A stretch of DNA of 64,000 bases, from positions 2,594,001-2,658,000 of the forward strand of contig NZ_CP071794.1 of the NCBI RefSeq assembly GCF_017498565.1, in the 5' to 3' direction. The notes beneath the pieces were generated by a model. The model saw nothing but the letters and a program-made list of their open reading frames with translations, did no database searches and was not told the origin of the DNA. This stretch comes from Parasphingorhabdus cellanae. GTDB taxonomy: Bacteria; Pseudomonadota; Alphaproteobacteria; Sphingomonadales; Sphingomonadaceae. Shown here one piece after another: positions 1 through 64,000 of the stretch (position 1 is the first letter of the stretch; the number at the start of each line of letters is the position of its first letter). Position numbers and translations under genes: made by a program.

Positions 1-455
1 TCGGCCGTCCCTTTGCGCAGCGAGAAAGCGGAATATTGCGAAGAACCTGCTTCGCGCACGGTGGTGAAACCGGCCTTGGCCGTGATCAGAGCGTTTTTCG
101 CACCGACGACAACGCCCCATTCAGTGGGTTCGGTCGCCTGTTTCCAAAAATCGCCACCGGGATCGCCGGTCAGGTGCACGTGCAAATCGATAAGGCCGGG
201 CATCACAGTCTTGTCGGACATATCGATAATCGTGACATGGTCTTCAGGAGCAGAGGGCACAACCGCCCCTTGAGCAATGTCGATAATCTTCCCGTCGCTA
301 ACGGTAATCGTTGCCGGCCCAGAAGCGCCTTGGCCGGGATCAGCAATAAGATTGCCAACCTTAATGATGGTGACTGGCGTCATCGGTTTTTCGTCTGCCG
401 CCGATATCGGGGCTGCGAAGCCCAATGTTGCAATAGCCATCAGATGCCGGATCAT
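1..455 (-). CDS. Amidohydrolase family protein, secreted, N-terminal part only
   Basis: Reading the minus strand from the ATG at 455 gives a signal-peptide-like start (MIRHLMAIATLGFAAPISA, cleavage near residue 20). A beta-sandwich segment of the amidohydrolase composite domain follows, and then the metal-binding strand GLIDLHVHL, whose HxH pair ligates the active-site metal in imidazolonepropionase-like and prolidase-like amidohydrolases. The segment around FTTVREAGS also fits that family. The gene runs off the left edge, so only about 151 codons are visible and the substrate cannot be told. A signal peptide implies a periplasmic enzyme, as in the sphingomonad Xaa-Pro or imide amidohydrolases. 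Family call is firm, specificity unknown. Confidence 0.85.
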   Translation of the reverse strand, partial: MIRHLMAIATLGFAAPISAADEKPMTPVTIIKVGNLIADPGQGASGPATITVSDGKIIDIAQGAVVPSAPEDHVTIIDMSDKTVMPGLIDLHVHLTGDPGGDFWKQATEPTEWGVVVGAKNALITAKAGFTTVREAGSSQYSAFSLRKGTA

Positions 456-532
456 ATCTCAATCTTTCCCATTAGGTGTTTTGACCTGTGTGCGACGGGC
501 GGCAGATCGTTTCAAGGGATAATGTATAAGTA

Positions 533-565
533 AGGCCCGCAATCATTGCTGATTACGGGCCTTTC
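533..565 (-). terminator. Hairpin terminator downstream of the RcnB-like gene
   Basis: The stem GGCCCG-T-AATCA closes on a GCAA loop and is perfectly complementary apart from one T-G pair. It lies between the stop of the 597-1799 gene and the start of the amidohydrolase, both on the minus strand, so it probably ends transcription of the upstream gene. The trailing T run is short. Confidence 0.6.
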
Positions 566-596
566 CTAAAGAAACTATGTTTCGGTTTGTGCCGAC

Positions 597-1799
597 TTAA
601 TAGAAAAAGTCGTAGATCACATCGACCACACGGCCATCATAAGTGTCGATCAACAGCACATCACCATAGTAACGGATCCAGCGATAGCCGCCATAAGCCG
701 GTGGCAGGCGATAACGCCATGGGTCATTTATCCAATAGCGCGACCCGTAGAACGATGATCCCAGATAGACACCGATATTCCAGCGTCTGTAACTGTGGTT
801 CCGGTACGGCGAATAATAACGACCCGGGCGATAATAATGGCGGTTGGCTTTGCGATAGTTCCGCCAGTTGTAGCGCCTGTCATTGCGCCATCCGCGGTTC
901 CATTTGCGATAGTCACGGCGTGCATCACGATAGCCTTTGCGATATCCGCGCCGGTCATTGCGATAGTCCCGACGGTCGTTGCGATAACCATAGCGGCGGT
1001 CTATCCGGCCATCACGGTTGCGATCCCAACGGCGATCCACGCGGCCGTTGTTGTTCCGGTCAAAGCGCCGGTCAATGCGGCCATCGCGGTTGCGGTCCCA
1101 GCGCCGATCAACGCGGCCGTCCCGGTTACGGTCACCGCGTGCATTGGCGCGGCGATTTTCGCGGTAACGGCGATCAATCCGTCCGTCGCGGTTGCGGTCT
1201 ACGCGCCGGTCGACACGGCCATTATTGTTGCGGTCGAACCGGCGATCAATGCGGCCATCACGGTTTCGGTCAAAGCGGCGGTCGACCCGGCCGTCCCTGT
1301 TACGGTCACCACGCCTGATAGCGCGCCGTTCTGCACGGCTGCGATCACGCTTGGCGACATCCCGGCGAGCTTGACGGTTGGAACGACCTACATCGGCGCG
1401 GCTGCGGCTGCGTGAGAAGTCGCGGTCGACATTGCCATTTTGCTGGCGCACCGTACGGCGCTGCTGCCGTCTTTCAGCGCGATCGCCATCAGTCATGATA
1501 TTGGCGCGCCCGCGATTATTGCGGTTCTCGGCACGTGCGGCCCGGCGGGCATCACGGTTGCCATTGCCACGATTGGCACGTCTTGCTTCACGATTGCCAC
1601 CGCGATTACCGCGATTGGCGCGGCGTTCACCGCGGCCATCGCGCTGCAATGCCGCGCTGCCAGTCAGATTGTTGTCGATCAAGATCGGCGCGACTGGGCG
1701 CGTGTTCTGATTCAGGTTGGGGGCAAGATCGGCGGCGGACGCTGTCGCAGGCGTCAATATGGTGGCCGCCATCAGGCCGGTTAGATAAAATAGTCGCAT
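597..1799 (-). CDS. Secreted Arg-rich protein with tandem DxNxDG repeats and RcnB-like C terminus
   Basis: A 400-residue protein with a signal peptide (cleavage near ATASA, residue 22). Residues 50-160 are low-complexity and rich in Arg, Asn and Gly. Residues 165-212 and 223-270 each hold four 12-residue repeats of the type DRNRDGRIDRRF, eight in all, separated by a 10-residue spacer. The D-N-D-G-D spacing resembles calcium-binding EF-hand or thrombospondin-3 loops, but the loop position-12 acid is replaced by an aromatic or Val. Tyr/Arg-rich sequence follows, ending in a conserved segment (residues 365-400: RLPPAYGGYRWIRYYGDVLL) typical of RcnB-type periplasmic proteins. A GAGGAG site precedes the ATG. 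Metal homeostasis or envelope function is inference. Confidence 0.8.
   Translation of the reverse strand: MRLFYLTGLMAATILTPATASAADLAPNLNQNTRPVAPILIDNNLTGSAALQRDGRGERRANRGNRGGNREARRANRGNGNRDARRAARAENRNNRGRANIMTDGDRAERRQQRRTVRQQNGNVDRDFSRSRSRADVGRSNRQARRDVAKRDRSRAERRAIRRGDRNRDGRVDRRFDRNRDGRIDRRFDRNNNGRVDRRVDRNRDGRIDRRYRENRRANARGDRNRDGRVDRRWDRNRDGRIDRRFDRNNNGRVDRRWDRNRDGRIDRRYGYRNDRRDYRNDRRGYRKGYRDARRDYRKWNRGWRNDRRYNWRNYRKANRHYYRPGRYYSPYRNHSYRRWNIGVYLGSSFYGSRYWINDPWRYRLPPAYGGYRWIRYYGDVLLIDTYDGRVVDVIYDFFY
990..1307 (-). repeat. Eight 36-bp coding repeats in two four-unit blocks
   Basis: The blocks at 1164-1307 and 990-1133 each encode four 12-residue units in the same order of variants (RD/V, RD/I, NN/V, RD/I). 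The shared order suggests that a 144-bp block was duplicated after the four-unit array formed. Confidence 0.85.
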
Positions 1800-1945
1800 A
1801 GGCTACTCCTCACTATGCGACTCTATTTGCCGCATCTGTGCAACAAGTCATAGCGTGTTAACCCTGTCGGACAGCTGAACTTGGCTGTAATATTCAGGAA
1901 AGAATCGACTTATATGAACGAAATTTGCGCAGTTATGACGGTAAA

Positions 1946-3298
1946 CTAGGCCTGTTCATCCTTGTCGAGCCACTCTTCGAGCCATTTAATCGTATATTCG
2001 CCAGACTGAAAACCTTCATCATAAACCAGCTTTTGATGTAGCGGGATGGTGGTTTCCACGCCTTCAATAACAAATTCATCCAGCGCGCGGGCCAGCCGCA
2101 TCATACAACCATCACGAGTCCGGCCATAAACGATCAGCTTGGCGATCATGCTGTCATAATAAGGCGGGATCGAATAACCGGCATAGAGCCCGCTATCGAC
2201 GCGGACGTGCATGCCGCCGGGCGGGTGATAGCCCACCACCTTGCCAGGTGACGGCGCGAAGGTTTTCGGATTCTCTGCATTGATCCGGCATTCAATCGCA
2301 TGGCCCGTAAATTCGAGCTCTTCCTGTTTGACCGATAGATCACGGCCATCAGCAATGCGGATCTGTTCGCGGACGAGATCAAAGCCCGTGATCATTTCCG
2401 TCACCGGATGCTCGACCTGCAAGCGGGTGTTCATTTCGATGAAGTAGAATTCGTCATTCTCATACAGGAACTCGATCGTACCGGCGCCGCGATAGCCCAT
2501 GCCCTTCATCGCGTCGACACAGACTTTGCCCATGCGTTCGCGCTGTTCAGCGCTGATCACGGGGGAAGGCGCTTCTTCTAGGACTTTCTGATGCCGGCGT
2601 TGCAAAGAACAATCGCGTTCGCCCAGATGAATGGCATTGCCGCGACCATCGCCGAAGACCTGAAATTCAATATGGCGCGGATCGCCCAGGTATTTTTCAA
2701 TATAGACGGTCGCGTCGCCGAAAGCCGCTTTGGCCTCGGTGCCAGCTTGCTTCATCTGCGTTTCCAGCTCGGTTTCGCTGTTCACGACCTTCATGCCGCG
2801 CCCGCCGCCGCCGGATGCTGCCTTGATGATCACGGGATAGCCAACGTCTGCTGCCACCTTTTTGGCTTCCTCGATCTCGCTGACCGCTCCGTCAGAGCCG
2901 GGAACCAAAGGAATGCCGAGTTCACCAGCGGTCTTTTTGGCCGCGACCTTGTCACCCATGATTTCAATATGCTCGGGTTTCGGTCCGATCCATTTAATAT
3001 CATGCGCTTCAACCACTTCGGCAAAATGCGCGTTTTCGGAAAGGAAACCATAGCCGGGATGGATCGCATCCGCGCCGCTAATCTCTGCGGCGGAAATAAT
3101 CGCCGGTATGCTGAGATAGCTGTCGGTTGCTGACGGCGGCCCGATGCAGATGGCTTCATGGGCAAGCCGGACGTGCATCGCGTCTTCATCGGCAGTACTG
3201 TGCACGGCAACGGTTTCGATGCCAAGTTCGCGTGCCGCGCGCAAAATGCGAAGCGCGATTTCGCCGCGATTGGCGATCAGGATTTTGTTGATGGTCAT
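1946..3298 (-). CDS. accC: Biotin carboxylase subunit of acetyl-CoA carboxylase
   Basis: Full-length 450-residue AccC. It uses ATP and bicarbonate to carboxylate the biotin carried by AccB, the first half-reaction of malonyl-CoA synthesis in the cytoplasm. The N-terminal biotin-carboxylase fold begins [20 protein letters not shown]. The ATP-grasp domain carries the glycine-rich loop [12 protein letters not shown] and the signature [13 protein letters not shown]. The ligand motif [16 protein letters not shown] is intact. It starts 14 nt after the accB stop, so the two are almost certainly cotranscribed from the aroQ side. No unusual feature was seen. Confidence 0.98.
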
Positions 3299-3312
3299 GC
3301 GCCGGGCCTCAT

Positions 3313-3795
3313 CTACGCGATCACAACCAGCGGCTGGTCAAATTCAACCGGCTGGCCATTTTCGACCAATATGGCTTTAACAGTGCCGGCACTGTCAGCG
3401 GAAATCGGGTTCATCACCTTCATCGCTTCAATAATCAAGACCGTGTCACCGGCCGCGACTTTGTCACCCACGCTAACGAAATTGGCCGCGTCCGGATCGG
3501 GTGCCAGATAGGCGGTGCCAACCATTGGTGATTTCTGTGCGCCGGCATGATCATCAGCAGGCGCCGGTCCGGCTTCCGCGGCGGGTGCAGCAGCGGGCGC
3601 AGGCATCGGGGCCGGCGCAGCTATGGCCTGTACGGGGGCCGATGCTCCGCCACCGCCGCGCGAGACACGGATTTTGCGGTCGCCATCTTCGACTTCAATT
3701 TCGCTGAGGCCAGCACCATCCAATATCCCGGCCAGCTCTCGAACAATGTCGAGGTCCACATTCATGCTGCCATCACTATCTTTTTTTGCGGCCAT
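3313..3795 (-). CDS. accB: Biotin carboxyl carrier protein of acetyl-CoA carboxylase
   Basis: A 160-residue BCCP. The N-terminal helical region (1-45) binds AccC. An Ala/Pro-rich flexible linker spans about 50-85, and the biotinyl domain spans 88-160. The biotin acceptor is Lys126 in EAMKVMNPI. It lies between aroQ (33 nt upstream) and accC (14 nt downstream), the common proteobacterial order. The protein shuttles carboxybiotin between AccC and the carboxyltransferase, whose genes are not in this window. Confidence 0.97.
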
Positions 3796-3828
3796 TTCTG
3801 CTTCCCATATTGAAGTTAAAGTTATGTT

Positions 3829-4308
3829 CTAAAGCTTGTGGGCGGCGTCAAGCGCCAATTGATATCCCAAAGCACCAAAGCCGCAAATCGTTCCTTTTGC
3901 AACCGGTGCGATCATACTCTTTTGACGAAATTCTTCGCGCGCCGCCGGATTGGAGATATGCACCTCGATTACCGGCACTGCTATCGCCTTGATGGCGTCA
4001 TGCAGGGCAATGGATGTGTGGGTCAGCGCGCCCGCGTTCAGGATCACCGCCTGCGCTTCATCGGCCGCCGCTTCCTGCAACCAGTCCACCAGATGGCCTT
4101 CATGGTTGCTCTGGCGAATGTCTACATCAAGATCCAGGTCATGCGCCTGATCTTCCAGCTGTCCGGCAATATCATCCAGCGTATCGGACCCATAGATTTC
4201 TGGTTCCCGCATCCCCAGAAGATTGAGGTTGGGGCCATTAAGCACAAAGACGGTCTTGTTGGTGCTTTTTCCCGCGCTTATATTTTTCGGCAATATAATG
4301 TCCCCCAT
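3829..4308 (-). CDS. aroQ: Type II 3-dehydroquinate dehydratase
   Basis: A 159-residue enzyme of the shikimate pathway that converts 3-dehydroquinate to 3-dehydroshikimate as a dodecamer. The signature VFVLNGPNLNLLGMREPEIYG lies near the N terminus, and the substrate-loop and proton-donor motifs ILNAGALTHTSIALHDAI and VIEVHISNPAAREEFR follow. The reading frame opens at an ATG with a 17-residue leader before the core; internal starts are not obvious. It is the first gene of the aroQ-accB-accC operon and is divergent from thiSG, leaving 82 bp for both promoters. Confidence 0.96.
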   Translation of the reverse strand: MGDIILPKNISAGKSTNKTVFVLNGPNLNLLGMREPEIYGSDTLDDIAGQLEDQAHDLDLDVDIRQSNHEGHLVDWLQEAAADEAQAVILNAGALTHTSIALHDAIKAIAVPVIEVHISNPAAREEFRQKSMIAPVAKGTICGFGALGYQLALDAAHKL

Positions 4309-4390
4309 ATGGCACTTTTGGTTGCGGCGCTGCTAAGCTGTTTATATGGCCTTCTTATAGCGCTCGATTCCGAAAAGCGAGATCAAACAA

Positions 4391-5404
4391 ATGGAAACAT
4401 TGGTAATGCCGGAAATTTCAATTCAGCTAAATGGCGACAGCAAGCGGATCGAGAGCGGCATGTCTGTCGCCGATCTGGTGCGGTCGCTGGATCTGGAACC
4501 AGAGAAAGTGGCGGTGGAACGGAACCGTGAAATCGTGACCCGCTCAACCCTGGGCGATGTCACGGTTGAAGATGGTGATCAGTTGGAGATAGTCCATTTT
4601 GTTGGCGGCGGCGATCATGCCGGTGATGTGACCTCAACTGACGGCTGGAGCGTGGCCGGTCAAAACTTCTCATCCCGCCTGATTGTCGGCACCGGCAAAT
4701 ATAAGGATTTCGACGAAAATGCTGCCGCCGTTGAAGCGGCGGGCGCAGAGATTGTCACCGTGGCCGTGCGGCGGGTTAATGTGATGGATCGCAATCAGCC
4801 GATGCTGACGGATTTTATCGATCCCAAAAAAATCACCTATCTACCAAATACCGCCGGCTGTTTTAATGCCGATGACGCCATTCGCACATTACGCTTGGCG
4901 CGTGAAGCGGGTGGCTGGGATCTGGTGAAGCTGGAAGTGCTGGGCGAGGCCAAGACGCTTTACCCCAATATGCGCGAGACACTGGAAGCAACCGAAGTGC
5001 TGGCCAAGGAAGGCTTCAAGCCCATGGTCTATTGCGTCGATGATCCGATCGCCGCGAAACAGCTTGAGGATGCCGGCGCGGTGGCGATCATGCCGTTGGG
5101 CGCACCAATCGGCTCCGGCCTGGGTATTCAAAACCGCGTAACCATCCGTTTGATTGTCGAGGGCGCCAGTGTACCCGTTCTGGTCGATGCCGGTGTTGGA
5201 ACGGCCAGCGATGCAGCGGTTGCGATGGAGCTAGGCTGCGATGGCGTGCTGATGAACACCGCGATTGCGGAAGCCAAGGAACCGGTGCGGATGGCCCGTG
5301 CCATGAAGCTCGCCGTCGAAGCGGGTCGAGAAGCCTATCTGTCTGGCCGGATGGGGCGGCGGATGTATGCCGACCCCTCGAGTCCGCTTTCCGGATTAAT
5401 TTAG
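4391..5404 (+). CDS. thiSG: Fused sulfur carrier ThiS and thiazole synthase ThiG
   Basis: Residues 6-74 form a ubiquitin-like ThiS domain ending in VHFVGGG. Residues 83-337 form ThiG, with the Schiff-base lysine in LVKLEVLGE (Lys180) and phosphate-binding sequence near the C terminus ([21 protein letters not shown]). ThiG makes the thiazole phosphate of thiamin from 1-deoxyxylulose 5-phosphate, dehydroglycine and ThiS thiocarboxylate. In the fusion the ThiS di-glycine is internal, although thiocarboxylation needs a free C terminus, so processing or a different sulfur route is implied. ATG 4406 is an alternative start. No TPP riboswitch was recognised in the 82-bp leader. Confidence 0.95.
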
Positions 5405-5786
5405 GATTTGGGCTGCAATAACCGAATCAAGGCTGATTTAGCGCTATAATACACTATGATTCGGTGTCATCTGTAACCAATTGAATAGTAACAAAAGTTA
5501 CATTGTTTTACTTTGATCGATGTCTCGATGTCGTTGGTCGAAGCCTTTAGTTGTTCACCGACTAAAATGGATGTTTATCGAAGTTCGAATGCTCGCGGGC
5601 CACCCTTCCCGTATCTAAAAATACGAGGCGGGAGCAGCAGCATAAGTCAAAAGCTCTTCCCCGAGCTGGTCGAAACAACTGCTCCCGTACTCATAACCCC
5701 CTCCCTTCTTTTAGCAGGGATAATGAGGGTGGCCTGGTTCCCCTTATTCCAGCGCTTCCCGGAAAATATGAGTGAGGAGTGAACAC
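5405..5786. other. Intergenic region with small inverted repeats
   Basis: I see no credible gene here. A CGTAT/ATACG hairpin lies at 5610-5625, and a 9-bp inverted repeat (CGGGAGCAG / CTGCTCCCG) has arms at 5629-5637 and 5679-5687. This looks like a degraded intergenic palindromic element. The downstream end must hold the promoter of the UrcA gene. Confidence 0.5.
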
Positions 5787-6143
5787 ATGAAAAATTCTAT
5801 TTTGAGCAAAGGCCTTTGTGCCGCAGCCGCCATCGCCGTAACCGTAACCGGTTTCTCGGCCAGCGCGAGTGCGCAGGGCCGGATCACCAAGTCTGTTGAA
5901 GTCAGCTATGCTGATCTCGATCTGACCAGCGCCAATGGTCAAGAAACGCTGGATGGCCGGATCAAAGGCGCCGTGCGTAAAGTTTGCGGCAGCTATAATT
6001 CGAAAAGTCTGCGCGACATGGCGGACCATAGTGGCTGCGTCAAAGAAGCCAAAATGTCGGCCAAGCGCGCGAAAGTGTCACTAATTGCCAGAGCAGAAGC
6101 GGGAACGCTTGGTTCGAGCACAGTGACGATCGGCGGCAGATAA
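5787..6143 (+). CDS. UrcA family secreted protein
   Basis: A 118-residue protein with a signal peptide (MKNSILSKGLCAAAAIAVTV..., cleavage near ASAQG). The mature part follows the UrcA pattern: KSVEVSYADLDLTSANGQETLDGRIKGAVRKVC, then a second Cys in HSGCVKEA; the two Cys probably form a disulfide. UrcA-family proteins are common and uncharacterised in sphingomonads and caulobacters. The ATG at 5787 was chosen because GAGGAG lies 8 nt upstream and the signal peptide starts there; an in-frame ATG at 5772 has no such site. A strong terminator follows. Function unknown. Confidence 0.9.
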   Translation: MKNSILSKGLCAAAAIAVTVTGFSASASAQGRITKSVEVSYADLDLTSANGQETLDGRIKGAVRKVCGSYNSKSLRDMADHSGCVKEAKMSAKRAKVSLIARAEAGTLGSSTVTIGGR

Positions 6144-6219
6144 GCCCTATTTTTCCTAAGTAACGCAAGAGCCGCGAATCCCAATTAAGCGGCCCCTTAT
6201 TTGGCCAAACCAACTTATG

Positions 6220-6251
6220 ACCCCGGTGCCCTTACACCGGGGTTTATTTTT
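6220..6251 (+). terminator. Rho-independent terminator after the UrcA gene
   Basis: A perfect 9-bp stem ACCCCGGTG / CACCGGGGT with a 6-nt loop is followed by TTATTTTT. Confidence 0.9.
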
Positions 6252-6332
6252 GCGCGTTCCGCCGTCGCTATTTGAGTGGAACGCAGCTCCCGGCCAGTTT
6301 CTTCCAGTCATTCTCTCCGCGCAAGCCCTATC

Positions 6333-6417
6333 CCGTTCGTCCTGAGCCTGTCGAAGGATATCTCTGGGATATCTCTAAACTAGAAGGAAATGGCTTCGAC
6401 GGGCTCACCCCGAACGG
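6333..6417. repeat. Imperfect palindromic intergenic element
   Basis: A 24-bp arm at 6333-6356 (CCGTTCGTCCTGAGCC...) pairs with 6394-6417, with four mismatches. The spacer holds GATATCTCT twice. The TCCTGAGCCTGTCGAAGG core looks like the REP-type sequence repeated in many sphingomonad genomes. It lies between the UrcA terminator and the end of the convergent LytTR gene, in the gap 6144-6463, which otherwise holds no gene. Confidence 0.7.
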
Positions 6418-6463
6418 ATTGAGGAGGACAGGCAGACCAAACCGAGTTGACGGAAAGTAAGTC

Positions 6464-7258
6464 TTACCGCCCCGCGAGTTTCTTCGCCTCTGCCAAATGG
6501 GTGCGGCCGATACGGATTTCCGTCCCGCATTTCAGACAGGCAATCCAGATCCCGCCGCCATCGTGGCGCAGGCCGCCAATCCAGTCCCGGCGGACCAGAT
6601 GGGACCGGTGCAGGCGGATAAAATGCTCCGGATTGAGTCTTCCTTCCAGTCCGGTAATCGTCTGGTGCAGCAAATAGCTGGTCGCGCCTTGCTCGCTGCC
6701 TTCGGCGCCGCCCACGTGCAACCGCATATAGTCGCGCTCTGCTTCGATACGGTTGATTTCAGATGCAGCGATCCGGCGCAGTTCTGATTTATAAGGTACC
6801 CAGAACTCTTCGGCCCAGGGGGAGTCTTCGGCAGAAATCGGAGCCTGATCGGTTTTGCGCTCCAATACGCGCGATATGGCGATGGATAGCCGCTCTGTCT
6901 CGACGGGCTTTAGCACATAGTCAATCGCGGCCACGCCAAAGGCTTCAACAGCAAATTTGTCAAAAGCGGTGACGAAGATAATTGCCGGCGGTGTTTCGAG
7001 ATCGGCCAATTGCTTGGCGACTTCCAACCCGTCCATTCCCGGCATGGCAATGTCGAGCAACAACAGGTCCGGCTTCAACTGGTGCGCAAGGCGAACGGCG
7101 GCTTCTCCATCGCTTGCTGTGCCAACCAGATTGATATGTTCCTGGCGGGCGCACAGAAGCTGCAACCGTTCGATCGCAAGCGGTTCGTCATCTACGATCA
7201 GCGTTTTAAGCTGCGATGAGGCAGAGGCCGTGTCGTTTGCCATATTGTCGTCCGCCAT
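6464..7258 (-). CDS. LytTR-family response regulator
   Basis: A 264-residue protein. The receiver domain (residues 17-130) has the phospho-acceptor Asp69 in LLLLDIAMPGMDG, the acidic pair VDDE at 22-25 and a conserved Lys in YVLKPVE. The LytTR DNA-binding domain occupies about 165-264 (AERDYMRLHV ... FIRLHRSHLVRRDWI). Such regulators bind pairs of 9-bp direct repeats spaced about two helix turns apart. It starts 2 nt after the stop of the histidine kinase gene, so the two form one unit. It probably autoregulates through the repeats at 8462-8491. Confidence 0.93.
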   Translation of the reverse strand: MADDNMANDTASASSQLKTLIVDDEPLAIERLQLLCARQEHINLVGTASDGEAAVRLAHQLKPDLLLLDIAMPGMDGLEVAKQLADLETPPAIIFVTAFDKFAVEAFGVAAIDYVLKPVETERLSIAISRVLERKTDQAPISAEDSPWAEEFWVPYKSELRRIAASEINRIEAERDYMRLHVGGAEGSEQGATSYLLHQTITGLEGRLNPEHFIRLHRSHLVRRDWIGGLRHDGGGIWIACLKCGTEIRIGRTHLAEAKKLAGR

Positions 7259-7260
7259 AT

Positions 7261-8388
7261 TCAGATATCCGCTAGAAGCGGCATGGTGAGTTCCGCAACA
7301 AATCCGCCGGAATCGGGATAGGACGTCTTTAACTTGGCCTGGGAGCCAAATCTAGTCTCCAGCCGGTCTCGGACATTGGCCAGGCCAATACCATTATTTT
7401 GACCTTTGGATTTTTTCTGAGGCTGAATCTCGCCGTCATCGGCCACGGTCAGTTTCAGAAAATCCCCCTTGGATCGAGCCGTGATGCGGATGGTCACGGG
7501 GCGTTTGCTATGGGCCACGCCATGTTTGATCGCATTTTCAACCAGCGGCTGCAGGATAAGACCGGGCACCAACACGTCATTTAATTTGACCGGTATATCT
7601 GTCTCGGTTGCCAGCCGTTCTGGAAAACGTACCGCTTCGATATCAAGATAAAGCTTTTGCAGATGCACTTCCTCAGATAGCGCGACATCTTCCAAAGGGT
7701 CCCCGGACAGACTGCTGCGGTAGAATTTGGACAGATTGAGGATCATCTTCTCCGCCTCTTCCGGCTGGCTACGCATGACCAGAGTGCTAAGGCTATTGAG
7801 GGTGTTGAACAGGAAGTGCGGATTGACCTGATAGCGCAAGCTCCGCAACTCGGCATCTTGCGCTGCCTGGGCAAAGCGGGCGGCCTTGCGCTCGACACTG
7901 CGAACCTCACTCGCGTAGCTCAGCGTTAGATAGAGCGAGGCCCAGCTGATCATAAAGAAAAAGCGGGAGATACTGTCTTCGACAATAGCCTGCAGCGCAT
8001 AATTTTCTTTTTCCATATACTCGCGCATCTTCTCCATGTGCGCTTCGTCAAACAGGCTTTGTGGATCGTAAACGTTGAACATGTAATAGTTGAAAACGGC
8101 AATAGCGACCGCGCAAGGAATCGCACCGGCAAAGGCGGTAATGATACGGGTGGACAAGGCCTTGTCCTCGAATAGCCGCAGCAATCGATAGAGCAGATAG
8201 GTTATGGCAATACCAAGCAGCGTTACGATGACGCGGCGCAACGCCAGTTCTTCCTGAGCCGGCCAATCGCTAACTGCGGCGCGCAAAGTGATGATGATCA
8301 CGTAAAAGAGCCAGAACCCAAGGATCGACAGGATAGCAACTTGCTGCCCGACAGATGGTTTGTGATTTCCGATGTCGAATTTTCTCAT
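7261..8388 (-). CDS. LytS/YehU-type membrane sensor histidine kinase
   Basis: A 375-residue kinase. Four N-terminal hydrophobic segments (about 18-38, 52-70, 82-104, 140-158) precede a His_kinase domain with the phospho-acceptor His191 in RYQVNPHFLFNTLNSL and a HATPase domain (LQPLVENAIKHG, GIGLANVRDRL). No extracellular sensor domain is present, so the signal is probably sensed in the membrane. It is the first gene of the kinase-regulator operon and is divergent from a molybdenum oxidoreductase gene pair, which is a plausible target. Confidence 0.93.
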   Translation of the reverse strand: MRKFDIGNHKPSVGQQVAILSILGFWLFYVIIITLRAAVSDWPAQEELALRRVIVTLLGIAITYLLYRLLRLFEDKALSTRIITAFAGAIPCAVAIAVFNYYMFNVYDPQSLFDEAHMEKMREYMEKENYALQAIVEDSISRFFFMISWASLYLTLSYASEVRSVERKAARFAQAAQDAELRSLRYQVNPHFLFNTLNSLSTLVMRSQPEEAEKMILNLSKFYRSSLSGDPLEDVALSEEVHLQKLYLDIEAVRFPERLATETDIPVKLNDVLVPGLILQPLVENAIKHGVAHSKRPVTIRITARSKGDFLKLTVADDGEIQPQKKSKGQNNGIGLANVRDRLETRFGSQAKLKTSYPDSGGFVAELTMPLLADI

Positions 8389-8461
8389 TATGCGCCTAAT
8401 TTCTCGTTGCTATGCACTTTAGATGGAAATGGTATCAATTGTCTCTATCGGAATCGTGTCC

Positions 8462-8491
8462 GGTCGAAACAGGGTTGCGGTTGGTCGAAAC
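8462..8491. promoter_or_regulatory. Candidate LytTR operator: two 9-bp direct repeats
   Basis: GGTCGAAAC occurs at 8462-8470 and again at 8483-8491, a 12-bp spacer and a 21-bp period. That geometry is the known binding mode of LytTR regulators such as AgrA and ComE. It lies 74-103 bp upstream of the kinase start, in the divergent region shared with the oxidoreductase genes. Binding by the neighbouring regulator is inference. Confidence 0.5.
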
Positions 8492-8678
8492 TTTCGGTCG
8501 CGCGCACGTAATTTTCAAAATATTTGAACGTCTTGGGAACATGTAAGGCAAACCACGCAGTGAAAATCATGCGGGATATCGTGAATATTATGGCTATAAT
8601 ATAAAAGCGCGGAAAAAATGGGCTATAGTGTGAAAAAAATGGTAACAGCAAACGGACGAAACACACGGGAGATGGTTG

Positions 8679-11075
8679 ATGTTCTTGCACGATATTGGGA
8701 TTATTCCTGGCGGCACAAAAAGCCACGCATCGCCATCCGATAAACCGGCAATTACGAATCTGTCGCGTCGTGGTTTTGTTGTAGGGTCTAGTCTGTTTGT
8801 TGTCGGCATCACCCTGGTTGGTTGCTCCAGCTACGAAGAACCAAAAATTGACCCTGATGCTATAGACTTGCCGGAAGCGGGGCCTAGCCCGTTGACGGAA
8901 GTGAAAGGCGGTGACGCAACACCGGCCTTGTGGATCGCCATTGAGGAAAACGGGGCGGTCAAAATCACGTGCCACCGATCGGAAATGGGTCAGCAGGTTT
9001 GGACCGCGATGGCGCAGATTGTCGCTGACGAGCTAGAGGCCGAGTGGGACAAGGTTGAAATTGTGCAGGCCGAGGGGCACGAACGCTATGGTGATCAGAA
9101 TACCGACGGGTCGCGGTCAGTACGGTATAATTTCCACCGGCTGCGGATCGCCGGCGCTGCGATGAAACAGATGCTGACCGAGGCGGCTGCGGTCTACTGG
9201 AAAATGGAGCCGTCAGAATGTTCGGCCTCACAGGGGCTCGTCAGCAATAGCCAGAATAGCGATACTCTTTCCTACGGTAATCTCGCCAAACTTGCGGCGA
9301 GATTGCAGGTGCCAGAAGAAGCCAATGTCACCCTGAAAAATCCAAAAGACTGGCGTTATATCAACAAGGAAATTTCTTCGCTGACCATCCCGCGTATCAC
9401 GCGCGGTGAAGGCACGTTTGGCATCGACGTTGATAGACCAGGCATGGTCTATGCTGTCGTGGCCCGGCCGCCACAGCTATTTGGCAAAACTGGTGCGGTT
9501 CGTGACACGGACGCACTGGCAATCCCCGGCGTGCTGCAAACAGTGAAGCTGCCCGATGCCAAGCCACCGGCTCTTTTCCAACCGCTGGGAGGCGTTGCCA
9601 TTGTCGCGACCGATACATGGGCCGCCATTCAGGGGCGCAATGCATTGGAGGTAGACTGGATTGACGGTCCCAATGCCAGCTATGATTCCGAAACTTTCGC
9701 CGAACAGATGACGCAAACCGCACGCCGGTCTGGCACAGTCCGGCGCAAACGCGGTGATACAGGTTCCGGTCTCGCAAATGCTGCGCAGCGGATTGAAGCG
9801 GAATATTATGCGCCGCATCTTTCGCAGTCACCGATGGAGCCGCCGGCAGCAACAGCCGAATGGGATGGCGAAAAATTGGAATGCTGGGCCTGCGTACAAG
9901 ACCCACAGGCGACGCGCCAGACGCTGTCTGATCTGCTGAAAATCGACAAAGACAACATCACAGTCCACGCCACCTGGTTGGGCGGTGCTTTCGGCCGCAA
10001 ATCCAAACCGGATTTTGTCGTCGAGGCGGCCCTGATCGCCAAGGACGTTGGTAAACCTGTCAAAGTGACTTGGACCCGGGAAGACGAAGTCCGTCACGGT
10101 TTCTATCACTCCGCAAGTGCGCAGTGGCTCGAAGCCGGATTGGATGCAGATGGCAAATGTACGTCCTATCTGCACCGCACGGTCTTTCCCCCCATTGCAT
10201 CAACATTCGTGTCAGGCATGGATGTCCCAACAGATGGAGAAATGGGCTTGGGAGCGACTGATGTGCCGTTCGCTATGCCCAACCTGCAAGTGGAATCCGG
10301 CAACGCGAAAGGCCATGTCCGGATCGGTTGGTTGCGCGCAGTATCCAATATCTATCATGCTTTCGCGGTCCAGAGCTTTGCCGCAGAAATGGCGCATGCT
10401 GCCGGGAGGGACCAGAAAGATTATTTACTGGAGCTGATTGGAGACGCCCGCACGATAGACCCCAATGCTGAAGGCGCGACCTATCCTAACTATGATGCCT
10501 CGCTTGAAGAATATCCTATCGAAACCGCACGGCTTGCCAATGTTGTGAACAGGGTCTCAGACATGGCCAAGTGGGGCCGTAAAATGCCCTCGGGACATGG
10601 CCTGGGTATAGCCGTCCATCGATCATTCCTGTCCTATATTGCGACCATAATCGAAGTGGCCGTGACGCCCGAAGGCGCGCTGACTATCCCGGGTATTTGG
10701 CTTGCCGCCGATTCCGGGACGGTTATCAATCCCCGCCACGCGCGCGCGCAGATGGAAGGCGGAACAATCTATGGCCTGTCCAATGCGCTATTCGGTGAGA
10801 TAACCGCCAAAAACGGGGTTATAGTGCAGGATAACTTCCCATCTTGGCGGGTATTGCGAATGGGTGAGGCCCCCAAGGCATTTGAGGTGGAAATCGTCAA
10901 ATCAAATAGCGCTCCCGCCGGCGTGGGTGAACCGGCAACGCCGCCTGCCGCGCCTGCACTGACCAATGCAATATTCAATGCCACTGGTCACCGGATCAGA
11001 ACATTACCCATTATCGGCGCGAGCGGCAGTCGTCTGACCTTGCCAGCAGCAGCAACCGAACAAGCAGAAGGATAG
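8679..11075 (+). CDS. Molybdopterin-binding (large) subunit of an isoquinoline 1-oxidoreductase-type hydroxylase
   Basis: A 798-residue xanthine-oxidase-family large subunit. A Tat-like leader (NLSRRGFVVGSSLFVVGITLVGC) lies after 26 residues; its Cys could also be a lipidation site. Two Mo-binding halves follow, with HLSQSPMEPPAATAEWDG, AWLGGAFGRKSKPDF-type pterin-contact motifs and the C-terminal GVGEPATPPAAPALTNAIF, whose Glu is the expected catalytic base. It pairs with the 2Fe-2S subunit 3 nt downstream. No cytochrome gene accompanies this pair, unlike the copy at 57.6-60.3 kb. A TTG at 8676 is a possible earlier start. The substrate (N-heterocycle or aldehyde) cannot be told. Confidence 0.9.
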   Translation: MFLHDIGIIPGGTKSHASPSDKPAITNLSRRGFVVGSSLFVVGITLVGCSSYEEPKIDPDAIDLPEAGPSPLTEVKGGDATPALWIAIEENGAVKITCHRSEMGQQVWTAMAQIVADELEAEWDKVEIVQAEGHERYGDQNTDGSRSVRYNFHRLRIAGAAMKQMLTEAAAVYWKMEPSECSASQGLVSNSQNSDTLSYGNLAKLAARLQVPEEANVTLKNPKDWRYINKEISSLTIPRITRGEGTFGIDVDRPGMVYAVVARPPQLFGKTGAVRDTDALAIPGVLQTVKLPDAKPPALFQPLGGVAIVATDTWAAIQGRNALEVDWIDGPNASYDSETFAEQMTQTARRSGTVRRKRGDTGSGLANAAQRIEAEYYAPHLSQSPMEPPAATAEWDGEKLECWACVQDPQATRQTLSDLLKIDKDNITVHATWLGGAFGRKSKPDFVVEAALIAKDVGKPVKVTWTREDEVRHGFYHSASAQWLEAGLDADGKCTSYLHRTVFPPIASTFVSGMDVPTDGEMGLGATDVPFAMPNLQVESGNAKGHVRIGWLRAVSNIYHAFAVQSFAAEMAHAAGRDQKDYLLELIGDARTIDPNAEGATYPNYDASLEEYPIETARLANVVNRVSDMAKWGRKMPSGHGLGIAVHRSFLSYIATIIEVAVTPEGALTIPGIWLAADSGTVINPRHARAQMEGGTIYGLSNALFGEITAKNGVIVQDNFPSWRVLRMGEAPKAFEVEIVKSNSAPAGVGEPATPPAAPALTNAIFNATGHRIRTLPIIGASGSRLTLPAAATEQAEG

Positions 11076-11078
11076 GTC

Positions 11079-11528
11079 ATGGCCACGACACTGAACATCA
11101 ATGGAAAAGACGAAACAGTTGATGCAGCATCGGGGACCCCATTGCTTTGGGTCTTGCGCGATCATCTGAAAATGACAGGCACGAAATTTGGGTGCGGCGT
11201 TGCGCAATGCGGTGCCTGTACGGTGCACGTCGATGGGACCCCCACGCGGTCTTGCATCACCGCGCATGACTCGCTTGGAGACGCGAAGGTTACAACTATC
11301 GAAGGCGTGACTGGAAATGCTGCCGATGCCATTCGGGAGGTTTGGGTAAAAAATGATGTCCCGCAATGCGGCTATTGCCAATCGGGCCAGATCATGGCGG
11401 CAACGGCTTTATTGGCGGAAAATTCCAATCCCAGCGACGAGGATATTGATGCGGCAATGAGCGGGAATATCTGCCGCTGTGCGACCTATATGAGCATTCG
11501 CCGGGCGATCAAGGAAGCGGCTGGTTAA
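11079..11528 (+). CDS. (2Fe-2S)-binding small subunit of the isoquinoline 1-oxidoreductase-type enzyme
   Basis: A 149-residue protein with an N-terminal plant-type ferredoxin fold (GCGVAQCGACTVHVDGTP, four cysteines for the first cluster) and a C-terminal four-helix cluster domain ([14 protein letters not shown] and GNICRCATY). It passes electrons from the Mo centre to an external acceptor. It lies 3 nt after the large-subunit gene and is clearly cotranscribed. It has no signal peptide of its own, consistent with export bound to the Tat-leader subunit. Confidence 0.95.
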   Translation: MATTLNINGKDETVDAASGTPLLWVLRDHLKMTGTKFGCGVAQCGACTVHVDGTPTRSCITAHDSLGDAKVTTIEGVTGNAADAIREVWVKNDVPQCGYCQSGQIMAATALLAENSNPSDEDIDAAMSGNICRCATYMSIRRAIKEAAG

Positions 11529-11588
11529 AATCCATTGCCGGCTTTCGAGATCAAGCGGCCCTGTTGACTGTCTGCGACCATCAGGATC

Positions 11589-13502
11589 CTATTCTTGCGC
11601 AACCGGGTCCCGCGCCAGCCACAAATTTACCGCTGTACCGCCCGGATCTATATTCTCGATCGTCAAAGTCCCATTTAGAATCGCTGCGCGTTGATGCATG
11701 AACTCCAGTCCCTTGCTGCCGCCGCTATCATTGGGATCAAAGCCAATGCCATCGTCAATAATGCTTATCAATATGCCAGATTTGCCGTGCATCAGGCTTG
11801 ATTGACAGGACAAGGTAATCGAACGGGCTTTGGCATGTTGCAGCACATTGCTAATCGCTTCTTGCAACAGCCGCAGCAAATGAAGGCTATGCCCGGCATC
11901 CATCCAGCTAAGCGGTGCACAGTCATGCACTTGCCAGACGCTGGTTATCCCTGCCTGGGCAAGCTCTTGTTCCATCCTGTGGCGCAGATTGGCGAGCAGC
12001 GTCACCACATCTCCTTCAATCGGTGCCAGGGAATCGACTGTAATTTTGAGATCGCTAATCGCCCTTTGGAGAGTGGTGATCGTGGACGGCGGGTCTTCCC
12101 GTTGGCGCGCGACTGCCAATGCTGTCACAAGGCTAGAACCGATTCCGTCATGCATTTCCCGCATCAAACGCTCGCGCTCCGTTTCGATCGCCCGTTCCAC
12201 CTCCATCTGTCGCTGAGCCTGCTGGCTGGCGGCTAACGCATCTGTCGCCTCCTTTACGCTTTTTTCCAGATGGACATTGGTTTCTTCAACAAGGCTGAGA
12301 GCGCCGAGGAAACGTCGGGCCAATGAGAGCATAAACACAAGGAATAGAAGAAAACCTATATAGGGTTGAAAGTGAAAGCCCGCACCGCTCCACCAGTCGA
12401 TGTTAGGAATGCGGCCGATATCATGAATACCGGTTAGCGCCGCGAGCGAAAGTAGCAGTAATAATAGCCAGCTTTCCGAAGAATTTTCTTTGACAGCGTG
12501 ATGCGCCAAAATCAGAAGAAAGGAACCGAATAATACGATTGTCATCACGCTGCTCGCCATGTCTGTCCGGTCTGTTATTGTCAGAAAAAGACGCGAAAGG
12601 CTTAACAGGACACCGATACCCAGCATGATCACTATAATGATATGGCGCCGGCGAAGTTTCAGAAATTCGGCACAGAATGCCAAAGTGACCGCAACCGCAA
12701 AATAGACCGAATAATAGGTAATTTGCTGAAATAGGAGCGGTTCCAAGGGCACAGTTTCGGCGAAAAAATGATAGTTCCGAATAAACCAGAACACCCCGGT
12801 GAGCGACAGCCACAAAAGCTCCATTTCCTGTCTGCGGCCAAGCCACATGACAAAGACGAAGGCTGATAGCAGTAGCATGATCCAGTTGAGTGTTTTTGGC
12901 GCATCTATCCGGAAAAAATACTGGCTTTTGAAATGCGAACCCAAGGCATTGTGGTTGCCCACGGCGATGGTACCGATGCCGAGAGAATGGTTACGGCCGG
13001 ATTCGGCACGGATCACAATTTCGTTTGTGCCGGGTTTTAACAGGGAACGGGATAATGGTATCAAATAGGGCTGATTCCATCCGAGCATGGAATGCCTGTT
13101 GTCGGTATAATTTCTGAAGATGCTGGTCCCGTTGACCGAAACGGAAATCCGTTCGCGATTATTCTCGGTGAATATGGCGACAGCATCATTGCCCAATGCT
13201 GCGCCGTCGAACCTCACTCTGGCCGAGACGGACAAATTTCCGCTTTGTACCTTGCGCGCCTCATCAGACAACCAGAGCGCCGGCAAGTCTCGACGGTTCC
13301 AATCGCTTTTTAGCCCACGGTTTTTGGAATTATAACTGCTTTCGGAGAAGGAAAAATCTGCATCGACAAAACGGATGATTTTGCCGGCTCTTGTCGTCTC
13401 TACATCGAACTGATTGGCGGTCACACCATTCTGCGCTTCGACGGGCTGTGCGGCTGCGGAAAAAACCATGAGCCATAGCAACCACGAATAGCGGACCAAC
13501 AA
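11589..13502 (-). CDS. NarX/LiaS-type histidine kinase with 7TM sensor
   Basis: A 637-residue kinase. After a signal peptide (cleavage near VEAQ) comes an extracytoplasmic beta-rich domain (about 30-200), roughly seven membrane segments (205-395, 7TMR-DISM-like layout), a coiled coil (400-445), a HisKA_3 dimerisation domain with His451 in MREMHDGIGSSLV, and a HATPase domain (LQEAISNVLQHAKA, IDDGIGFDPND). It sits 4 nt after the response regulator gene. The extracellular jelly-roll-like domain suggests sensing of a carbohydrate or other small ligand; this is inference. Confidence 0.93.
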   Translation of the reverse strand: MLVRYSWLLWLMVFSAAAQPVEAQNGVTANQFDVETTRAGKIIRFVDADFSFSESSYNSKNRGLKSDWNRRDLPALWLSDEARKVQSGNLSVSARVRFDGAALGNDAVAIFTENNRERISVSVNGTSIFRNYTDNRHSMLGWNQPYLIPLSRSLLKPGTNEIVIRAESGRNHSLGIGTIAVGNHNALGSHFKSQYFFRIDAPKTLNWIMLLLSAFVFVMWLGRRQEMELLWLSLTGVFWFIRNYHFFAETVPLEPLLFQQITYYSVYFAVAVTLAFCAEFLKLRRRHIIIVIMLGIGVLLSLSRLFLTITDRTDMASSVMTIVLFGSFLLILAHHAVKENSSESWLLLLLLSLAALTGIHDIGRIPNIDWWSGAGFHFQPYIGFLLFLVFMLSLARRFLGALSLVEETNVHLEKSVKEATDALAASQQAQRQMEVERAIETERERLMREMHDGIGSSLVTALAVARQREDPPSTITTLQRAISDLKITVDSLAPIEGDVVTLLANLRHRMEQELAQAGITSVWQVHDCAPLSWMDAGHSLHLLRLLQEAISNVLQHAKARSITLSCQSSLMHGKSGILISIIDDGIGFDPNDSGGSKGLEFMHQRAAILNGTLTIENIDPGGTAVNLWLARDPVAQE

Positions 13503-13506
13503 ATCG

Positions 13507-14160
13507 CTAACCTCCCAATATGCCGCGGTTCGATGCTTCGAATACGGCCTCGGCGCGAGAATTTACTTCGAGCTTTCGGTAGATATGTTTGACATAGGTT
13601 GCCACGGTATGCGCTGAAATATTCATGATTTCCGCAGATTCCGCGTAAGAAAATCCACGCGATAAAAGGTTGAGTGTCTCCAACTCTCGATTGGATAATG
13701 GTTCCGCCATCTGTTCAATCGGCGGGGACTGGGGTTGCAATTGCTTCAGCACCAGTCGAGCGATTATGGGACTAATCGGCGAACCACCTGCCCGGATTTC
13801 TCGTATCGCATCGACGCATTTTTCCAGCGGCTGATCTTTGAGTAAATAGCCCCGCGCTCCGGCCCGGATCGCATTCAGGACTTTCTGGTGATCGGCAAAC
13901 ATGGTGAGCACCATGATGTCTATTTCATGCTGCCGTTCGGACGCCATCTGGATAAGGGTCGTACCGTCACCATCCGGTAACCCAAGATCACAGATCAGAA
14001 CATCAAAGCCGCCATTGGCGACGAGCTGTTCGCCGGTGGCGAAATTTGTGGCGGAAGCGACCAGCTCCATATCCTCAGCCCGTTCAATAGCGCCGCAGAT
14101 ATCGGAAAGAACCGGTGGGTCATCCTCCACAACCGCAACTTTGGAATATCCGGGTCGCAT
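13507..14160 (-). CDS. NarL/FixJ-family response regulator
   Basis: A 217-residue regulator starting MRPGYSKVAVVEDDPP. The receiver has Asp58 in DVLICDLGLPDGDG and Lys in YLLKDQPLEKCVDAI. The LuxR-type helix-turn-helix lies at about 150-210 (LSNRELETLNLLSRGFSYAE, ISAHTVATYVKHIYRKLEV). The frame is open further upstream to 14313, but homology starts at 14160, which I take as the start. It is the first gene of a two-gene operon with the kinase. Confidence 0.93.
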   Translation of the reverse strand: MRPGYSKVAVVEDDPPVLSDICGAIERAEDMELVASATNFATGEQLVANGGFDVLICDLGLPDGDGTTLIQMASERQHEIDIMVLTMFADHQKVLNAIRAGARGYLLKDQPLEKCVDAIREIRAGGSPISPIIARLVLKQLQPQSPPIEQMAEPLSNRELETLNLLSRGFSYAESAEIMNISAHTVATYVKHIYRKLEVNSRAEAVFEASNRGILGG

Positions 14161-14232
14161 AAATATCTCCCAAATGACGTCGTCGCAAAGAATGACCCCT
14201 TGCGGGAAATAAATCAAACGGCCCGTGATTGC

Positions 14233-14254
14233 CCATCCCATAAACTTGGGATGG
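14233..14254. promoter_or_regulatory. 8-bp inverted repeat upstream of the NarL-type regulator
   Basis: CCATCCCA and TGGGATGG are perfectly complementary around a 6-nt spacer, 73-94 bp upstream of the regulator start and 86 bp before the gene at 14340. It could be an operator in the divergent promoter region; no binding evidence exists. Confidence 0.3.
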
Positions 14255-14339
14255 CGCCCCACCCTTTCATCATCCATTTTTCGTTTGTGGGCAAAAGCTT
14301 GGGGTCGGGCCATGCCTTTTTATAGAGAAAGGATTTCCG

Positions 14340-15128
14340 ATGAAGACATGGATGAAAGTGGTATTGGGGGTATTTGCCGGAATTGCAGCTTTGGTCAGCC
14401 TGATATTCTGGCTGACGGGCGACATTACCAAGACGGGAGACGATTTCTTCGCGGCTGTGCAAAATGACGATATGGATACAGCCTATGCGTTGCTATCGGA
14501 CGATTTCCAGGTGGGTACGAGCAAGGCGGAGCTTAAATCCTATCTCGCGGCCAATGCTCTGGACAATATCAAAGAAACGTCATGGAGCTCGCGCTTCATC
14601 ACTGGCGGCACCGGCCGATTGGAAGGCACGGTAACGACTGCTGGCGGTAGCAAGATACCCTTGCAACTGCGGTTGATTGACTCAGAAGCAGGCTGGCGAA
14701 TCAACGCGATTGAGAAAGAAAGTGCGGGGTTAAAGGAAGCCTCCTCAAGCGGTGCGCTTCCATCGCCTGATAAACAAAAGCAGTTGTTCAAGGATACCGT
14801 CACGGTCTTTGCGCAATCATTGTCTGAAAAGAGCATGAAAAAGCTGTGGGATACAGGCACAGCCGATTATCAACGGACAGTATCTTTGGAAAATCTGGAT
14901 AAGGGCTTCGGAAAGTTTTTTAAATATGCCGAAGGCTATCTGGAATTGAGCCAGCAAGAACCCATAATCGATGGGTCAGAGATTAATGAAGAAACACGGG
15001 TTCTGGCTATCCGGGGGCATTATCCGGTTGAACCTTTTCCAATCTATTTTCGACAGCTATTTTTTTACGAAGGTGTTGATTGGAAGTTTGACGGTATCGC
15101 CTTGAAAGTCGGCTTGCCGCCAGAGTGA
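14340..15128 (+). CDS. Membrane-anchored protein of unknown function, two NTF2-like halves
   Basis: A 262-residue protein with one N-terminal membrane segment (about 5-27). The rest is predicted outside the cytoplasm. The two halves look related: residues 30-125 (DDFFAAVQNDDMDTAYALLS... ending with a beta-rich GWRINAIE) and 145-260 (FAQSLSEKSMKKLWDTGTAD... ending WKFDGIALK). The helical start, Ala/Leu/Ser pattern and terminal WxxxxI strands are reminiscent of DUF4864/SnoaL-type NTF2-like domains. Divergent from the NarL-type pair, so possibly regulated by it. Function unknown. Confidence 0.75.
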   Translation: MKTWMKVVLGVFAGIAALVSLIFWLTGDITKTGDDFFAAVQNDDMDTAYALLSDDFQVGTSKAELKSYLAANALDNIKETSWSSRFITGGTGRLEGTVTTAGGSKIPLQLRLIDSEAGWRINAIEKESAGLKEASSSGALPSPDKQKQLFKDTVTVFAQSLSEKSMKKLWDTGTADYQRTVSLENLDKGFGKFFKYAEGYLELSQQEPIIDGSEINEETRVLAIRGHYPVEPFPIYFRQLFFYEGVDWKFDGIALKVGLPPE

Positions 15129-15566
15129 ACAGACAAACTTGTCGAGCGTTGCAATTATATCAGAGGTAAACAAAAGGCGTTCCAAGCGAGAAGGCAAAAT
15201 CCAGGACGTGTTTTTATTGGCAGATCTGCGGATCCGGGAAAAACTTAAAAATCCCGGAAAAGACGTGCCTCGGTATTGGTTCATTCGCGAATCGGATTGG
15301 TCAATTTGCAAATTATAGCAAAACAGCTGACGCCGCAGGTCGGTATCGAGGCCGCAATCCAGACGTTTTTCACCTGATTGTTGGAACGCCACTCCAATTT
15401 CTAATCGCTTTATTTTATTCACTTATTGCCGGCGATAAATGGCAAATTAATCTGGTTCAGAGAATAAATCTCCGATAATTTGGATCATATTTAATCAAAT
15501 CCTAACCATGTTTTGGTCAAGTGGCTCTCGTGGGAACAGCGTAGATGTTTCAATGTAGGAGTTACC
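15129..15566. other. 438-bp intergenic region with one symmetrical hairpin
   Basis: TCCGGGA (15233-15239) and TCCCGGA (15252-15258) flank an A/T-rich spacer. It could be a weak terminator for the upstream gene, but no T run follows. A 121-codon minus-strand frame covers 15057-15422; it overlaps the end of the upstream gene and does not look like a protein. Otherwise nothing was recognised. Confidence 0.4.
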
Positions 15567-16118
15567 ATGACCAAAGCGATGCAACCGGTACCAGGCGCAA
15601 TGACGCTGTCGGAAATGAAGGAATTTGCGAGCTTTGGTTCCGCGACCCAGCGTTATATCCGCCGTTCGCTTGATGTTGGTCTGGACCGTGCAGATGCCGT
15701 CGGAACCTGGTCGCGTGATGCGGTCGAGGAAGCGGGCATCAAGGTGCAGACAAAGCTTTACAAACGCCTCGCCGATATCCGCAAAGCCATTCCGCAGGAT
15801 TGTGCGATTGACAGCATTGAGAAATTCATGCCCGCGTTGATCTCGCTATCTGCCTATGATTTGGGGCAGGGGCGTATCAGCAGTTTCCCCGCCTATCGTT
15901 TTCTCTATGAGCGCTTGCTCGGCCCGGATGCCCGGCCATGGTTGCCCGGCAGCTTTTGCGCCGCAGCCTCTTTGCCGCACCTGCACCCAAAGACCCGCAA
16001 AGGTTTACTGCAATCGATCAGCGAAGCCGCGGCCACCGCACCCGGCTGGTCCACACGCGAACCCAGCTTCTTTCCGGAATGGGTTGAAAAGGTCGACATG
16101 AACAAGGCTGCTCATTGA
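15567..16118 (+). CDS. Hypothetical cytoplasmic protein
   Basis: A 183-residue soluble protein without signal peptide or membrane segments. The ATG at 15567 is preceded by AGGAG at a 5-nt spacing, so the longer frame from 15513 is not used. The sequence is helix-rich and ends in an aromatic segment (GWSTREPSFFPEWVEKVD). I do not recognise a family. The codon pattern looks like that of the neighbouring genes, and the gene is convergent with the S9 peptidase gene 19 nt downstream, which supports it as real. Confidence 0.7.
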   Translation: MTKAMQPVPGAMTLSEMKEFASFGSATQRYIRRSLDVGLDRADAVGTWSRDAVEEAGIKVQTKLYKRLADIRKAIPQDCAIDSIEKFMPALISLSAYDLGQGRISSFPAYRFLYERLLGPDARPWLPGSFCAAASLPHLHPKTRKGLLQSISEAAATAPGWSTREPSFFPEWVEKVDMNKAAH

Positions 16119-16137
16119 ACTCAAGTTGGTTTCGGCA

Positions 16138-18063
16138 TTATCCTGCCGGAATATGCTGGGCCAGAAACGCTTCCATCTCTTGAAGAAATTGCACACGGTC
16201 AGCCTCTAGAGAAAAGTGGTGGTCGCCTTCTTTTTGCTCGACATAGCGGACATCCTTGCCCGCTTTTTTTAGCGCTTTGGCAAAACGCCTGCTCTGGCTG
16301 ACTTTGACCCTGCGGTCCTTTTTGCCGTGGATAAGCAGCATCGGCACCTCCACATCTTCGGCATAATGGATGGGTGATACTGACCTTAGGTCTGGTGCCT
16401 GTTCCTTCACCCAGGTCCGGCTCCACTTGCTGTTCAGATAGCGCCGGTCATAACGGATCATCGCCTGCAGATCGGATACACCGGCAAAAGAGACGGCACA
16501 TTTATATATGTCGGGATTGCGATGTGCCGCGCGCATTGCGGCATAGCCGCCGTACGATCCGCCGACGATGCAGACCCGGCCCGGATCGGCAATGCCCTGT
16601 TCAACCGCCCATTTCACACCGTCATCCAAATCATCCTGCATCGCCAGGCCCCATTGGCCTTCCCCTTTCAAGGCAAAGGCCACGCCATAGCCGGACGAGC
16701 CGCGATAATTGGGCTGCAAAACCGCATAGCCGCGATCCGCGAGAAATTGCGCCCACCAGTCCCAGCGCTCGGAATCGCGAGCAAACGGGCCGCCATGCGG
16801 CATCATGATCAGCGGCAGTTTTTCTGTCGTCCGCGCTTTGGGGACAGTAAGGACGGCTTCGATCGACAGGCCATCGCGCGCTTTGTAACGGATCGTCTTG
16901 ACCGGTGCATAGCTTTTGTTCCCGAGTTGATCATTAATCTCGCCCAGCTTCTGCATCGTGCCCCAGCCGGTATCAAAAATATAATATTTGCCGGGGCGCG
17001 ACGCGCTGCCGACAGATACGATGAAGCGGGTGTGCGCCCGGTTTCTGGAAATGATCCTGGCAGACTGCCCGGGAACGGATTGGTCCAGTGCCTCCTGCAG
17101 TTCCTTAAGCGTGGGGTCCAGCCATTCGACTTTATAACGCGTATCGGTATAGCCATAGCCGATCAGGGCGTTGCCATCGGCATTGGTGTGAATATAGTCG
17201 ATGTCATAGCCTTCAACGGCATGTATTTTGTCACCGATGGTCAGGCTGCTGAGGTCGTAGTGATAGAGGGCATCGGTGCCGTCTTTGTCGTCAAAAACCA
17301 GAGCCTTCGCTGGATCGGCCAGAAACAAGGTTGGGACCGTCAGTCCCTCTCCTTTTGTCCGTTTGGCGCGATCAACAATCTTGAACAGCTTGCCGTTTCT
17401 TTCCCGATAATAGAGTTTTGACGATAGGCTTTTGTCGCTGCGCCCAATGCCCAGCCTGACATTACCCGTCTGATCAGCATACCAATCCTGAACACCGGCT
17501 TTGGGTTTGACGACGGTTTTCTTTTTCCCCGTTTCCAGATTGATACGATCGACCTGCGCCCAAAAGCCGGGATAGTTGGAGTAGATTGACGTCTGATAAG
17601 CGAGCAGAATTTCCGGCGATCCGTCCTTGGCAACCCACAGGACATCAGCAGCATTTTGGGCAGCCTTGCGGTTGACCAGCAGCTCTGTGGATGTGCCATC
17701 TGCCTTGATCGCTGCGGTGCGGGTAACAAGCCAATCATCGCCTTGCACATTCTTGACATCGGCGATGCGCGCGATCAGCCAGTCCTCATTGACCCAGCGC
17801 CATCCGGTCATATCGGCGTCGCCAATATTCAAAACGACACGCTTTGGCCCCGATGCCATAACCGGAGAAATCATGAAAATCTGTTTGCCGCCTGTCGCTA
17901 TCAAGGCCGCATATCTGTCCCCTGATGGAGATAATTTCGGGTTGTTCAGCATCGGCAGTGCCGCAAAATGTTCCAGCGGCGTCTGCGCTTGTGACGGTGA
18001 AGAAATAGCCGCGAACATCAATGTAATTAAAACAGCAATAGCTGCAATAAAACGCCCTGACAT
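16138..18063 (-). CDS. Secreted S9-family prolyl oligopeptidase-like peptidase
   Basis: A 641-residue enzyme with a signal peptide (cleavage near SQAQT), a beta-propeller-like region (about 30-385) and a C-terminal alpha/beta-hydrolase domain (395-641). The nucleophile is Ser503 in GGSYGGYAAM, the acid Asp583 in HGKKDRRVKV, and the base His615 or His616 in EGDHHFSLE. The oxyanion region reads MPHGGPFARD. It resembles dipeptidyl aminopeptidase/acylaminoacyl peptidases, which trim peptides in the periplasm. It stands alone, divergent from the secreted-paralogue cluster. Confidence 0.93.
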   Translation of the reverse strand: MSGRFIAAIAVLITLMFAAISSPSQAQTPLEHFAALPMLNNPKLSPSGDRYAALIATGGKQIFMISPVMASGPKRVVLNIGDADMTGWRWVNEDWLIARIADVKNVQGDDWLVTRTAAIKADGTSTELLVNRKAAQNAADVLWVAKDGSPEILLAYQTSIYSNYPGFWAQVDRINLETGKKKTVVKPKAGVQDWYADQTGNVRLGIGRSDKSLSSKLYYRERNGKLFKIVDRAKRTKGEGLTVPTLFLADPAKALVFDDKDGTDALYHYDLSSLTIGDKIHAVEGYDIDYIHTNADGNALIGYGYTDTRYKVEWLDPTLKELQEALDQSVPGQSARIISRNRAHTRFIVSVGSASRPGKYYIFDTGWGTMQKLGEINDQLGNKSYAPVKTIRYKARDGLSIEAVLTVPKARTTEKLPLIMMPHGGPFARDSERWDWWAQFLADRGYAVLQPNYRGSSGYGVAFALKGEGQWGLAMQDDLDDGVKWAVEQGIADPGRVCIVGGSYGGYAAMRAAHRNPDIYKCAVSFAGVSDLQAMIRYDRRYLNSKWSRTWVKEQAPDLRSVSPIHYAEDVEVPMLLIHGKKDRRVKVSQSRRFAKALKKAGKDVRYVEQKEGDHHFSLEADRVQFLQEMEAFLAQHIPAG

Positions 18064-18307
18064 GATTGCCCCTGATCTATGAAAGATCGCGATATATAAG
18101 AATAGATCGCCAGAAAAATTGACGATAGCGCTATTTATTCGGTCTTGAAAGACGCGCAGCTTTAACAGTTTCGGCCAACCGGGGTGACGGGACCGGCTGG
18201 AGCGGTTAGCTGTCCATCTGTAACACCGCTAGTGCATCGGGGCGCACTATTGTTTCAAACTGCCGGCAGGTTTCAGGGCGATAGGTAAAGCGTAGAAGGC
18301 ATATTAT

Positions 18308-18390
18308 ATGCGCCCTTGCTTCCGGCTGATCGCGGCATGGCTATGCCTGTCCCTGTCCTTACCTGCGCTCGCCAGCGATGTGGTTTTTCC
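18308..18390 (+). repeat. 83-bp direct repeat, copy 1 (signal-peptide region)
   Basis: Bases 18308-18390 and 19380-19462 differ at only 3 of 83 positions and encode the signal peptide and first mature residues of two neighbouring paralogues. The genes diverge sharply beyond it. Confidence 0.9.
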
Positions 18391-19372
18391 GGGGAACAGT
18401 GCAGTCGGTCTGAAGCCCCCAGGCCAAATGATAGATGATGATCATGATCCATGGCCTTTTGACGCTGGCTTCCGCGATGGAGAGGCAGATGCTTGGATCG
18501 GCATAATCGAGGAACCTATAGCTGACCGGCACGATCAAGCGTTTCCTAGTTTAAAAATAGGCGCTCTATTGGCAACCAAAAAAGTGGAAGGCGCTATACA
18601 GCATCTGAAACTTCCCGGTGGTATTGAGGCAAGTCTGGCGGTTTTCATAGATACGGCGGGCGGCACGCCATTACGTTATTGGTCGATGGAAGCACGTAAT
18701 GCGGAATTATTTGCCACTGTGTTCGCGAGTGCACCGGCGGACAGCGCGATATATACCGGTGCAAAGATGCAAGCGGCTCTGCAATCACTTCGGTTCCGAT
18801 GGCAAAATCCCATGGAAAAGTTTATTGCGCAGCGTTCTTATGTCATCGGAAACCGCGCGAATTTTGCGGTTGTAAAGACCAAGCAGCCATATGATGTGAC
18901 CATGACTGACCTGCCCTTGTCCAAAACGGGAAGCAGTGGGACAGGTGACAGCGTACGGCCCACCGTGATCATCAATTATCACTATGATGCTGGCTTTTAT
19001 GCGGACGCAGATGAGCGTAAGGAGCAGCGGGTCCCCTTGGCGCAGAAGGCGATTCACTCGCTTGATTTCAAAGACATAAATATCATTAGCACGGACGTCG
19101 AAGAGGACGGCGACATAGTGATATCGGCCATCGGTCAAGATGACCTGGGTCGAGATATAAAGCTGCGACAAATACTGCATTTCGGGCCACGCGGGCATGT
19201 CTCGACAGTCTGCTCCTTTGCGCCGGAACACGATATCAGCGCGCGCTGCGATCAAGTTGGGCAGTCGATAAGCTTCAAAAGCTATGAAAAAGTCTCAGTC
19301 ATCCGATTTGCCCCGGTGGTCACTCCATACAAAGAGCGGAAGGCCTGCTGCCCCGATCCAGAGAGGCCTTAA
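18308..19372 (+). CDS. Secreted two-domain protein, paralogue A1 of the 18-22 kb cluster
   Basis: A 354-residue protein of unknown function with a signal peptide (MRPCFRLIAAWLCLSLSLPA, cleavage near ALASD). The mature part starts DVVFPGNSAVGLKPPGQM, a motif shared with the genes at 19374 and 21258. Two halves: residues 23-165, ending in ALQSLRFRW, and 175-330, containing ALDFKD-type and EVEEDGD-type motifs (here SLDFKD, VEEDGDIVI) and a pair of cysteines (VSTVCSFA...ARCDQVGQ). The strand/helix pattern is reminiscent of the PsbP/DcrB fold, which is only a guess. First gene of a five-gene co-directional cluster; AGAAGG precedes the ATG. Confidence 0.8.
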   Translation: MRPCFRLIAAWLCLSLSLPALASDVVFPGNSAVGLKPPGQMIDDDHDPWPFDAGFRDGEADAWIGIIEEPIADRHDQAFPSLKIGALLATKKVEGAIQHLKLPGGIEASLAVFIDTAGGTPLRYWSMEARNAELFATVFASAPADSAIYTGAKMQAALQSLRFRWQNPMEKFIAQRSYVIGNRANFAVVKTKQPYDVTMTDLPLSKTGSSGTGDSVRPTVIINYHYDAGFYADADERKEQRVPLAQKAIHSLDFKDINIISTDVEEDGDIVISAIGQDDLGRDIKLRQILHFGPRGHVSTVCSFAPEHDISARCDQVGQSISFKSYEKVSVIRFAPVVTPYKERKACCPDPERP

Positions 19373-19373
19373 G

Positions 19374-19880
19374 ATGATCATGCGCCCTTGCTCCCGGCTG
19401 ATCGCGACATGGCTATGTCTGTCCCTGTCCTTACCTGCGCTCGCCAGCGATGTGGTTTTTCCCGCAGGCGGTGCCGTCGGTCTCAGTCCGCCGGGCGCTA
19501 TGACGGCCCATATCGGCCTCACCATGTTTGAAGATAATGATGAAGATGCTGTAATCAGTATCTTTGAAGAAGCTTGGGGTGACGCCCCGGGGAAACCGTT
19601 TTCGGACTTTGGTAATTTGGGCGAAGTGCCGCCAGGTATCAGAGTGGAAGGGCCGGTGCAGCATCTGCAACTTGCAGGAGGCATAGAGGCCTATCTGGTG
19701 GCTTATTCCGACATAAAGGACGGAGTCGCTCGCCGTCATTGGACAATGGTAGCGCGCAATGCTGATCTGTTTGCCAGTATATTTGCCCGGGCTCCGGCGG
19801 GCAGCACACTTTATTCTGATGCAAAGATTCAGGCGGCGCTGCGATCCATCCAATTTCGAAAACCCCGTCCCAAAGAATAG
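19374..19880 (+). CDS. Secreted single-domain protein, paralogue A2
   Basis: A 168-residue protein matching only the N-terminal half of paralogue A1. It has the same signal peptide, DVVFPAGGAVGLSPPGAM, then GPVQHLQLAGGIEAYLV, RHWTMVARNADLFASIF and ALRSIQFRK near the C terminus. It ends where the first domain of A1 ends, with no trace of the second domain downstream, so it is a natural one-domain version rather than a frameshift product. The start ATG is 1 nt after the A1 stop, with GAGAGG 7 nt upstream; the ATG at 19380 aligns with the A1 start and is the alternative. Function unknown. Confidence 0.78.
   Translation: MIMRPCSRLIATWLCLSLSLPALASDVVFPAGGAVGLSPPGAMTAHIGLTMFEDNDEDAVISIFEEAWGDAPGKPFSDFGNLGEVPPGIRVEGPVQHLQLAGGIEAYLVAYSDIKDGVARRHWTMVARNADLFASIFARAPAGSTLYSDAKIQAALRSIQFRKPRPKE
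19380..19462 (+). repeat. 83-bp direct repeat, copy 2
   Basis: Second copy of the repeat at 18308-18390; 80 of 83 bases are identical. Confidence 0.9.
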
Positions 19881-19958
19881 CAGCCTTGATGGCCGAGGCC
19901 TGTCCCCCAATTATTTTGCAACAAACCTTCCCCCCCAAAACCCAATCAAAGAAAGAGA

Positions 19959-20510
19959 ATGACTATGACTGACCAAACGATCGATAATAATGATGACACA
20001 CCCGGCAAGCCCATTTCGATCGTGGGCGCTATTTTCGCCATCCTTATTAGCGGCGCCGTTGCGCTGGGCTATGGCGCGGCCGCTGCCTTCTTCCCGCTGA
20101 CGATTGTGGATCTGATTTTTCTATTCATCTCCGCGATATTTATTTTTGCCGCTTATGCGATGATCGGCCAGTCACGCATGGCGCGTTTGGTTGTTGCCAT
20201 TCCGGGCGGCCTGGTCTGCCTCTCGATGATGTGGTTTGGTTGGTTCTGGGTGCAGATCGATTATGATGCCGCGATGGCGGTGCTCGCGGGTGGCCCGGGC
20301 CATGCCTTCACCGTGATTTCGGAAATTGCTGACGGGACCAGCTATACGGCAGGCCGCGGTTTCCGGACCGATGTCGAAGTCGGCTCGGGCCGGATCAAGC
20401 TATTCTGGACGCTGGAAAGTCTGGGCTTTCTCTTGCTTCCAGCGGTCGGCGCCTGGTTGGGCATGAGCGCCGGCGATGCGGATGAGGGGCATGAGAACGC
20501 CGCCGCCTAA
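19959..20510 (+). CDS. Four-helix membrane protein, paralogue B1
   Basis: A 183-residue inner-membrane protein with hydrophobic segments at about 19-42, 47-68, 77-98 and 150-168. An outside-facing loop (GPGHAFTVISEIADGTSYTAGR) separates the third and fourth. Conserved with B2: WFGWxW, GPGxAF, IADGTSY/VADGSNY, IKLxWxLES. ATG 19965 is an equally good start (AAAGAGAATG context). I do not recognise a family. It lies between the secreted paralogues A2 and A3, in the same direction, suggesting that the membrane and periplasmic partners work together. Confidence 0.75.
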   Translation: MTMTDQTIDNNDDTPGKPISIVGAIFAILISGAVALGYGAAAAFFPLTIVDLIFLFISAIFIFAAYAMIGQSRMARLVVAIPGGLVCLSMMWFGWFWVQIDYDAAMAVLAGGPGHAFTVISEIADGTSYTAGRGFRTDVEVGSGRIKLFWTLESLGFLLLPAVGAWLGMSAGDADEGHENAAA

Positions 20511-20615
20511 TCGGTTTCACTGGCGCCGGTTCCTCAGATATACCGCGCTGTATCTGACGGACTGCCGATCATTTGCAACTATCGTCGCAGTCATCCCGCT
20601 AAAGAAAGGTTTGTT

Positions 20616-21173
20616 ATGGCTCGCCAAAACATGAAAGCGTCATCGCCAACACCGGACAATATGTCAGGGGAGTTTATTTCCGCAAAAGGTTCGTTTCTTG
20701 CGATATCGATTAGCGCTGTCATCGCTGCGGCTTATGGGGCGGTCGCGTCCTTCAATCCATTTACGACATTTGATGCGCTTCTTTGCGTAATTGCGACGGT
20801 TTTTGCCATGGCCTGTTTTGCTTTACCCGGCCGGTCGCTTCTCGCCCGTCTGTTCGTCGCTGTGCCGGGCAGTGCGGTCTGCCTGACGGCTCTCTGGTTC
20901 GGTTGGGTTTGGGCAGAGGCAGATTTTGCAACGGCATTTGCGCTGTTGTCCGCCGGCCCTGGCACAGCATTTGAAGCCATTGTTCAAGTGGCCGATGGTT
21001 CCAACTATATTTCCTCCAAACTGGTTAATAGCAGAGGGGAATATAACGTCCCACCGGGTGAGATCAAACTGGTGTGGTCGCTGGAAAGCATAGCATTCTT
21101 TCTGGCACCATTTGCTGGCGCATGGGCGGATCTGGATGGAGTGAGAAATATGATGGCGAGAGAAACGACTTAG
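20616..21173 (+). CDS. Four-helix membrane protein, paralogue B2
   Basis: A 185-residue protein with the same layout as B1: membrane segments at about 20-42, 47-66, 74-95 and 150-168, plus the conserved loop motifs (WFGWVW, GPGTAFEAIVQVADGSNY, GEIKLVWSLES). The loop between helices 3 and 4 is longer by about 8 residues. The ATG follows AAAGAAAGG. B1 and B2 arose by tandem duplication, like the A paralogues around them. Function unknown. Confidence 0.75.
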   Translation: MARQNMKASSPTPDNMSGEFISAKGSFLAISISAVIAAAYGAVASFNPFTTFDALLCVIATVFAMACFALPGRSLLARLFVAVPGSAVCLTALWFGWVWAEADFATAFALLSAGPGTAFEAIVQVADGSNYISSKLVNSRGEYNVPPGEIKLVWSLESIAFFLAPFAGAWADLDGVRNMMARETT

Positions 21174-21257
21174 CATTTCGATTTCTTCATTAGGGATTTT
21201 TCCAATAGGACAGTAGACTGACCTGCGAAAAGCTAACTTAGAAGAAGCGAGCAGCAA

Positions 21258-22238
21258 ATGTTGGAATATTGGAAAAAAGTGGCAATATGCCTGTGGGCGG
21301 TGCCGAGCCTGTTTGTCGCCGCACCGGCGCTGGCCGCATCGGTGGTCTTCCCGGGTGACGGGGCTGTGGGTCTGGAGCCGCCCGGCGACATGACGGTGGC
21401 CGAAAGTTTTTCCGGATTCCGGGACAGCGAAGAAGGGGCGTCAATCCTGATCGCCGAATTTCCGCTGGAAGCTTATGCGCAAATTGCACCCCAATTTACG
21501 CCGGAAAAACTGGCAAGCCGGATGACGATGGACGGCCCCGCGCAAAAGCTGACACTGGCCGGAGATGTTGAGGCATTGCTGGCCGTTGGCGTCCAAACGC
21601 AGCAGGGTTTTGACTATCGTAAATGGGTGATGATTGCACGCAGCAGTGACAGCACAGCCATGGTGACGGTACAAATCCCGGCGACGAGTGAGGCTTATTC
21701 GGATGATGAGGTGCTGAGCGCGCTCCAATCGGTTCGGTTCCAGCCGCGCGGTTCGCTGGAAGACGAAATAGCGCGGCTGCCGTTCACCGTTGCGGAACGC
21801 GCTGATTTTCGCGCTGTTCGTACTTTGGCAGGCAGCGGTTTGTTAATGACGGACGGTCCCGAAGACGTGGTCTCGGATGGATCGCAGCCGCTTGTCATCA
21901 TTGCTTCCAGCATTGGTACCAATCCGGCAGTGGGCGCACTGACGCCGGAACAGCGCAAGACTTTGGCGCTTAAAGCCATGCAGGGGCTGGATTTCAAAGA
22001 CCTTCAAACCGACGCCGCAGAGGTAGAAGAAGATGGCGACGTTGTGATTGCGGGCAAAGGTACCGATGACGCTGGCCGCGAGATGATAGTGCGGCAAATC
22101 ATGCGCTTTTCACCGACCAGCCACATCCGGACCGTCTGTGTTTTCAAGGCTGAGCAGGATATCGCCGGGCGCTGTGACAAGGTTGGGCAAGCAGTGGTTT
22201 TGAAGGCCGGCCGAAACAGCGGAGCGGTTGAGGAATAG
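21258..22238 (+). CDS. Secreted two-domain protein, paralogue A3
   Basis: A 326-residue homologue of A1 over its full length. It has a signal peptide (cleavage near ALAAS), SVVFPGDGAVGLEPPGDM, RKWVMIARSSD, ALQSVRFQPRG, then the second domain with MQGLDFKDLQTDAAEVEEDGD, GREMIVRQIMRF and a Cys pair in TVCVFKAEQDIAGRCDKVGQ. The charged AEVEEDGDVVI segment is the best conserved part of the second domain. Last gene of the cluster, followed by a terminator, which supports one transcription unit from 18308. No close relative is known to me. Confidence 0.8.
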   Translation: MLEYWKKVAICLWAVPSLFVAAPALAASVVFPGDGAVGLEPPGDMTVAESFSGFRDSEEGASILIAEFPLEAYAQIAPQFTPEKLASRMTMDGPAQKLTLAGDVEALLAVGVQTQQGFDYRKWVMIARSSDSTAMVTVQIPATSEAYSDDEVLSALQSVRFQPRGSLEDEIARLPFTVAERADFRAVRTLAGSGLLMTDGPEDVVSDGSQPLVIIASSIGTNPAVGALTPEQRKTLALKAMQGLDFKDLQTDAAEVEEDGDVVIAGKGTDDAGREMIVRQIMRFSPTSHIRTVCVFKAEQDIAGRCDKVGQAVVLKAGRNSGAVEE

Positions 22239-22294
22239 CTGCAGGATGACAAAGAGAAGAGATTGGTGCACCGGTCACCATGAAAAACCGCAAA

Positions 22295-22323
22295 AAAACC
22301 GGGCGAAAACACCGCCCGGTTTT
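22295..22323. terminator. Bidirectional terminator
   Basis: A stem of 11 bp (AAAACCGGGCG / CGCCCGGTTTT) with a 7-nt loop lies between the convergent ends of the A3 paralogue and the PRC-barrel gene and can serve both strands. Confidence 0.88.
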
Positions 22324-22355
22324 CCTCTATATTTTGAATATGATCGGAAAAGTCA

Positions 22356-22724
22356 TCACCAATAGGGTGTGACCATCCAATATTCATAAACGCTGGTTTG
22401 ATATTGCCGGTCAAAAGCCTTGTCCGCCTCATCTTCCTTGAATCGCGGCGCCTGTTCCAGCTGTTCTTTGGTGACGTCGAGCTTGTATCCGCCCAGCTCC
22501 GTATCATAGTCCAGTTTGGCCCATGGCAAGCTATGCCGATCCGAACCAATACCAAGGAAGCCGCCGACAGATAGAATCGCGTCGGTTACACGGCCGGTTT
22601 GTTTTTCAATCATCAGCTTGTCGACGGTACCAATTTTATCATTATCAGCACCATAAATCGCAGTGCCTTCGACGCGGTCGCTGGCAATGACGGTACTGGT
22701 TCGATCATCTTCTTTTAACATCAT
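22356..22724 (-). CDS. PRC-barrel domain protein
   Basis: A 122-residue soluble protein with a single PRC-barrel (about residues 13-80: VEGTAIYGADNDKIGTVDKLMIEKQTG, AILSVGGFLGIGSDRHSLPW). A charged helix and an aromatic tail (VYEYWMVTPYW) follow. PRC-barrel proteins of this size are often stress-induced or associated with the membrane in alphaproteobacteria. It lies next to a DUF1328 membrane peptide and a small charged protein, a common low-complexity stress neighbourhood. Confidence 0.88.
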   Translation of the reverse strand: MMLKEDDRTSTVIASDRVEGTAIYGADNDKIGTVDKLMIEKQTGRVTDAILSVGGFLGIGSDRHSLPWAKLDYDTELGGYKLDVTKEQLEQAPRFKEDEADKAFDRQYQTSVYEYWMVTPYW

Positions 22725-22843
22725 GGAAAGCTCCTTTCTGGTTAGGGATCAAATGATCAGGCCTGTTATTTGTCGGGGGACAGTGTCTGATCACATGATA
22801 TCAATCCGCGAAATCAAATTTGGTTCCTTTTCCGCCAGCGTGG

Positions 22844-23005
22844 CTAGACCCCGGTCTTGACGCCCAAAAGATGGAGAACCAGCAAGATGACAAAAATCAC
22901 CGCTGCTCCATAGGCCAGATATATCGCAAAACCGGCGATACCGCCGAATCCAAGGGCTGCAGCAATTATCGCTACAATCAAAAATATGATCGCATATCGT
23001 AACAT
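22844..23005 (-). CDS. DUF1328-family small membrane protein
   Basis: A 53-residue peptide (MLRYAIIFLIVAIIAAALGF...HLLGVKTGV) with two hydrophobic helices separated by GGIAG. This is the pattern of the YtjA/DUF1328 family, small inner-membrane proteins of unknown role often found with stress genes. The minus-strand ATG at 23005 has AGAGAAGA upstream. A longer minus-strand frame covering the same bases is a shadow. Confidence 0.88.
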   Translation of the reverse strand: MLRYAIIFLIVAIIAAALGFGGIAGFAIYLAYGAAVIFVILLVLHLLGVKTGV

Positions 23006-23155
23006 GTCTTCTCTCCACACTTATTGTTTACATGATGATAAGTCCTGCCACTCCAATAGGTTCCAACAGGCAACAGATAATGTTTCGAAACGCATCGTTC
23101 GGGAACCAAAGCCGTTCATAAAAGTTGTCTTCATAAGGATGAGGAGATGATGAAA

Positions 23156-23443
23156 ATGACCGATAAGCAAACCGGCAATGACCGGAGTGAAGGTATCAAG
23201 AGCCGGGAAGCCGATCACCCCCGGCATACGTATCAAACGCCAGCTAATGTTCTGACGGACGAGCATCTAAGCACTGAACAAAAGCGCGACATATTGCGTT
23301 ATTGGAAAGAGGATGTGGAAGCCCGCTTGCGGGCCGAAGGCGAAGGCATGGGTCAGTCCGAACCGATTTCAGCAGATAAGGAATCGACACTGGCAGAAGA
23401 GCAGCAGCTCATCAATCAGGCCTTGGCGGAAATCGAAAAATAA
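23156..23443 (+). CDS. Small charged alphaproteobacterial protein
   Basis: A soluble protein of 95 residues from ATG 23156 (ATGs at 23147 and 23150 are in frame; GAGGAG at 23141-23146 fits 23156 best). The core YQTPANVLTDEHLSTEQKRDILRYWKEDVEARLRAE follows the pattern TPxxVLxDxxLSxEQKxxILxxWexD, seen in many short alphaproteobacterial hypotheticals. It is helix-rich with a Gln/Glu tail. It is divergent from the DUF1328 gene and probably belongs to the same stress response; function unknown. Confidence 0.78.
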   Translation: MTDKQTGNDRSEGIKSREADHPRHTYQTPANVLTDEHLSTEQKRDILRYWKEDVEARLRAEGEGMGQSEPISADKESTLAEEQQLINQALAEIEK

Positions 23444-23617
23444 CCGGCCCCTCTCAGTTTGGAGATTTGCCTATGGCGGTCGCTCTCATCGGTTTAGCCT
23501 TACGGGATCCAATGCAGCGATGGATGCGATTGCTCCTTATCTTAAAGAGTAATAGATATCTGATCGGCAGGTCGCGGGTCACTGGCCACCGACTTACCAC
23601 CGGCTATTGTCAATGCA

Positions 23618-24155
23618 TCAGAGCAAAGCCGCGACCTGTGCTTTCAGTTTAGCGTAATAATCCGCTGGTGCCCGGCCGAAGCTAATATCTATGGGCAACT
23701 CGCTGTCTTCCTGCCGCTCGGCAAGGAAGAAGATCGTGTCCGCGCCTGACCATATCCAGAAATAACCATGCCAGTCTTCCAGCTCATAGATCGCAAAGGC
23801 TTTGTCATCGTCGAGCAAGGCGGGATCAGCGCCGATAAAATCTTCAAAGCGCGCGCCGTCATTGCCAATCGCCGTGCTGATCGCCTTGCGATTAAACTGT
23901 CAGTCGTTCGGCTCGCTGGGCGTCAATATCTTCATATTCCATCGAGGCATAGGGGTCGTCAAAGAACATGTGCGACGAGCACAGTGCCACCTCTTGGGCG
24001 CCGCCATAGAGCGGGTCAGCTATGTCCGACTCATCAGCAAGAATGCCGAGGGCGATGGCTTTAAACTTCTCCTCGGACGCGCTGACGAGCTCGGTGAATA
24101 AAGCGTCGCTATCGGTGGGGTTGGTCCAGTCCCAGATGGAGGGGGCTTCGGCCAT
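23618..24155 (-). pseudogene. Probable frameshifted gene in two overlapping frames
   Basis: Frame 1 starts at the ATG at 24155 (GAGAGGA upstream), reads MAEAPSIWDWTNPTDSDALF... and ends at a TAA at 23892. Frame 2 is open from 23899 to a stop at 23618 (...FNRKAISTAIGNDGARF, DDDKAFAIYELEDWHGYFWI...). Frame 2 has no ATG near its beginning; its only starts are a TTG at 23818 or later. The two frames overlap by only 8 nt, so one base change in the TTT run at 23894-23896 would join them into a protein of about 180 residues. I do not recognise a family. It may be a real frameshift, a sequencing error, or two short genes. Confidence 0.5.
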
Positions 24156-24350
24156 GATATTTCCTCTCAAGCAATCGTCAAACCTTGCAACAATTGCTTT
24201 CATTTCCAATTCTGTATCTCTTGTCAAATAGGCTGTAGCGGCAATCCAAGAGGGGCGGCAGGGGCATCTTCGTATAAAGGGTGATGCCGCGGCGGCTTTA
24301 CCAAGCGCATCTGGTTACGGAGTAGAATATATTTTCAAAAGTCTTGTGCC

Positions 24351-24424
24351 CCTGCGAAGGCAGGGGTCCATCTCCGGACGGTTAGGTTTCTGAAGGGTGG
24401 GAGATGGATTCCTGCCTTCGCAGG
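24351..24424. repeat. Palindromic repeat element
   Basis: The arm CCTGCGAAGGCAGGGGTCCA (24351-24375 in full, 25 bp) pairs with 24400-24424 with two mismatches. The CCTGCGAAGGCAGG core is the kind of REP sequence found many times in sphingomonad genomes. It lies in the gap between the frameshifted gene and the lipoprotein gene. Confidence 0.75.
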
Positions 24425-24448
24425 TATATGGCGCGCTATTTCCCGGGC

Positions 24449-24868
24449 TCACTTTCCAATGGTAGAGACGACGAAATAATCTTGCGGGCAAATGTCTTTA
24501 GTCAGCTGGGCGACAGCCGCGCTTTGAGACACCGGTAGCGTCGCGCCGCCGAAATTGATCTGGTTACTAAAAAAGGCCGTTCCTCTGCCATGGGGAAGCA
24601 TAATAGCGCTTTTGCCTCTTACAATAGTGACGACAGTACCTTCCGGCCAAAGCAGTGTGATTGGTCCTGCGGACGTATTTGCAACTATACAATTCCCGTC
24701 AGTCTCCAACCGTCCTTTCATGTCCGCCAACAGATATATTTCCGATGGATTGGCTATCGTGTCATATGGGTTGATAGCGAGGTGCGCGTCTTTCAATTTT
24801 TGGAAATTGCCTGTGGTGGAACAAGCCGCCAATCCGAAAACCAAGGCTGATGTTGTCAAAAAGCGCAT
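24449..24868 (-). CDS. Predicted lipoprotein of unknown function
   Basis: From the ATG at 24868 the protein has 139 residues and begins MRFLTTSALVFGLAACSTT, a clear lipobox (GLAAC). An in-frame ATG nine bases upstream is less likely. The mature part is beta-rich, with two cysteines (NCIVANT and DICPQDYF) that may form a disulfide, and a PITLLWPEGTVVTIVRGK segment resembling a small beta-barrel. I do not recognise a family. It stands alone between a repeat element and a 349-bp gap. Confidence 0.75.
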   Translation of the reverse strand: MRFLTTSALVFGLAACSTTGNFQKLKDAHLAINPYDTIANPSEIYLLADMKGRLETDGNCIVANTSAGPITLLWPEGTVVTIVRGKSAIMLPHGRGTAFFSNQINFGGATLPVSQSAAVAQLTKDICPQDYFVVSTIGK

Positions 24869-25217
24869 ATGCCACATATACTGGTCTCCAGATCAATTCT
24901 GTTCCCTCTGCTATACATCAAATGGATCACAAAACTATTCTTTCGAATATACTAAAGCCCACGCGCAAAACCGCTTTCCTACAGCATCAGCGAGATGGTA
25001 TACGGCGGCGATGATCGCTTCACTTTTCTGCTTAGTATCGCATGTGCCGTCGACGGCGATATGGCCGTGTCTTTGTTTCCGCGAGCATAACGGTTCATCG
25101 GCGCAGGTACTCGGCTCAACCGAATTTCAACCCTCAGTTGCGTATAATTTGTATAATTTTCAACGAAGAAATCGTTTGAATTTTCAGCTGTGACTCTGAA
25201 GCCGCTGGCAACCGTCG
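24869..25217. other. Intergenic region, no gene supported
   Basis: A minus-strand frame of about 60 codons reads somewhat protein-like near 25000 (SEAIIAAVYHLADAVGKRF) but has no start codon and may be a gene remnant. Nothing else was recognised. Confidence 0.35.
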
Positions 25218-26117
25218 TTAAGCGGTTTGCGTGCCATCTGGCAACGCGGCGGAAAACTCGCTTTCCGCAAGATCAATCAGATGCCGGTCATCTTCGTTCC
25301 ACGGATGGAATCCGGGCAGGAAGAATTTTATCCACGGCACGATGATCTTCCGCGCCACGCCGGGCGTGACTAACAGGAAGCGGAGCAGCGTCATGTTGGT
25401 GCGGAAACCGGTAAAGCCATCCTGAGCCAGCAAGTCGAGCGTGTCACTATAGCGGTTGGTCCAGAAATTCCGGGTAATGACCAGCATCAAGAGCGACTTG
25501 ACTTTCCAGCGCTGCCAGCGGGACCAGTCACGGGTCGCATAGAGCCAGGTGTCATAGGCGACGCCCTTATGCTCGATTTCTTCGAGAGCGTGCCAGCGCC
25601 ACAGGTCCGCGGTTTCCTTGTCGGCCTTGGCAAAATGTTGCGGGTTGGCGATAAATTGCTGGGCCATGATCGCGGTGAAATGTTCAAGGATCATCGTCGC
25701 ACCAAGATTGGCTATCGCAGGCCTTCCTTTGGTCATTTCCAGCGACTCGATGACGCGTTGTTCGATACGGCTCGTATCATAGCCCGCTTCCTCGACCCGG
25801 CGGTTCAACGCGACATGTTCGCGGGTGTGGATGATTTCCTGCTTCACAAACGCGCGGATTTCTTTTTGCAGTTTTTCAGGGGTGACGTCGCGAAAGGCTT
25901 TGACGCTTTCAATGAAAAACGCCTCGCCGCGCGGGAAAGTAAGGGACAGCGCGTTATAAAAGGCCGTCGCAACGGGATCGTTGTTCAGCCACCATCGGCC
26001 AGGCTGATGTCCTTCATCACGGCCAAAGCGGCGGTCACGCGGCGTGATCTGATGATCTTTCGGCGTGGGCGTATCAATTGTTTCCGGTTCCGCTTGCAGG
26101 CTGCTATGGATGTTCAT
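25218..26117 (-). CDS. PF10118-type predicted metal-dependent hydrolase, copy 1
   Basis: A 299-residue protein whose core (about 35-290) matches this family: RWWLNNDPVATAFYNALSLTFPRGEAFFIESVKAFRD, KQEIIHTREHVALNR, WRWHALEEIEHKGVAYDTWL. The repeated Glu and His residues in helices (EIIHTREH, HALEEIEHKG) suggest a ferritin-like di-iron site, although the family is only named a metal-dependent hydrolase. It is divergent from a TetR regulator 78 bp away, which probably controls it. A paralogue lies at 33234-34208. Substrate unknown. Confidence 0.88.
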   Translation of the reverse strand: MNIHSSLQAEPETIDTPTPKDHQITPRDRRFGRDEGHQPGRWWLNNDPVATAFYNALSLTFPRGEAFFIESVKAFRDVTPEKLQKEIRAFVKQEIIHTREHVALNRRVEEAGYDTSRIEQRVIESLEMTKGRPAIANLGATMILEHFTAIMAQQFIANPQHFAKADKETADLWRWHALEEIEHKGVAYDTWLYATRDWSRWQRWKVKSLLMLVITRNFWTNRYSDTLDLLAQDGFTGFRTNMTLLRFLLVTPGVARKIIVPWIKFFLPGFHPWNEDDRHLIDLAESEFSAALPDGTQTA

Positions 26118-26195
26118 AGGGGCATATTCTTTAAAGTTAGCTTTTACGCAAAAATTGTTTAACTTGCAGCATAGATATTAGGGTTACTTACATAG

Positions 26196-26792
26196 ATGTC
26201 AATAGCTAAACGACGCCTCTCTCCTGAAGAAAGCCGCGGCATGGCCTTGGCTGCCGCGCGGGATTTGCTGATCGAGGCTGGACCGCAAGCGGTGACGCTT
26301 AAAGCCGTGGCCTCGCGGATTGGCCGGACGCATGCCAATCTTCTTCATCATTTCGGGTCCGCTTCAGGGTTACAGAAATCGCTCGCGCAATATCTGACGG
26401 ATCAGGTTTGCGGGTCCATCGCGCAGGCGGTGCTGAAGTCGCGCACGGGCGAAGGTACTGTACGTGACATTGTTGACCTCACATTTGATGCCTTTGACAA
26501 ACAGGGCGCGGGGGCCTTGTCATCCTGGATGTTGCTGACCGGCAATGAAGATGCGCTTGATCCGATTGTCGATGCGATCCATGCCTTGGTCGATGAACTG
26601 GGCGATGGCGGTCATGAAGATCGGGAAATGCATGAGGATACTTTGACGCTGGTGCTCATGGCGCTGGGGGACGCGTTGATCGGCGAGCGGCTTGCCGACT
26701 CGCTCGATTTGCCGCGCCATAGCGCCCGTGATCTGGCGGAAACCCATTTGGAGCATGCGCTCGACCGCTGGAAAAAGGAACATCCCGCCTGA
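26196..26792 (+). CDS. TetR-family transcriptional regulator
   Basis: A 198-residue protein with a TetR N-terminal HTH (residues 12-60: ALAAARDLLIEAGPQAVTLKAVASRIGRTHANLLHHFGSASG) and a helical ligand domain. It is divergently transcribed from the PF10118 gene with a 78-bp gap, the classical arrangement for local repression. A weak AAGTTA/TAACTT pair lies in the gap. The effector is unknown; a fatty acid or lipid is a guess based on the TetR group. Confidence 0.93.
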   Translation: MSIAKRRLSPEESRGMALAAARDLLIEAGPQAVTLKAVASRIGRTHANLLHHFGSASGLQKSLAQYLTDQVCGSIAQAVLKSRTGEGTVRDIVDLTFDAFDKQGAGALSSWMLLTGNEDALDPIVDAIHALVDELGDGGHEDREMHEDTLTLVLMALGDALIGERLADSLDLPRHSARDLAETHLEHALDRWKKEHPA

Positions 26793-26881
26793 ATTTGGTC
26801 CATTTCCTGTCCGAAACGGCGCAGGTTTCTGCATCTTTTTAGCTTTTCGTTTCATAATCTCTTCCACAAGATATTTTTTGG

Positions 26882-28024
26882 ATGTGGAGCTGCGACATGG
26901 AACAGAATCCCAATGCCATCGGCGATGCCCGGACATTGCACCCCGACGATCCCGCGCTTCATCTTGTTGGAGACAGCGCGGCGATCGAAGAAGTCCGGAG
27001 CTTGATCCGCTATGCTGCTGCGACGACGATACCCGTCATGATTACCGGGCCGTCGGGCTGCGGAAAGGAAGTGGTAGCCAAAGCGCTGCACCGTTGCTCA
27101 GCGCGGTCGGGTGAGAAATTTATCGGCGTAAATTGCGGTGCCATTCCGCGTGATTTGTTGGAATCAGAGCTATTTGGTCACGAAAAAGGCAGCTTCACCG
27201 GCGCCATTGCCCAGCGCAAGGGCCAGTTTGAAGATGCGAGCAATGGCACCCTATTTCTGGATGAAATTGGCGACATGCCCTTCGACATGCAGGTCAAATT
27301 GCTGCGGGTGCTTGAGGAAAAGCAGATTGAACGGATTGGCGGCGCAGAATCAATTGCCATCGATACCCGGATCATATCGGCCACCCATCAAAATCTTGAT
27401 CAAGCCATCGCCGACAAGCGCTTTCGTGAAGATCTATTCTATCGCCTTTCCGTCTTTCCAATCGATATTCCTGCGCTGAAGGATCGCCGTGACGATATTG
27501 CGCCTCTGATTCGGCATTTCATCGCGCAAATTGGCAGTGAAGAGATCTATTTTTCCACCGAAGCCATGGACTTGCTGGAAAATTACGCCTGGCCCGGCAA
27601 TGCGCGTGAGCTGCGTAACATTGTCGAGCGAGCGGTCGTGCTCTTTCCCGGTGTGATGATATCGGCCAGTCAGCTATCCTCGCTTTTTCGTCGCCGGGCG
27701 TCCAACGCCCCGACCCATCACCGCTATGCGCTGCCATCAAGCTATGCGGGCGGAGCGGAGGTGAAACCTTTCAAGACGATAGACGATGATAGCGGCTTTG
27801 ATCGCGGCACATTGGGTGACGGTTTTGACCTGAAAAAACATCTCATGCAGGAGGAGCGCAAATATCTGTTATCTGCGCTCAGGATGGCGGAAGGCGTAGT
27901 GGCGGAGGCGGCACATCTGGTCAGCCTCCGCCGGACCACTTTTGTCGAGAAAATGCGGCGCCATAAAATCGTTCGGAAAATGGCGATGACGGACCACCGG
28001 TCGGAACTAGTCCGCCGCGAATAA
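26882..28024 (+). CDS. FleQ-like sigma-54-dependent activator without receiver domain
   Basis: A 380-residue activator. The AAA+ domain (about 28-260) has Walker A GPSGCGKE, Walker [13 protein letters not shown], the sigma-54 contact loop as GSFTGA rather than GAFTGA, and the arginine-finger region [19 protein letters not shown] Fis-type HTH lies at 325-365 ([32 protein letters not shown]). No N-terminal receiver is present, as in FleQ/FlbD-like regulators. ATG 26897 is an alternative start. No flagellar gene is in the window, so the target is open. Confidence 0.9.
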
Positions 28025-28435
28025 TTGGTCATCATCGGCAAAGGCCTTGAACTCCAGAGCATTGCCGCTGGGGTCCATAAAAAACATCGTGGCCTGCTCC
28101 CCGATTTCACCGCGGAAACGAACCGTGGGTGCGATGACAAATGCGGTGCCTCGCTGTTCCAGCCGTTCAGCCAATGCTTGCCATTGGGTGGTCGTCAGAA
28201 CCACTCCAAAATGCGGGACCGGAACATCCTCGCCGTCCACTGGATTGGTGGTCGCTGGTGGTTTTGCGTTGGTATCAAGATGCGCGACAATCTGATGACC
28301 ATAGAGATTGAAATCAATCCAGTGGCTGCTGCTCCGACCCTCTGCACAGCCCAGCAAGTCGCCGTAAAATTCCCGCGCAGCCGCGAGGTCATGGACGGGA
28401 AAAGCGAGATGGAAAGGGCGGTGTTCAATGTTCAA
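28007..28435 (-). CDS. VOC-family (glyoxalase/dioxygenase-like) protein
   Basis: A protein of about 142 residues from a TTG at 28435 (AGGGA 7-8 nt upstream); the frame stays open to an ATG at 28483, but that would overlap the preceding gene by 59 nt. A vicinal-oxygen-chelate fold is seen: [42 protein letters not shown], and [14 protein letters not shown]. His, His and Glu are the expected metal ligands. Its 3' end overlaps the end of the convergent activator gene by 18 nt. Substrate unknown. Confidence 0.85.
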
Positions 28436-29117
28436 AATTCTGTCCCTTTTTTTCCGGCGCAGCCAGCGCGAAACAATGATCAATATCCAGTTTCGCTCGC
28501 TTGCCTTGGTTTTGTTCCAATGCTTTCACTTCCTCGCGGGTCTGGGTAAGGATGATATCGCTTTCAGAACCACTTTTGCCTTCGCCGCGCATCTTTTCGC
28601 GGGCACGGCTGTCGAGGACAAAGGCCAATGTCTTCAGATCTTGGGCGGTTTTCGACAATTTCTCTCGGGCATAGACGGTTTCATAAGCCAGCTGCAGCAT
28701 CGCAGCGCACTGGTTTAATGTCGGCTTCGGTTTCGGCGCCACTTCGGTATCAAGAAGCGGCAGACATTTTTCCATTCCTTCGGCGACAACTTGTTCCGGT
28801 TCCGCAACTTTCTTCACCATGGCTTGCTGCGCGGCCACCGCTTTCAAAATCGCATCGCGCACCTGCTCCCGGGACTGTCCGGTCTCAGCCATAACCCGCT
28901 CGCCTACTTGCCCGGCATAGGTCCGCCCGCGCTCGCTCAGCAAAGGATAGGTCAGGGCACTTTCGATGCCGCGCTCCTGTTCCGACGCTACAATCGCGAG
29001 AATCGCGACACAAGACAGATCGCGTTTATGAATGTCCGTGAAGGCTGTGACCGCCGGTTCGTTAATGGCGGGCGCGGGCTGTAACAGCGCTAGCAATATT
29101 AACATGAGTTTTTCCAT
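28425..29117 (-). CDS. Secreted protein of unknown function
   Basis: From the ATG at 29117 the protein has 230 residues and a short signal peptide ([17 protein letters not shown]). An upstream ATG at 29171 gives no signal peptide. The mature part is helix-rich, with cysteines in [32 protein letters not shown] and DIDHCFALA; the even number and spacing suggest two disulfides and an internal two-fold repeat (helices 25-120 and 130-200). It overlaps the start of the VOC gene by 11 nt. No family recognised. Confidence 0.75.
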
Positions 29118-29359
29118 GATCGCTGTATAGCGGTGCGAGGCCGCTCGCGGCAAATGCCAATTGTCGATCAATGCTTTCCTACAAACCTGCCATCATGATA
29201 TTCAGCCAATCATGACGGCACCTTATTTTCCAAAATCCGATGTGCCTGAGATTCTCAAAAAGGAAACCGCGACGCTTTTTCTGGTTCATTCTATGTAGAA
29301 GCCGTCTAAACTGTCAGGTTCGAAGCCTTCAATCTGAACAAAATGGATTTTGGTAATTA

Positions 29360-31042
29360 ATGTTTGAACCTGTCCAACCAAAGCGGCAAAAGCCGTCCGT
29401 GAAATTTCTCATCAACCTGCCCCGCCAATATCCGTTCTGGTTGTCGCTCATGGCGGGCGCAATATCGGCGACCGGCTTCGCCCCGCTTGGGCTATGGCCG
29501 GTAAGCCTGCTTGCGCTAGCCTTATGGATTGCCATTGTTGATCGCCTGGGGAGTCGCAAATCCGTTTTCTTTTCTGGCTGGTTATTTGGCCTGGGACATT
29601 TCGTTGTCGGGCTGAACTGGATCGCCAAGGCGTTCACCTTTCAGGCCGCGATGCCGGAATGGCTGGGCTATATTGCGGTGGTTTTGCTGTCCCTCTATCT
29701 GGCGGTCTATCCGGCATTAACGGCGCTGGGCGCGTGGCTTTTGGCAAGGGGACGGCGCTTAGCATTTGTTTTGGCTTTTGCAGGATTCTGGATCATCACG
29801 GAATGGCTGCGCAGCTGGGTATTTAGCGGATTCATCTGGAATCCACTGGGTGTAATCGCAGTTGACGCCGGACTCGCTTTGAGTGCTCGTTCCATAGGAA
29901 CCTATGGGCTTTCCGGATTGACAATCGGTGTTGCCGGTCTTGTGGGCTCGGCGGTTATTGGGATGCTCACCCTGCAGTGGCGGCTGATCGTTCGCCGGGT
30001 ATTCGATCTTGCGATTGTCGCCTTGGGTGCCGGTATATTGTTCCTGATCGGTAGCCGGGAAGACCTGTGGAACGGGGATGTGATGGATTTTGGCGCAATC
30101 GCCATTTGTAAAGAAGGTTGGGCTGAAAATTGCGGACCGCCCAATATCACGGTCGTCCAGCCCAATATCGGGCAGCAGGATAAATGGCAGGCCGGATATG
30201 AAGAGCTGAACCTCGGCAAACTGGCTGGATTGACCGTGCGCAAGGATGACACGCCGCGCTTGGTATTCTGGCCGGAAGCCGCGATCCCGGATTATCTCGA
30301 AACCGGCTATCCGCAGCGCTATTATTACGGCCGCCCGCCACAGATGGTGCGAGCACAGCTTGCTGGTCTTATGAAGCCCGGCGATGTTCTTGTGCTCGGC
30401 GGGCTGAAACTGGAATTTGACGACGCCAGCGCCCCTGATGAGAGGCGCGCCATCGGAGCCCGTAACAGTGTCTTTGCGATGGACTCAGAGCGCGAACTGC
30501 TCGGTCGGTACGATAAGAGTCATTTGGTGCCCTATGGCGAGTATCTTCCAATGCGGCCGCTGTTATCTGCTCTTGGTTTGTCACGGCTGGCACCGGGGGA
30601 TTTCGATTTCTGGCCGGGTCCGGGCCCACGCTCGCTGGATCTCGGCGCATTTGGCAAGGCAGGCTTGCAAGTCTGTTACGAGATTATCTTCTCTGGCCAA
30701 GTTGTTGACCGGGACAATCGTCCCGATTTCATTTTCAACCCATCCAATGATGCGTGGTTTGGCGCTTGGGGACCGCCACAGCATCTTGCGCAAGCGCAAA
30801 TGCGTGCGATTGAAGAGGGGTTACCGGTCATCCGTTCCACCCCGACCGGCATATCAGCGGTCATCACGAGCAGGGGCAAGGTGGTAGAAAGCATTCCCAT
30901 GGGGCAGGCAGGCCGGATCGACACAATATTGCCGTCTCCCGAAAAGCCGACATTATTCTCTCTATACGGCAACGTCCTATCGCTCGGGTTTGCGTTCTTT
31001 TTGCTGATCTGTGCCATTGCAATCCGGCTTCGTGCTCGCTAA
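29360..31042 (+). CDS. lnt: Apolipoprotein N-acyltransferase
   Basis: A 560-residue inner-membrane enzyme that adds the third acyl chain to lipoproteins. Six or so N-terminal membrane segments (about 25-235) precede the nitrilase-fold periplasmic domain, whose catalytic triad is Glu306 (LVFWPEAAIPDYL), Lys386 (RYDKSHLVPYGEYLP) and Cys439 (GLQVCYEIIF). A final membrane segment spans 535-557. It is the first gene of a lnt-metK-trmB run; the predicted lipoproteins elsewhere in the window are its likely substrates. Confidence 0.97.
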   Translation: MFEPVQPKRQKPSVKFLINLPRQYPFWLSLMAGAISATGFAPLGLWPVSLLALALWIAIVDRLGSRKSVFFSGWLFGLGHFVVGLNWIAKAFTFQAAMPEWLGYIAVVLLSLYLAVYPALTALGAWLLARGRRLAFVLAFAGFWIITEWLRSWVFSGFIWNPLGVIAVDAGLALSARSIGTYGLSGLTIGVAGLVGSAVIGMLTLQWRLIVRRVFDLAIVALGAGILFLIGSREDLWNGDVMDFGAIAICKEGWAENCGPPNITVVQPNIGQQDKWQAGYEELNLGKLAGLTVRKDDTPRLVFWPEAAIPDYLETGYPQRYYYGRPPQMVRAQLAGLMKPGDVLVLGGLKLEFDDASAPDERRAIGARNSVFAMDSERELLGRYDKSHLVPYGEYLPMRPLLSALGLSRLAPGDFDFWPGPGPRSLDLGAFGKAGLQVCYEIIFSGQVVDRDNRPDFIFNPSNDAWFGAWGPPQHLAQAQMRAIEEGLPVIRSTPTGISAVITSRGKVVESIPMGQAGRIDTILPSPEKPTLFSLYGNVLSLGFAFFLLICAIAIRLRAR

Positions 31043-31112
31043 GAAGCGCATATAAACCTTTCTTTATATCCAAAATAACGCGCCCCCAAGCGACCAAATA
31101 GTAGGAAAAGTC

Positions 31113-32324
31113 ATGCGCTCAGAATTTATCTTCACGTCCGAATCCGTATCCGAAGGTCATCCTGATAAGGTTTCTGACCAGATTTCGGACGCGATTGTTG
31201 ATTTGTTTCTATCCAAAGACCCGGAAGCGCGAGTTGCCTGTGAAACCCTGACAACCACAGATCGCGTTATTTTGGCTGGCGAAGTGCGCGGCAAGGGCAT
31301 GATTGATACCGATGGCAATTGGGCTCCGGGCGCACAGGAAGAAATCCAGACAGTTGTGCGGGATACGGTCAAGAAAATCGGTTATGAACAAGACGGTTTC
31401 CATTGGCAGAATCTGACCTTTGAAAACCACCTTCATCCGCAATCCGCCCATATCGCACAAGGCGTCGATGAAAGCGGTAACAAGGATGAAGGCGCCGGTG
31501 ACCAGGGCATTATGTTCGGATATGCCAGCGATGAAACACCGGATTTAATGCCAGCGACTTTGCAATATTCGCATCAGATATTGAAGCAAATGGCCGCCGA
31601 TCGTCACAGCGGCAAGGCACCGTTTCTGGAGCCGGATAGCAAGAGTCAGGTCACATTGCGCTATGTCAATGAAGTGCCGGTGGAAGCGACGGCACTGGTC
31701 GTATCGACCCAGCATGCGCCTGGCTATTTCAAAGATAGCGACAATCCAGAGCTTTATGAAGAATTGCGCGACTATGTGATGGGCGTATTCCATTCGGTGC
31801 TGCCGGATGATTTTATCACAGACAATACGGTGATTCACGTGAACCCGACCGGGCGCTTTGAAATTGGCGGACCAGATGGGGATGCGGGTTTGACCGGCCG
31901 AAAGATCATTGTGGATACCTATGGTGGGGCAAGCCCGCATGGCGGCGGTGCTTTCTCGGGCAAAGACCCGACCAAAGTGGATCGGTCTGCGGCTTATATC
32001 ACGCGCTATCTCGCTAAAAATATCGTTGCGGCCGGTCTCGCCAAGCGCTGCGCGATCCAGCTTTCCTACGCCATTGGCGTGGCCGAGCCTTTGTCGATCA
32101 ATGTCGATCTGCACGGCACCGGAACGGTGAGCGAAGAAAAGCTGGAGGAAATCCTGCCGAAACTGGTGCGCTTGACCCCAAAGGGCATTCGCACCCATCT
32201 CGGCCTCAACAAACCGATATACAGCCCGACCGCTGCTTACGGACATTTTGGGCGCGAGGCGGATGGCGATCTTTTTACTTGGGAAAAAACGGATTTGGTG
32301 GACGCTCTAAAAGCTGCTATTTAA
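31113..32324 (+). CDS. metK: S-adenosylmethionine synthetase
   Basis: A 403-residue MetK that makes SAM from methionine and ATP. Conserved motifs: [18 protein letters not shown] at the N terminus, [12 protein letters not shown], the glycine loop [19 protein letters not shown], and a C-terminal GHFGRE. The insertion in the [24 protein letters not shown] region is normal for alphaproteobacteria. The 70-nt leader does not show a SAM riboswitch that I can recognise. Confidence 0.98.
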
Positions 32325-32352
32325 ATCAGTCTACGAGTGCTAACCGCGCCGG

Positions 32353-33048
32353 ATGACCAGCAAAGATAATCAGGATCCGACCACCATCCGTCAACTTTAT
32401 GGCCGGCGGCAGGGCCATGCGCTCAGGGACCAGCAAGTCGAGCTGGTCGAAAAGCTGCTGCCGCAGATTAGCGTGCCGACCGAGGGAGCAGTATCCTCGT
32501 CGGAGCTATTTGGCGACAATCGGCCTCTCCATTTCGAAATTGGCTTTGGTGCCGGCGAGCATATGGCGGCGCGGGCGGATATGCTGCCTGATCACGGGTT
32601 TATCGGCTGTGAGCCCTATCTCAATGGAATGGTCGGCGCGCTGCAGCATGTGAGAGAGGGCGTTCTGCCCAATATTCGCCTTTACATGGGCAACGCACTG
32701 GATGTGCTGGAACGGATACCAGATGGCGCTTTGAGCTTCGTCTATCTTTTGCATCCCGACCCGTGGCCCAAAGCCAGGCACGCAAAGCGGCGGTTCATGA
32801 ACCATGGACCAGTTGACCTGATCGCGGCCAAGCTGAAGCCTGGTGGCGAATTCCGGTTCGGCACGGATCACCCGGTCTATCTGGAATGGGCGATGATGAT
32901 CATGAACCAGCGCAGCGAATTTAACTGGCTGTGCGATAGTCCGAAAAGCTGGATGGTCCGTCCAGGTGGTTGGCCAGAAACGCGTTACGAAGCCAAGGCC
33001 CGGAAACAGGGGCATGAAGTCTGGTATTTTCGCTACCAGCGTAAGTGA
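32353..33048 (+). CDS. trmB: tRNA (guanine-N7-)-methyltransferase
   Basis: A 231-residue enzyme that uses SAM to methylate G46 of tRNA. The SAM-binding motif reads HFEIGFGAGEHMAARA, and the catalytic region has HPDPWPKARHAKRRFM and GTDHPVYLEW. It starts 28 nt after metK and is probably cotranscribed, which links SAM supply and use. No abnormality was seen. Confidence 0.96.
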   Translation: MTSKDNQDPTTIRQLYGRRQGHALRDQQVELVEKLLPQISVPTEGAVSSSELFGDNRPLHFEIGFGAGEHMAARADMLPDHGFIGCEPYLNGMVGALQHVREGVLPNIRLYMGNALDVLERIPDGALSFVYLLHPDPWPKARHAKRRFMNHGPVDLIAAKLKPGGEFRFGTDHPVYLEWAMMIMNQRSEFNWLCDSPKSWMVRPGGWPETRYEAKARKQGHEVWYFRYQRK

Positions 33049-33233
33049 GCGATTCCGGCAAATTTTATTAACGTAGTTTTACTGCGACTTATACTTGAAT
33101 CGCCTTGTAAACAAGCAGTTAACCGTAAATTTATTCATTGCCATAGGTATTTTGTTAACCCTCCTAATCTAGAGATTGCTTAACCAAAAAACTGGTCGCA
33201 CAGCTATTGGATTCCAGGAGGCCTCACACAGAA

Positions 33234-34208
33234 ATGGGCGACGTTCCATCAAGCCAAGATTCCGCGATTGCGGATGCAACCATAGTGGGTAGTGCCACGC
33301 CTGCTGATCTGCATATTCAGTCGCGTAACCGGCATTTCTCCACTGCGGTGATTGAGCGCCGCCGCTGGGTCGGTGGCGATCCTTATGCGTCGGCTTTCTT
33401 CAACGCATTGTCGGTCACTTTTCCCAAAGGTGAAACCTTTTTCATGAAGGTGTTGAAGCAATATCGCGATGAGGTTCCGGAAAAGCTTGCCCGCGAAATT
33501 CGTGGTTTTGTGCAGCAGGAGGCGGTGCATAGCCGAGAACATCTTTTTTTCAACAAACAGATTGAGCAAACCGATTTCGACCTCACTCGGCTTGAACAGG
33601 CGCTGACCGATGTGATCGATAAGATAGGGAACATGCCGCTCATCAGACAGCTTGTCGCGACAACATGTTTGGAACATCTCACAGCAATCATGGCCGCCGA
33701 ATTTATTGAAAATCCTGCTCATTTCCGCGATGCGGATGAAGAGCAGCGCAAGATGTGGCTTTGGCACGCATCGGAAGAAGTTGAGCACAAGGGTGTTGCT
33801 TATGATACCTGGTTGCATGCCACGAGGGATTGGAGCCCAATGAAACGATGGATCACGCAGTCAGCGTTCATGATCCGTATCTCGCTGGGGTTCGCGAAAA
33901 ACCGCACGAAGGGCATTTTTGATTTGTTGAAGCAGGACGGCATCTCCGGTCCACGCGCATGGTTCGGTTTTGCGCATTATGCTTTGGTCAGTCCGGCCCC
34001 GTTTCGTCGCACGCTGGGCCCTTGGTTCCTGTTCTTCCTTCCAGGCTTTCATCCCTGGAACAAAGATGATCGCGGTCTTATTCAATTGGCCGAAAGTGAA
34101 TATGAGGCGGCGATTATGGACAGTCCTGAGGCACCGGAAAATATCACTGCGACGGGCGCCACAATGGGTGAGCGCCGCAAAAAGAAGCGCCTACCCAAAG
34201 TGGCCTAA
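33234..34208 (+). CDS. PF10118-type predicted metal-dependent hydrolase, copy 2
   Basis: A 324-residue paralogue of the 25218-26117 protein with the same motifs: RRWVGGDPYASAFFNALSVTFPKGETFFMKVLKQYRD, QQEAVHSREHLFFNKQ, WLWHASEEVEHKGVAYDTWL and a conserved FFLPGFHPWNKDDRGLI near the end. It carries an extra basic C-terminal tail (GERRKKKRLPKVA). The ATG at 33234 is preceded by AGGAGG; an in-frame TTG at 33207 is less likely. It has no regulator gene beside it. Confidence 0.88.
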   Translation: MGDVPSSQDSAIADATIVGSATPADLHIQSRNRHFSTAVIERRRWVGGDPYASAFFNALSVTFPKGETFFMKVLKQYRDEVPEKLAREIRGFVQQEAVHSREHLFFNKQIEQTDFDLTRLEQALTDVIDKIGNMPLIRQLVATTCLEHLTAIMAAEFIENPAHFRDADEEQRKMWLWHASEEVEHKGVAYDTWLHATRDWSPMKRWITQSAFMIRISLGFAKNRTKGIFDLLKQDGISGPRAWFGFAHYALVSPAPFRRTLGPWFLFFLPGFHPWNKDDRGLIQLAESEYEAAIMDSPEAPENITATGATMGERRKKKRLPKVA

Positions 34209-34756
34209 GCCGCTAGCGGTCGCACGACGTCGCATTCCATATCGTTTTCCAGAGATAGTTCGAATTCAACTGCTGCGACAGAACAACTGCGTCCTTTGCT
34301 GAACCGCGGTTGTGTCCGCCCGGTGCGACGAAAACCTAATTTGGTCAACACGTTCCCGGAAGCTGGATTGTCGATGAAATGGCTGGCGACAATCTGGCGG
34401 TACCCCAGCGCTTTGGCTGTTTGCAATGCAGCGCGGGCGGCTTCCGTAGCATAGCCTAGACCCCAATGGTCGCGGCCAATCCAATAGCCGAGTTCGACAC
34501 TACCGTCTGGCATCATATCAATACCGCAAGTCCCAACCAAGCAAGGGGCACCAGCCGTCCGCCGGTAAATCAACCAGCGCGGGCTCTTGGGATCATGGGG
34601 AAGCGAAAGAAAGTCTTCCGCATCATCCCGGCTATAGGGCCAAGGCGCACTCGCAAGATTACGGACAATGGCTTCATCATTAATCGCATCATGCAACGCT
34701 TCGGCATCTTCGGGCCAACCTGGCCGCAACAATAATCTTGGTGTTCTTGCAAACAT
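34205..34756 (-). CDS. GNAT-family N-acetyltransferase (RimJ/RimL type)
   Basis: A 183-residue acetyltransferase from the ATG at 34756 (MFARTPRLLLRPGWPEDAEAL). The acetyl-CoA-binding region is ELGYWIGRDHWGLGYATEAARA, and FIDNPASGNVLTKLGFRRTGR is the usual C-terminal motif. The first 12 codons of the longer open frame (start 34792) have no homology to this family. Substrate unknown. Its stop overlaps the end of the convergent PF10118 gene by 4 nt. Confidence 0.88.
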   Translation of the reverse strand: MFARTPRLLLRPGWPEDAEALHDAINDEAIVRNLASAPWPYSRDDAEDFLSLPHDPKSPRWLIYRRTAGAPCLVGTCGIDMMPDGSVELGYWIGRDHWGLGYATEAARAALQTAKALGYRQIVASHFIDNPASGNVLTKLGFRRTGRTQPRFSKGRSCSVAAVEFELSLENDMECDVVRPLAA

Positions 34757-34882
34757 TGGGACTCTCCGTTGTTTTGGCCGTTTCGCGACCAAAAAGTCAA
34801 AATTTAACCGTCCCTGCTTTGGTTTGACCGGCTCCTACTATGGGCGGATGACAAGGCAGTGACATTTTCGACAGGGAGAGAC

Positions 34883-34912
34883 AAAAAAAGGGAGAGGGGG
34901 TGACCCTCTCCC
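34883..34912 (-). terminator. Rho-independent terminator after rpmA
   Basis: On the minus strand, GGGAGAGGG pairs with CCCTCTCCC around a 5-nt loop and is followed by seven T. It lies about 70 nt after the rpmA stop. Confidence 0.9.
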
Positions 34913-34981
34913 TTGAATTTGGAAGTTCTTTCGAACCATCCAGGTCATCCCTCAAAGGACAACCCGTTATCGATTGTCCGG

Positions 34982-35251
34982 TTATTCGGCGGCTTCCGCC
35001 ATGGCGTCAACGGACACATATTTGCGGCCGAGCTTGCCCTTGTGGAATTCCACTTTGCCATCAATGAGCGCAAATAGGGTGTGGTCCTTGCCCATACCGA
35101 CATTGCGACCCGGATGGGTCTTGGTTCCGCGTTGGCGGATGATAATGTTGCCAGCTACAACAGCTTCGCTGCCGTATTTTTTGACGCCTAAACGGCGGCC
35201 TTCTGAATCACGGCCGTTACGCGATGAACCGCCTGCTTTCTTATGTGCCAT
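34982..35251 (-). CDS. rpmA: 50S ribosomal protein L27
   Basis: An 89-residue L27 with the standard N terminus [20 protein letters not shown], the sequence [10 protein letters not shown], and [27 protein letters not shown]. It lies 3 nt after the rplU stop and is followed by a terminator, so rplU-rpmA form one operon. L27 reaches the peptidyl-transferase centre of the ribosome. Confidence 0.98.
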
Positions 35252-35254
35252 GGT

Positions 35255-35800
35255 TTAGTCCTTCTTCTTCGCAGCCGGCTTTTTAGCGGCTGGCTTCTTG
35301 GCCGGAGCTTTTTTCGCCGCGGCTGGTTTTGCTTCTGTTTTAGCAGCGGCCTTTTTAGCAGCTGGCTTTGCAGCAGCTTTCTTGGCCGGAGCCTTTTTGG
35401 CCGTTTCCTTTTTAGCAGGTGCTGCTTTTTTCTCAGCCGCCGGCTTGTCTTCAGCAGGCTTGGCAGCTTCTTTCTTGGGCGCCGCTTTTTTCGCAGCTTT
35501 CTGATCACCAATGGCGCTGATCTTCAGCACAGTGTGCTGCTGACGATGGCCATTTTTACGGCGATAGTTATGCCGGCGGCGTTTCTTGAAGATAATGATC
35601 TTCTCGCCTTTTTCCTGCGCAACAATTTCAGCAGCCACGGTCAGACCTTTGACGTCTTTCATGTCTGCGCCTTCACCGGCCAGCAAAACATCATCCAAGG
35701 TTACCGAATCACCTGCTTCACCAGCAAGTTTTTCGACTGCGATTATATCTCCTGCGGCAACACGATATTGTTTACCGCCGGTGCGCACTATTGCGAACAT
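35255..35800 (-). CDS. rplU: 50S ribosomal protein L21 with long Lys/Ala-rich C-terminal extension
   Basis: A 181-residue protein from the ATG at 35800 ([20 protein letters not shown]). The first 100 residues are a normal L21, including the rRNA-binding segment [18 protein letters not shown]. The remaining 80 residues are built almost only of Lys, Ala, Pro and Glu in repeats such as [15 protein letters not shown], like the C terminus of histone H1 or PhaF-type proteins. L21 is usually about 103 residues. The tail may bind RNA, DNA or polyhydroxyalkanoate granules. The tail is in frame and uses ordinary codons, so it is not an artefact of annotation. Confidence 0.95.
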
Positions 35801-35826
35801 GGCATTTTTCCGTTTCAATCTTGTGG

Positions 35827-35874
35827 TTCCAGCGCGCAAGCAAGGAAACGCGAGTCTCTCGGCTCACGCTGGAA
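35827..35874 (-). promoter_or_regulatory. Candidate hairpin leader of rplU
   Basis: Perfect 8-bp arms TTCCAGCG / CGCTGGAA enclose about 32 nt just upstream of the rplU start (27-74 nt). The position fits an autoregulatory leader of a ribosomal protein operon, but the sequence does not match a family I can name. Confidence 0.35.
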
Positions 35875-36030
35875 AGAGTGCGCAGCTACTAGATGGACAT
35901 GGCTGTGTCAACCAGTCTTGGCCGATTTTTTGGCCAAAATTCTGTGTCCGCACCGTCGTGTCGTGACAGCAATGCAGGCGGATTGCAAAGACCATTGCCG
36001 CAGCAATCACCGCAGCCTAAAGATGTTTTT

Positions 36031-36549
36031 ATGAAATTATCCACCTTTTTGGTTCCCGCCCTTGGCTTGTCACTATCCGCATGCGCTATGCAATCGGGCG
36101 ATTTTCCGTCGCTTTCCAAGCGCGCTTATGAGGATGGCACCGCAATAGACGAGCCGGTTGCACCGTCCGCTCAGGAAATAGACGCGCTACCCGCTGCGCT
36201 TAAAAAGGCCGTGGATGCAGCCGTGCGGCAAAGCAATGCGGCTCATCAAGTTTTCTTGGCTGATCTCCCTAAAGTGAAGCAAACTATATCGGCAGCGCGT
36301 GGCGCATCACCGTCAAGCGAATCATGGGTAGTGGCTCAGATGCAGCTTTCATCACTGGAAATGGACCGCAGTCCGTCCATATCAGCGCTGGCGGATATCG
36401 ATTCGCTCTATATGCAAAGGCTCGATCAAGAATTTGCCGGTGAAGAAAAAGGGGCGGCAGCGTTGATAGCAAAATCGCGTCAGCAGATTGAAGCGCAAGT
36501 TTCATTGCAACAAGACGAGATCGAAAAATTGAAATCGCGTATCCGCTAA
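36031..36549 (+). CDS. Predicted lipoprotein of unknown function
   Basis: From the ATG at 36031 the protein has 172 residues, beginning MKLSTFLVPALGLSLSACAM with a lipobox (LSAC). The mature part is helix-rich and charged, with a C-terminal coiled coil (QQIEAQVSLQQDEIEKLKSR). The open frame extends upstream to 35893 without signal-peptide features. No family recognised. It is divergent from rplU. Confidence 0.75.
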   Translation: MKLSTFLVPALGLSLSACAMQSGDFPSLSKRAYEDGTAIDEPVAPSAQEIDALPAALKKAVDAAVRQSNAAHQVFLADLPKVKQTISAARGASPSSESWVVAQMQLSSLEMDRSPSISALADIDSLYMQRLDQEFAGEEKGAAALIAKSRQQIEAQVSLQQDEIEKLKSRIR

Positions 36550-36558
36550 ATTTGCAGT

Positions 36559-37116
36559 CTAATTTGACGCTGCCTCGACCGCCGCTTTATGGGCCTTGGC
36601 ATTTTCAACATAGTGGGAAACACCCAACCGCATACCTTCGATTGCTTGCTCAGTTAGGTCGCGCATATATTTTGCTGGTGATCCCGCCCAGAGCTGTCCT
36701 GTCGGGATTCGTTTATTGGGCGTCAGCGTCGCGCCAGCGGCGAGCATCCCGTCGCCTTCAATGACACAGCCATCCATGACCGTGGTGCTCAAACCGACGA
36801 AGGCGCGGTCTTCCAGCGTGCAACCATGGAGCATGACCATATGACCAACCAACACGTCTTCACCAATAATGGTTGGATAACCATAGGGGGTGAACGAGGT
36901 TGGACTGTCACAGTGAACGGTTGTTCCGTCCTGGATGTTGCTGCGGGCTCCGATCGTGATTTTGTTCACATCTGCGCGGATCACGCAATTATACCAGATG
37001 CTTGCCTCTGGACCGACTTCGACATCGCCAATGATCTTGCAACCCGGGGCAATGAAAGCCGATTCATGAATTTTCGGCGTTTTGCCATTAAACGGCAGGA
37101 TAAGCGGATCGGTCAT
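36559..37116 (-). CDS. Gamma carbonic anhydrase-like hexapeptide-repeat protein
   Basis: A 185-residue left-handed beta-helix protein of the YrdA/PaaY group. Motifs: APGCKIIGDVEVGPEASIWYN, VIRADVNKITIGARSNIQDG, VHCD and IGEDVLVGHMVMLHGC, in which the three histidines are the expected metal ligands. Length and repeat count are normal for the family. The enzyme activity in this group is often absent, so the role is unclear. Its stop overlaps the start region of nothing; the next gene upstream is a GNAT protein that overlaps it by 4 nt. Confidence 0.92.
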   Translation of the reverse strand: MTDPLILPFNGKTPKIHESAFIAPGCKIIGDVEVGPEASIWYNCVIRADVNKITIGARSNIQDGTTVHCDSPTSFTPYGYPTIIGEDVLVGHMVMLHGCTLEDRAFVGLSTTVMDGCVIEGDGMLAAGATLTPNKRIPTGQLWAGSPAKYMRDLTEQAIEGMRLGVSHYVENAKAHKAAVEAASN

Positions 37117-37658
37117 TTGGATGTTTCCTTACGATAAGTGACATGGCGCAACAGATCGCTCTGTGGATCGACTTTCGGATGGTCGAAATCAAGTTCTGGC
37201 AAATGTTTCATATTCAAGCGTTCCATAACCGCTCTGCTGCGATTATTATTTTCGCTGGTAATGGCCCAAACTTGTTCATCCGGGAATGTTGCTGCAGCCC
37301 ATTCGCAGCATTTTTGGGCTGCCTCGGTCACGTAGCCATTGCCCCATTGCGCAAAAGCCATCCTCCAACCGATTTCCAGCTTGTCATGTACAGGCGTTTC
37401 TTCACCACCTCTTATGATGCCGCACCAACCAATCAATTTTTTGTCCGCTTTTGTTTCCAACGCCCAAAAACAATGGCCATTTTCTTTCTGATAATCTTGC
37501 TGCCAGGAGATAAGGTCGGCGACTTGCTTGCGTGTCATGATGGGCCCCAGCGTTCTTCTAACCTTGGGATCGCTGTTGATGGCATGGAAGATATCGAGAT
37601 CATTCGCCCGCCATCCACGTAAGATTAATCGGTCTGTTTCCAATTGAAATTCAGCCAT
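37113..37658 (-). CDS. GNAT-family N-acetyltransferase
   Basis: A 181-residue RimJ/RimL-type acetyltransferase: FQLETDRLILRGWRANDLDIF at the start, KLEIGWRMAFAQWGNGYVTEA for acetyl-CoA binding, and SENNNRSRAVMERLNMKHLPELDFDHP. Its 3' end overlaps the gamma-CA-like gene by 4 nt, which suggests translational coupling. It resembles the neighbouring 37674-38231 protein throughout, so the two are tandem paralogues. Substrate unknown. Confidence 0.9.
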   Translation of the reverse strand: MAEFQLETDRLILRGWRANDLDIFHAINSDPKVRRTLGPIMTRKQVADLISWQQDYQKENGHCFWALETKADKKLIGWCGIIRGGEETPVHDKLEIGWRMAFAQWGNGYVTEAAQKCCEWAAATFPDEQVWAITSENNNRSRAVMERLNMKHLPELDFDHPKVDPQSDLLRHVTYRKETSK

Positions 37659-37673
37659 GGAGAAGTGGATCGA

Positions 37674-38231
37674 TCATGTGTCGGGTTTCCAGTCTTTGGC
37701 TTCGATCCGATAGACGATCGTCGGGTTTAATTCTTCGCCATAATTAGGGTCGTGAAAGTCCAGTTCCGGCCGGTGTATCATGCCCAGCCTTTTCATAAGG
37801 CCCAAAGATGATTCATTGCCGGAAACGGTGAGCGCGACAACAAAGGGGGCTTTGTGTCGTGTAAAAGCAGCGCTCATCGCAGCGGTCGCTGCCTCCCGGG
37901 CATAGCCTTGTCCCCAGACGTCCTCTCGCAGCCGCCAACCAATTTCAAAGGCTCCGGTTAATTTCGGCTGCGGCGCGTTGACGCGCTTCAGTCCGCAGAA
38001 ACCCAGCAGAGCATCATCGGACTTGCGTTCGACGATCCAAAATGTGTGCCCAAAGTCACGGTCGTAGCCTCTGATCCTCTCAACCGCTTCCAGAAATTTC
38101 TCTCGGGATTGCACGCCGCCGAGCCAGCGCGTGACTTTAGGCGTGTTGAGATACGTCATAAATGGTTCGATATCCTCATCCCGCCAATTGCGCAGACGCA
38201 GCCGTTCGGTTTCGATAATGATATCAGCCAT
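37674..38231 (-). CDS. GNAT-family N-acetyltransferase, tandem paralogue
   Basis: A 185-residue protein from the ATG at 38231 (MADIIIETERLRLRNWRDED). The acetyl-CoA motif is FEIGWRLREDVWGQGYAREA, and SGNESSLGLMKRLGMIHRPELDF matches the paralogue downstream. Its start overlaps the end of hemB by 8 nt, so it is probably translated from the hemB message. Both GNATs keep the PELDF motif of this subgroup. Substrate unknown. Confidence 0.9.
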   Translation of the reverse strand: MADIIIETERLRLRNWRDEDIEPFMTYLNTPKVTRWLGGVQSREKFLEAVERIRGYDRDFGHTFWIVERKSDDALLGFCGLKRVNAPQPKLTGAFEIGWRLREDVWGQGYAREAATAAMSAAFTRHKAPFVVALTVSGNESSLGLMKRLGMIHRPELDFHDPNYGEELNPTIVYRIEAKDWKPDT

Positions 38232-39225
38232 GGAGGAGCCGAGCCGCATCCGCGGCGAAATAGGTGAGTATACCTGAACAGCCAGCGCGTTTGAAGGCGA
38301 TCAGCTTTTCCATCATCAAGGCGTCACGGTCGCCAATTCCGGCGGCGGCTCCGGCAGCGACCAGCGCGTATTCGCCGGAAACCTGATAGGCAAAGACTGG
38401 CACATTAAACTCAGTCTTTGCGCGGTAGATAATGTCGAGATAGGCGAGGCCGGGTTTGACCATCACGCTGTCAGCCCCTTCGGCAATATCAAGCGCGATT
38501 TCGCGCATCGCTTCATCGCTGTTGGCGGCGTCCATCTGATAGCTTTTCTTGTCGCCTTTCAGGGTGCCGCTAGAACCAACAGCATCACGGAAGGGTCCGT
38601 AAAAGGCGCTGGCATATTTGGCGGCATAAGACATGATTTGCACATTATGATGGTTTGCTAATTCCAGCGTGTCGCGAATAGCACCGACCCGCCCGTCCAT
38701 CATGTCAGAGGGTGCAATGATATCCGCACCAGCATTGGCTTGATTAAGCGCCTGCTTGGTCAGCATATCGAGCGTTCGGTCGTTCTCGACATAGCCATCG
38801 GCGTCAATCAAGCCGTCCTGGCCATGGGCTGTATAGGGGTCGAGCGCTACATCTGTGAGCACACCAATGTCGTCGCCCAAAGCATCTTTTATCGCCTTGG
38901 TTGCGCGGCACATCAGATTGTCCACGTTGAGCGCTTCTGCGCCATCGTCGCTGCGCTTATCTGTTGGCGTGTTGGGGAATAAAGCAACGCAAGGAATGCC
39001 AAGGTCGCGGGCCTCTTTAGCGCGCTCGACAATAAGGTCCACTGACCATCGCGAAACACCAGGTAGTGAAGCAATCGGCTCTTCAACTTCGTCCCCATCG
39101 GAAATGAACAGGGGCCAGATCAGATCGGCCGGCGTTAAAATATTTTCGCGAACCATCGCTCTGCTCCAGGCAGAAGTGCGAGTGCGGCGCAGACGGGTGC
39201 GGGGGAAAGCCGGAGTTTGGGTCAT
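38224..39225 (-). CDS. hemB: Delta-aminolevulinic acid dehydratase (porphobilinogen synthase)
   Basis: A 333-residue enzyme from the ATG at 39225 (MTQTPAFPRTRLRRTRTSAW) that joins two aminolevulinates in heme synthesis. The catalytic lysines lie in YAAKYASAFYGPF-adjacent sequence and MVKPGLAYLDII. The region that binds catalytic zinc through cysteines in E. coli and animals reads DVALDPYTAHGQDG here, with no cysteine, so this is a magnesium/potassium-type HemB as in many alphaproteobacteria. First gene of a hemB-GNAT-GNAT-gammaCA run. Confidence 0.97.
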   Translation of the reverse strand: MTQTPAFPRTRLRRTRTSAWSRAMVRENILTPADLIWPLFISDGDEVEEPIASLPGVSRWSVDLIVERAKEARDLGIPCVALFPNTPTDKRSDDGAEALNVDNLMCRATKAIKDALGDDIGVLTDVALDPYTAHGQDGLIDADGYVENDRTLDMLTKQALNQANAGADIIAPSDMMDGRVGAIRDTLELANHHNVQIMSYAAKYASAFYGPFRDAVGSSGTLKGDKKSYQMDAANSDEAMREIALDIAEGADSVMVKPGLAYLDIIYRAKTEFNVPVFAYQVSGEYALVAAGAAAGIGDRDALMMEKLIAFKRAGCSGILTYFAADAARLLHG

Positions 39226-39341
39226 AGACCTCAATATAGAGCGGTACGACTATAGGGCAATTGAAATAGCATTTTGAACAGCTTGCAGCGAAGGATGGTA
39301 TCTTTTACACCTTTGTAAACTTTTGCGGAGCGCTAGCGGCG

Positions 39342-40934
39342 ATGAACCTGGTTGTCAGACTACTCACCATCATAATCGTTATATTTGCGATCGCCTCCAA
39401 TCCCTCCAATGCCAAACGGGTCGCGCTGGTTATTGCGAACTCGGACTATCAAAATGCATCGTCTCTGGCCAATCCCGCATCCGATGCGCGGTTGATTGCC
39501 GCATCGCTGAAACAATCCGGGTTCGATAATGTTGATGTCAAATATGATCTCAGCAAATCCGCACTGGAATCTGAATTACGGGATTTCGGACAAAGGTCGG
39601 ACGGCGCGGATGTGTCCTTGGTATATTACGCGGGGCACGGCATTGAAGCAGGCGGTCAAAATTATTTAATCCCTGTTGATGCCGAGCTCCAACGCGACCG
39701 GGATCTGGAAATTGAGGCAACCCGGCTCGAAACAGCGCTGTTGATGGTCGAAGGCGGCCGGCTGAAGATCGTTATACTCGATGCCTGCCGAAACAACCCG
39801 TTCATTTCAAGCATGCAGCGGACAATGCGTAATCGCTCGGTAGGTCGCGGCCTAGCGCCGATTGAACCGGAAGGCGAAACACTTGTCGTTTATGCCGCTA
39901 AGGCCGGTGCAACGGCGGCAGATGGTGATGGAGCGAACAGCCCATTTGCCGAAGCGCTAGCACGGCGGTTGGTCCAGCCTGGGCTGGAAATCAGCCTGTT
40001 ATTCCGTTCCGTCCGCGACGATGTCCTGCGTAAAACTGGCCGTCAGCAAGAACCTTTCACCTATGGTTCCTTGTCAGGTAACGCATTTTATTTCGTACCT
40101 GGCAAAAACCAGACAGCAGTCAGCAATGCTGCGTCCGCGCTTGCTCCATCTGTCAGCGCCGAAACCGGCGAGGCGTTATTTTGGCAAGGGGCGGTAAGCG
40201 CGAACAGCGAAAAAGCCTATCGGTCGTATCTCAAACAATATCCACAAGGTCGTTACGCTGGACTAGCGGAAGAAAATATTGCCAGGATCAATGCGCTGCC
40301 TGCATCGGTGCCTGGCGTTCAAGGATTCACTATTCCGAGTTTTAGCAACGTTATCGGCCCTGGCGCTGTTGGTTCCGGGTCAAACATTAACGCAGCAACG
40401 ATCCGCGAATTTGATTTCAAGGCATCGGCGGCAGTGCGCCGTAAGACGTCCGATACATTTATCAAGCAACTGCAAACGAGCGATCCTGCATCTGCACAGG
40501 TTTTTGGTTTGTTGCTCGCTTCGCAAGATCTGTTCGCTTTGGTGCAGCGGGAAGCGTTTGATAAATATGGCATGCGCACCAATAATATGGCTGATACTTT
40601 TAGTCTATTGATTGGGGTTTTGCATGATGCTGCCAACGGTGTGGTCACCGAAGCCACCACCGCACAAGCCCAAGGACTACGCAATCAGATGGCCAAGTTG
40701 TTGATCCTGACACCAGAGCAAATACCGCAAACCGATGCTGGAAAACAGGAATTGAGCGATTTGATGCTGCTGAATTCGTTAGTGCTGGCTACCAGCCTTG
40801 ATGCTGCCAAAAACAATCCAACACTGATGAAACAGATTTCTGATCGGGTTTCCAACATGACCAAGACCCAGATGGGTGTAGATTTGAAAGCCATGGTGCT
40901 GACCGACAATGGTTTTCAACCACGCAGTCAGTAA
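39342..40934 (+). CDS. Secreted caspase-like (C14, metacaspase-type) peptidase with extra C-terminal domain
   Basis: A 530-residue protein with an N-terminal signal peptide or anchor (residues 1-24). The p20-like domain spans 25-265: KRVALVIANSDYQNASSLANPA, catalytic His99 in YYAGHGIE and Cys149 in ILDACRNNPF. The S1-pocket Asp lies near GADVSLVYYAGHG. Residues 280-315 contain a short SPOR/TPR-like linker (AYRSYLKQYPQGRYAGLAEENI). Residues 330-530 form a helical domain I do not recognise. Catalytic residues are intact, so it is probably active; target unknown. Confidence 0.9.
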   Translation: MNLVVRLLTIIIVIFAIASNPSNAKRVALVIANSDYQNASSLANPASDARLIAASLKQSGFDNVDVKYDLSKSALESELRDFGQRSDGADVSLVYYAGHGIEAGGQNYLIPVDAELQRDRDLEIEATRLETALLMVEGGRLKIVILDACRNNPFISSMQRTMRNRSVGRGLAPIEPEGETLVVYAAKAGATAADGDGANSPFAEALARRLVQPGLEISLLFRSVRDDVLRKTGRQQEPFTYGSLSGNAFYFVPGKNQTAVSNAASALAPSVSAETGEALFWQGAVSANSEKAYRSYLKQYPQGRYAGLAEENIARINALPASVPGVQGFTIPSFSNVIGPGAVGSGSNINAATIREFDFKASAAVRRKTSDTFIKQLQTSDPASAQVFGLLLASQDLFALVQREAFDKYGMRTNNMADTFSLLIGVLHDAANGVVTEATTAQAQGLRNQMAKLLILTPEQIPQTDAGKQELSDLMLLNSLVLATSLDAAKNNPTLMKQISDRVSNMTKTQMGVDLKAMVLTDNGFQPRSQ

Positions 40935-40998
40935 ATATTGATCTTTGCAAGGCAAGCTAAGGTCAGGCTATCCAAGTCGTAAACATAAAGGAATTTTC

Positions 40999-41316
40999 AT
41001 GCCATCCAATTATCTATTCCGTGTACCAGCTGTATTGACCGCTACGTTCATTTTATCTGCATGCGGTAGTGCGGATGACGAGAACAGCCTGACCGGTGCG
41101 TTTAACAAGAATTTTAACGAGAGCTGGAATACAGAATTCGTAGCGGGATGTGTAGCGGAAGCCACAAAAGCAGGAGCGGCTGAAGCGGATGCTACGCCTC
41201 TATGCGACTGTATGGCCAAAGAGCTCAACGAAAAGCTTGATGGCATCGGTGAGAAAATGAACCCACCTCAGGAAAAGTTGGAAGCAGCCGGTGAAATCTG
41301 CTTCGGCAGCATTTGA
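40999..41316 (+). CDS. Small predicted lipoprotein
   Basis: A 105-residue protein from the ATG at 40999 (AAAGGAA upstream): MPSNYLFRVPAVLTATFILSACGS, lipobox LSAC. The mature domain has three more cysteines (AGCVAE, PLCDCMAKEL) and a later Cys in GEICFGS; spacing suggests two disulfides. It follows the caspase-like gene by 64 nt in the same direction and might be its partner; this is context only. No family recognised. Confidence 0.75.
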   Translation: MPSNYLFRVPAVLTATFILSACGSADDENSLTGAFNKNFNESWNTEFVAGCVAEATKAGAAEADATPLCDCMAKELNEKLDGIGEKMNPPQEKLEAAGEICFGSI

Positions 41317-41327
41317 GACTATCTGCT

Positions 41328-42878
41328 TTAGCTGATGGAGGCTTTCGTCAGCCGACTTATCTCGCGCTGTTTTTTCGGACCGGTTGATGCACTTTTCAGT
41401 GTTCCAAGGGCCGCACCTGGCGTTACCTGTTTCAGACGCTGCAATTCGCTTTTGAACCGTTTCAACTCTTTGCCGCTGAGCTCAGACCGCTGAACAAATT
41501 TCACGGAGTTGGGGTTGATCGTCCGGCCATTGCGATACAGTTCATAATGAAGATGAGGGCCAGTCGATAAGCCCGTTGAGCCGATATAGCCGATTATTTG
41601 CCCCTTGCGCACGCTGCGTCCATTGCTGACCGCGATACGGCTCATATGGGCATAGCCCGATGCAAGCCCGCCGCTATGTTTGATTTTTACAAACTTGCCA
41701 TAACCGCCTTTGCGACCGGCGTAAGTGACCTTGCCATCGGTGACCGCATAGATCGGGGCCCCATAGCCGCCGCCAAAATCAATACCGCTGTGCATTCTTT
41801 TATACCGCAATATGGGGTGCCGACGCATCCCGTAATTAGATGTCCTCCGACCGCGGGTGGGACGAACCAGCTCGCCGCGAGATTGGCCGACGCCCGATGC
41901 TTCAAACCAGTTTGAACGCCCACCACTTGCCCATTTTAGCATCTGTGCTTTGGCCTTACCATCGCGCTCAATGCCCGCGTAAAGAAGATCACCGACCTCA
42001 ACTTCCCCGGTTTCGGCGCGGCGATAACCAAGAATGATGTCAAACTCGTCGGTCGACCGGATATCACGCGAGACCGACATTTTTTTTCCGATAACCTGCA
42101 GATATTTTTGAACTGCCTCTGCTGGCGCGCCAGCGGCGCGAGCGGAGCGATATAGGCTGGATCCGACTGTGCCTCTTATCCGCAGAGGCGTATTGTCTAC
42201 TACGATCGGCTTACGGTTGAGTTTTAGCTGATCACCATTGCGGAGAATTTCGAGATTCAAATCAAATCTGGCCCGGAACGCCAGCTGGTCTAGAGGGCGT
42301 GGCTGATTTTTAGACGACCGGCGACCCAAGGTTACATCTATCTTTGTGCCCGGTTTGATTTCGTCTAAAGTCACCGCACTGGAAACCAGATTCGTTACTT
42401 CGCGAGCTTCTGCATTGGCTACACCAGCACGCTGCAATACCCGCCGCAAGCTATCGCCGCGGCCTAAGGTTGCAACCAGTTCAATAGACGGGCGCTCCGG
42501 GCTTTGCGCCAATGGACGCACGGCATCCGTAGCAGCCATTCGAACGCCAGTATCAGATCCATAAGCCAGTGGGGCAATTGTTTGCGATCGCGCTTGATCC
42601 GCACGAAAACCGGTTAGCGCTGCACTTTGATGGCCATTAATTGGGCCGAAATCTGGCAGAAAGGAGATTGCTATACCGCAGAGTAAAACCAAAGTGGCGA
42701 GACCGCGAAGCCAAGTCAGGCTACCAATGTCGCGCCCGAGGTCCGGCACCCAATCTACATCACTTAACCGGTCCCGCCAGTCGTCAAAAGCGCTGGTCAA
42801 GGCTTCGGGCATGGTGAATATCGGCGCAGGTGGGTCTGCTGCAACGGCTGCAGCCCCGTTTCCCTGATCGGCAAGCAT
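41328..42878 (-). CDS. M23-family peptidase (LytM-type), membrane-anchored
   Basis: A 516-residue protein from the ATG at 42878 (an earlier in-frame ATG lies at 42902). One membrane segment lies near the N terminus (about residues 55-74). LysM/opacity-like N-terminal domains (135-300) follow, then the M23 domain at about 350-460 with the zinc ligands in MHSGIDFGGGYG (HxxxD) and GPHLHYELYRNG (HxH). All ligands are present, so it is probably an active peptidoglycan endopeptidase. Convergent with the lipoprotein gene and divergent from the helicase. Confidence 0.94.
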   Translation of the reverse strand: MLADQGNGAAAVAADPPAPIFTMPEALTSAFDDWRDRLSDVDWVPDLGRDIGSLTWLRGLATLVLLCGIAISFLPDFGPINGHQSAALTGFRADQARSQTIAPLAYGSDTGVRMAATDAVRPLAQSPERPSIELVATLGRGDSLRRVLQRAGVANAEAREVTNLVSSAVTLDEIKPGTKIDVTLGRRSSKNQPRPLDQLAFRARFDLNLEILRNGDQLKLNRKPIVVDNTPLRIRGTVGSSLYRSARAAGAPAEAVQKYLQVIGKKMSVSRDIRSTDEFDIILGYRRAETGEVEVGDLLYAGIERDGKAKAQMLKWASGGRSNWFEASGVGQSRGELVRPTRGRRTSNYGMRRHPILRYKRMHSGIDFGGGYGAPIYAVTDGKVTYAGRKGGYGKFVKIKHSGGLASGYAHMSRIAVSNGRSVRKGQIIGYIGSTGLSTGPHLHYELYRNGRTINPNSVKFVQRSELSGKELKRFKSELQRLKQVTPGAALGTLKSASTGPKKQREISRLTKASIS

Positions 42879-43129
42879 GTCGATACTCTTGAACAAATGC
42901 ACCCCTTGGCGACGCTATCTTTTTATACGCAAAGATAAAACTCCGTCACAATATCGTTTCTTTCTCTGTGAAGGAATAGGGTTAATGTCAAATTAAGATC
43001 ATGGTCAGATCATACGCTATGCGATAAAACGTGTAAAATCGCAGACATCCAACTATATTGGCAAGAATCTGGTCAATTTTATAAGGAATCTGCTTGCCTG
43101 TTTGATGCAGATGCGGTGAGGTAAGGCAA

Positions 43130-45874
43130 ATGTCCGACTTCTCCCAGTCTCCTGTTATCGCCGTTCTTGGCCCAACGAATACCGGCAAAACCCATTTGGC
43201 GGTTGAGCGGATGTGTGCCCATTCCAGTGGGATGATCGGTTTTCCGCTGCGATTGCTGGCCCGTGAAGTTTATGATCGGGTGGTCGCTTTGAAAGGCGTC
43301 AATCGCGTGGCTTTGGTTACGGGTGAGGAAAAAATTGTTCCGCCGGCCGCGCGCTGGTTCCTCTGCACAGCTGAAGCGATGCCGATTGACCGGGATTTCA
43401 GCTTTGTGGCCATTGACGAGGCACAGCTGGGTATAAACCCTGAACGCGGCCATATTTTTACCGACCGAATGCTGAATATACGCGGTCGGGATGAAACAAT
43501 GATCTTAGGCTCCGATAGTTTGCGGCCATTGGTTGAGCAGTTGATACCGGATGCTGAAATCATCTCGCGCCCACGATTTTCAACGCTGAGCTATGCCGGA
43601 CCACGAAAGCTATCGCGGTTACCACGACGCTCCGCGATTGTCGCATTTTCAGTTGAGGACGTTTATGCGATCGCTGAAATGCTTCGGCGGCAGCATGGCG
43701 GGGCTGCGATTGTAATGGGATCATTGTCGCCGCAAACCCGCAATGCGCAAGTCAAAATGTATCAGGACGGCGAGGTGGACTATCTCGTCGCCACGGATGC
43801 AATTGGCATGGGTCTAAATCTTGATGTGTCGCATGTCGCATTTGCTGCTCTAAAAAAATTTGATGGCCGCCGCCGTCGCCGCCTGACGCTCTCAGAAATC
43901 GGTCAAATTGCCGGTCGCGCCGGTCGTCATCAAAAAGATGGCAGTTTTGGAGTGCTATCGGGACTGGCATCTTCCGACGAGTTGGAGCCCGAAGAAATCG
44001 AGCGGCTAGAAGATCATAGCTTTCCACGATTGGAATGGCTCTATTGGCGTAATGCTGACCCGGATTTGTCAAGCGTTACAATGCTCATTCAATCATTGGA
44101 GGAAAAGCCAAAGGACCGGCTGTTGCAGCCCGCGCCTGAAGCGGTTGATTTGGCTGTCCTGAAAAGACTGGCCCAGGATCCCAATGTCAGCCGATTGGCA
44201 ATGGGGCGTGATCAGGTGCGTTTGCTTTGGGAAGCGGCGTGTATTCCCGACTTTCGCAAGATAGGCGCGGATCATCAGGCGCGTTTTGTCGCTTCACTAT
44301 GGTCTTATCTGGCTCAAGGTAGCGGCCGCATTCCCCATGCCCGTATGGCTCAGGAAATCTCTCGATTGGAAAATGTCCAGGGCGACATATCTACTCTTGC
44401 CGCGCGCATATCTGCTGCTCGCAGCTGGAGCTATATTGCGCAAAAATCCCGTTGGGTCGAGCAAGCTGACGTGATGGTGGATCGCACCCGCCTATTGGAA
44501 CGGCGACTGAGTGATGCGATGCACAATCAGCTGACCCAGAGATTCGTCGACAAACGCACTCGCGTCCTGATGCGTGGGCTCCTGAAAGATGCCTTGCCAC
44601 AGGATGTTGGACTGGAAGCAGATGGCGCGGTATTGGTGGATGGACTGGAAATTGGAACGCTGAAGGGCTTCCAATTCATTGTGCCTTCGGATAGCCGGAG
44701 AGAAGACCGCAAGATGCTGCTTGCCGCAGCGGAAAGATATTTGGGACCAATTATGACCGACAAAGCTGACGCGTTGGCAAAAGCCTCCGATAGTGAATTG
44801 ACATTGGCCGCCGATGAAACTGGTCAGCCGGTCATATATTGGCAAGAGGCGAAGCTTGCATTGCTGACCAAGGGGAAGAATCTCCTCCATCCCGAAATTA
44901 AATTTGATCGCGCGCTTAAAGATATCTCACCTGAAAATAGCAAAAAAGCAGAAGAACGGGTCAAGCAGTGGGTCGAGACGATGAAGGCCAAGCATTTGGA
45001 AGGGCTCGTCAAAATTGATGCGCTTGCCAATGATGCGAATACACCGGCCTCGGTCCGTGCGTTATTTGCGCAGATCGTCGAAGCCGGTGGAATCATTATG
45101 CGGCGGCAAATTGATCAGGCAGTTCGGGCGCTAGATAATGATATGCGCGGTGTAGCGCGGCGTGGTGGGCTAGTTTTCGGTGCCCTCGACATCTTTCATC
45201 ATGCCTTGATGAAGCCAGGCGCCGTGCTCTGGCGCAATGCTCTGTTCGCTGCGCTAGATGAGCAGCCCATGATTGCGCTACCCGGCGATAATGCCGTGCA
45301 TCTTAAAGATTGGAAATTTGCAGCTCCAGACCATGCCAGCCGATTGGGGTTCCGAAAAATCGGCAATGAATATGTGCGCGTCGATATGGCCGAGCGTCTT
45401 GTCAAACAGGCGCATGAGGCGCGTCAGGCGGGACCGGTTTTTCCAATTGACCCAGCGCTTGCTACATCTCTTGGTTTGTCAACGGAGATACATGAAGCGT
45501 TGCTCGACATGGCTGGATTTGTGAAAACTGAGGACAAACCTCAGATTATTGAACCGGATGAAACGAAAGAATCGCAAGCAGCTGCAACGGACGTACCAGT
45601 AACAGACGACGTCAGCAAAGCTGGCGCCGTTGAGTCAGAGGATTTTCTAGCGTCAAACGATGATACTCAACCTGAGGCGCCGGCAGTATATTGGCGTTGG
45701 AAGGGCATGGGTAAGGCTCGTTCAGGAAAGCATCATAAGAATTACAACAAGAAGCCCCCTAACAAGCGGCCGAATAAATCTGGTACCGGTTCACGCAAGA
45801 CCGAGCCTGTCTTAGCGACCGCTGGCGGTGCCTTTGCTGAACTGGCGGAACTGAAAAAGGCTATGAAAAAATAG
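43130..45874 (+). CDS. SUV3-like superfamily-2 RNA helicase
   Basis: A 914-residue helicase of the alphaproteobacterial/mitochondrial SUV3 group. Walker A is GPTNTGKTH, motif II DEAQ in FVAIDEAQLGINPERG, motif VI-like QIAGRAGRHQKDGSFG. The C-terminal 60 residues are basic (KARSGKHHKNYNKKPPNKRP), as for RNA binding. Mitochondrial SUV3 works in the RNA degradosome; a bacterial role in RNA turnover is inference. GAGGTAAGG precedes the ATG. The S4 gene follows in the same frame after one TAG. Confidence 0.93.
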   Translation: MSDFSQSPVIAVLGPTNTGKTHLAVERMCAHSSGMIGFPLRLLAREVYDRVVALKGVNRVALVTGEEKIVPPAARWFLCTAEAMPIDRDFSFVAIDEAQLGINPERGHIFTDRMLNIRGRDETMILGSDSLRPLVEQLIPDAEIISRPRFSTLSYAGPRKLSRLPRRSAIVAFSVEDVYAIAEMLRRQHGGAAIVMGSLSPQTRNAQVKMYQDGEVDYLVATDAIGMGLNLDVSHVAFAALKKFDGRRRRRLTLSEIGQIAGRAGRHQKDGSFGVLSGLASSDELEPEEIERLEDHSFPRLEWLYWRNADPDLSSVTMLIQSLEEKPKDRLLQPAPEAVDLAVLKRLAQDPNVSRLAMGRDQVRLLWEAACIPDFRKIGADHQARFVASLWSYLAQGSGRIPHARMAQEISRLENVQGDISTLAARISAARSWSYIAQKSRWVEQADVMVDRTRLLERRLSDAMHNQLTQRFVDKRTRVLMRGLLKDALPQDVGLEADGAVLVDGLEIGTLKGFQFIVPSDSRREDRKMLLAAAERYLGPIMTDKADALAKASDSELTLAADETGQPVIYWQEAKLALLTKGKNLLHPEIKFDRALKDISPENSKKAEERVKQWVETMKAKHLEGLVKIDALANDANTPASVRALFAQIVEAGGIIMRRQIDQAVRALDNDMRGVARRGGLVFGALDIFHHALMKPGAVLWRNALFAALDEQPMIALPGDNAVHLKDWKFAAPDHASRLGFRKIGNEYVRVDMAERLVKQAHEARQAGPVFPIDPALATSLGLSTEIHEALLDMAGFVKTEDKPQIIEPDETKESQAAATDVPVTDDVSKAGAVESEDFLASNDDTQPEAPAVYWRWKGMGKARSGKHHKNYNKKPPNKRPNKSGTGSRKTEPVLATAGGAFAELAELKKAMKK

Positions 45875-45883
45875 GATGCGGCG

Positions 45884-46186
45884 TTGAGAAGCAAAACAGC
45901 TGTTGAAACAAAACCTGACCCTCTGGCGCTCAGGATCGACAAGCTGCTTTGGTATTTACGTTTTGCTGGCAACCGGACGATGGCAAAAAAACTCGCCAAT
46001 AAGGGCCATGTCCGTTTAAACGGTCGCCGGGTGGATCGCGCGCATATGATGGTCCGACAGGGGGATATCTTAACGATTCCGCAAGGCCGCGAAGTGCATG
46101 TCATCCGAATAGCAGTGTTGCCACTGCGGCGCGGCAGTGCGCCGGATGCGCAAAGCTGTTTTGAAAGACTGCGCACTGGTGAATGA
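45884..46186 (+). CDS. S4 RNA-binding domain protein (Hsp15-like)
   Basis: A 100-residue protein starting at a TTG; it may start at another near codon, because no ATG fits. The S4 domain is residues 15-70 (ALRIDKLLWYLRFAGNRTMA, GHVRLNGRRVDRAHMMVRQGDIL). It is in frame with the helicase and separated from it only by the TAG at 45872-45874 and three codons. Translation probably couples to the helicase. It resembles Hsp15, which rescues stalled 50S subunits, but the length is on the short side. Confidence 0.88.
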   Translation: MRSKTAVETKPDPLALRIDKLLWYLRFAGNRTMAKKLANKGHVRLNGRRVDRAHMMVRQGDILTIPQGREVHVIRIAVLPLRRGSAPDAQSCFERLRTGE

Positions 46187-46286
46187 AATAGGACCGAAAA
46201 CCAACTGTTGACGTTCCCAATTTTGCGCAATAGCAGATATCGATGGTCGTAAATATAACGGCCTGTAAGATGGAGTAGACGACCCG

Positions 46287-46625
46287 ATGACTTATGTTGT
46301 TACCGACGCATGTATTAAATGCAAATATATGGACTGCGTGGAAGTCTGCCCCGTTGACTGTTTTTATGAAGGTGACAATATGCTCGTCATTAACCCCAGC
46401 GAATGTATCGACTGCGGTGTGTGTGAGCCAGAATGTCCCGCCGAAGCAATTTTGCCGGATACCGAAGACGGTCTGGAAAAGTGGCTGGAAGTGAATACCA
46501 AATATTCCGAAAGCTGGCCGAACATAACCGTCAGCCGCGAGCCACCCGCTGATGCGGATGACTTCAAAGGCGTTGAAGGAAAGTTTGAAGCGCACTTCTC
46601 TGAGAAACCCGGCGAAGGCGATTAA
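46287..46625 (+). CDS. fdxA: 7Fe (3Fe-4S/4Fe-4S) ferredoxin FdxA
   Basis: A 112-residue ferredoxin with two cluster motifs: [17 protein letters not shown] and [16 protein letters not shown]. The C-terminal extension of about 50 residues ([18 protein letters not shown]) is typical of the Azotobacter FdI/FdxA type. It is probably an electron carrier for a cytoplasmic oxidoreductase. It follows the S4 gene by 100 nt and precedes carD, a common sphingomonad order. Confidence 0.95.
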
Positions 46626-46652
46626 GAAAGTTTTTTAGAGGATTTCTTTTTG

Positions 46653-46862
46653 AACCTCAGGCGCCGGGCGGGCCCATCCGTGCCCTTGGCTATCCTCGCA
46701 TAAGCTCGGGCGCGTGATCGCGCTTGCCGACGCGATGCGTCGGATCAGCGCGACCTTCAGGGGTATCACCAAGCCGGGCGCAGCGAGGCAAGGCCGACCG
46801 GCCGCCGCGCCTTATTGGCGCGTAGCCAAGTGGGCAGATGCCCGCGCCCGGCGCTTGAGGTC
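46653..46862. repeat. About 210-bp imperfect palindromic element
   Basis: The left end (CCTCAGGCGCCGGGCGGGCC...CTTGGCTA) and the reverse complement of the right end (CCTCAAGCGCCGGGCGCGGG...CTTGGCTA) match closely over about 38 bp. The interior has further palindromes such as CCGACGC-GAT-GCGTCGG and CGCGCC-TTATT-GGCGCG. Such GC-rich elements occur repeatedly in sphingomonad intergenic regions, to my recollection. Confidence 0.75.
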
Positions 46863-46912
46863 CAATAAAAGTTGTGCGTTGCAACGATAAATTGCTTTTT
46901 TGTGACGAATCT

Positions 46913-46934
46913 GCTAACACTAGTGTCGGTTAGC
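46913..46934. promoter_or_regulatory. Inverted repeat upstream of carD
   Basis: GCTAAC (46913-46918) and GTTAGC (46929-46934) flank a perfect 10-bp palindrome ACACTAGTGT (46917-46926). It lies about 120 bp upstream of carD and could be an operator or a short hairpin. Confidence 0.35.
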
Positions 46935-47052
46935 GGCTGGGCACGGGGGGTGTTCGGTCGTTATATGTATGAACAAAAGGGTTTTTTCGTCGGGGTTTTG
47001 AGAAATTTGACTGGAATCATCCTTCTTTTCCATTGAGAAAGAAAGGCTTTTT

Positions 47053-47583
47053 ATGGCTGCGAATACGCTGTCCTTTGATGTGGGCGATTATGTGGTTTAC
47101 CCAAAACACGGTGTGGGCCGTGTGATCGAACTGCAAAATGAAGAAATTGCGGGCATGCAACTGGAACTTTATGTTCTGCGTTTTGAAAAAGAGCGCATGA
47201 CGTTGCGTGTACCAATGAACAAGGCAGAAGGCGTCGGCATGCGCAAACTGTCTTCTGACAAGACGCTGAAAGAGGCGCTTGAAACACTAAAAGATAAACC
47301 GAAGGTAAAACGCTCCATGTGGTCGCGCCGCGCCCAGGAATATGAAGCGAAGATCAACTCGGGTGATCTTGTCTCTATTGCCGAGGTAACCCGCGATCTT
47401 TTCCGCGCTGATGATCAGCCAGAACAAAGCTATTCCGAACGTCAGATTTTCGAAGCGGCCTCCAGCCGTCTTGCTCGCGAATTGGCTGCGATGGAAGAAA
47501 CCGATGAGCCAACCGCTCTGGCGAAAATTCTCGAGATCCTGAATATCGCGGCACCGCAATATTATGAGGTCAAGGAAGACTGA
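47053..47583 (+). CDS. CarD-family transcriptional regulator
   Basis: A 176-residue protein: CarD N-terminal domain (DVGDYVVYPKHGVGRVIELQ, residues 7-60) that contacts RNA polymerase beta, and a helical C-terminal domain. In other alphaproteobacteria, CdnL/CarD stabilises open complexes at rRNA and growth-related promoters. It is a single gene with its own promoter and a following terminator. Confidence 0.93.
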   Translation: MAANTLSFDVGDYVVYPKHGVGRVIELQNEEIAGMQLELYVLRFEKERMTLRVPMNKAEGVGMRKLSSDKTLKEALETLKDKPKVKRSMWSRRAQEYEAKINSGDLVSIAEVTRDLFRADDQPEQSYSERQIFEAASSRLARELAAMEETDEPTALAKILEILNIAAPQYYEVKED

Positions 47584-47617
47584 TCACTCTGATCTGATTT
47601 CAAATTGATATCATCAA

Positions 47618-47648
47618 GGGCCGTCCCAGAAATGGGGCGGCCTTTTTT
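47618..47648 (+). terminator. Rho-independent terminator after carD
   Basis: GGCCGTCCC and GGGGCGGCC form a stem (one mismatch) followed by six T, 35 nt after the carD stop. Confidence 0.9.
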
Positions 47649-47775
47649 GTGCCCATCGAGATAAGGATGGTTGCTAGAATATCGCTACCTTGCAGGGGTT
47701 TTGGTAAATAGAGAAATTACCGTTTGTTGAGAGATATATATAGCTACAGAATGCTTTAGGAGGCTGCAACAAATG

Positions 47776-47807
47776 AAAACGGCGACGCTTTGCAGCGTCG
47801 CCGTTTT
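47776..47807 (-). terminator. Terminator of the TonB-dependent receptor gene
   Basis: AAAACGGCGACGC and GCGTCGCCGTTTT form a 13-bp stem with a 6-nt loop, about 35 bp beyond the receptor stop; it is symmetrical enough to work on both strands. Confidence 0.85.
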
Positions 47808-47840
47808 TGAAAATTGAACCAATTTGTTAGCTTGAATGCT

Positions 47841-50800
47841 TTAGAATTCGTAACGCACGCCTAGAACAATCCGCCACAATGATGAGCTGGTTGTGACATT
47901 TTCTTCATCATCAGGATTGAAACTACTAATGATGTATTGGCCTGTCGTTGCATCGAAGCCGCCACCAGCAACTTCCACCCGGTCTGAACGATCACGAAAG
48001 GTGTTGGCGCTGCTATCAAAAATATTCAACAGATTGTCGATATCAGCGAAGATTTGAATTTTATCTTCAACACCGAACAAACGACCGGGACCAGGGATTT
48101 CCTGACTGATACGTAGGTCAAGGTCATAGGACCAGTCGTTGCGGCAGGTGTTTCTGCTAATCGAGCTTCCGAGGAAGTTGCGGGCACAACCCAAGCCGTT
48201 TGCATAATCAACCAGAGCTTGAACGGCAGCCGGATCAGATGCTGCTGACAGATTAGGATCGTCGATGCCTGTTGGAATGTAAAGCAGCGCATTGTCTGAT
48301 CCTGAACTGCTGTCCGCAAATACACCCTGATTGTCGAATGTCAGACTGTAAGGGCGACCTGACTGTGCAATGAAGCTAAATCCTAACCGAGTTGCAAAAT
48401 CATCAAAGAAATATTCTTTGAAGTCGAGCTGCGCAGTGATCCGGTGCCGGGTTTCGAAATTTGACGTTGAAACTGCAGGATTTTGGCGATCAAACGCGGC
48501 CGTGCTATCAAAGCTGGATGTAGAGGTAGAACTCGCAAGGTTCCGTCGGTTGTTTGAATCAACAAAAGCATAACCAAGGTTGATTTTGGTCGACCCCGCT
48601 TCAGTAAAGACGCCGCCCAAGAAACGTTTGCCCAGACTGAGACCAAATGCGTGGCTGCTATAGCCCGCTGCATTGGTGAACTGTATTTCGTCGTCCCGGC
48701 GGGTTGAGAAACACTCAGCTGTCACACCGGTATAGGTTGGCGGGGTTCCGCCTGTTCCAGAAAGAACAGCATTACATCCGGCGGCATCTGGATCAATTGC
48801 ACGCAGAATCGGACGACCGTCCACTGTAAAGCCATTCACACCCAATGCTGGATTTGGAACCTGGGAGAGATCGACAAAGTTATAAGGATTACGGAACCGG
48901 CTATAGATATAGTCGGCCTTGATATTCCAGTTGTCAAAAAACCCGTCATTGCCGGTGAAGTTCAAAACACTCTCAAAGCCAAGATTGGCACGTACCACGG
49001 TCGCGATTTTAAGATCAGGGTCGGTCGATTGTGTATCAGCCAAACCGGCAGATGATGTGGCAGATGCTGCTTCCACAACACAGGCGGGGATACCGGAAAA
49101 GGTTCCACCTGGGGTTACGTCGATCTGTCCATTGGCATCACGCAATGGATCGCAGCCGCTGACCAAGCTGTTGGCTGCCGCGGTAGAGAAGCCATTATTT
49201 GAGAAAGCGTTTGAGAACCAAACAGTGGGATCGCCGCCGGAGTAGATACCTACACCGCCAGTCAGCACAGAATTACTGAGAAATCCGTCATTGTCGAAAC
49301 CATAGTTGAACGCAACGCGTGGCTGGAAAACTGGATCCAGACGGCTGAATGAATTGCGGTTGGTGAAGCCGTAACGAGACAAAAAGTTGGGATTGGCACG
49401 TGGTGCATCGCCATTGTACAAATCGGTTCTGATACCAATCGTAACAGACAGATTATCGTTTACACGCCAATCATCCTGCGCATAAAATGACCAGATCGTC
49501 CGTGACCAATCAGCCGCTGCTTCGTTAATATCGCCGGAAGGGGATGCAGCGATAACCGCTCCACCAATGTTTCCGCTCGCAGCATCACTTGGACTGGAAA
49601 AAGCTGATGTAAAGCCAGTCCCACCTGATAACAGGCCAGCACGCAAGTCATCAACATTCTGGAAGAATAGAGTGCCTGTTGCGTTGATCGCAAAGAGATT
49701 GAAAATATCGAGCTTGTTATATTCCGTGCCAATTTTGATATCATGATCGCCAGCGGAATAGTTAGCCTGAAATTTCACCAGATCAACTTGCCGGTCCAAC
49801 TGGTTAGCCGAACGGAAAATTCCCGGACCGGCAATAACTGCACCATCTACACCTGAACCATTGCCAGCAATGACACCACCGCCAAGATCTGTGCTATTGT
49901 CGATGCCGACAACAATGCGGTTGATTGGATTATCTGATTGTGCTTCGCCTCCGCCGACAGGACCTTGAAGATCACTCACTTCAGAGCGAGACACACGCAA
50001 CTCAGTGGAAAGGTTATCTGTCCATTGCGAATAGAGGCGAGCCGAGTAATAATCCGATTCTGTACCTTCCAATTCGAAACTATTTACACCAGTAATTTCA
50101 CTGTCGCGCTGATCAAAGTCATCTTCTTCTACCCGACCTTCTTTAAGGTTCTGATATGTAACTTCAAGACGATGATCATCATTGATCAACCAGTCCAATC
50201 GTCCAAAAAAGCGTCGGTCGGTTTGGGGAAGTGTGCGAGCAATTTCGCCCGTATCAATGCCATAAACAGTGTTCAGCACATCTGAAATTTCATCGAATTG
50301 CGCTTGATTGACACCAGCTGCCTCATTCGCAAATCCTGCTCCTGCCGGGCCGTTGTCTTGACTATTGCCGAGATCGGTTTCTTCATAAGCAAAGAAGAAG
50401 AACAGCTTGTCTTTAATGATTGGGCCAGAGAGCGTTGCGCCCCAGCGATAGCGATCAAAAGGAGACTGTGTAATGTTTTGGCCATCCACTGTGTCGCCCG
50501 TCAGGCCATCGCCCGTATAAGTAAAAAAGGCCGTGCCGTGAAAGTCATTCTCACCGGATTTTGTGACAGTGTTAATTGCACAGCCGCTGAATTGACCATA
50601 CTCAACATCAAAAGGCGCAAATTCAACAGATGTTTCGCGGATTGCATCAAAAGGAATCGGCAATGAATTACGCGCGGCAAAGGGAGTGTTGTTGAGGCCA
50701 AAAGAATCTGATTGAGATATGCCATCGACAGTGAAGCTATTCGACCGAGTGTTTCCGCCCAAACAGGACACTTCGTCTACTTCATTGCTCCGATCCAGCG

Positions 50801-51302
50801 ATACGAGCGGATTGAATTTTATTATATCGCGAACATCGCGGGTAACTGAAGGGAATCCTTCTAAGGCTTCCAACCCAAACGCTTGTCCAGGACCCACAGC
50901 AAGTTGAGATACACCAGCACGTGTACCCGTAACGACGATTACATTTTCTTCAGAACCAGATGCAAGCGTAAAGGTATAGTCAGTGTTACCTTGAAGGTTC
51001 AAAAACTGGTTCTCAACCGTTTGGCCTTCGAAGCCCGGTGCAGTTGCCGTAATTGTGTAAGGGCCACCGGTGACAAGCGTTTCAGCGCGAAACAAGCCGT
51101 TGGATCCAGTAGAAATTGTTCTTTTCTGACCGGTTCGAGTATCGGTGATTGTGACAGTAGCGCCGGAAATGGCGGCACCACTTTCATCAGCAACTTTACC
51201 TTCGACGCCAGATGTAATCTGCTGCGCTGCGGCTGGAGTGGCCATCAGGCCGGCTGTGGAAAGGCTGACAACGCTGGCTGCCAATAGATATTTCATTTTC
51301 AT
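47841..51302 (-). CDS. TonB-dependent receptor with CarboxypepD-regulatory-like N-terminal domain
   Basis: A protein of about 1153 residues. The start is taken at the ATG at 51302, with GGGGA upstream; an in-frame ATG lies at 51317. The signal peptide ends near AAAQQI. Residues 33-110 form a carboxypeptidase-regulatory-like beta-sandwich (VEGKVADESGAAISGATVTI), followed by a plug (about 130-260) and a beta-barrel that ends in a C-terminal Phe (RIVLGVRYEF). This architecture matches Oar/SusC-like receptors of sphingomonads that import oligosaccharides or peptides. No substrate-binding SusD partner is beside it. Confidence 0.93.
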   Translation of the reverse strand: MKMKYLLAASVVSLSTAGLMATPAAAQQITSGVEGKVADESGAAISGATVTITDTRTGQKRTISTGSNGLFRAETLVTGGPYTITATAPGFEGQTVENQFLNLQGNTDYTFTLASGSEENVIVVTGTRAGVSQLAVGPGQAFGLEALEGFPSVTRDVRDIIKFNPLVSLDRSNEVDEVSCLGGNTRSNSFTVDGISQSDSFGLNNTPFAARNSLPIPFDAIRETSVEFAPFDVEYGQFSGCAINTVTKSGENDFHGTAFFTYTGDGLTGDTVDGQNITQSPFDRYRWGATLSGPIIKDKLFFFFAYEETDLGNSQDNGPAGAGFANEAAGVNQAQFDEISDVLNTVYGIDTGEIARTLPQTDRRFFGRLDWLINDDHRLEVTYQNLKEGRVEEDDFDQRDSEITGVNSFELEGTESDYYSARLYSQWTDNLSTELRVSRSEVSDLQGPVGGGEAQSDNPINRIVVGIDNSTDLGGGVIAGNGSGVDGAVIAGPGIFRSANQLDRQVDLVKFQANYSAGDHDIKIGTEYNKLDIFNLFAINATGTLFFQNVDDLRAGLLSGGTGFTSAFSSPSDAASGNIGGAVIAASPSGDINEAAADWSRTIWSFYAQDDWRVNDNLSVTIGIRTDLYNGDAPRANPNFLSRYGFTNRNSFSRLDPVFQPRVAFNYGFDNDGFLSNSVLTGGVGIYSGGDPTVWFSNAFSNNGFSTAAANSLVSGCDPLRDANGQIDVTPGGTFSGIPACVVEAASATSSAGLADTQSTDPDLKIATVVRANLGFESVLNFTGNDGFFDNWNIKADYIYSRFRNPYNFVDLSQVPNPALGVNGFTVDGRPILRAIDPDAAGCNAVLSGTGGTPPTYTGVTAECFSTRRDDEIQFTNAAGYSSHAFGLSLGKRFLGGVFTEAGSTKINLGYAFVDSNNRRNLASSTSTSSFDSTAAFDRQNPAVSTSNFETRHRITAQLDFKEYFFDDFATRLGFSFIAQSGRPYSLTFDNQGVFADSSSGSDNALLYIPTGIDDPNLSAASDPAAVQALVDYANGLGCARNFLGSSISRNTCRNDWSYDLDLRISQEIPGPGRLFGVEDKIQIFADIDNLLNIFDSSANTFRDRSDRVEVAGGGFDATTGQYIISSFNPDDEENVTTSSSLWRIVLGVRYEF

Positions 51303-51533
51303 GTTAAGGTTCCCCATTTGCGGTCTTTTACAGTGATGGACATGATCGGCGACGCGGTGAACGTCCTGAACGCCATGTAATCGAACTGCTCCCTAGGGGC
51401 GTAAAATGACAGTTTTGTCTCAATCGCAACGACTTTGTTTTGCGCTGCAGCATTTAATTTTTATCCACAGTTTATCAAGGGCTTGGAAAATCGGTTGATA
51501 AATGGCCGAGTTTCACTGCGGAATGAAGCTATC

Positions 51534-52154
51534 TTATTGAATTAAAGTATTTATTGATTCCAAAATAGCGGAAAAATCGCTCGTAACGACTGTTTTTGAC
51601 TGTTGCGAATTTATCACGATATCTGCATGCATCTGTGAAGGCGCGACAAATTTTTCGTGCATCGGATCGACCTGACTGCGAAAAACTTCTCGGACCGAGT
51701 CGGCCGTGCGCCCGCGTTCCCTGACATCACGTTCTAGGCGTCGTTCAAATCGGATGGCGCTGTCACATCGCACAAAAACAGATAGATCAAATAGCTGCCG
51801 CAAGGGAGCGTGGTGCAGGATCAATATGCCGTCGACCAATATGATCTGCCGTGGCTCGGTAAGCTCCGTTTCCATCTTGGGCATATGCGTTGGAAAATCA
51901 TAAAGCGGCCGGTCAATTGATTGACCCTGTTTTAGTAAAGATAGTTGCGCGCGCATCTTGTCAAAATCAACCGCATCGGGGTGATCGAAATTCGGACCTC
52001 CCTTACCTTCCGGGGCATCGCCATAACCAAAAAAATAGTCATCTTGTGGCAGGATGACGCATTGATCAGCGCCCAATGTCCCATGGATATAAGCCGCCAG
52101 TGTCGATTTTCCTGAGCAGCTGCCGCCACTAATCCCCACAACTTTTGGACTCAT
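51534..52154 (-). CDS. Uridine kinase-like P-loop kinase
   Basis: A 206-residue kinase: Walker A GISGGSCSGKSTL, the acidic-Tyr motif ILPQDDYFFG typical of uridine/phosphoribulokinase-type enzymes, NFDHPDAVDFDKM and the LID region ERRLERDVRERGR. It probably phosphorylates uridine or a related nucleoside. Its start overlaps the end of the oxygenase gene by 4 nt (52151-52154), which implies translational coupling. The last of four genes in an operon with a nucleoside transporter. Confidence 0.9.
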   Translation of the reverse strand: MSPKVVGISGGSCSGKSTLAAYIHGTLGADQCVILPQDDYFFGYGDAPEGKGGPNFDHPDAVDFDKMRAQLSLLKQGQSIDRPLYDFPTHMPKMETELTEPRQIILVDGILILHHAPLRQLFDLSVFVRCDSAIRFERRLERDVRERGRTADSVREVFRSQVDPMHEKFVAPSQMHADIVINSQQSKTVVTSDFSAILESINTLIQ

Positions 52155-53095
52155 ACCAATCCAATTTCGCGAAGACGTTCCATCAGATAATCATGGGCCG
52201 TAATCGGCTCTGGATAGAGATTGGGATGATCCTCATCTATGGATTGCGGCAAAGTCTCGATTAAATAGTCTGGCCGGAAGTGAAGGAAAAATGGCATCGA
52301 ATAGCGCGAATGTCCGCGCCGTTCTGGTGGCGGATTAACTACCCGGTGTGTCGTCGATGGCAAGCGGTTGTTGGTCAGTCGTTGCAGCATATCGCCAATA
52401 TTGACGGCGAGCTCACCTGGTTTCGGAGTCACAGGGCGCCAATTGCCTTGTTTGTCCAGCAGCTCAAGCCCCGCTTCTTCTGCTCCGATAAGCAGGGTAA
52501 TGGTGTTGATATCTTCATGCGCTGCGGCGCGCACGGCAGGTGAATCAGCTGGTACCGGCGGATAATGGATGAGACGTAATATACTGTTACCGTCGCGCAC
52601 TGTGTCGTCGAAGAAATTGGGCTCCAATCCCAGGAAGCGTGCAATCCCTTCCAATATGCGTTGTCCCGCCTTGTCAAAAGCAGCGAACAGCTCAAGATAG
52701 CATTCGCGAAAGCCGTCCACTTCTTCCGGCCAAATATTGTCACTCATAAACGGTTCAAACGCATGTCCGCTCGGCAACTGCCGACCGATATGCCAGAACT
52801 CCTTGAGGTCGTGTATGTTGGAATCTTTAGCCGCCTCTGTACCGAAAGGCGTGTAGCCGCGGGCACCGCCGCCGCCGGGAACATAATATTTGCGTTTCAC
52901 ACCATCCGGCAACGCGAAAAACGCGCGGGACATGTGCTCGGCTTTTGCGATCAATTCATCCGGAATGCCGTGATCTGAAATAATGGCAAAGCCCCAGTCG
53001 GAAAAAGACTGGCCGATGCGTGATGAAAAAGCATCCTTGTCTTTGTCAGACAAAGCAAGAGAGATAGACGATAATGTATCATTGGTATGCGACAT
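52151..53095 (-). CDS. IPNS-family 2-oxoglutarate/Fe(II)-dependent oxygenase
   Basis: A 314-residue enzyme with the DIOX_N domain (about 8-125, GFAIISDHGIPDEL) and a 2OG-FeII domain. The iron ligands are HxD in AAHEDINTITLL and His in LPSTTHRVVNP, and the 2-oxoglutarate Arg is in SRYSMPFFLHF. The gene lies between a CNT nucleoside transporter and a uridine kinase-like gene. Some family members hydroxylate pyrimidines or pyrimidine nucleosides (thymine 7-hydroxylase in fungi), so a nucleoside or base substrate is a reasonable inference. Confidence 0.9.
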   Translation of the reverse strand: MSHTNDTLSSISLALSDKDKDAFSSRIGQSFSDWGFAIISDHGIPDELIAKAEHMSRAFFALPDGVKRKYYVPGGGGARGYTPFGTEAAKDSNIHDLKEFWHIGRQLPSGHAFEPFMSDNIWPEEVDGFRECYLELFAAFDKAGQRILEGIARFLGLEPNFFDDTVRDGNSILRLIHYPPVPADSPAVRAAAHEDINTITLLIGAEEAGLELLDKQGNWRPVTPKPGELAVNIGDMLQRLTNNRLPSTTHRVVNPPPERRGHSRYSMPFFLHFRPDYLIETLPQSIDEDHPNLYPEPITAHDYLMERLREIGLV

Positions 53096-53138
53096 GCTTC
53101 TATGATGCTCTGCTTATCCGTTTTGTCAATCTATCCAC

Positions 53139-54374
53139 TCAACCCAGGGATAATAATAATCCGGCCAAGGCTGCACTCATTAGATTGGCGAGCGATCCGG
53201 CGGCTAGTGCTCTCAGACCAAGGCGGGCAATTACAGGGCGCTGATTGGGTGCCAGTCCGCCGGTAACGGCCAGTTGAATAGCAATCGACAGAAAGTTAGC
53301 GAATCCGCATAAAGCAAAAGTCACGATCGCAACGGTAGTGGGCGACAATGTATCACCCATATTGCCCAGATCGCTAAAAGCCACAAATTCGTTCAAGACC
53401 ACCTTGGTTCCGAACAGGCCGCCGGCTGCAAAAGCCTCTTCCCAAGGTACGCCCAGCAGGAACATGATGGGCGCAAAGACATAGCCGATAATCTGCTGGA
53501 AGCTAAGGTTGGGTTGACCAAACCAGCCTCCGACGCCGCCCAATATACCGTTGGCCAAGGCCACAAGCGCGACAAAGGCGAGCACCATGGCACCAACAGC
53601 TACGGCAATTTTAACACCGGTTTGCGCGCCCATAGACGCGGCCATAATGATATTTGCCGGTTTCTCTTCCTCATAGTCCACGGCAACCACCAGTTCTTCC
53701 GGTGCTTCGGCATCAGGATCATCAGGCATGATAATTTTTGCCATCAAGATACCGCCAGGCGCCGACATAAAAGCGGCGGCGAGAAGATAATCAATCCGTA
53801 TGCCCATCGAGGCATATGCGGCCAATATGGTGCCAGCCACCCCGGCCATGCCGACACTCATTACCGTAAACAGCTGAGACTCAGTCAACTTTGCTAGATA
53901 AGGACGAATAACTAGAGGTGATTCCGATTGGCCAACGAAAATATTCGCTGCGGCACAAAGAGATTCAACTTTCGATATTCCAGTGACTTTCTGGATTCCA
54001 CCACCCACCCATTTGATGATGAATTGCATCACTCCGAGATAATAGAGAATTGAAATCAAAGCCGAGAAAAAGATGATGACGGGCAGTGCGGCGATGGCAA
54101 AGCTGTTTCCGCCCATGTCAGGGTTTGCGAGCGGGCCAAAAATGAAATTCGTGCCGTCTGCTGCATATCCAAGGAGGTTCGAAACGCCAGTAGACATGGC
54201 TTGGATGATATCTTTACCCGCTGGCACATAAAGTACGAGCACAGCAATCCCGGCCTGAAGTGCAAAGGCTGCCGAGACCACACGAAGACGCACTTTGCGG
54301 CGCCCGGTTGAAAGGGAAAAAGCGAGTAGAAGGATTACCGCCATTCCGGCAATGCTTGTCAGAATCGAGGTCAT
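53139..54374 (-). CDS. NupC-family concentrative nucleoside transporter
   Basis: A 411-residue CNT-family symporter with about eight membrane segments. Signature stretches are FVGQSESPLVIRPYL, GVAGTILAAYASMGI, FMSAPGGILMAK and FALCGFANFLSIAIQLAVTGG near the end. Length and motifs are normal for the Na+- or H+-coupled nucleoside transporters. It lies 22 nt downstream of the LOG gene and 43 nt upstream of the oxygenase gene. Confidence 0.95.
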   Translation of the reverse strand: MTSILTSIAGMAVILLLAFSLSTGRRKVRLRVVSAAFALQAGIAVLVLYVPAGKDIIQAMSTGVSNLLGYAADGTNFIFGPLANPDMGGNSFAIAALPVIIFFSALISILYYLGVMQFIIKWVGGGIQKVTGISKVESLCAAANIFVGQSESPLVIRPYLAKLTESQLFTVMSVGMAGVAGTILAAYASMGIRIDYLLAAAFMSAPGGILMAKIIMPDDPDAEAPEELVVAVDYEEEKPANIIMAASMGAQTGVKIAVAVGAMVLAFVALVALANGILGGVGGWFGQPNLSFQQIIGYVFAPIMFLLGVPWEEAFAAGGLFGTKVVLNEFVAFSDLGNMGDTLSPTTVAIVTFALCGFANFLSIAIQLAVTGGLAPNQRPVIARLGLRALAAGSLANLMSAALAGLLLSLG

Positions 54375-54396
54375 TAGCGGGTTGTCCCGGTTGATT

Positions 54397-54965
54397 TTAC
54401 CACGTCACTTCCCCATTCGAACCTGTGTATGCAGATGTCAGCTGATCCAATATTTCATTGATATCATCGCTCAATATCAACTGTTCGCGGCGCGCTGAGG
54501 ACATAAACCCATGGCCCGCGACATTGTCCAAAAACATTGTGAGAGAATCCCAGTAGCCATTGACGTTGAGCAGCCCGATCGGCTTGCCGTGATATCCCAG
54601 TGCTTTCCAGGTCCATGCTTCAAACAGTTCATCCAACGTCCCGATTCCGCCAGGTATGGCAACAAAACCGTCGGTAAGTTCCGTCATTTTTGCTTTGCGC
54701 TCATGCATGGACGTAACGACGTGCAGCTCAGTCAGCCCGGTATGAGCGACCTCATGATCTTTCAGCATTTCAGGAATAACGCCGTAAACTTTCCCGCCAC
54801 CATCAAGCACTGCATCGGCAATAATACCCATTAGGCCGAGACGTCCGCCGCCAAAGACCAGATCGATGTTCCGCTGAGCCATGATCTGGCCCAATTTTTT
54901 TGCTGTCTCGGCGAAAACGGGGTCCCCCCAGCGCTCGCGCCACAATAAACCGCTAGTCTTCGCAC
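54397..54965 (-). pseudogene. LOG-family (TIGR00730) nucleotide phosphoribohydrolase-like gene, broken by a 1-nt deletion
   Basis: From a GTG at 54965 (AGGGGA upstream) the frame reads VRRLAVYCGASAGG, the correct LOG N terminus. It then leaves the family frame in a run of six G (plus-strand C 54924-54929). From there the downstream frame continues WGDPVFAETAKKLGQ, with FGGGRLGLMG, HERKAKM and PGGIGTLDELFEAWTW. Seven G would restore an intact protein of about 190 residues. LOG enzymes release bases from nucleoside monophosphates. Either a real frameshift, a phase-variable tract or a sequencing error. An ATG at 54945 would give only a truncated 182-residue protein lacking the first strand. Confidence 0.85.
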
Positions 54966-55122
54966 AGATTCCCCTTTGGACCGACCTTCGCCCCCAGACG
55001 TGTCCAGCTAGCTAAGCCAGAACTTTATTGATTCCTCCCTAGAGGAAAATCGTGGAGAGTCACGATTCCTTTTTTCCTGTTTGTTTTTGATGCTTTTTTT
55101 TCCGTCGTGACCACGCTAGGCA

Positions 55123-55770
55123 ATGAAGATGACAGCAAACTCAGAAACAAAGCACATCCCACGCGGCCTCTTCGTCATTTGCGTTCTCTATGGCGGAATG
55201 GCTAGTCTGGCAGGAATTTTGGGCAACAAACTAGTGGCGCTGGGGCCATTGGCGGTTGAAGCAGGCATATTCGCTTTCATCCTGCTGGTGGTGCTGGCAG
55301 GAGCGGTGGCCGAGGTTTATGGACGTGCCACGGGCAATCGAATAGTTGTGTTCGGATTCGTTCCGATCATCGTGTCGATGATATTAATCCAGCTAGTTCT
55401 GGCCTTGCCGCCAGCGTCATTCTGGGAAGAAGAAAAGCGCGTTGCCTTTGACATCATTCTCAATCAATCGACCCGGCTGATGTTTGCAGGGATTATCGCC
55501 TACGGCACATCCCAATTGCTCAATGTTTTCATCATCACCCGGCTGAAAGGAGAAGGCGGCAAGCTGTTATGGCTGCGAAGCATGATTGCCGGGGTTGTTA
55601 GCCAAGCGGTTGATACCGTTATTTTTATCACCATCGCTTTTTATGGAGTGGCGCCATTGATGAAAATCATGCCGGGGCAACTGTTGGCAAAAGTCATATT
55701 ATCTGCTGTGTTCGTGCCGCCGCTGGTCTACGGCATTGTACGATTGGCCAAGCGGCTTGATGCGGAGTGA
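55123..55770 (+). CDS. Queuosine precursor transporter (VUT/YhhQ family)
   Basis: A 215-residue membrane protein with six segments (about 18-40, 45-68, 73-95, 115-135, 150-172, 180-205). Motifs such as ILGNKLV, GAVAEVYGR, LNVFIITRLK and SQAVDTVIFI match the VUT family that imports preQ0/preQ1 for tRNA modification. ATG 55129 is an alternative start. The lipoprotein gene downstream starts within its stop codon. Confidence 0.9.
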   Translation: MKMTANSETKHIPRGLFVICVLYGGMASLAGILGNKLVALGPLAVEAGIFAFILLVVLAGAVAEVYGRATGNRIVVFGFVPIIVSMILIQLVLALPPASFWEEEKRVAFDIILNQSTRLMFAGIIAYGTSQLLNVFIITRLKGEGGKLLWLRSMIAGVVSQAVDTVIFITIAFYGVAPLMKIMPGQLLAKVILSAVFVPPLVYGIVRLAKRLDAE

Positions 55771-56540
55771 ATTTCGGCAAGCTCTGCCTGTTCGGGTTGC
55801 TGACGGTAATCACTGCATGCTCGGCCCCGGCTGAAATACCAGAGCCATCCCCGGGCACGAATGTCGTTGCGGTAATAGGTGCGGTCCATGGACAACATAG
55901 ACGCAGCGAGAGTTATTCACTGACGGTATTGCGCGCTGCGATTACCAAGTTTGATCCTGAGATTATCATGGTTGAACTGCCGACTGAGCGTTTTTCCAAG
56001 GCATCAGCTAACTACCAACAGTTTGGTGAAGTGCGGGAAAGTCGCGCTGATGATTTTCCGGAACTGATTGATGTCGTTTTCCCGCTGCGTGAGGCGTTGG
56101 ATTTTGAAATGGTCCCAGTTGCAGCATGGACACAGAACATCGCGGATGATCGGCGTGCGACTTTGGCTCGGGTGAAACAAGATCCGTCTCGAGCGAAAGA
56201 TTGGGCGGCGCATCAAGCTGCTATTACTACCTACAACCAAGCCGTCCGCGGGCGTTCAGATGACCCGTTGTTCATTCACAGTCAGGCCTATGACAACGCC
56301 GTAAAAGCGCGGCAGGAGAGTTATGAAAAGCTGTTCGGTGATGATCTGGGAGCAGGCGGCTGGCAGACTATCAACGCGGCCCATTTTCAGAAAGTCGCTG
56401 CGGCTCTGGATGATGTAAAAGGTCAGGAGAAGCGGATTTTGATCCTCTATGGTGCTTGGCACAAATATTGGTTTCTGGAGCAATTGGAGACACGCGACGA
56501 TATTCAGTTGATCAATGCTGCCGAGCTGTTTTCTGGCTAA
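55767..56540 (+). CDS. TraB/TIKI-like predicted lipoprotein
   Basis: A 257-residue protein starting at a GTG that overlaps the upstream stop. Lipoprotein signal MNFGKLCLFGLLTVITACSA. The mature part has VVAVIGAVHGQHRRSESYSL near the start, FDPEIIMVELPTERF, and RILILYGAWHKYWFLEQL near the end. The GxxH and GxxHxxWF pattern and the ELP motif resemble the TraB/TIKI/EreA-ChaN group of metal-dependent hydrolases, but the match is partial. Cotranscribed with the transporter; a role in queuosine salvage is a guess only. Confidence 0.72.
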   Translation: MNFGKLCLFGLLTVITACSAPAEIPEPSPGTNVVAVIGAVHGQHRRSESYSLTVLRAAITKFDPEIIMVELPTERFSKASANYQQFGEVRESRADDFPELIDVVFPLREALDFEMVPVAAWTQNIADDRRATLARVKQDPSRAKDWAAHQAAITTYNQAVRGRSDDPLFIHSQAYDNAVKARQESYEKLFGDDLGAGGWQTINAAHFQKVAAALDDVKGQEKRILILYGAWHKYWFLEQLETRDDIQLINAAELFSG

Positions 56541-57145
56541 ATTCTGGGATTTTTCTGGTTTTCCGTCGCCAATATTTGCGGTGTGTCGATATCCAGCAAG
56601 CTGCCGTCGGGCGCTGCAACACGATATGCTGTTTGTAACAGTTTTCTGGCACCGTGATCCCCCTGTAAATCCTGAAGGGTCCCAAATTCGCTAGATGGGA
56701 AAATAGCAGGTGGCATCGCTTTATCGCCTTCGCCTGATGCAATGATCTTTTGGTGGTCATGATCGTCAAAAGCCCGAGACAGCTTCTGGATATGCTGATG
56801 AACGATATAGGGCATGTCAGCCAGACAGACGTATAGCGCGCTGGCACCGTATTTCATTGCGTGCTGTGCTGCGCACCGCACTGACGCCGACTGCCCCTCT
56901 GCGGCATGTTCGTTGAGAATGATATCATAGCCCATTGCTCTCCAACCAATGGCGCAGGGATGGCCTGGATCAGATGCGATGATGGTGCGGCGATCAAAAG
57001 CTATTCGGGTTAAGGTGTCAGCGGCATGGAGACCCAGCATCCTACCATGCAGCAATGCGGTCAGCTTGTCTTGATCACCAAATCTGCGCGATTGGCCGGC
57101 AGCGAGCACGGCCAACATGATCTCATTGTCTGCTGCTTCGCTCAA
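56537..57145 (-). CDS. MocA-like molybdopterin nucleotidyltransferase
   Basis: A 202-residue NTP-transferase: MLAVLAAGQSRRFGDQDKLTALLHGR (GxG loop and Lys), EGQSASVRCAAQHA and LADMPYIVHQH (Asp for Mg). This is the MobA/MocA family that attaches CMP or GMP to molybdopterin. In xanthine-oxidase-family enzymes the cofactor is the cytosine dinucleotide made by MocA, so a MocA role fits its place at the end of the oxidoreductase operon. It overlaps the cytochrome gene by 4 nt. Confidence 0.9.
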   Translation of the reverse strand: MSEAADNEIMLAVLAAGQSRRFGDQDKLTALLHGRMLGLHAADTLTRIAFDRRTIIASDPGHPCAIGWRAMGYDIILNEHAAEGQSASVRCAAQHAMKYGASALYVCLADMPYIVHQHIQKLSRAFDDHDHQKIIASGEGDKAMPPAIFPSSEFGTLQDLQGDHGARKLLQTAYRVAAPDGSLLDIDTPQILATENQKNPRI

Positions 57146-57600
57146 TTAGCGGAAACATCTTCAATATAGGCGATAATGGCTTCGCGCCGTCCGGCGTCGG
57201 TGATAGCACCGGCCATCATCGTGGTGCCGGGAACCCTGGCGGCAGGATTTGCGATGTAGCTGTCCAATTCTTCTTTGGTCCAAGTGATCCCTGAAGATGC
57301 CAGCGCATCGGAATAGGCGAAACCATCGACACTGCCAGCAGCTTGACCGATAATGCCATGGAGATTCGGGCCGACCTTATTGGCACCGCCCTCGTCGATA
57401 CCGTGGCAAGCGAGACAGGAATTGAAGGCCGCTTTACCAGAAGCGATCAAGCCGCTGTCCGGTGCGCCAACGGGATCGGCTGCTGCACCGGGTTCGCGAA
57501 CAACAATCTGTTCAGTGGGTCCCGGCGCGGGGTCGGTCCCGCAAGCGGCTAGCGCCATTACCAAAACCGGAGCGGATGCGCGAAGCACTGCTTTCATCAT
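57142..57600 (-). CDS. Cytochrome c lipoprotein
   Basis: A 152-residue c-type cytochrome with a lipoprotein signal (MMKAVLRASAPVLVMALAACGT) and heme motif CLACH (Cys62-Cys65-His66); the axial Met lies in TTMMAGAI. It probably accepts electrons from the 2Fe-2S subunit of the oxidoreductase encoded upstream and passes them to the respiratory chain. The first oxidoreductase locus at 8.7 kb lacks such a gene. Confidence 0.93.
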   Translation of the reverse strand: MMKAVLRASAPVLVMALAACGTDPAPGPTEQIVVREPGAAADPVGAPDSGLIASGKAAFNSCLACHGIDEGGANKVGPNLHGIIGQAAGSVDGFAYSDALASSGITWTKEELDSYIANPAARVPGTTMMAGAITDAGRREAIIAYIEDVSAN

Positions 57601-57631
57601 TTTTTCCTTACAAATGCCGGCACGAACGGCC

Positions 57632-59875
57632 TTAAGCGAAATCCACTTTGCTCAACGGCAGCTCTCGAACGCGGTTGCCGGTGGCGGCAAAAATGGCGTT
57701 GGTTACGGCCGGGGCGAGCGGCGGCAGTCCGGGTTCTCCGGCTCCGCCCAAACGCTTGTGGTCGCCGTTGATAATTTCCACATCCACTTCCGGCATCTCG
57801 TTGATGCGCAAGATCGGATAATCATGGAAATTGCTCTGTTGAACAGCGCCATCCTTGACCGAGATTTCGCCGTAAAGCGTGGCGGTCAGGCCATAGGCTA
57901 CACTGCTTTCCATCTGGGCGGCAAAACCGTCGGGATTAACAGCAAAACCAGGGTCAGCCGCGACGTAGATTTTTGTCACCTTGGGTTTCTTGCCGGTCAT
58001 ATCGACTTCGGCCACTTCCGCCACAATGGTGCCAAAAGACGGGACAAAGGCAATGCCGCGTCCGTGGCCTTCGGGTAGTGGTGTGTCCCAACCGGCCATT
58101 TCCGCGGCCTTGTCCAGAACCGCCAGATGGCGCGCTGACCCCGCGAGCAATTCGCGGCGATAGGCATAGCCATCCTTGCCTGCTGCATGGGCTAGTTCGT
58201 CGACAAAGCTCTCGATGAAATAACCATGTTGGCTATGATCCACCGACCGCCATGGACCGAAGCGCAAATGGGTTGGCACATCAATTTTACGGATCTTGTG
58301 ATTGGCGATATTATAGTAAGGCACAGTCGGCGCTTCTTGCGGATCGAACAGGTGGGTATGGATATTGCTCCAGCTCACTGCCTTGCCATTTTCGTCCAGA
58401 CCGGCCTGGAACCGGCTCGTGGCCGACGGGCGATAATGATCCTGCATCGTATCTTCTTCGCGCGACCAGATCATCTTCACCGGATATTGCGTTGCCTTGG
58501 CAATGCGTGTGGCCATGATAATCGCGTCATTTTCCGACCGCCGACCGAACCCGCCGCCAAGATAAGCGTTGTGATAGGTTACAGCATCCATATCAATGCC
58601 CAGCGTGTCCGCCGCCGCTTTGCGGGCCATCAGCGGTGCTTGGTGACCAGACCAGACGTCGCATTTCCCGTCCCGCACCCAGGCGGTACAGTTCATTGGT
58701 TCCATTGCGGCATGGGCGAGGAAGGGTACTTTATATTCCGCTTCGACTTTCGTCGCCGCACCCGCAAAAGCCTCCGTGACGTCGCCTTGCTCGGTCTCGA
58801 CATCGCCGCCATCATCGCCGGCCTCATCCAGCACCGTTGCGTAGCGCGCAAACAGGGCATCCTGATTGAGCGCGTCACCCTCGGTCTTGGAATATTTTGC
58901 GTCGATCGTGCCAAGCGCCTGCTGCGCTTGCCAATACCCATCGGCAACCACAGCGATAAAATCACCCATGTTCAGGATTTGCAAAACGCCGGGCATGGTT
59001 TTGGCGGTCTCGACGTTCATCGATTCAACCGTTGCGCCGACGACCGGTGCTGCCTTTACCGCAGCATATTTCATGCCGGGCAGGTCCGCATCAATGCCAA
59101 ATAGTGCTGTGCCATCGGACTTGTCTGGAATATCATGGCGGGCCATGGCCTTGCCCATCAGCTTATAGTCTTTGGGCGATTTCAGCTTGGGCTTGTTCGG
59201 AAGGCCCTGTTCGGCTGCAGCGGCGGCAAAATCTGCAAATGGCGCTGATTTACTGCTCTTGTCGTGCAGGATCATGCTGTTTTCGGCGCGCAATTCACCG
59301 GCGGGAACATTCCATTCCTCTGCCGCTGCCGCGATCAGCATTTCCTTGGCAGCTGCGCCCGCCACCCGCATCGCGCGCTGACCGGTTCCGCGAACCGAGA
59401 AGCTGCCGCCGGTAATTTGCAGATTCATGGCGGTTGCCAGTTGCAAGAAGGTACCGCCAACGGTTGGCTCCAATATGGCTGGGACTTCCAAATTGGGAGC
59501 GAGGAATTCGCGGCCAATATCATGGGAAACATATTTCTTGTCGGCCGGAGCTTCGAGGATTTTGACCTTGCTCCAGTCCGCATCCAGCTCGTCGGCCAGC
59601 ATTTGCGCCAGTGATGTGAAAACGCCCTGACCCATTTCGACATGGGGAATGATGGCCGTGACAATATTGTCTTTATCAATCTTAACCCAGGCGTTGATGA
59701 GTTGTTCGCCGTCTCTTTTGGCGAGCATCGGGCTGAGCCGCTCCACCGGGTTGTCGGGGCGTACCGCGACACCGACAACCAATGCGCCGCCAGCAACCAC
59801 ACCGGCACCGATGAAGGCGCGGCGAGTCCATTTGCCTTTTTTGGGTGCTGTTTTAGAAGACTTGGTATCCGCCAT
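57632..59875 (-). CDS. Molybdopterin-binding subunit of isoquinoline 1-oxidoreductase-type enzyme, copy 2
   Basis: A 747-residue xanthine-oxidase-family large subunit. A Tat-like signal ([20 protein letters not shown]) starts at residue 16. Motifs: [28 protein letters not shown] N-terminal domain, [33 protein letters not shown] and the catalytic-Glu motif [20 protein letters not shown]. About 33% similar by eye to the 8679-11075 protein, so the two are separate enzymes rather than recent duplicates. Second gene of an operon with 2Fe-2S, cytochrome c and MocA genes. Confidence 0.93.
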
Positions 59876-59877
59876 GA

Positions 59878-60354
59878 TCAGGCCTCCTGCGTTTCAGAGG
59901 ATGCACCCGCGGCGGTTTTGATCGCCTTGCGTATCCGCACATAGGTACCGCAGCGACAGATATTGCCCGCCATGGCGGCATCAATCTGTTCGTCCGTGGG
60001 ATTGGGGGTTTTTTTCAGCAAAGCAGTGGCCGACATGATCTGACCCGACTGGCAATAGCCGCATTGGGCCACTTGCTGGTCAACCCAGGCTTGCTGAACC
60101 TTGCTAAACGTGCCGTCTTCGTCGGCCAGACCTTCGATCGTGGTGATCGCTTTGCCATCAGCTTCGGAAACCGGAGTGGAGCAGGACCGGATCGGCTTGC
60201 CATCCAGATGCACGGTGCACGCCCCGCAAAGCGCAACACCGCAACCAAATTTGGTGCCGGTCATTTTCAAGTTTTCGCGGACTACCCACAATATCGGCGT
60301 TGCGGGATCGACATCGACCTCTTTCGCCTGACCGTTAACGTTCAGTGTAATCAT
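59878..60354 (-). CDS. (2Fe-2S)-binding subunit of the second isoquinoline 1-oxidoreductase-type enzyme
   Basis: A 158-residue protein with the cluster motifs [16 protein letters not shown] and [11 protein letters not shown] / [10 protein letters not shown], like the copy at 11079. The start is 2 nt before... the large-subunit start follows 2 nt after its stop. It is the first gene of the operon that runs to 56537. The C-terminal tail is about 10 residues longer than in copy 1. Confidence 0.95.
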
Positions 60355-60445
60355 GGAAGCCTCACCCGTTGGAATTCGATATCATTCTGCAACCTATACC
60401 TGATGGTATGGGGTTCGCCAAGTGGCACTATAGGACAGGGTTTGT

Positions 60446-61201
60446 TCAGGCAAAAATATCGGAAAGCGTGTCGGTAAAGGGGCCTTCTTTCACGGTGCGC
60501 AGTTCAACATATAGAGCGGCCACGCCCGCGGCCTGAACGGCTGCAATGGCGGTCTCGGCGATGATGGTCAGGAAAACCGATGCGGTGCTGTTAAAAAAGC
60601 CAAGCCCTTCGGCCATGCCGGACAATATCCCCGAAGCAATCATAAAGATGATCATCAACAGAAACATCATACCCTTGGATCCGGAGGCCAGTTCGGCGCT
60701 GCGCTTGAGTGAATCTGTGATCCCGAGATTTTCGATCACCATCACGGGTGCCGCGACCATCCACATCAGGAATAAAATGACGCCGGGAACAATGAACAGG
60801 ACAAGCCCCAGCATGATGCCCAACAACGATAAAATCGCCAATCCGATGAGCGGTAGAAAGCGCTTCATTGCTTCTGCAAAGCACAGGCCGATATCAACAT
60901 CCTGACTGCGCATGTCGCGGACAGTTGCCACGATCAACATGGCTTGGAGCAAGATCGTCAGGGTGAAATAAACGAAGAACATGCCGGTCCCAGCAAAGAT
61001 AAATGTCAGCCAGTAATCATCGAAATCGGTAAACATTCCTTCTAAAAAAGGGGCCGCAAGACCATCGGGATTTAACGCAAAAAATTGCATCAACCCATAA
61101 GGCAGTCCCGCGACGATCAAAGATAGCCCCAAAAAGACAACCGGATGGCGCGCGATAACAGTAAAAGCCGCGCTCATTACGCGGCCGATATCAAATGTCA
61201 T
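60446..61201 (-). CDS. Multi-pass membrane protein, YciC/GPDPase-membrane-domain-like
   Basis: From the ATG at 61201 the protein has 251 residues (MTFDIGRVMSAAFTVIARHP). The longer open frame from 61474 adds a region without homology. Six or so membrane segments are visible (about 22-40, 65-95, 110-135, 145-170, 185-215, 220-240). The GVILFLMWMVAAPVMVIENLG stretch is typical of YciC-like and glycerophosphodiesterase membrane domains. Divergent from the DUF4129 operon. Function unknown. Confidence 0.8.
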   Translation of the reverse strand: MTFDIGRVMSAAFTVIARHPVVFLGLSLIVAGLPYGLMQFFALNPDGLAAPFLEGMFTDFDDYWLTFIFAGTGMFFVYFTLTILLQAMLIVATVRDMRSQDVDIGLCFAEAMKRFLPLIGLAILSLLGIMLGLVLFIVPGVILFLMWMVAAPVMVIENLGITDSLKRSAELASGSKGMMFLLMIIFMIASGILSGMAEGLGFFNSTASVFLTIIAETAIAAVQAAGVAALYVELRTVKEGPFTDTLSDIFA

Positions 61202-61342
61202 TATGCCCGAACCCCTTTTCGATAATTGCTGGTTTATTCCTGCTCTGTCCTTTTCTGTCAATCGATCCATGTTTTGTGAACAGGCTGACACAGGGCAATC
61301 TTGGCCCTTGCTCCTGCTCCCCGTTTCTGCAACATCGGAGAC

Positions 61343-62017
61343 GTGGCAAAAAACGCAGTAGTACAGGGTAATGAAGAGAACGCTTCTTTTGACGCCGCAT
61401 GGAAAGACGTGCGCGCTGATGAAGAAATTCAATTCACTAATATTACGCCCAAACCACCGGAAGAACCGCCCCAATGGTGGAAGGATTTTCTGGAATGGTT
61501 GGGCGAAGTACTTGCCCCTGCTGCTGAAGCGATGGCCGCAGCATGGCCGGTTCTACGGATCATATTAATAGTGCTGCTGGCTGCGGGTGTTTTGACGCTG
61601 CTATGGGTGATATTATCCCCTTATTGGGAGGAATGGCGCGGCCGCAAACCCAAGCAGGAAGAAGAATGGCGACCGGATCATGTCGCTGCCCGCCGATTAC
61701 TGGAAGAAGCGGATGCTCTCGCTAGCAAAGGGCAGTTTGATGAAGCTGCGCATCTGTTATTGTTTCGTAGTATCGAGGATATAGAGAAGCGCCGTCCCGA
61801 TCTGTTGCGCCCGTCTAACACGTCTCGCGAAATTGAACGGTTTGACAGCTTGCCCGAAACCGCGCGGGCGATGTTTGCCGTCATTGCAGATCATGTCGAG
61901 CGCGGTATTTTTGCCGCCACTCCTATTGGCGAAGAAGGCTGGACAGCTTCGCGTAACGCCTATGGCGAATTTGCCCTGGCCGACAGTTGGCGCAAGCCAA
62001 AGGCTGACGCGAGATGA
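61343..62017 (+). CDS. DUF4129-domain membrane protein
   Basis: A protein of about 224 residues; the start is uncertain (GTG 61343 is likely; a TTG at 61301 gives 238 residues). One membrane segment lies near residues 70-95 and the DUF4129-like C-terminal domain (ARRLLEEADALASKGQFDEAAHLLLFRSIEDIEKRRP) follows. This domain is usually found next to MoxR ATPases in transglutaminase-type operons. First gene of the DUF4129-DUF4350-moxR operon. Confidence 0.82.
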   Translation: MAKNAVVQGNEENASFDAAWKDVRADEEIQFTNITPKPPEEPPQWWKDFLEWLGEVLAPAAEAMAAAWPVLRIILIVLLAAGVLTLLWVILSPYWEEWRGRKPKQEEEWRPDHVAARRLLEEADALASKGQFDEAAHLLLFRSIEDIEKRRPDLLRPSNTSREIERFDSLPETARAMFAVIADHVERGIFAATPIGEEGWTASRNAYGEFALADSWRKPKADAR

Positions 62018-62027
62018 GTGTGTTCCC

Positions 62028-63395
62028 ATGAGTGTTCAGGCCAATCCGTTTAAACGGACGACGATCATCATCATGTTTGCCATTGGCTTCGCGGCCTTTA
62101 TCGCGCTGCTCTATGGCTTGGGTGCTGGCGATCAATTGAGTTCGGGTAATAATGGCCGGGCGCACGGAGCATCAAACAGCCTGGTTGGCTATAAAGCTCT
62201 GGCCAATCTATTGGAAAAAACCGGCCGTGAAGTGCAATTTTCTCGCAGTGCGGCAGACATCGATAAGCCCGGACTGTTGATAGTGACGCCCAATGTTTAT
62301 GCCGAAGCGGATAAACTCGCCGACGTCATACAAGAGCGCGCCTATGTCGGGCCGACCATGATTATCCTGCCCAAATGGAATGTTGCCACGACAAATCTGG
62401 TGGGAATGGAATCGAAAAAGGGTTGGGCGCAGCGCCTGGGTATCGTTGCGAGCGATTCCGGTGTGAAAATGCTGAGCGATATTGTCGACATAAAATTGCA
62501 AACCATCACTCCGGAACAAGACAACCAAGCGAATGAAGGAAAAAGTGAAGCAGTGATTGCTAGCGAGAGGCAATCCACAGAGTCGAAATTCAATATGTCT
62601 GAAATTGCCAGTTCCGCCGTGGGTGATCCGATTCCGGTGCCTGACATCCACATCACCATGACCGGTGACTATATGCGCAGCATTGTAGAAGATCCGGAAA
62701 ATGGAGAATCGCTGATTGGCTATGTCGATGACGGGGGTGTTTATGACAGCCTGGAAAGTCTTGATCCGTCACAGATAACCGCCGACGATGAAATAGACGC
62801 GGCTTATTATCCCGTTGTGATCGTAGCTGATGCGGATTTGATGAATAATACCGGCATGGGCAATGAGCGTATTGCGCGCCACGCTTACGACCTCATCACA
62901 GCGCTTGAGGCGCAGACGGATGGTCCGATTATGTTCGATCTGACTTTCAACGGCCTTGGTTCTTCAGACAATCTGTTGTCGCTGGCATTCAAGCCGCCCT
63001 TTTTGTCGGCGACCATCTGTTTGATCATTGCTGCCTTGGCTGCGGCCTGGATAGCGTTTAACCGCTTCGGTCCGCCGGTACGGGAACGACGGAGCATCGA
63101 TTTTGGCAAGGCTGCTTTGGTCAACAACAGCGCCGGCTTTATCCACAGAATGCAACGCGAGCATCTGGTTGCGGACCCTTATGGAGAGATGATCCGTAGC
63201 GAAGCTATCGATGCCATTGGCTTGTCGCCAAGTGCTAGCCGTGAAGACTTGAATCGCAAACTTGATATGCTGGGAGAGGTGCGCGGCAACCGTTTCACCG
63301 CTTTGCTCAATAATCTCAACCAGGCGCAAAATTCTCGCGAAACTGCGGAACATGCAGCCGCGCTTTATAATTGGAAAAAGGAACTCATCGGATGA
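62028..63395 (+). CDS. DUF4350-domain membrane protein
   Basis: A 455-residue protein from the ATG at 62028, 10 nt after the upstream stop. An N-terminal membrane segment (about 12-32) is followed by [22 protein letters not shown], the DUF4350 core, and a second membrane segment at about 325-345. The C-terminal cytoplasmic part holds a coiled coil. Its stop overlaps the moxR start (ATGA). DUF4350 proteins accompany MoxR in a conserved but poorly understood operon. Confidence 0.88.
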
Positions 63396-64000
63396 ACATT
63401 GGCGAATTGAAAACACTGGCGGATAATATCCGAACCGAGGTTGCCAAGGCGATTATCGGGCAGGAAGAAATTGTCGATCATCTTTTGATCGCGCTATTTT
63501 CCTCTGGCCATGTTTTGCTTGAAGGGCCTCCGGGAACCGCGAAGACGTTTCTTGCGCAATGTTTCTCCGCGACGCTCAGCCTGGATTTCGGTCGGATCCA
63601 GTTCACCCCCGATCTGATGCCCGGCGATATCGTCGGCTCTAACCTGTTCAATTTCCAGACCAGTACCTTCACCCTGACGCGCGGCCCGATTTTCTGTGAT
63701 CTTTTGCTTGCCGATGAAATCAACCGTACACCGCCGAAAACCCAAGCCGCGATGCTGGAGGCGATGCAGGAACGTGCGGTAACGATTGACGGTGAGACCC
63801 ATGATCTGTCTTCGCAGTTCATGGTGGTTGCAACCCAAAATCCAATTGAACAACAAGGCGTTTATCCGCTCCCCGAGGCGCAGCTCGACCGGTTTCTGTT
63901 CAAGTTGCTGATCGAATATCCTGATGCAGAGGAAGAGAAGAAAATCGTCACACAATATGGTGAACGTATTGGCGCACCAGGGCCTGCGGATTTCGGGATC
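63392..64000 (+). CDS. MoxR-family AAA+ ATPase, 5' part
   Basis: The first 203 codons are visible; the gene runs off the right edge. Motifs: [30 protein letters not shown] (Walker A), [24 protein letters not shown] (Walker B and sensor) and [26 protein letters not shown]. MoxR ATPases act as chaperones for VWA-domain partners and metal insertion; DUF58 and VWA genes usually follow. It overlaps the DUF4350 gene by 4 nt. Confidence 0.95.

Follow-up and report, generated by a model that had tools for sequence, protein, structure and literature searches.

The gene cluster around a Fe(II)/2-oxoglutarate oxygenase (OXY) in Parasphingorhabdus cellanae quite possibly forms a nucleoside uptake and salvage module, in which the putative enzyme would oxidise a nucleoside or a free base during salvage. 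Within the window, i.e., the whole stretch of 64,000 nucleotides analysed, an outer-membrane receptor, a concentrative nucleoside transporter (CNT), OXY, a nucleoside kinase (KIN) and a LOG-type gene are, judging by sequence, encoded in the same direction, while a VUT-family transporter gene faces away (Table 1). ORFs and domain matches bear out the four adjacent minus-strand genes of the earlier note (in the order LOG, CNT, OXY, KIN), and its gaps of 22 nt (LOG-CNT) and 43 nt (CNT-OXY) as well as the 4-nt overlap of oxygenase and kinase genes (52151-52154) agree with the coordinates. Two conserved flanks were absent from that note, the receptor downstream and the divergent VUT-family transporter upstream. 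The former lies 216 nt downstream of KIN, with which it may or may not share a transcript, and its homologues neighbour OXY at 35/80 named loci and at 8/16 loci of the Rheinheimera family. The end of the VUT gene is overlapped by 4 nt by the gene of a 257-aa protein, the two staying together only in the closest relatives. Promoter-like sites number 8 versus 4.2 (sd 1.9) in shuffles, terminator-like sites 4 versus 4.5; neither count was taken as evidence.

Table 1. Features of the P. cellanae locus; positions refer to the window.
Feature	Position	Strand	Basis
Oar-like outer-membrane receptor, carboxypeptidase-regulatory-like domain	47841..51317	-	PF25183, PF13620
KIN, uridine kinase-like nucleoside kinase, 206 aa	51534..52154	-	PF00485, NF004018
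OXY, Fe(II)/2-oxoglutarate oxygenase, 314 aa	52151..53095	-	ORF, Pfam, PDB-chain alignment, conservation
CNT, concentrative nucleoside transporter, NupC type, 411 aa	53139..54374	-	TIGR00804, PDB match
LOG-like nucleotide phosphoribohydrolase gene (TIGR00730 family), frame broken	54397..54965	-	domain matches
VUT-family transporter, divergent from LOG	55123..55770	+	PF02592, TIGR00697
257-aa protein without Pfam match	55767..56540	+	ORF, Pfam scan

The CNT protein exceeds the TIGR00804 cut-off (463.7 bits versus 442) and matches the NupC family protein of 4pb1/3tij, a vcCNT-like sequence, at 1.5e-126, with the motifs GQ-E-P, NEFVA and FAN aligning to 3tij. KIN matches PF00485 and scores above the cut-off of NF004018 (193.3 versus 180 bits) and below that of TIGR00235 (175.8 versus 220.3), whereas the Rheinheimera-like kinase passes both. 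These two families are those of the known salvage by NupC/CNT and uridine kinase, to which the locus adds an oxygenase, a LOG-type gene and a VUT-family transporter. The LOG-like sequence matches PF03641 and TIGR00730 (169.6 bits, cut-off 96.35), but is not the single intact gene that had been assumed: the 569 nt from 54965 to 54397 do not make up one reading frame, as the frame opened by the GTG at 54965 parts from that of the remainder at a run of G (54929-54924), a stretch which is open in every one of the 14 relatives at the nearest named loci (L031-L044). A base-calling error or a recent mutation may account for this break, both fitting equally. Against the cytokinin-type model NF058542, the translation, the first residues of which are out of frame, reaches 136.7 bits, below the equivalog cut-off of 300, and the open relative in L045 scores 147.2.

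That the oxygenase is tied to nucleoside uptake, as previously supposed, is supported by OXY-CNT operons conserved in Sphingomonadaceae and found again in Rheinheimera-like genomes, and by other nucleoside neighbours in single lineages. OXY is encoded by 106 and CNT by 84 of 119 Sphingomonadaceae genomes, 82 having both; the counts of 84 and 88 depend on excluding VUT rows of about 30-35% and CNT rows of about 35-37% identity as other paralogues. Among the genomes holding both, the two genes lie at most 6 kb apart in 45, with about 0.3 expected for random positions, though these genomes are related and hence do not represent 45 independent events. CNT stands directly upstream of OXY on the same strand in 75/80 named loci, 34/100 loci of the set L115-L214 and 9/16 of the set L240-L255, the gap being 184 nt or less in all 118 coupled loci (median 19). 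In the Rheinheimera-like genomes bearing OXY, CNT is nearby in 10 of 17 and a uridine kinase in 9, and the order differs (receptor-KIN-CNT-OXY). The suggested conserved linkage is supported for CNT, whereas that to uridine kinase is narrow (14/80 named loci besides the latter genomes). KIN and LOG at the OXY locus are lineage-specific.

Many homologues do lie away from nucleoside genes, an arrangement named beforehand as speaking against the proposal, while others are CNT-linked. Of the 82 Sphingomonadaceae genomes with both, 37 have OXY apart from CNT, and such a CNT is missing from 24 of the 106 bearing OXY. No CNT was found near OXY in any of 22 loci belonging to other families of Alphaproteobacteria, nor in nine from three families outside that class; unlinked OXY in other families adjoins HerA and HtrA genes or those for phosphoglucomutase and triosephosphate isomerase. 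Besides CNT, single loci show a Bmp substrate-binding protein, an ABC gene and a pair of permease genes immediately ahead of OXY (L253, Rheinheimera-like group), LOG before OXY (L159), an adjoining 5'-nucleotidase-like gene (L249-L252, Pfam confirmed for L250), or a nucleoside hydrolase and a PfkB kinase preceding a 47% OXY paralogue (L148). Partner enzymes comprise the pyrimidine-type uridine kinase and thymidine phosphorylase as well as the purine-type AMP nucleosidase and Bmp/PnrA type and, hence, point to no single base.

In a tree of 122 of 126 rows (four long rows dropped), two CNT-linked OXY groups, both named only after the tree was viewed, are set apart, with a p-AU of 0.01 against holding them together. 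An initial test of whether the OXY-CNT link arose once, which forced the 55 linked rows into one clade (p-AU 8e-07), also penalises losses inside Sphingomonadaceae, which is why the narrower one was made. At least six changes of the linkage label are required on the tree, with which one old origin followed by repeated loss may be compatible. For these labels, three of the four loci with contigs ending inside CNT (L065, L066, L091, L101) were relabelled by hand, L101 being kept as unlinked.

OXY belongs to the DIOX_N/2OG-FeII_Oxy (IPNS-type) superfamily, exceeding the curated cut-offs of PF14226 (95.6 bits, 4e-27, cut-off 27.3) and PF03171 (82 bits, 4e-23, cut-off 23). The iron ligands are H193, D195 and H250, with R264, S266 and R174 on the 2-oxoglutarate side; H193, D195, H250 and R264 are constant in 180/180 rows, S266 in 179. 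Across these rows, the pocket is nearly identical in CNT-linked and unlinked proteins, with position 78 being Ala in 102/105 linked and Gln in 22/75 unlinked rows when the four loci with truncated CNT are all counted as unlinked. Consequently, the substrate need not enter through CNT. The near-constant pocket also favours an independent housekeeping oxygenase acting on a substrate unrelated to nucleosides, with CNT adjacency being an old synteny accident kept in two lineages, as do the wider distribution of OXY compared with CNT in Sphingomonadaceae and its occurrence alone in other families. Nevertheless, this explanation is somewhat unlikely in view of the tight same-strand coupling, the reappearance of CNT beside OXY, differently ordered, in a second lineage and the several dissimilar nucleoside neighbours.

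Halogenases of the AdaV kind usually lack the Fe-site Asp, whereas OXY retains it (D195). Thymine 7-hydroxylase, in turn, is part of a fungal thymidine salvage route for which we know of no CNT linkage. In a profile search of PDB, this thymine dioxygenase ranks second (4e-55) behind a direct homologue; in a single-sequence search, three other chains rank above it. The full-length homologue 3OOX (4.7e-112), which we take to be from Caulobacter, is placed among structures with undefined function in the excerpted text of PMC10467617. OXY has the superfamily and iron ligands in common with thymine 7-hydroxylase (PDB 5C3P; residues as named in an excerpt of PMC4787775), and also the 2-oxoglutarate ligands R190, Y194, R286 and S288 (R174, Y178, R264 and S266 in OXY) and the stacking F292 (F270). 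Of the six residues contacting thymine (R190, F292, Y217, N87, E122, N294), however, only R174 and F270 are kept, while N87, E122, Y217 and N294 are replaced by A78, H102, I196 and H272. Since four of six differ, OXY was not filed as a thymine 7-hydroxylase, although the same excerpt describes the N294A mutant as being without effect on thymine and N87A and E122A as mild. The proposed pyrimidine substrate accordingly gains from the relationship to this enzyme and loses by the changed contacts. Action of OXY on a free pyrimidine base after glycosidic cleavage, as in the fungal route, would be in line with the profile similarity, with the retained iron and 2-oxoglutarate ligands and stacking Phe and with the base-freeing enzymes adjoining OXY (LOG, L159) or its paralogue (nucleoside hydrolase, L148), but is rendered unlikely by the four replacements and by the gene for the next fungal step not being seen among the Pfam-scanned genes at the window locus.

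The steadiest partner of CNT is a VUT-family gene: VUT-A is present in 82 of the 84 CNT genomes and within 6 kb of CNT in 64 of these 82. The P. cellanae protein matches PF02592 and exceeds the cut-off of TIGR00697 (queuosine precursor transporter; 102.2 versus 50.95 bits), staying below that of the YhhQ-type PRK11212 (35 versus 252). Known queuosine/queuine salvage involves QueK, QueL and QPTR transporters and, like the locus, combines a VUT/COG1738-family transporter with nucleoside genes (excerpt of PMC11130926). Prompted by VUT, a pure queuosine reading was considered, with the module handling queuosine or another 7-deazaguanine nucleoside, VUT moving the base and OXY stripping the side chain by oxidative N-dealkylation as the aerobic equivalent to the lyase QueL. 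Despite the family annotation, the steady association with CNT and the existence of queuine salvage via nucleoside hydrolase and lyase routes (PMC11130926, as excerpted), this is highly improbable, as the genome keeps the de novo gene QueC as well as TGT, both distant from the locus, and holds a second VUT gene, no riboswitch was found in the window between 47 and 58 kb and none of the 16 Rheinheimera-like loci has a VUT partner for OXY. No radical SAM gene of the QueL type turned up among the scanned genes of the locus.

In the favoured nucleoside salvage module, CNT would import nucleosides, KIN would form the 5'-monophosphate and LOG, where intact, would cleave it to base and ribose 5-phosphate. 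No thymidine-phosphorylase-type or IunH-type (PF01156) gene was found in the P. cellanae genome, in which the only PF00591 gene is TrpD and two PF01048 genes occur; the glycosidic bond is therefore likely to be broken by way of the kinase and LOG together. Only distantly related to thymine 7-hydroxylase and having a pocket of its own, OXY would oxidise the nucleoside or its free base; it may act on the former before the kinase or on the latter after LOG, which fits equally well. Its substrate would probably be a minor or modified compound that oxidation would let join the common pool. In Erythrobacteraceae, the core consists of VUT, CNT, OXY and receptor only, with no kinase or LOG adjoining, which would also suit hydroxylation of the (deoxy)nucleoside sugar at C1' or C2', releasing the base or converting a deoxynucleoside to a ribonucleoside. 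The dAMP C2' halogenase AdaV (PMC11186838, excerpt), a member of the same superfamily acting on a nucleic-acid building block, lends some plausibility to such a reaction; still, its match to OXY is weak (1e-9), and a narrow literature search yielded no cloned bacterial enzyme that hydroxylates nucleosides at C1' or C2', making sugar hydroxylation rather improbable.

More broadly, and with considerable reservation, OXY may represent a family of bacterial nucleoside/nucleobase oxygenases for salvage. In an aerobic reaction driven by 2-oxoglutarate, these would repair imported nucleosides that are unusable for kinases and phosphorylases, or make them accessible, and they would have been recruited on more than one occasion beside unrelated importers (CNT, Bmp-type ABC), with VUT as the base-handling partner in Sphingomonadaceae. 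A description of the family or the operon was not found among the literature matches listed, and the oxygenase-importer arrangement in two distant groups is a hint that bacteria may recycle the building blocks of RNA and DNA by way of an oxidative step so far undescribed. If true, bacteria would possess an oxidative branch of nucleoside salvage, to our knowledge known only from fungi (thymine 7-hydroxylase), and a function would be given to an oxygenase family that is found in 106/119 sampled Sphingomonadaceae genomes and has a solved structure lacking one. VUT genes adjoining CNT may then be wrongly labelled "queuosine precursor transporter". The linkage of OXY narrows the substrate question to a short, directly testable list of compounds.

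In the complete 3.78-Mb Sphingomonadaceae genome holding the window, the genes for a LOG-like nucleotide phosphoribohydrolase (LOG), a NupC-type nucleoside transporter (CNT), an Fe(II)/2-oxoglutarate oxygenase of the IPNS-type superfamily (OXY) and a uridine kinase-like protein (KIN) follow one another on the minus strand, LOG and CNT being 22 nt apart, CNT and OXY 43 nt apart and OXY and KIN overlapping by 4 nt, as stated in the earlier note. LOG, however, is not a single frame as had been assumed, but splits at a G-run where the reading frame is open in all 14 nearest named loci, due to either a sequence error or a recent mutation. The AMP nucleosidase of the same genome (L258), which belongs to a related pathway, is likewise spread over two frames, possibly a sign of assembly indel errors. 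By sequence search, the closest named relatives of the window OXY belong to Sphingorhabdus and Parasphingorhabdus. In most close relatives (L031-L043), the Oar-like receptor is only 55-64% identical, whereas the neighboring OXY and CNT mostly reach 80-96%, which suggests fast divergence or exchange of the receptor; in L038 and L039 its identity is 90-92%. The MobA-containing gene group, in which the cytochrome and molybdoprotein labels are our own reading of the ORFs, lies outside the conserved locus, except in close kin.

Coordinates of the OXY locus and of further genes mentioned in the text
Feature	Location	Strand	Remark
Oar-like outer-membrane receptor	47841-51317	-	1158 aa, 216 nt past KIN
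OXY	52151-53095	-	314 aa
G-run splitting LOG	~54924-54929	-	
VUT-family gene	55123-55770		upstream of LOG, facing away
MobA-like NTP transferase, c-type cytochrome-like ORF, 747-aa molybdoprotein-like ORF	56537-59875	-	
Second VUT paralogue, own genome	G000:C1:479626-480132		
AMP nucleosidase, own genome	G000:C1 ~2977979		
Nucleoside hydrolase, PfkB kinase and OXY paralogue	L148:6178-8944		

In an unbiased sample of 119 evenly drawn Sphingomonadaceae genomes, OXY is present in 106, the window-type CNT in 84 and the window-type VUT-family transporter in 88. OXY and CNT co-occur in 82 genomes (at most 6 kb apart in 45 of those), CNT and VUT likewise in 82 (64 within this distance), while OXY and VUT are equally close in 42. 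Fisher's test for co-occurrence, uncorrected for kinship, gives values of 2e-5 for OXY/CNT, 1.6e-7 for OXY/VUT and 1.6e-19 for CNT/VUT. As CNT furthermore adjoins VUT in 22 genomes having OXY elsewhere, CNT and VUT form the stable core, which OXY frequently joins as a third member. The two VUT paralogues of the own genome are about 35% alike; the CNT-adjacent one, accompanying CNT in 82 of 84 genomes, may be wrongly labeled as queuosine precursor transporter. The VUT of L039 and L041 is about 58% identical to it, compared with 91-97% for L031-L038, although the neighbors are alike, a possible gene displacement.

Of the 80 named loci whose OXY most resembles that of the window, picked by similarity and hence not a random sample, 75 have a same-strand CNT directly upstream of OXY. 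Within 6 kb of OXY, these loci encode VUT (70), LOG (35), an Oar-like receptor (35), a second receptor type (33), PfkB kinase (20), AMP nucleosidase (15), KIN (14) and 5'-nucleotidase (14). Three forms recur, VUT / LOG-CNT-OXY-KIN-receptor (Parasphingorhabdus type), VUT / PfkB-LOG-CNT-OXY (Sphingomonas type) and VUT / CNT-OXY-receptor (Erythrobacteraceae type); therefore, the kinase is exchangeable, and kinase and LOG are both dispensable. In one Sphingomonadaceae clade, OXY lies next to HerA and HtrA genes.

Searches covering 289 genomes at class level and 397 at phylum level yielded matches in 17 and 52, respectively, the window's kin included. Loci were fetched for 21 of the 26 alphaproteobacterial genomes from other families (22 loci) and for nine of the 12 genomes from three families beyond the class (nine loci), and none of them has CNT near OXY; in one group of these loci, phosphoglucomutase and triosephosphate isomerase genes adjoin OXY. 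L064, from a record titled Caulobacteraceae, shows VUT-CNT-OXY, but its OXY places among Sphingomonadaceae rows in the tree.

A second linkage is found in a family with nearest named proteins from Rheinheimera, Alkalimonas, Arsukibacterium and Alishewanella, where OXY occurs in 17 of 98 genomes. Ten of the 17 have CNT directly upstream of OXY, in nine cases preceded by uridine kinase (the L247 contig ends within CNT), and the kinase of L139 passes both uridine kinase cut-offs. This pairing in the order receptor-KIN-CNT-OXY, different from CNT-OXY-KIN-receptor in the window, speaks against the main rival explanation, an unrelated housekeeping substrate of OXY, which we consider rather unlikely. 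In four of the other seven, a 5'-nucleotidase-like gene adjoins OXY (25-26% identity to the query, Pfam-confirmed for L250), in L253 genes for Bmp, an ABC ATPase and two permeases immediately precede it, and the last two carry a thioesterase gene but no nucleoside-related one nearby. Among single loci, L159 shows a LOG-OXY-MFS arrangement, and a compact cluster in L148 has nucleoside hydrolase and PfkB kinase genes followed by an OXY paralogue (47%) in which Gln replaces H102; best scores are for uridine-/pyrimidine-type models (hydrolase) and ribokinase (kinase), all below cut-off.

In a tree of 126 rows thinned from 196, the CNT-linked state changes at least six times, compared to a shuffle mean of 41. 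Linked Rheinheimera-like rows cluster with unlinked rows of their own family, apart from Sphingomonadaceae, and a topology constrained to join them to the Sphingomonadaceae clade is rejected (p-AU 0.01, group named after the tree was seen). Two origins of the OXY-CNT link would fit best, the alternative being a single old origin followed by losses.

The iron ligands H193, D195 and H250 as well as R264 are present in all 180 aligned rows. With a profile built from 25 chosen sequences, thymine dioxygenase (190.7 bits) ranks in the PDB next after the direct homologue 3oox, closely followed by 3on7 (undefined function, 183.3 bits) and 9ovh (named ethylene/succinate-forming enzyme, 182.5 bits). Since 9ovh, 6jyv and 3on7 rank ahead of it in the single-sequence search, kinship with thymine dioxygenase is suggestive rather than strong. 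Six residues are named as contacting the substrate in thymine 7-hydroxylase; of these, R190 and F292 are kept (R174 and F270 in OXY), whereas N87, E122, Y217 and N294 correspond to A78, H102, I196 and H272. H102, I196, F270 and H272 are almost invariant, whether or not a row is CNT-linked. At position 78, Ala occurs in 102 of the 105 linked rows but in 51 of the 75 unlinked ones, of which 22 have Gln. This pocket conservation together with the replaced residues suggests that the substrate is probably the same or similar across most genomes and probably bound otherwise than thymine in the fungal enzyme.

Searches of the own genome with PF00591 (TrpD only) and PF01156 (no gene) revealed neither a thymidine phosphorylase nor an IunH-type enzyme, so imported nucleosides are likely split via kinase and LOG. 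The two genes retrieved with PF01048 are the AMP nucleosidase and a weak match resembling methylthioadenosine nucleosidase that scores below cut-offs. The partner genes are mixed: thymidine phosphorylase, preceding CNT in two (L221, L223) of six OXY-free CNT loci with neighbors scanned, points to pyrimidines, while purines are indicated by AMP nucleosidase and importers of the Bmp type. The proposal that OXY modifies an imported nucleoside before phosphorylation is retained in its core, the link between an oxygenase and nucleoside uptake, but not in its detail. As best, still tentative reading, OXY would oxidize a nucleoside or base in salvage.
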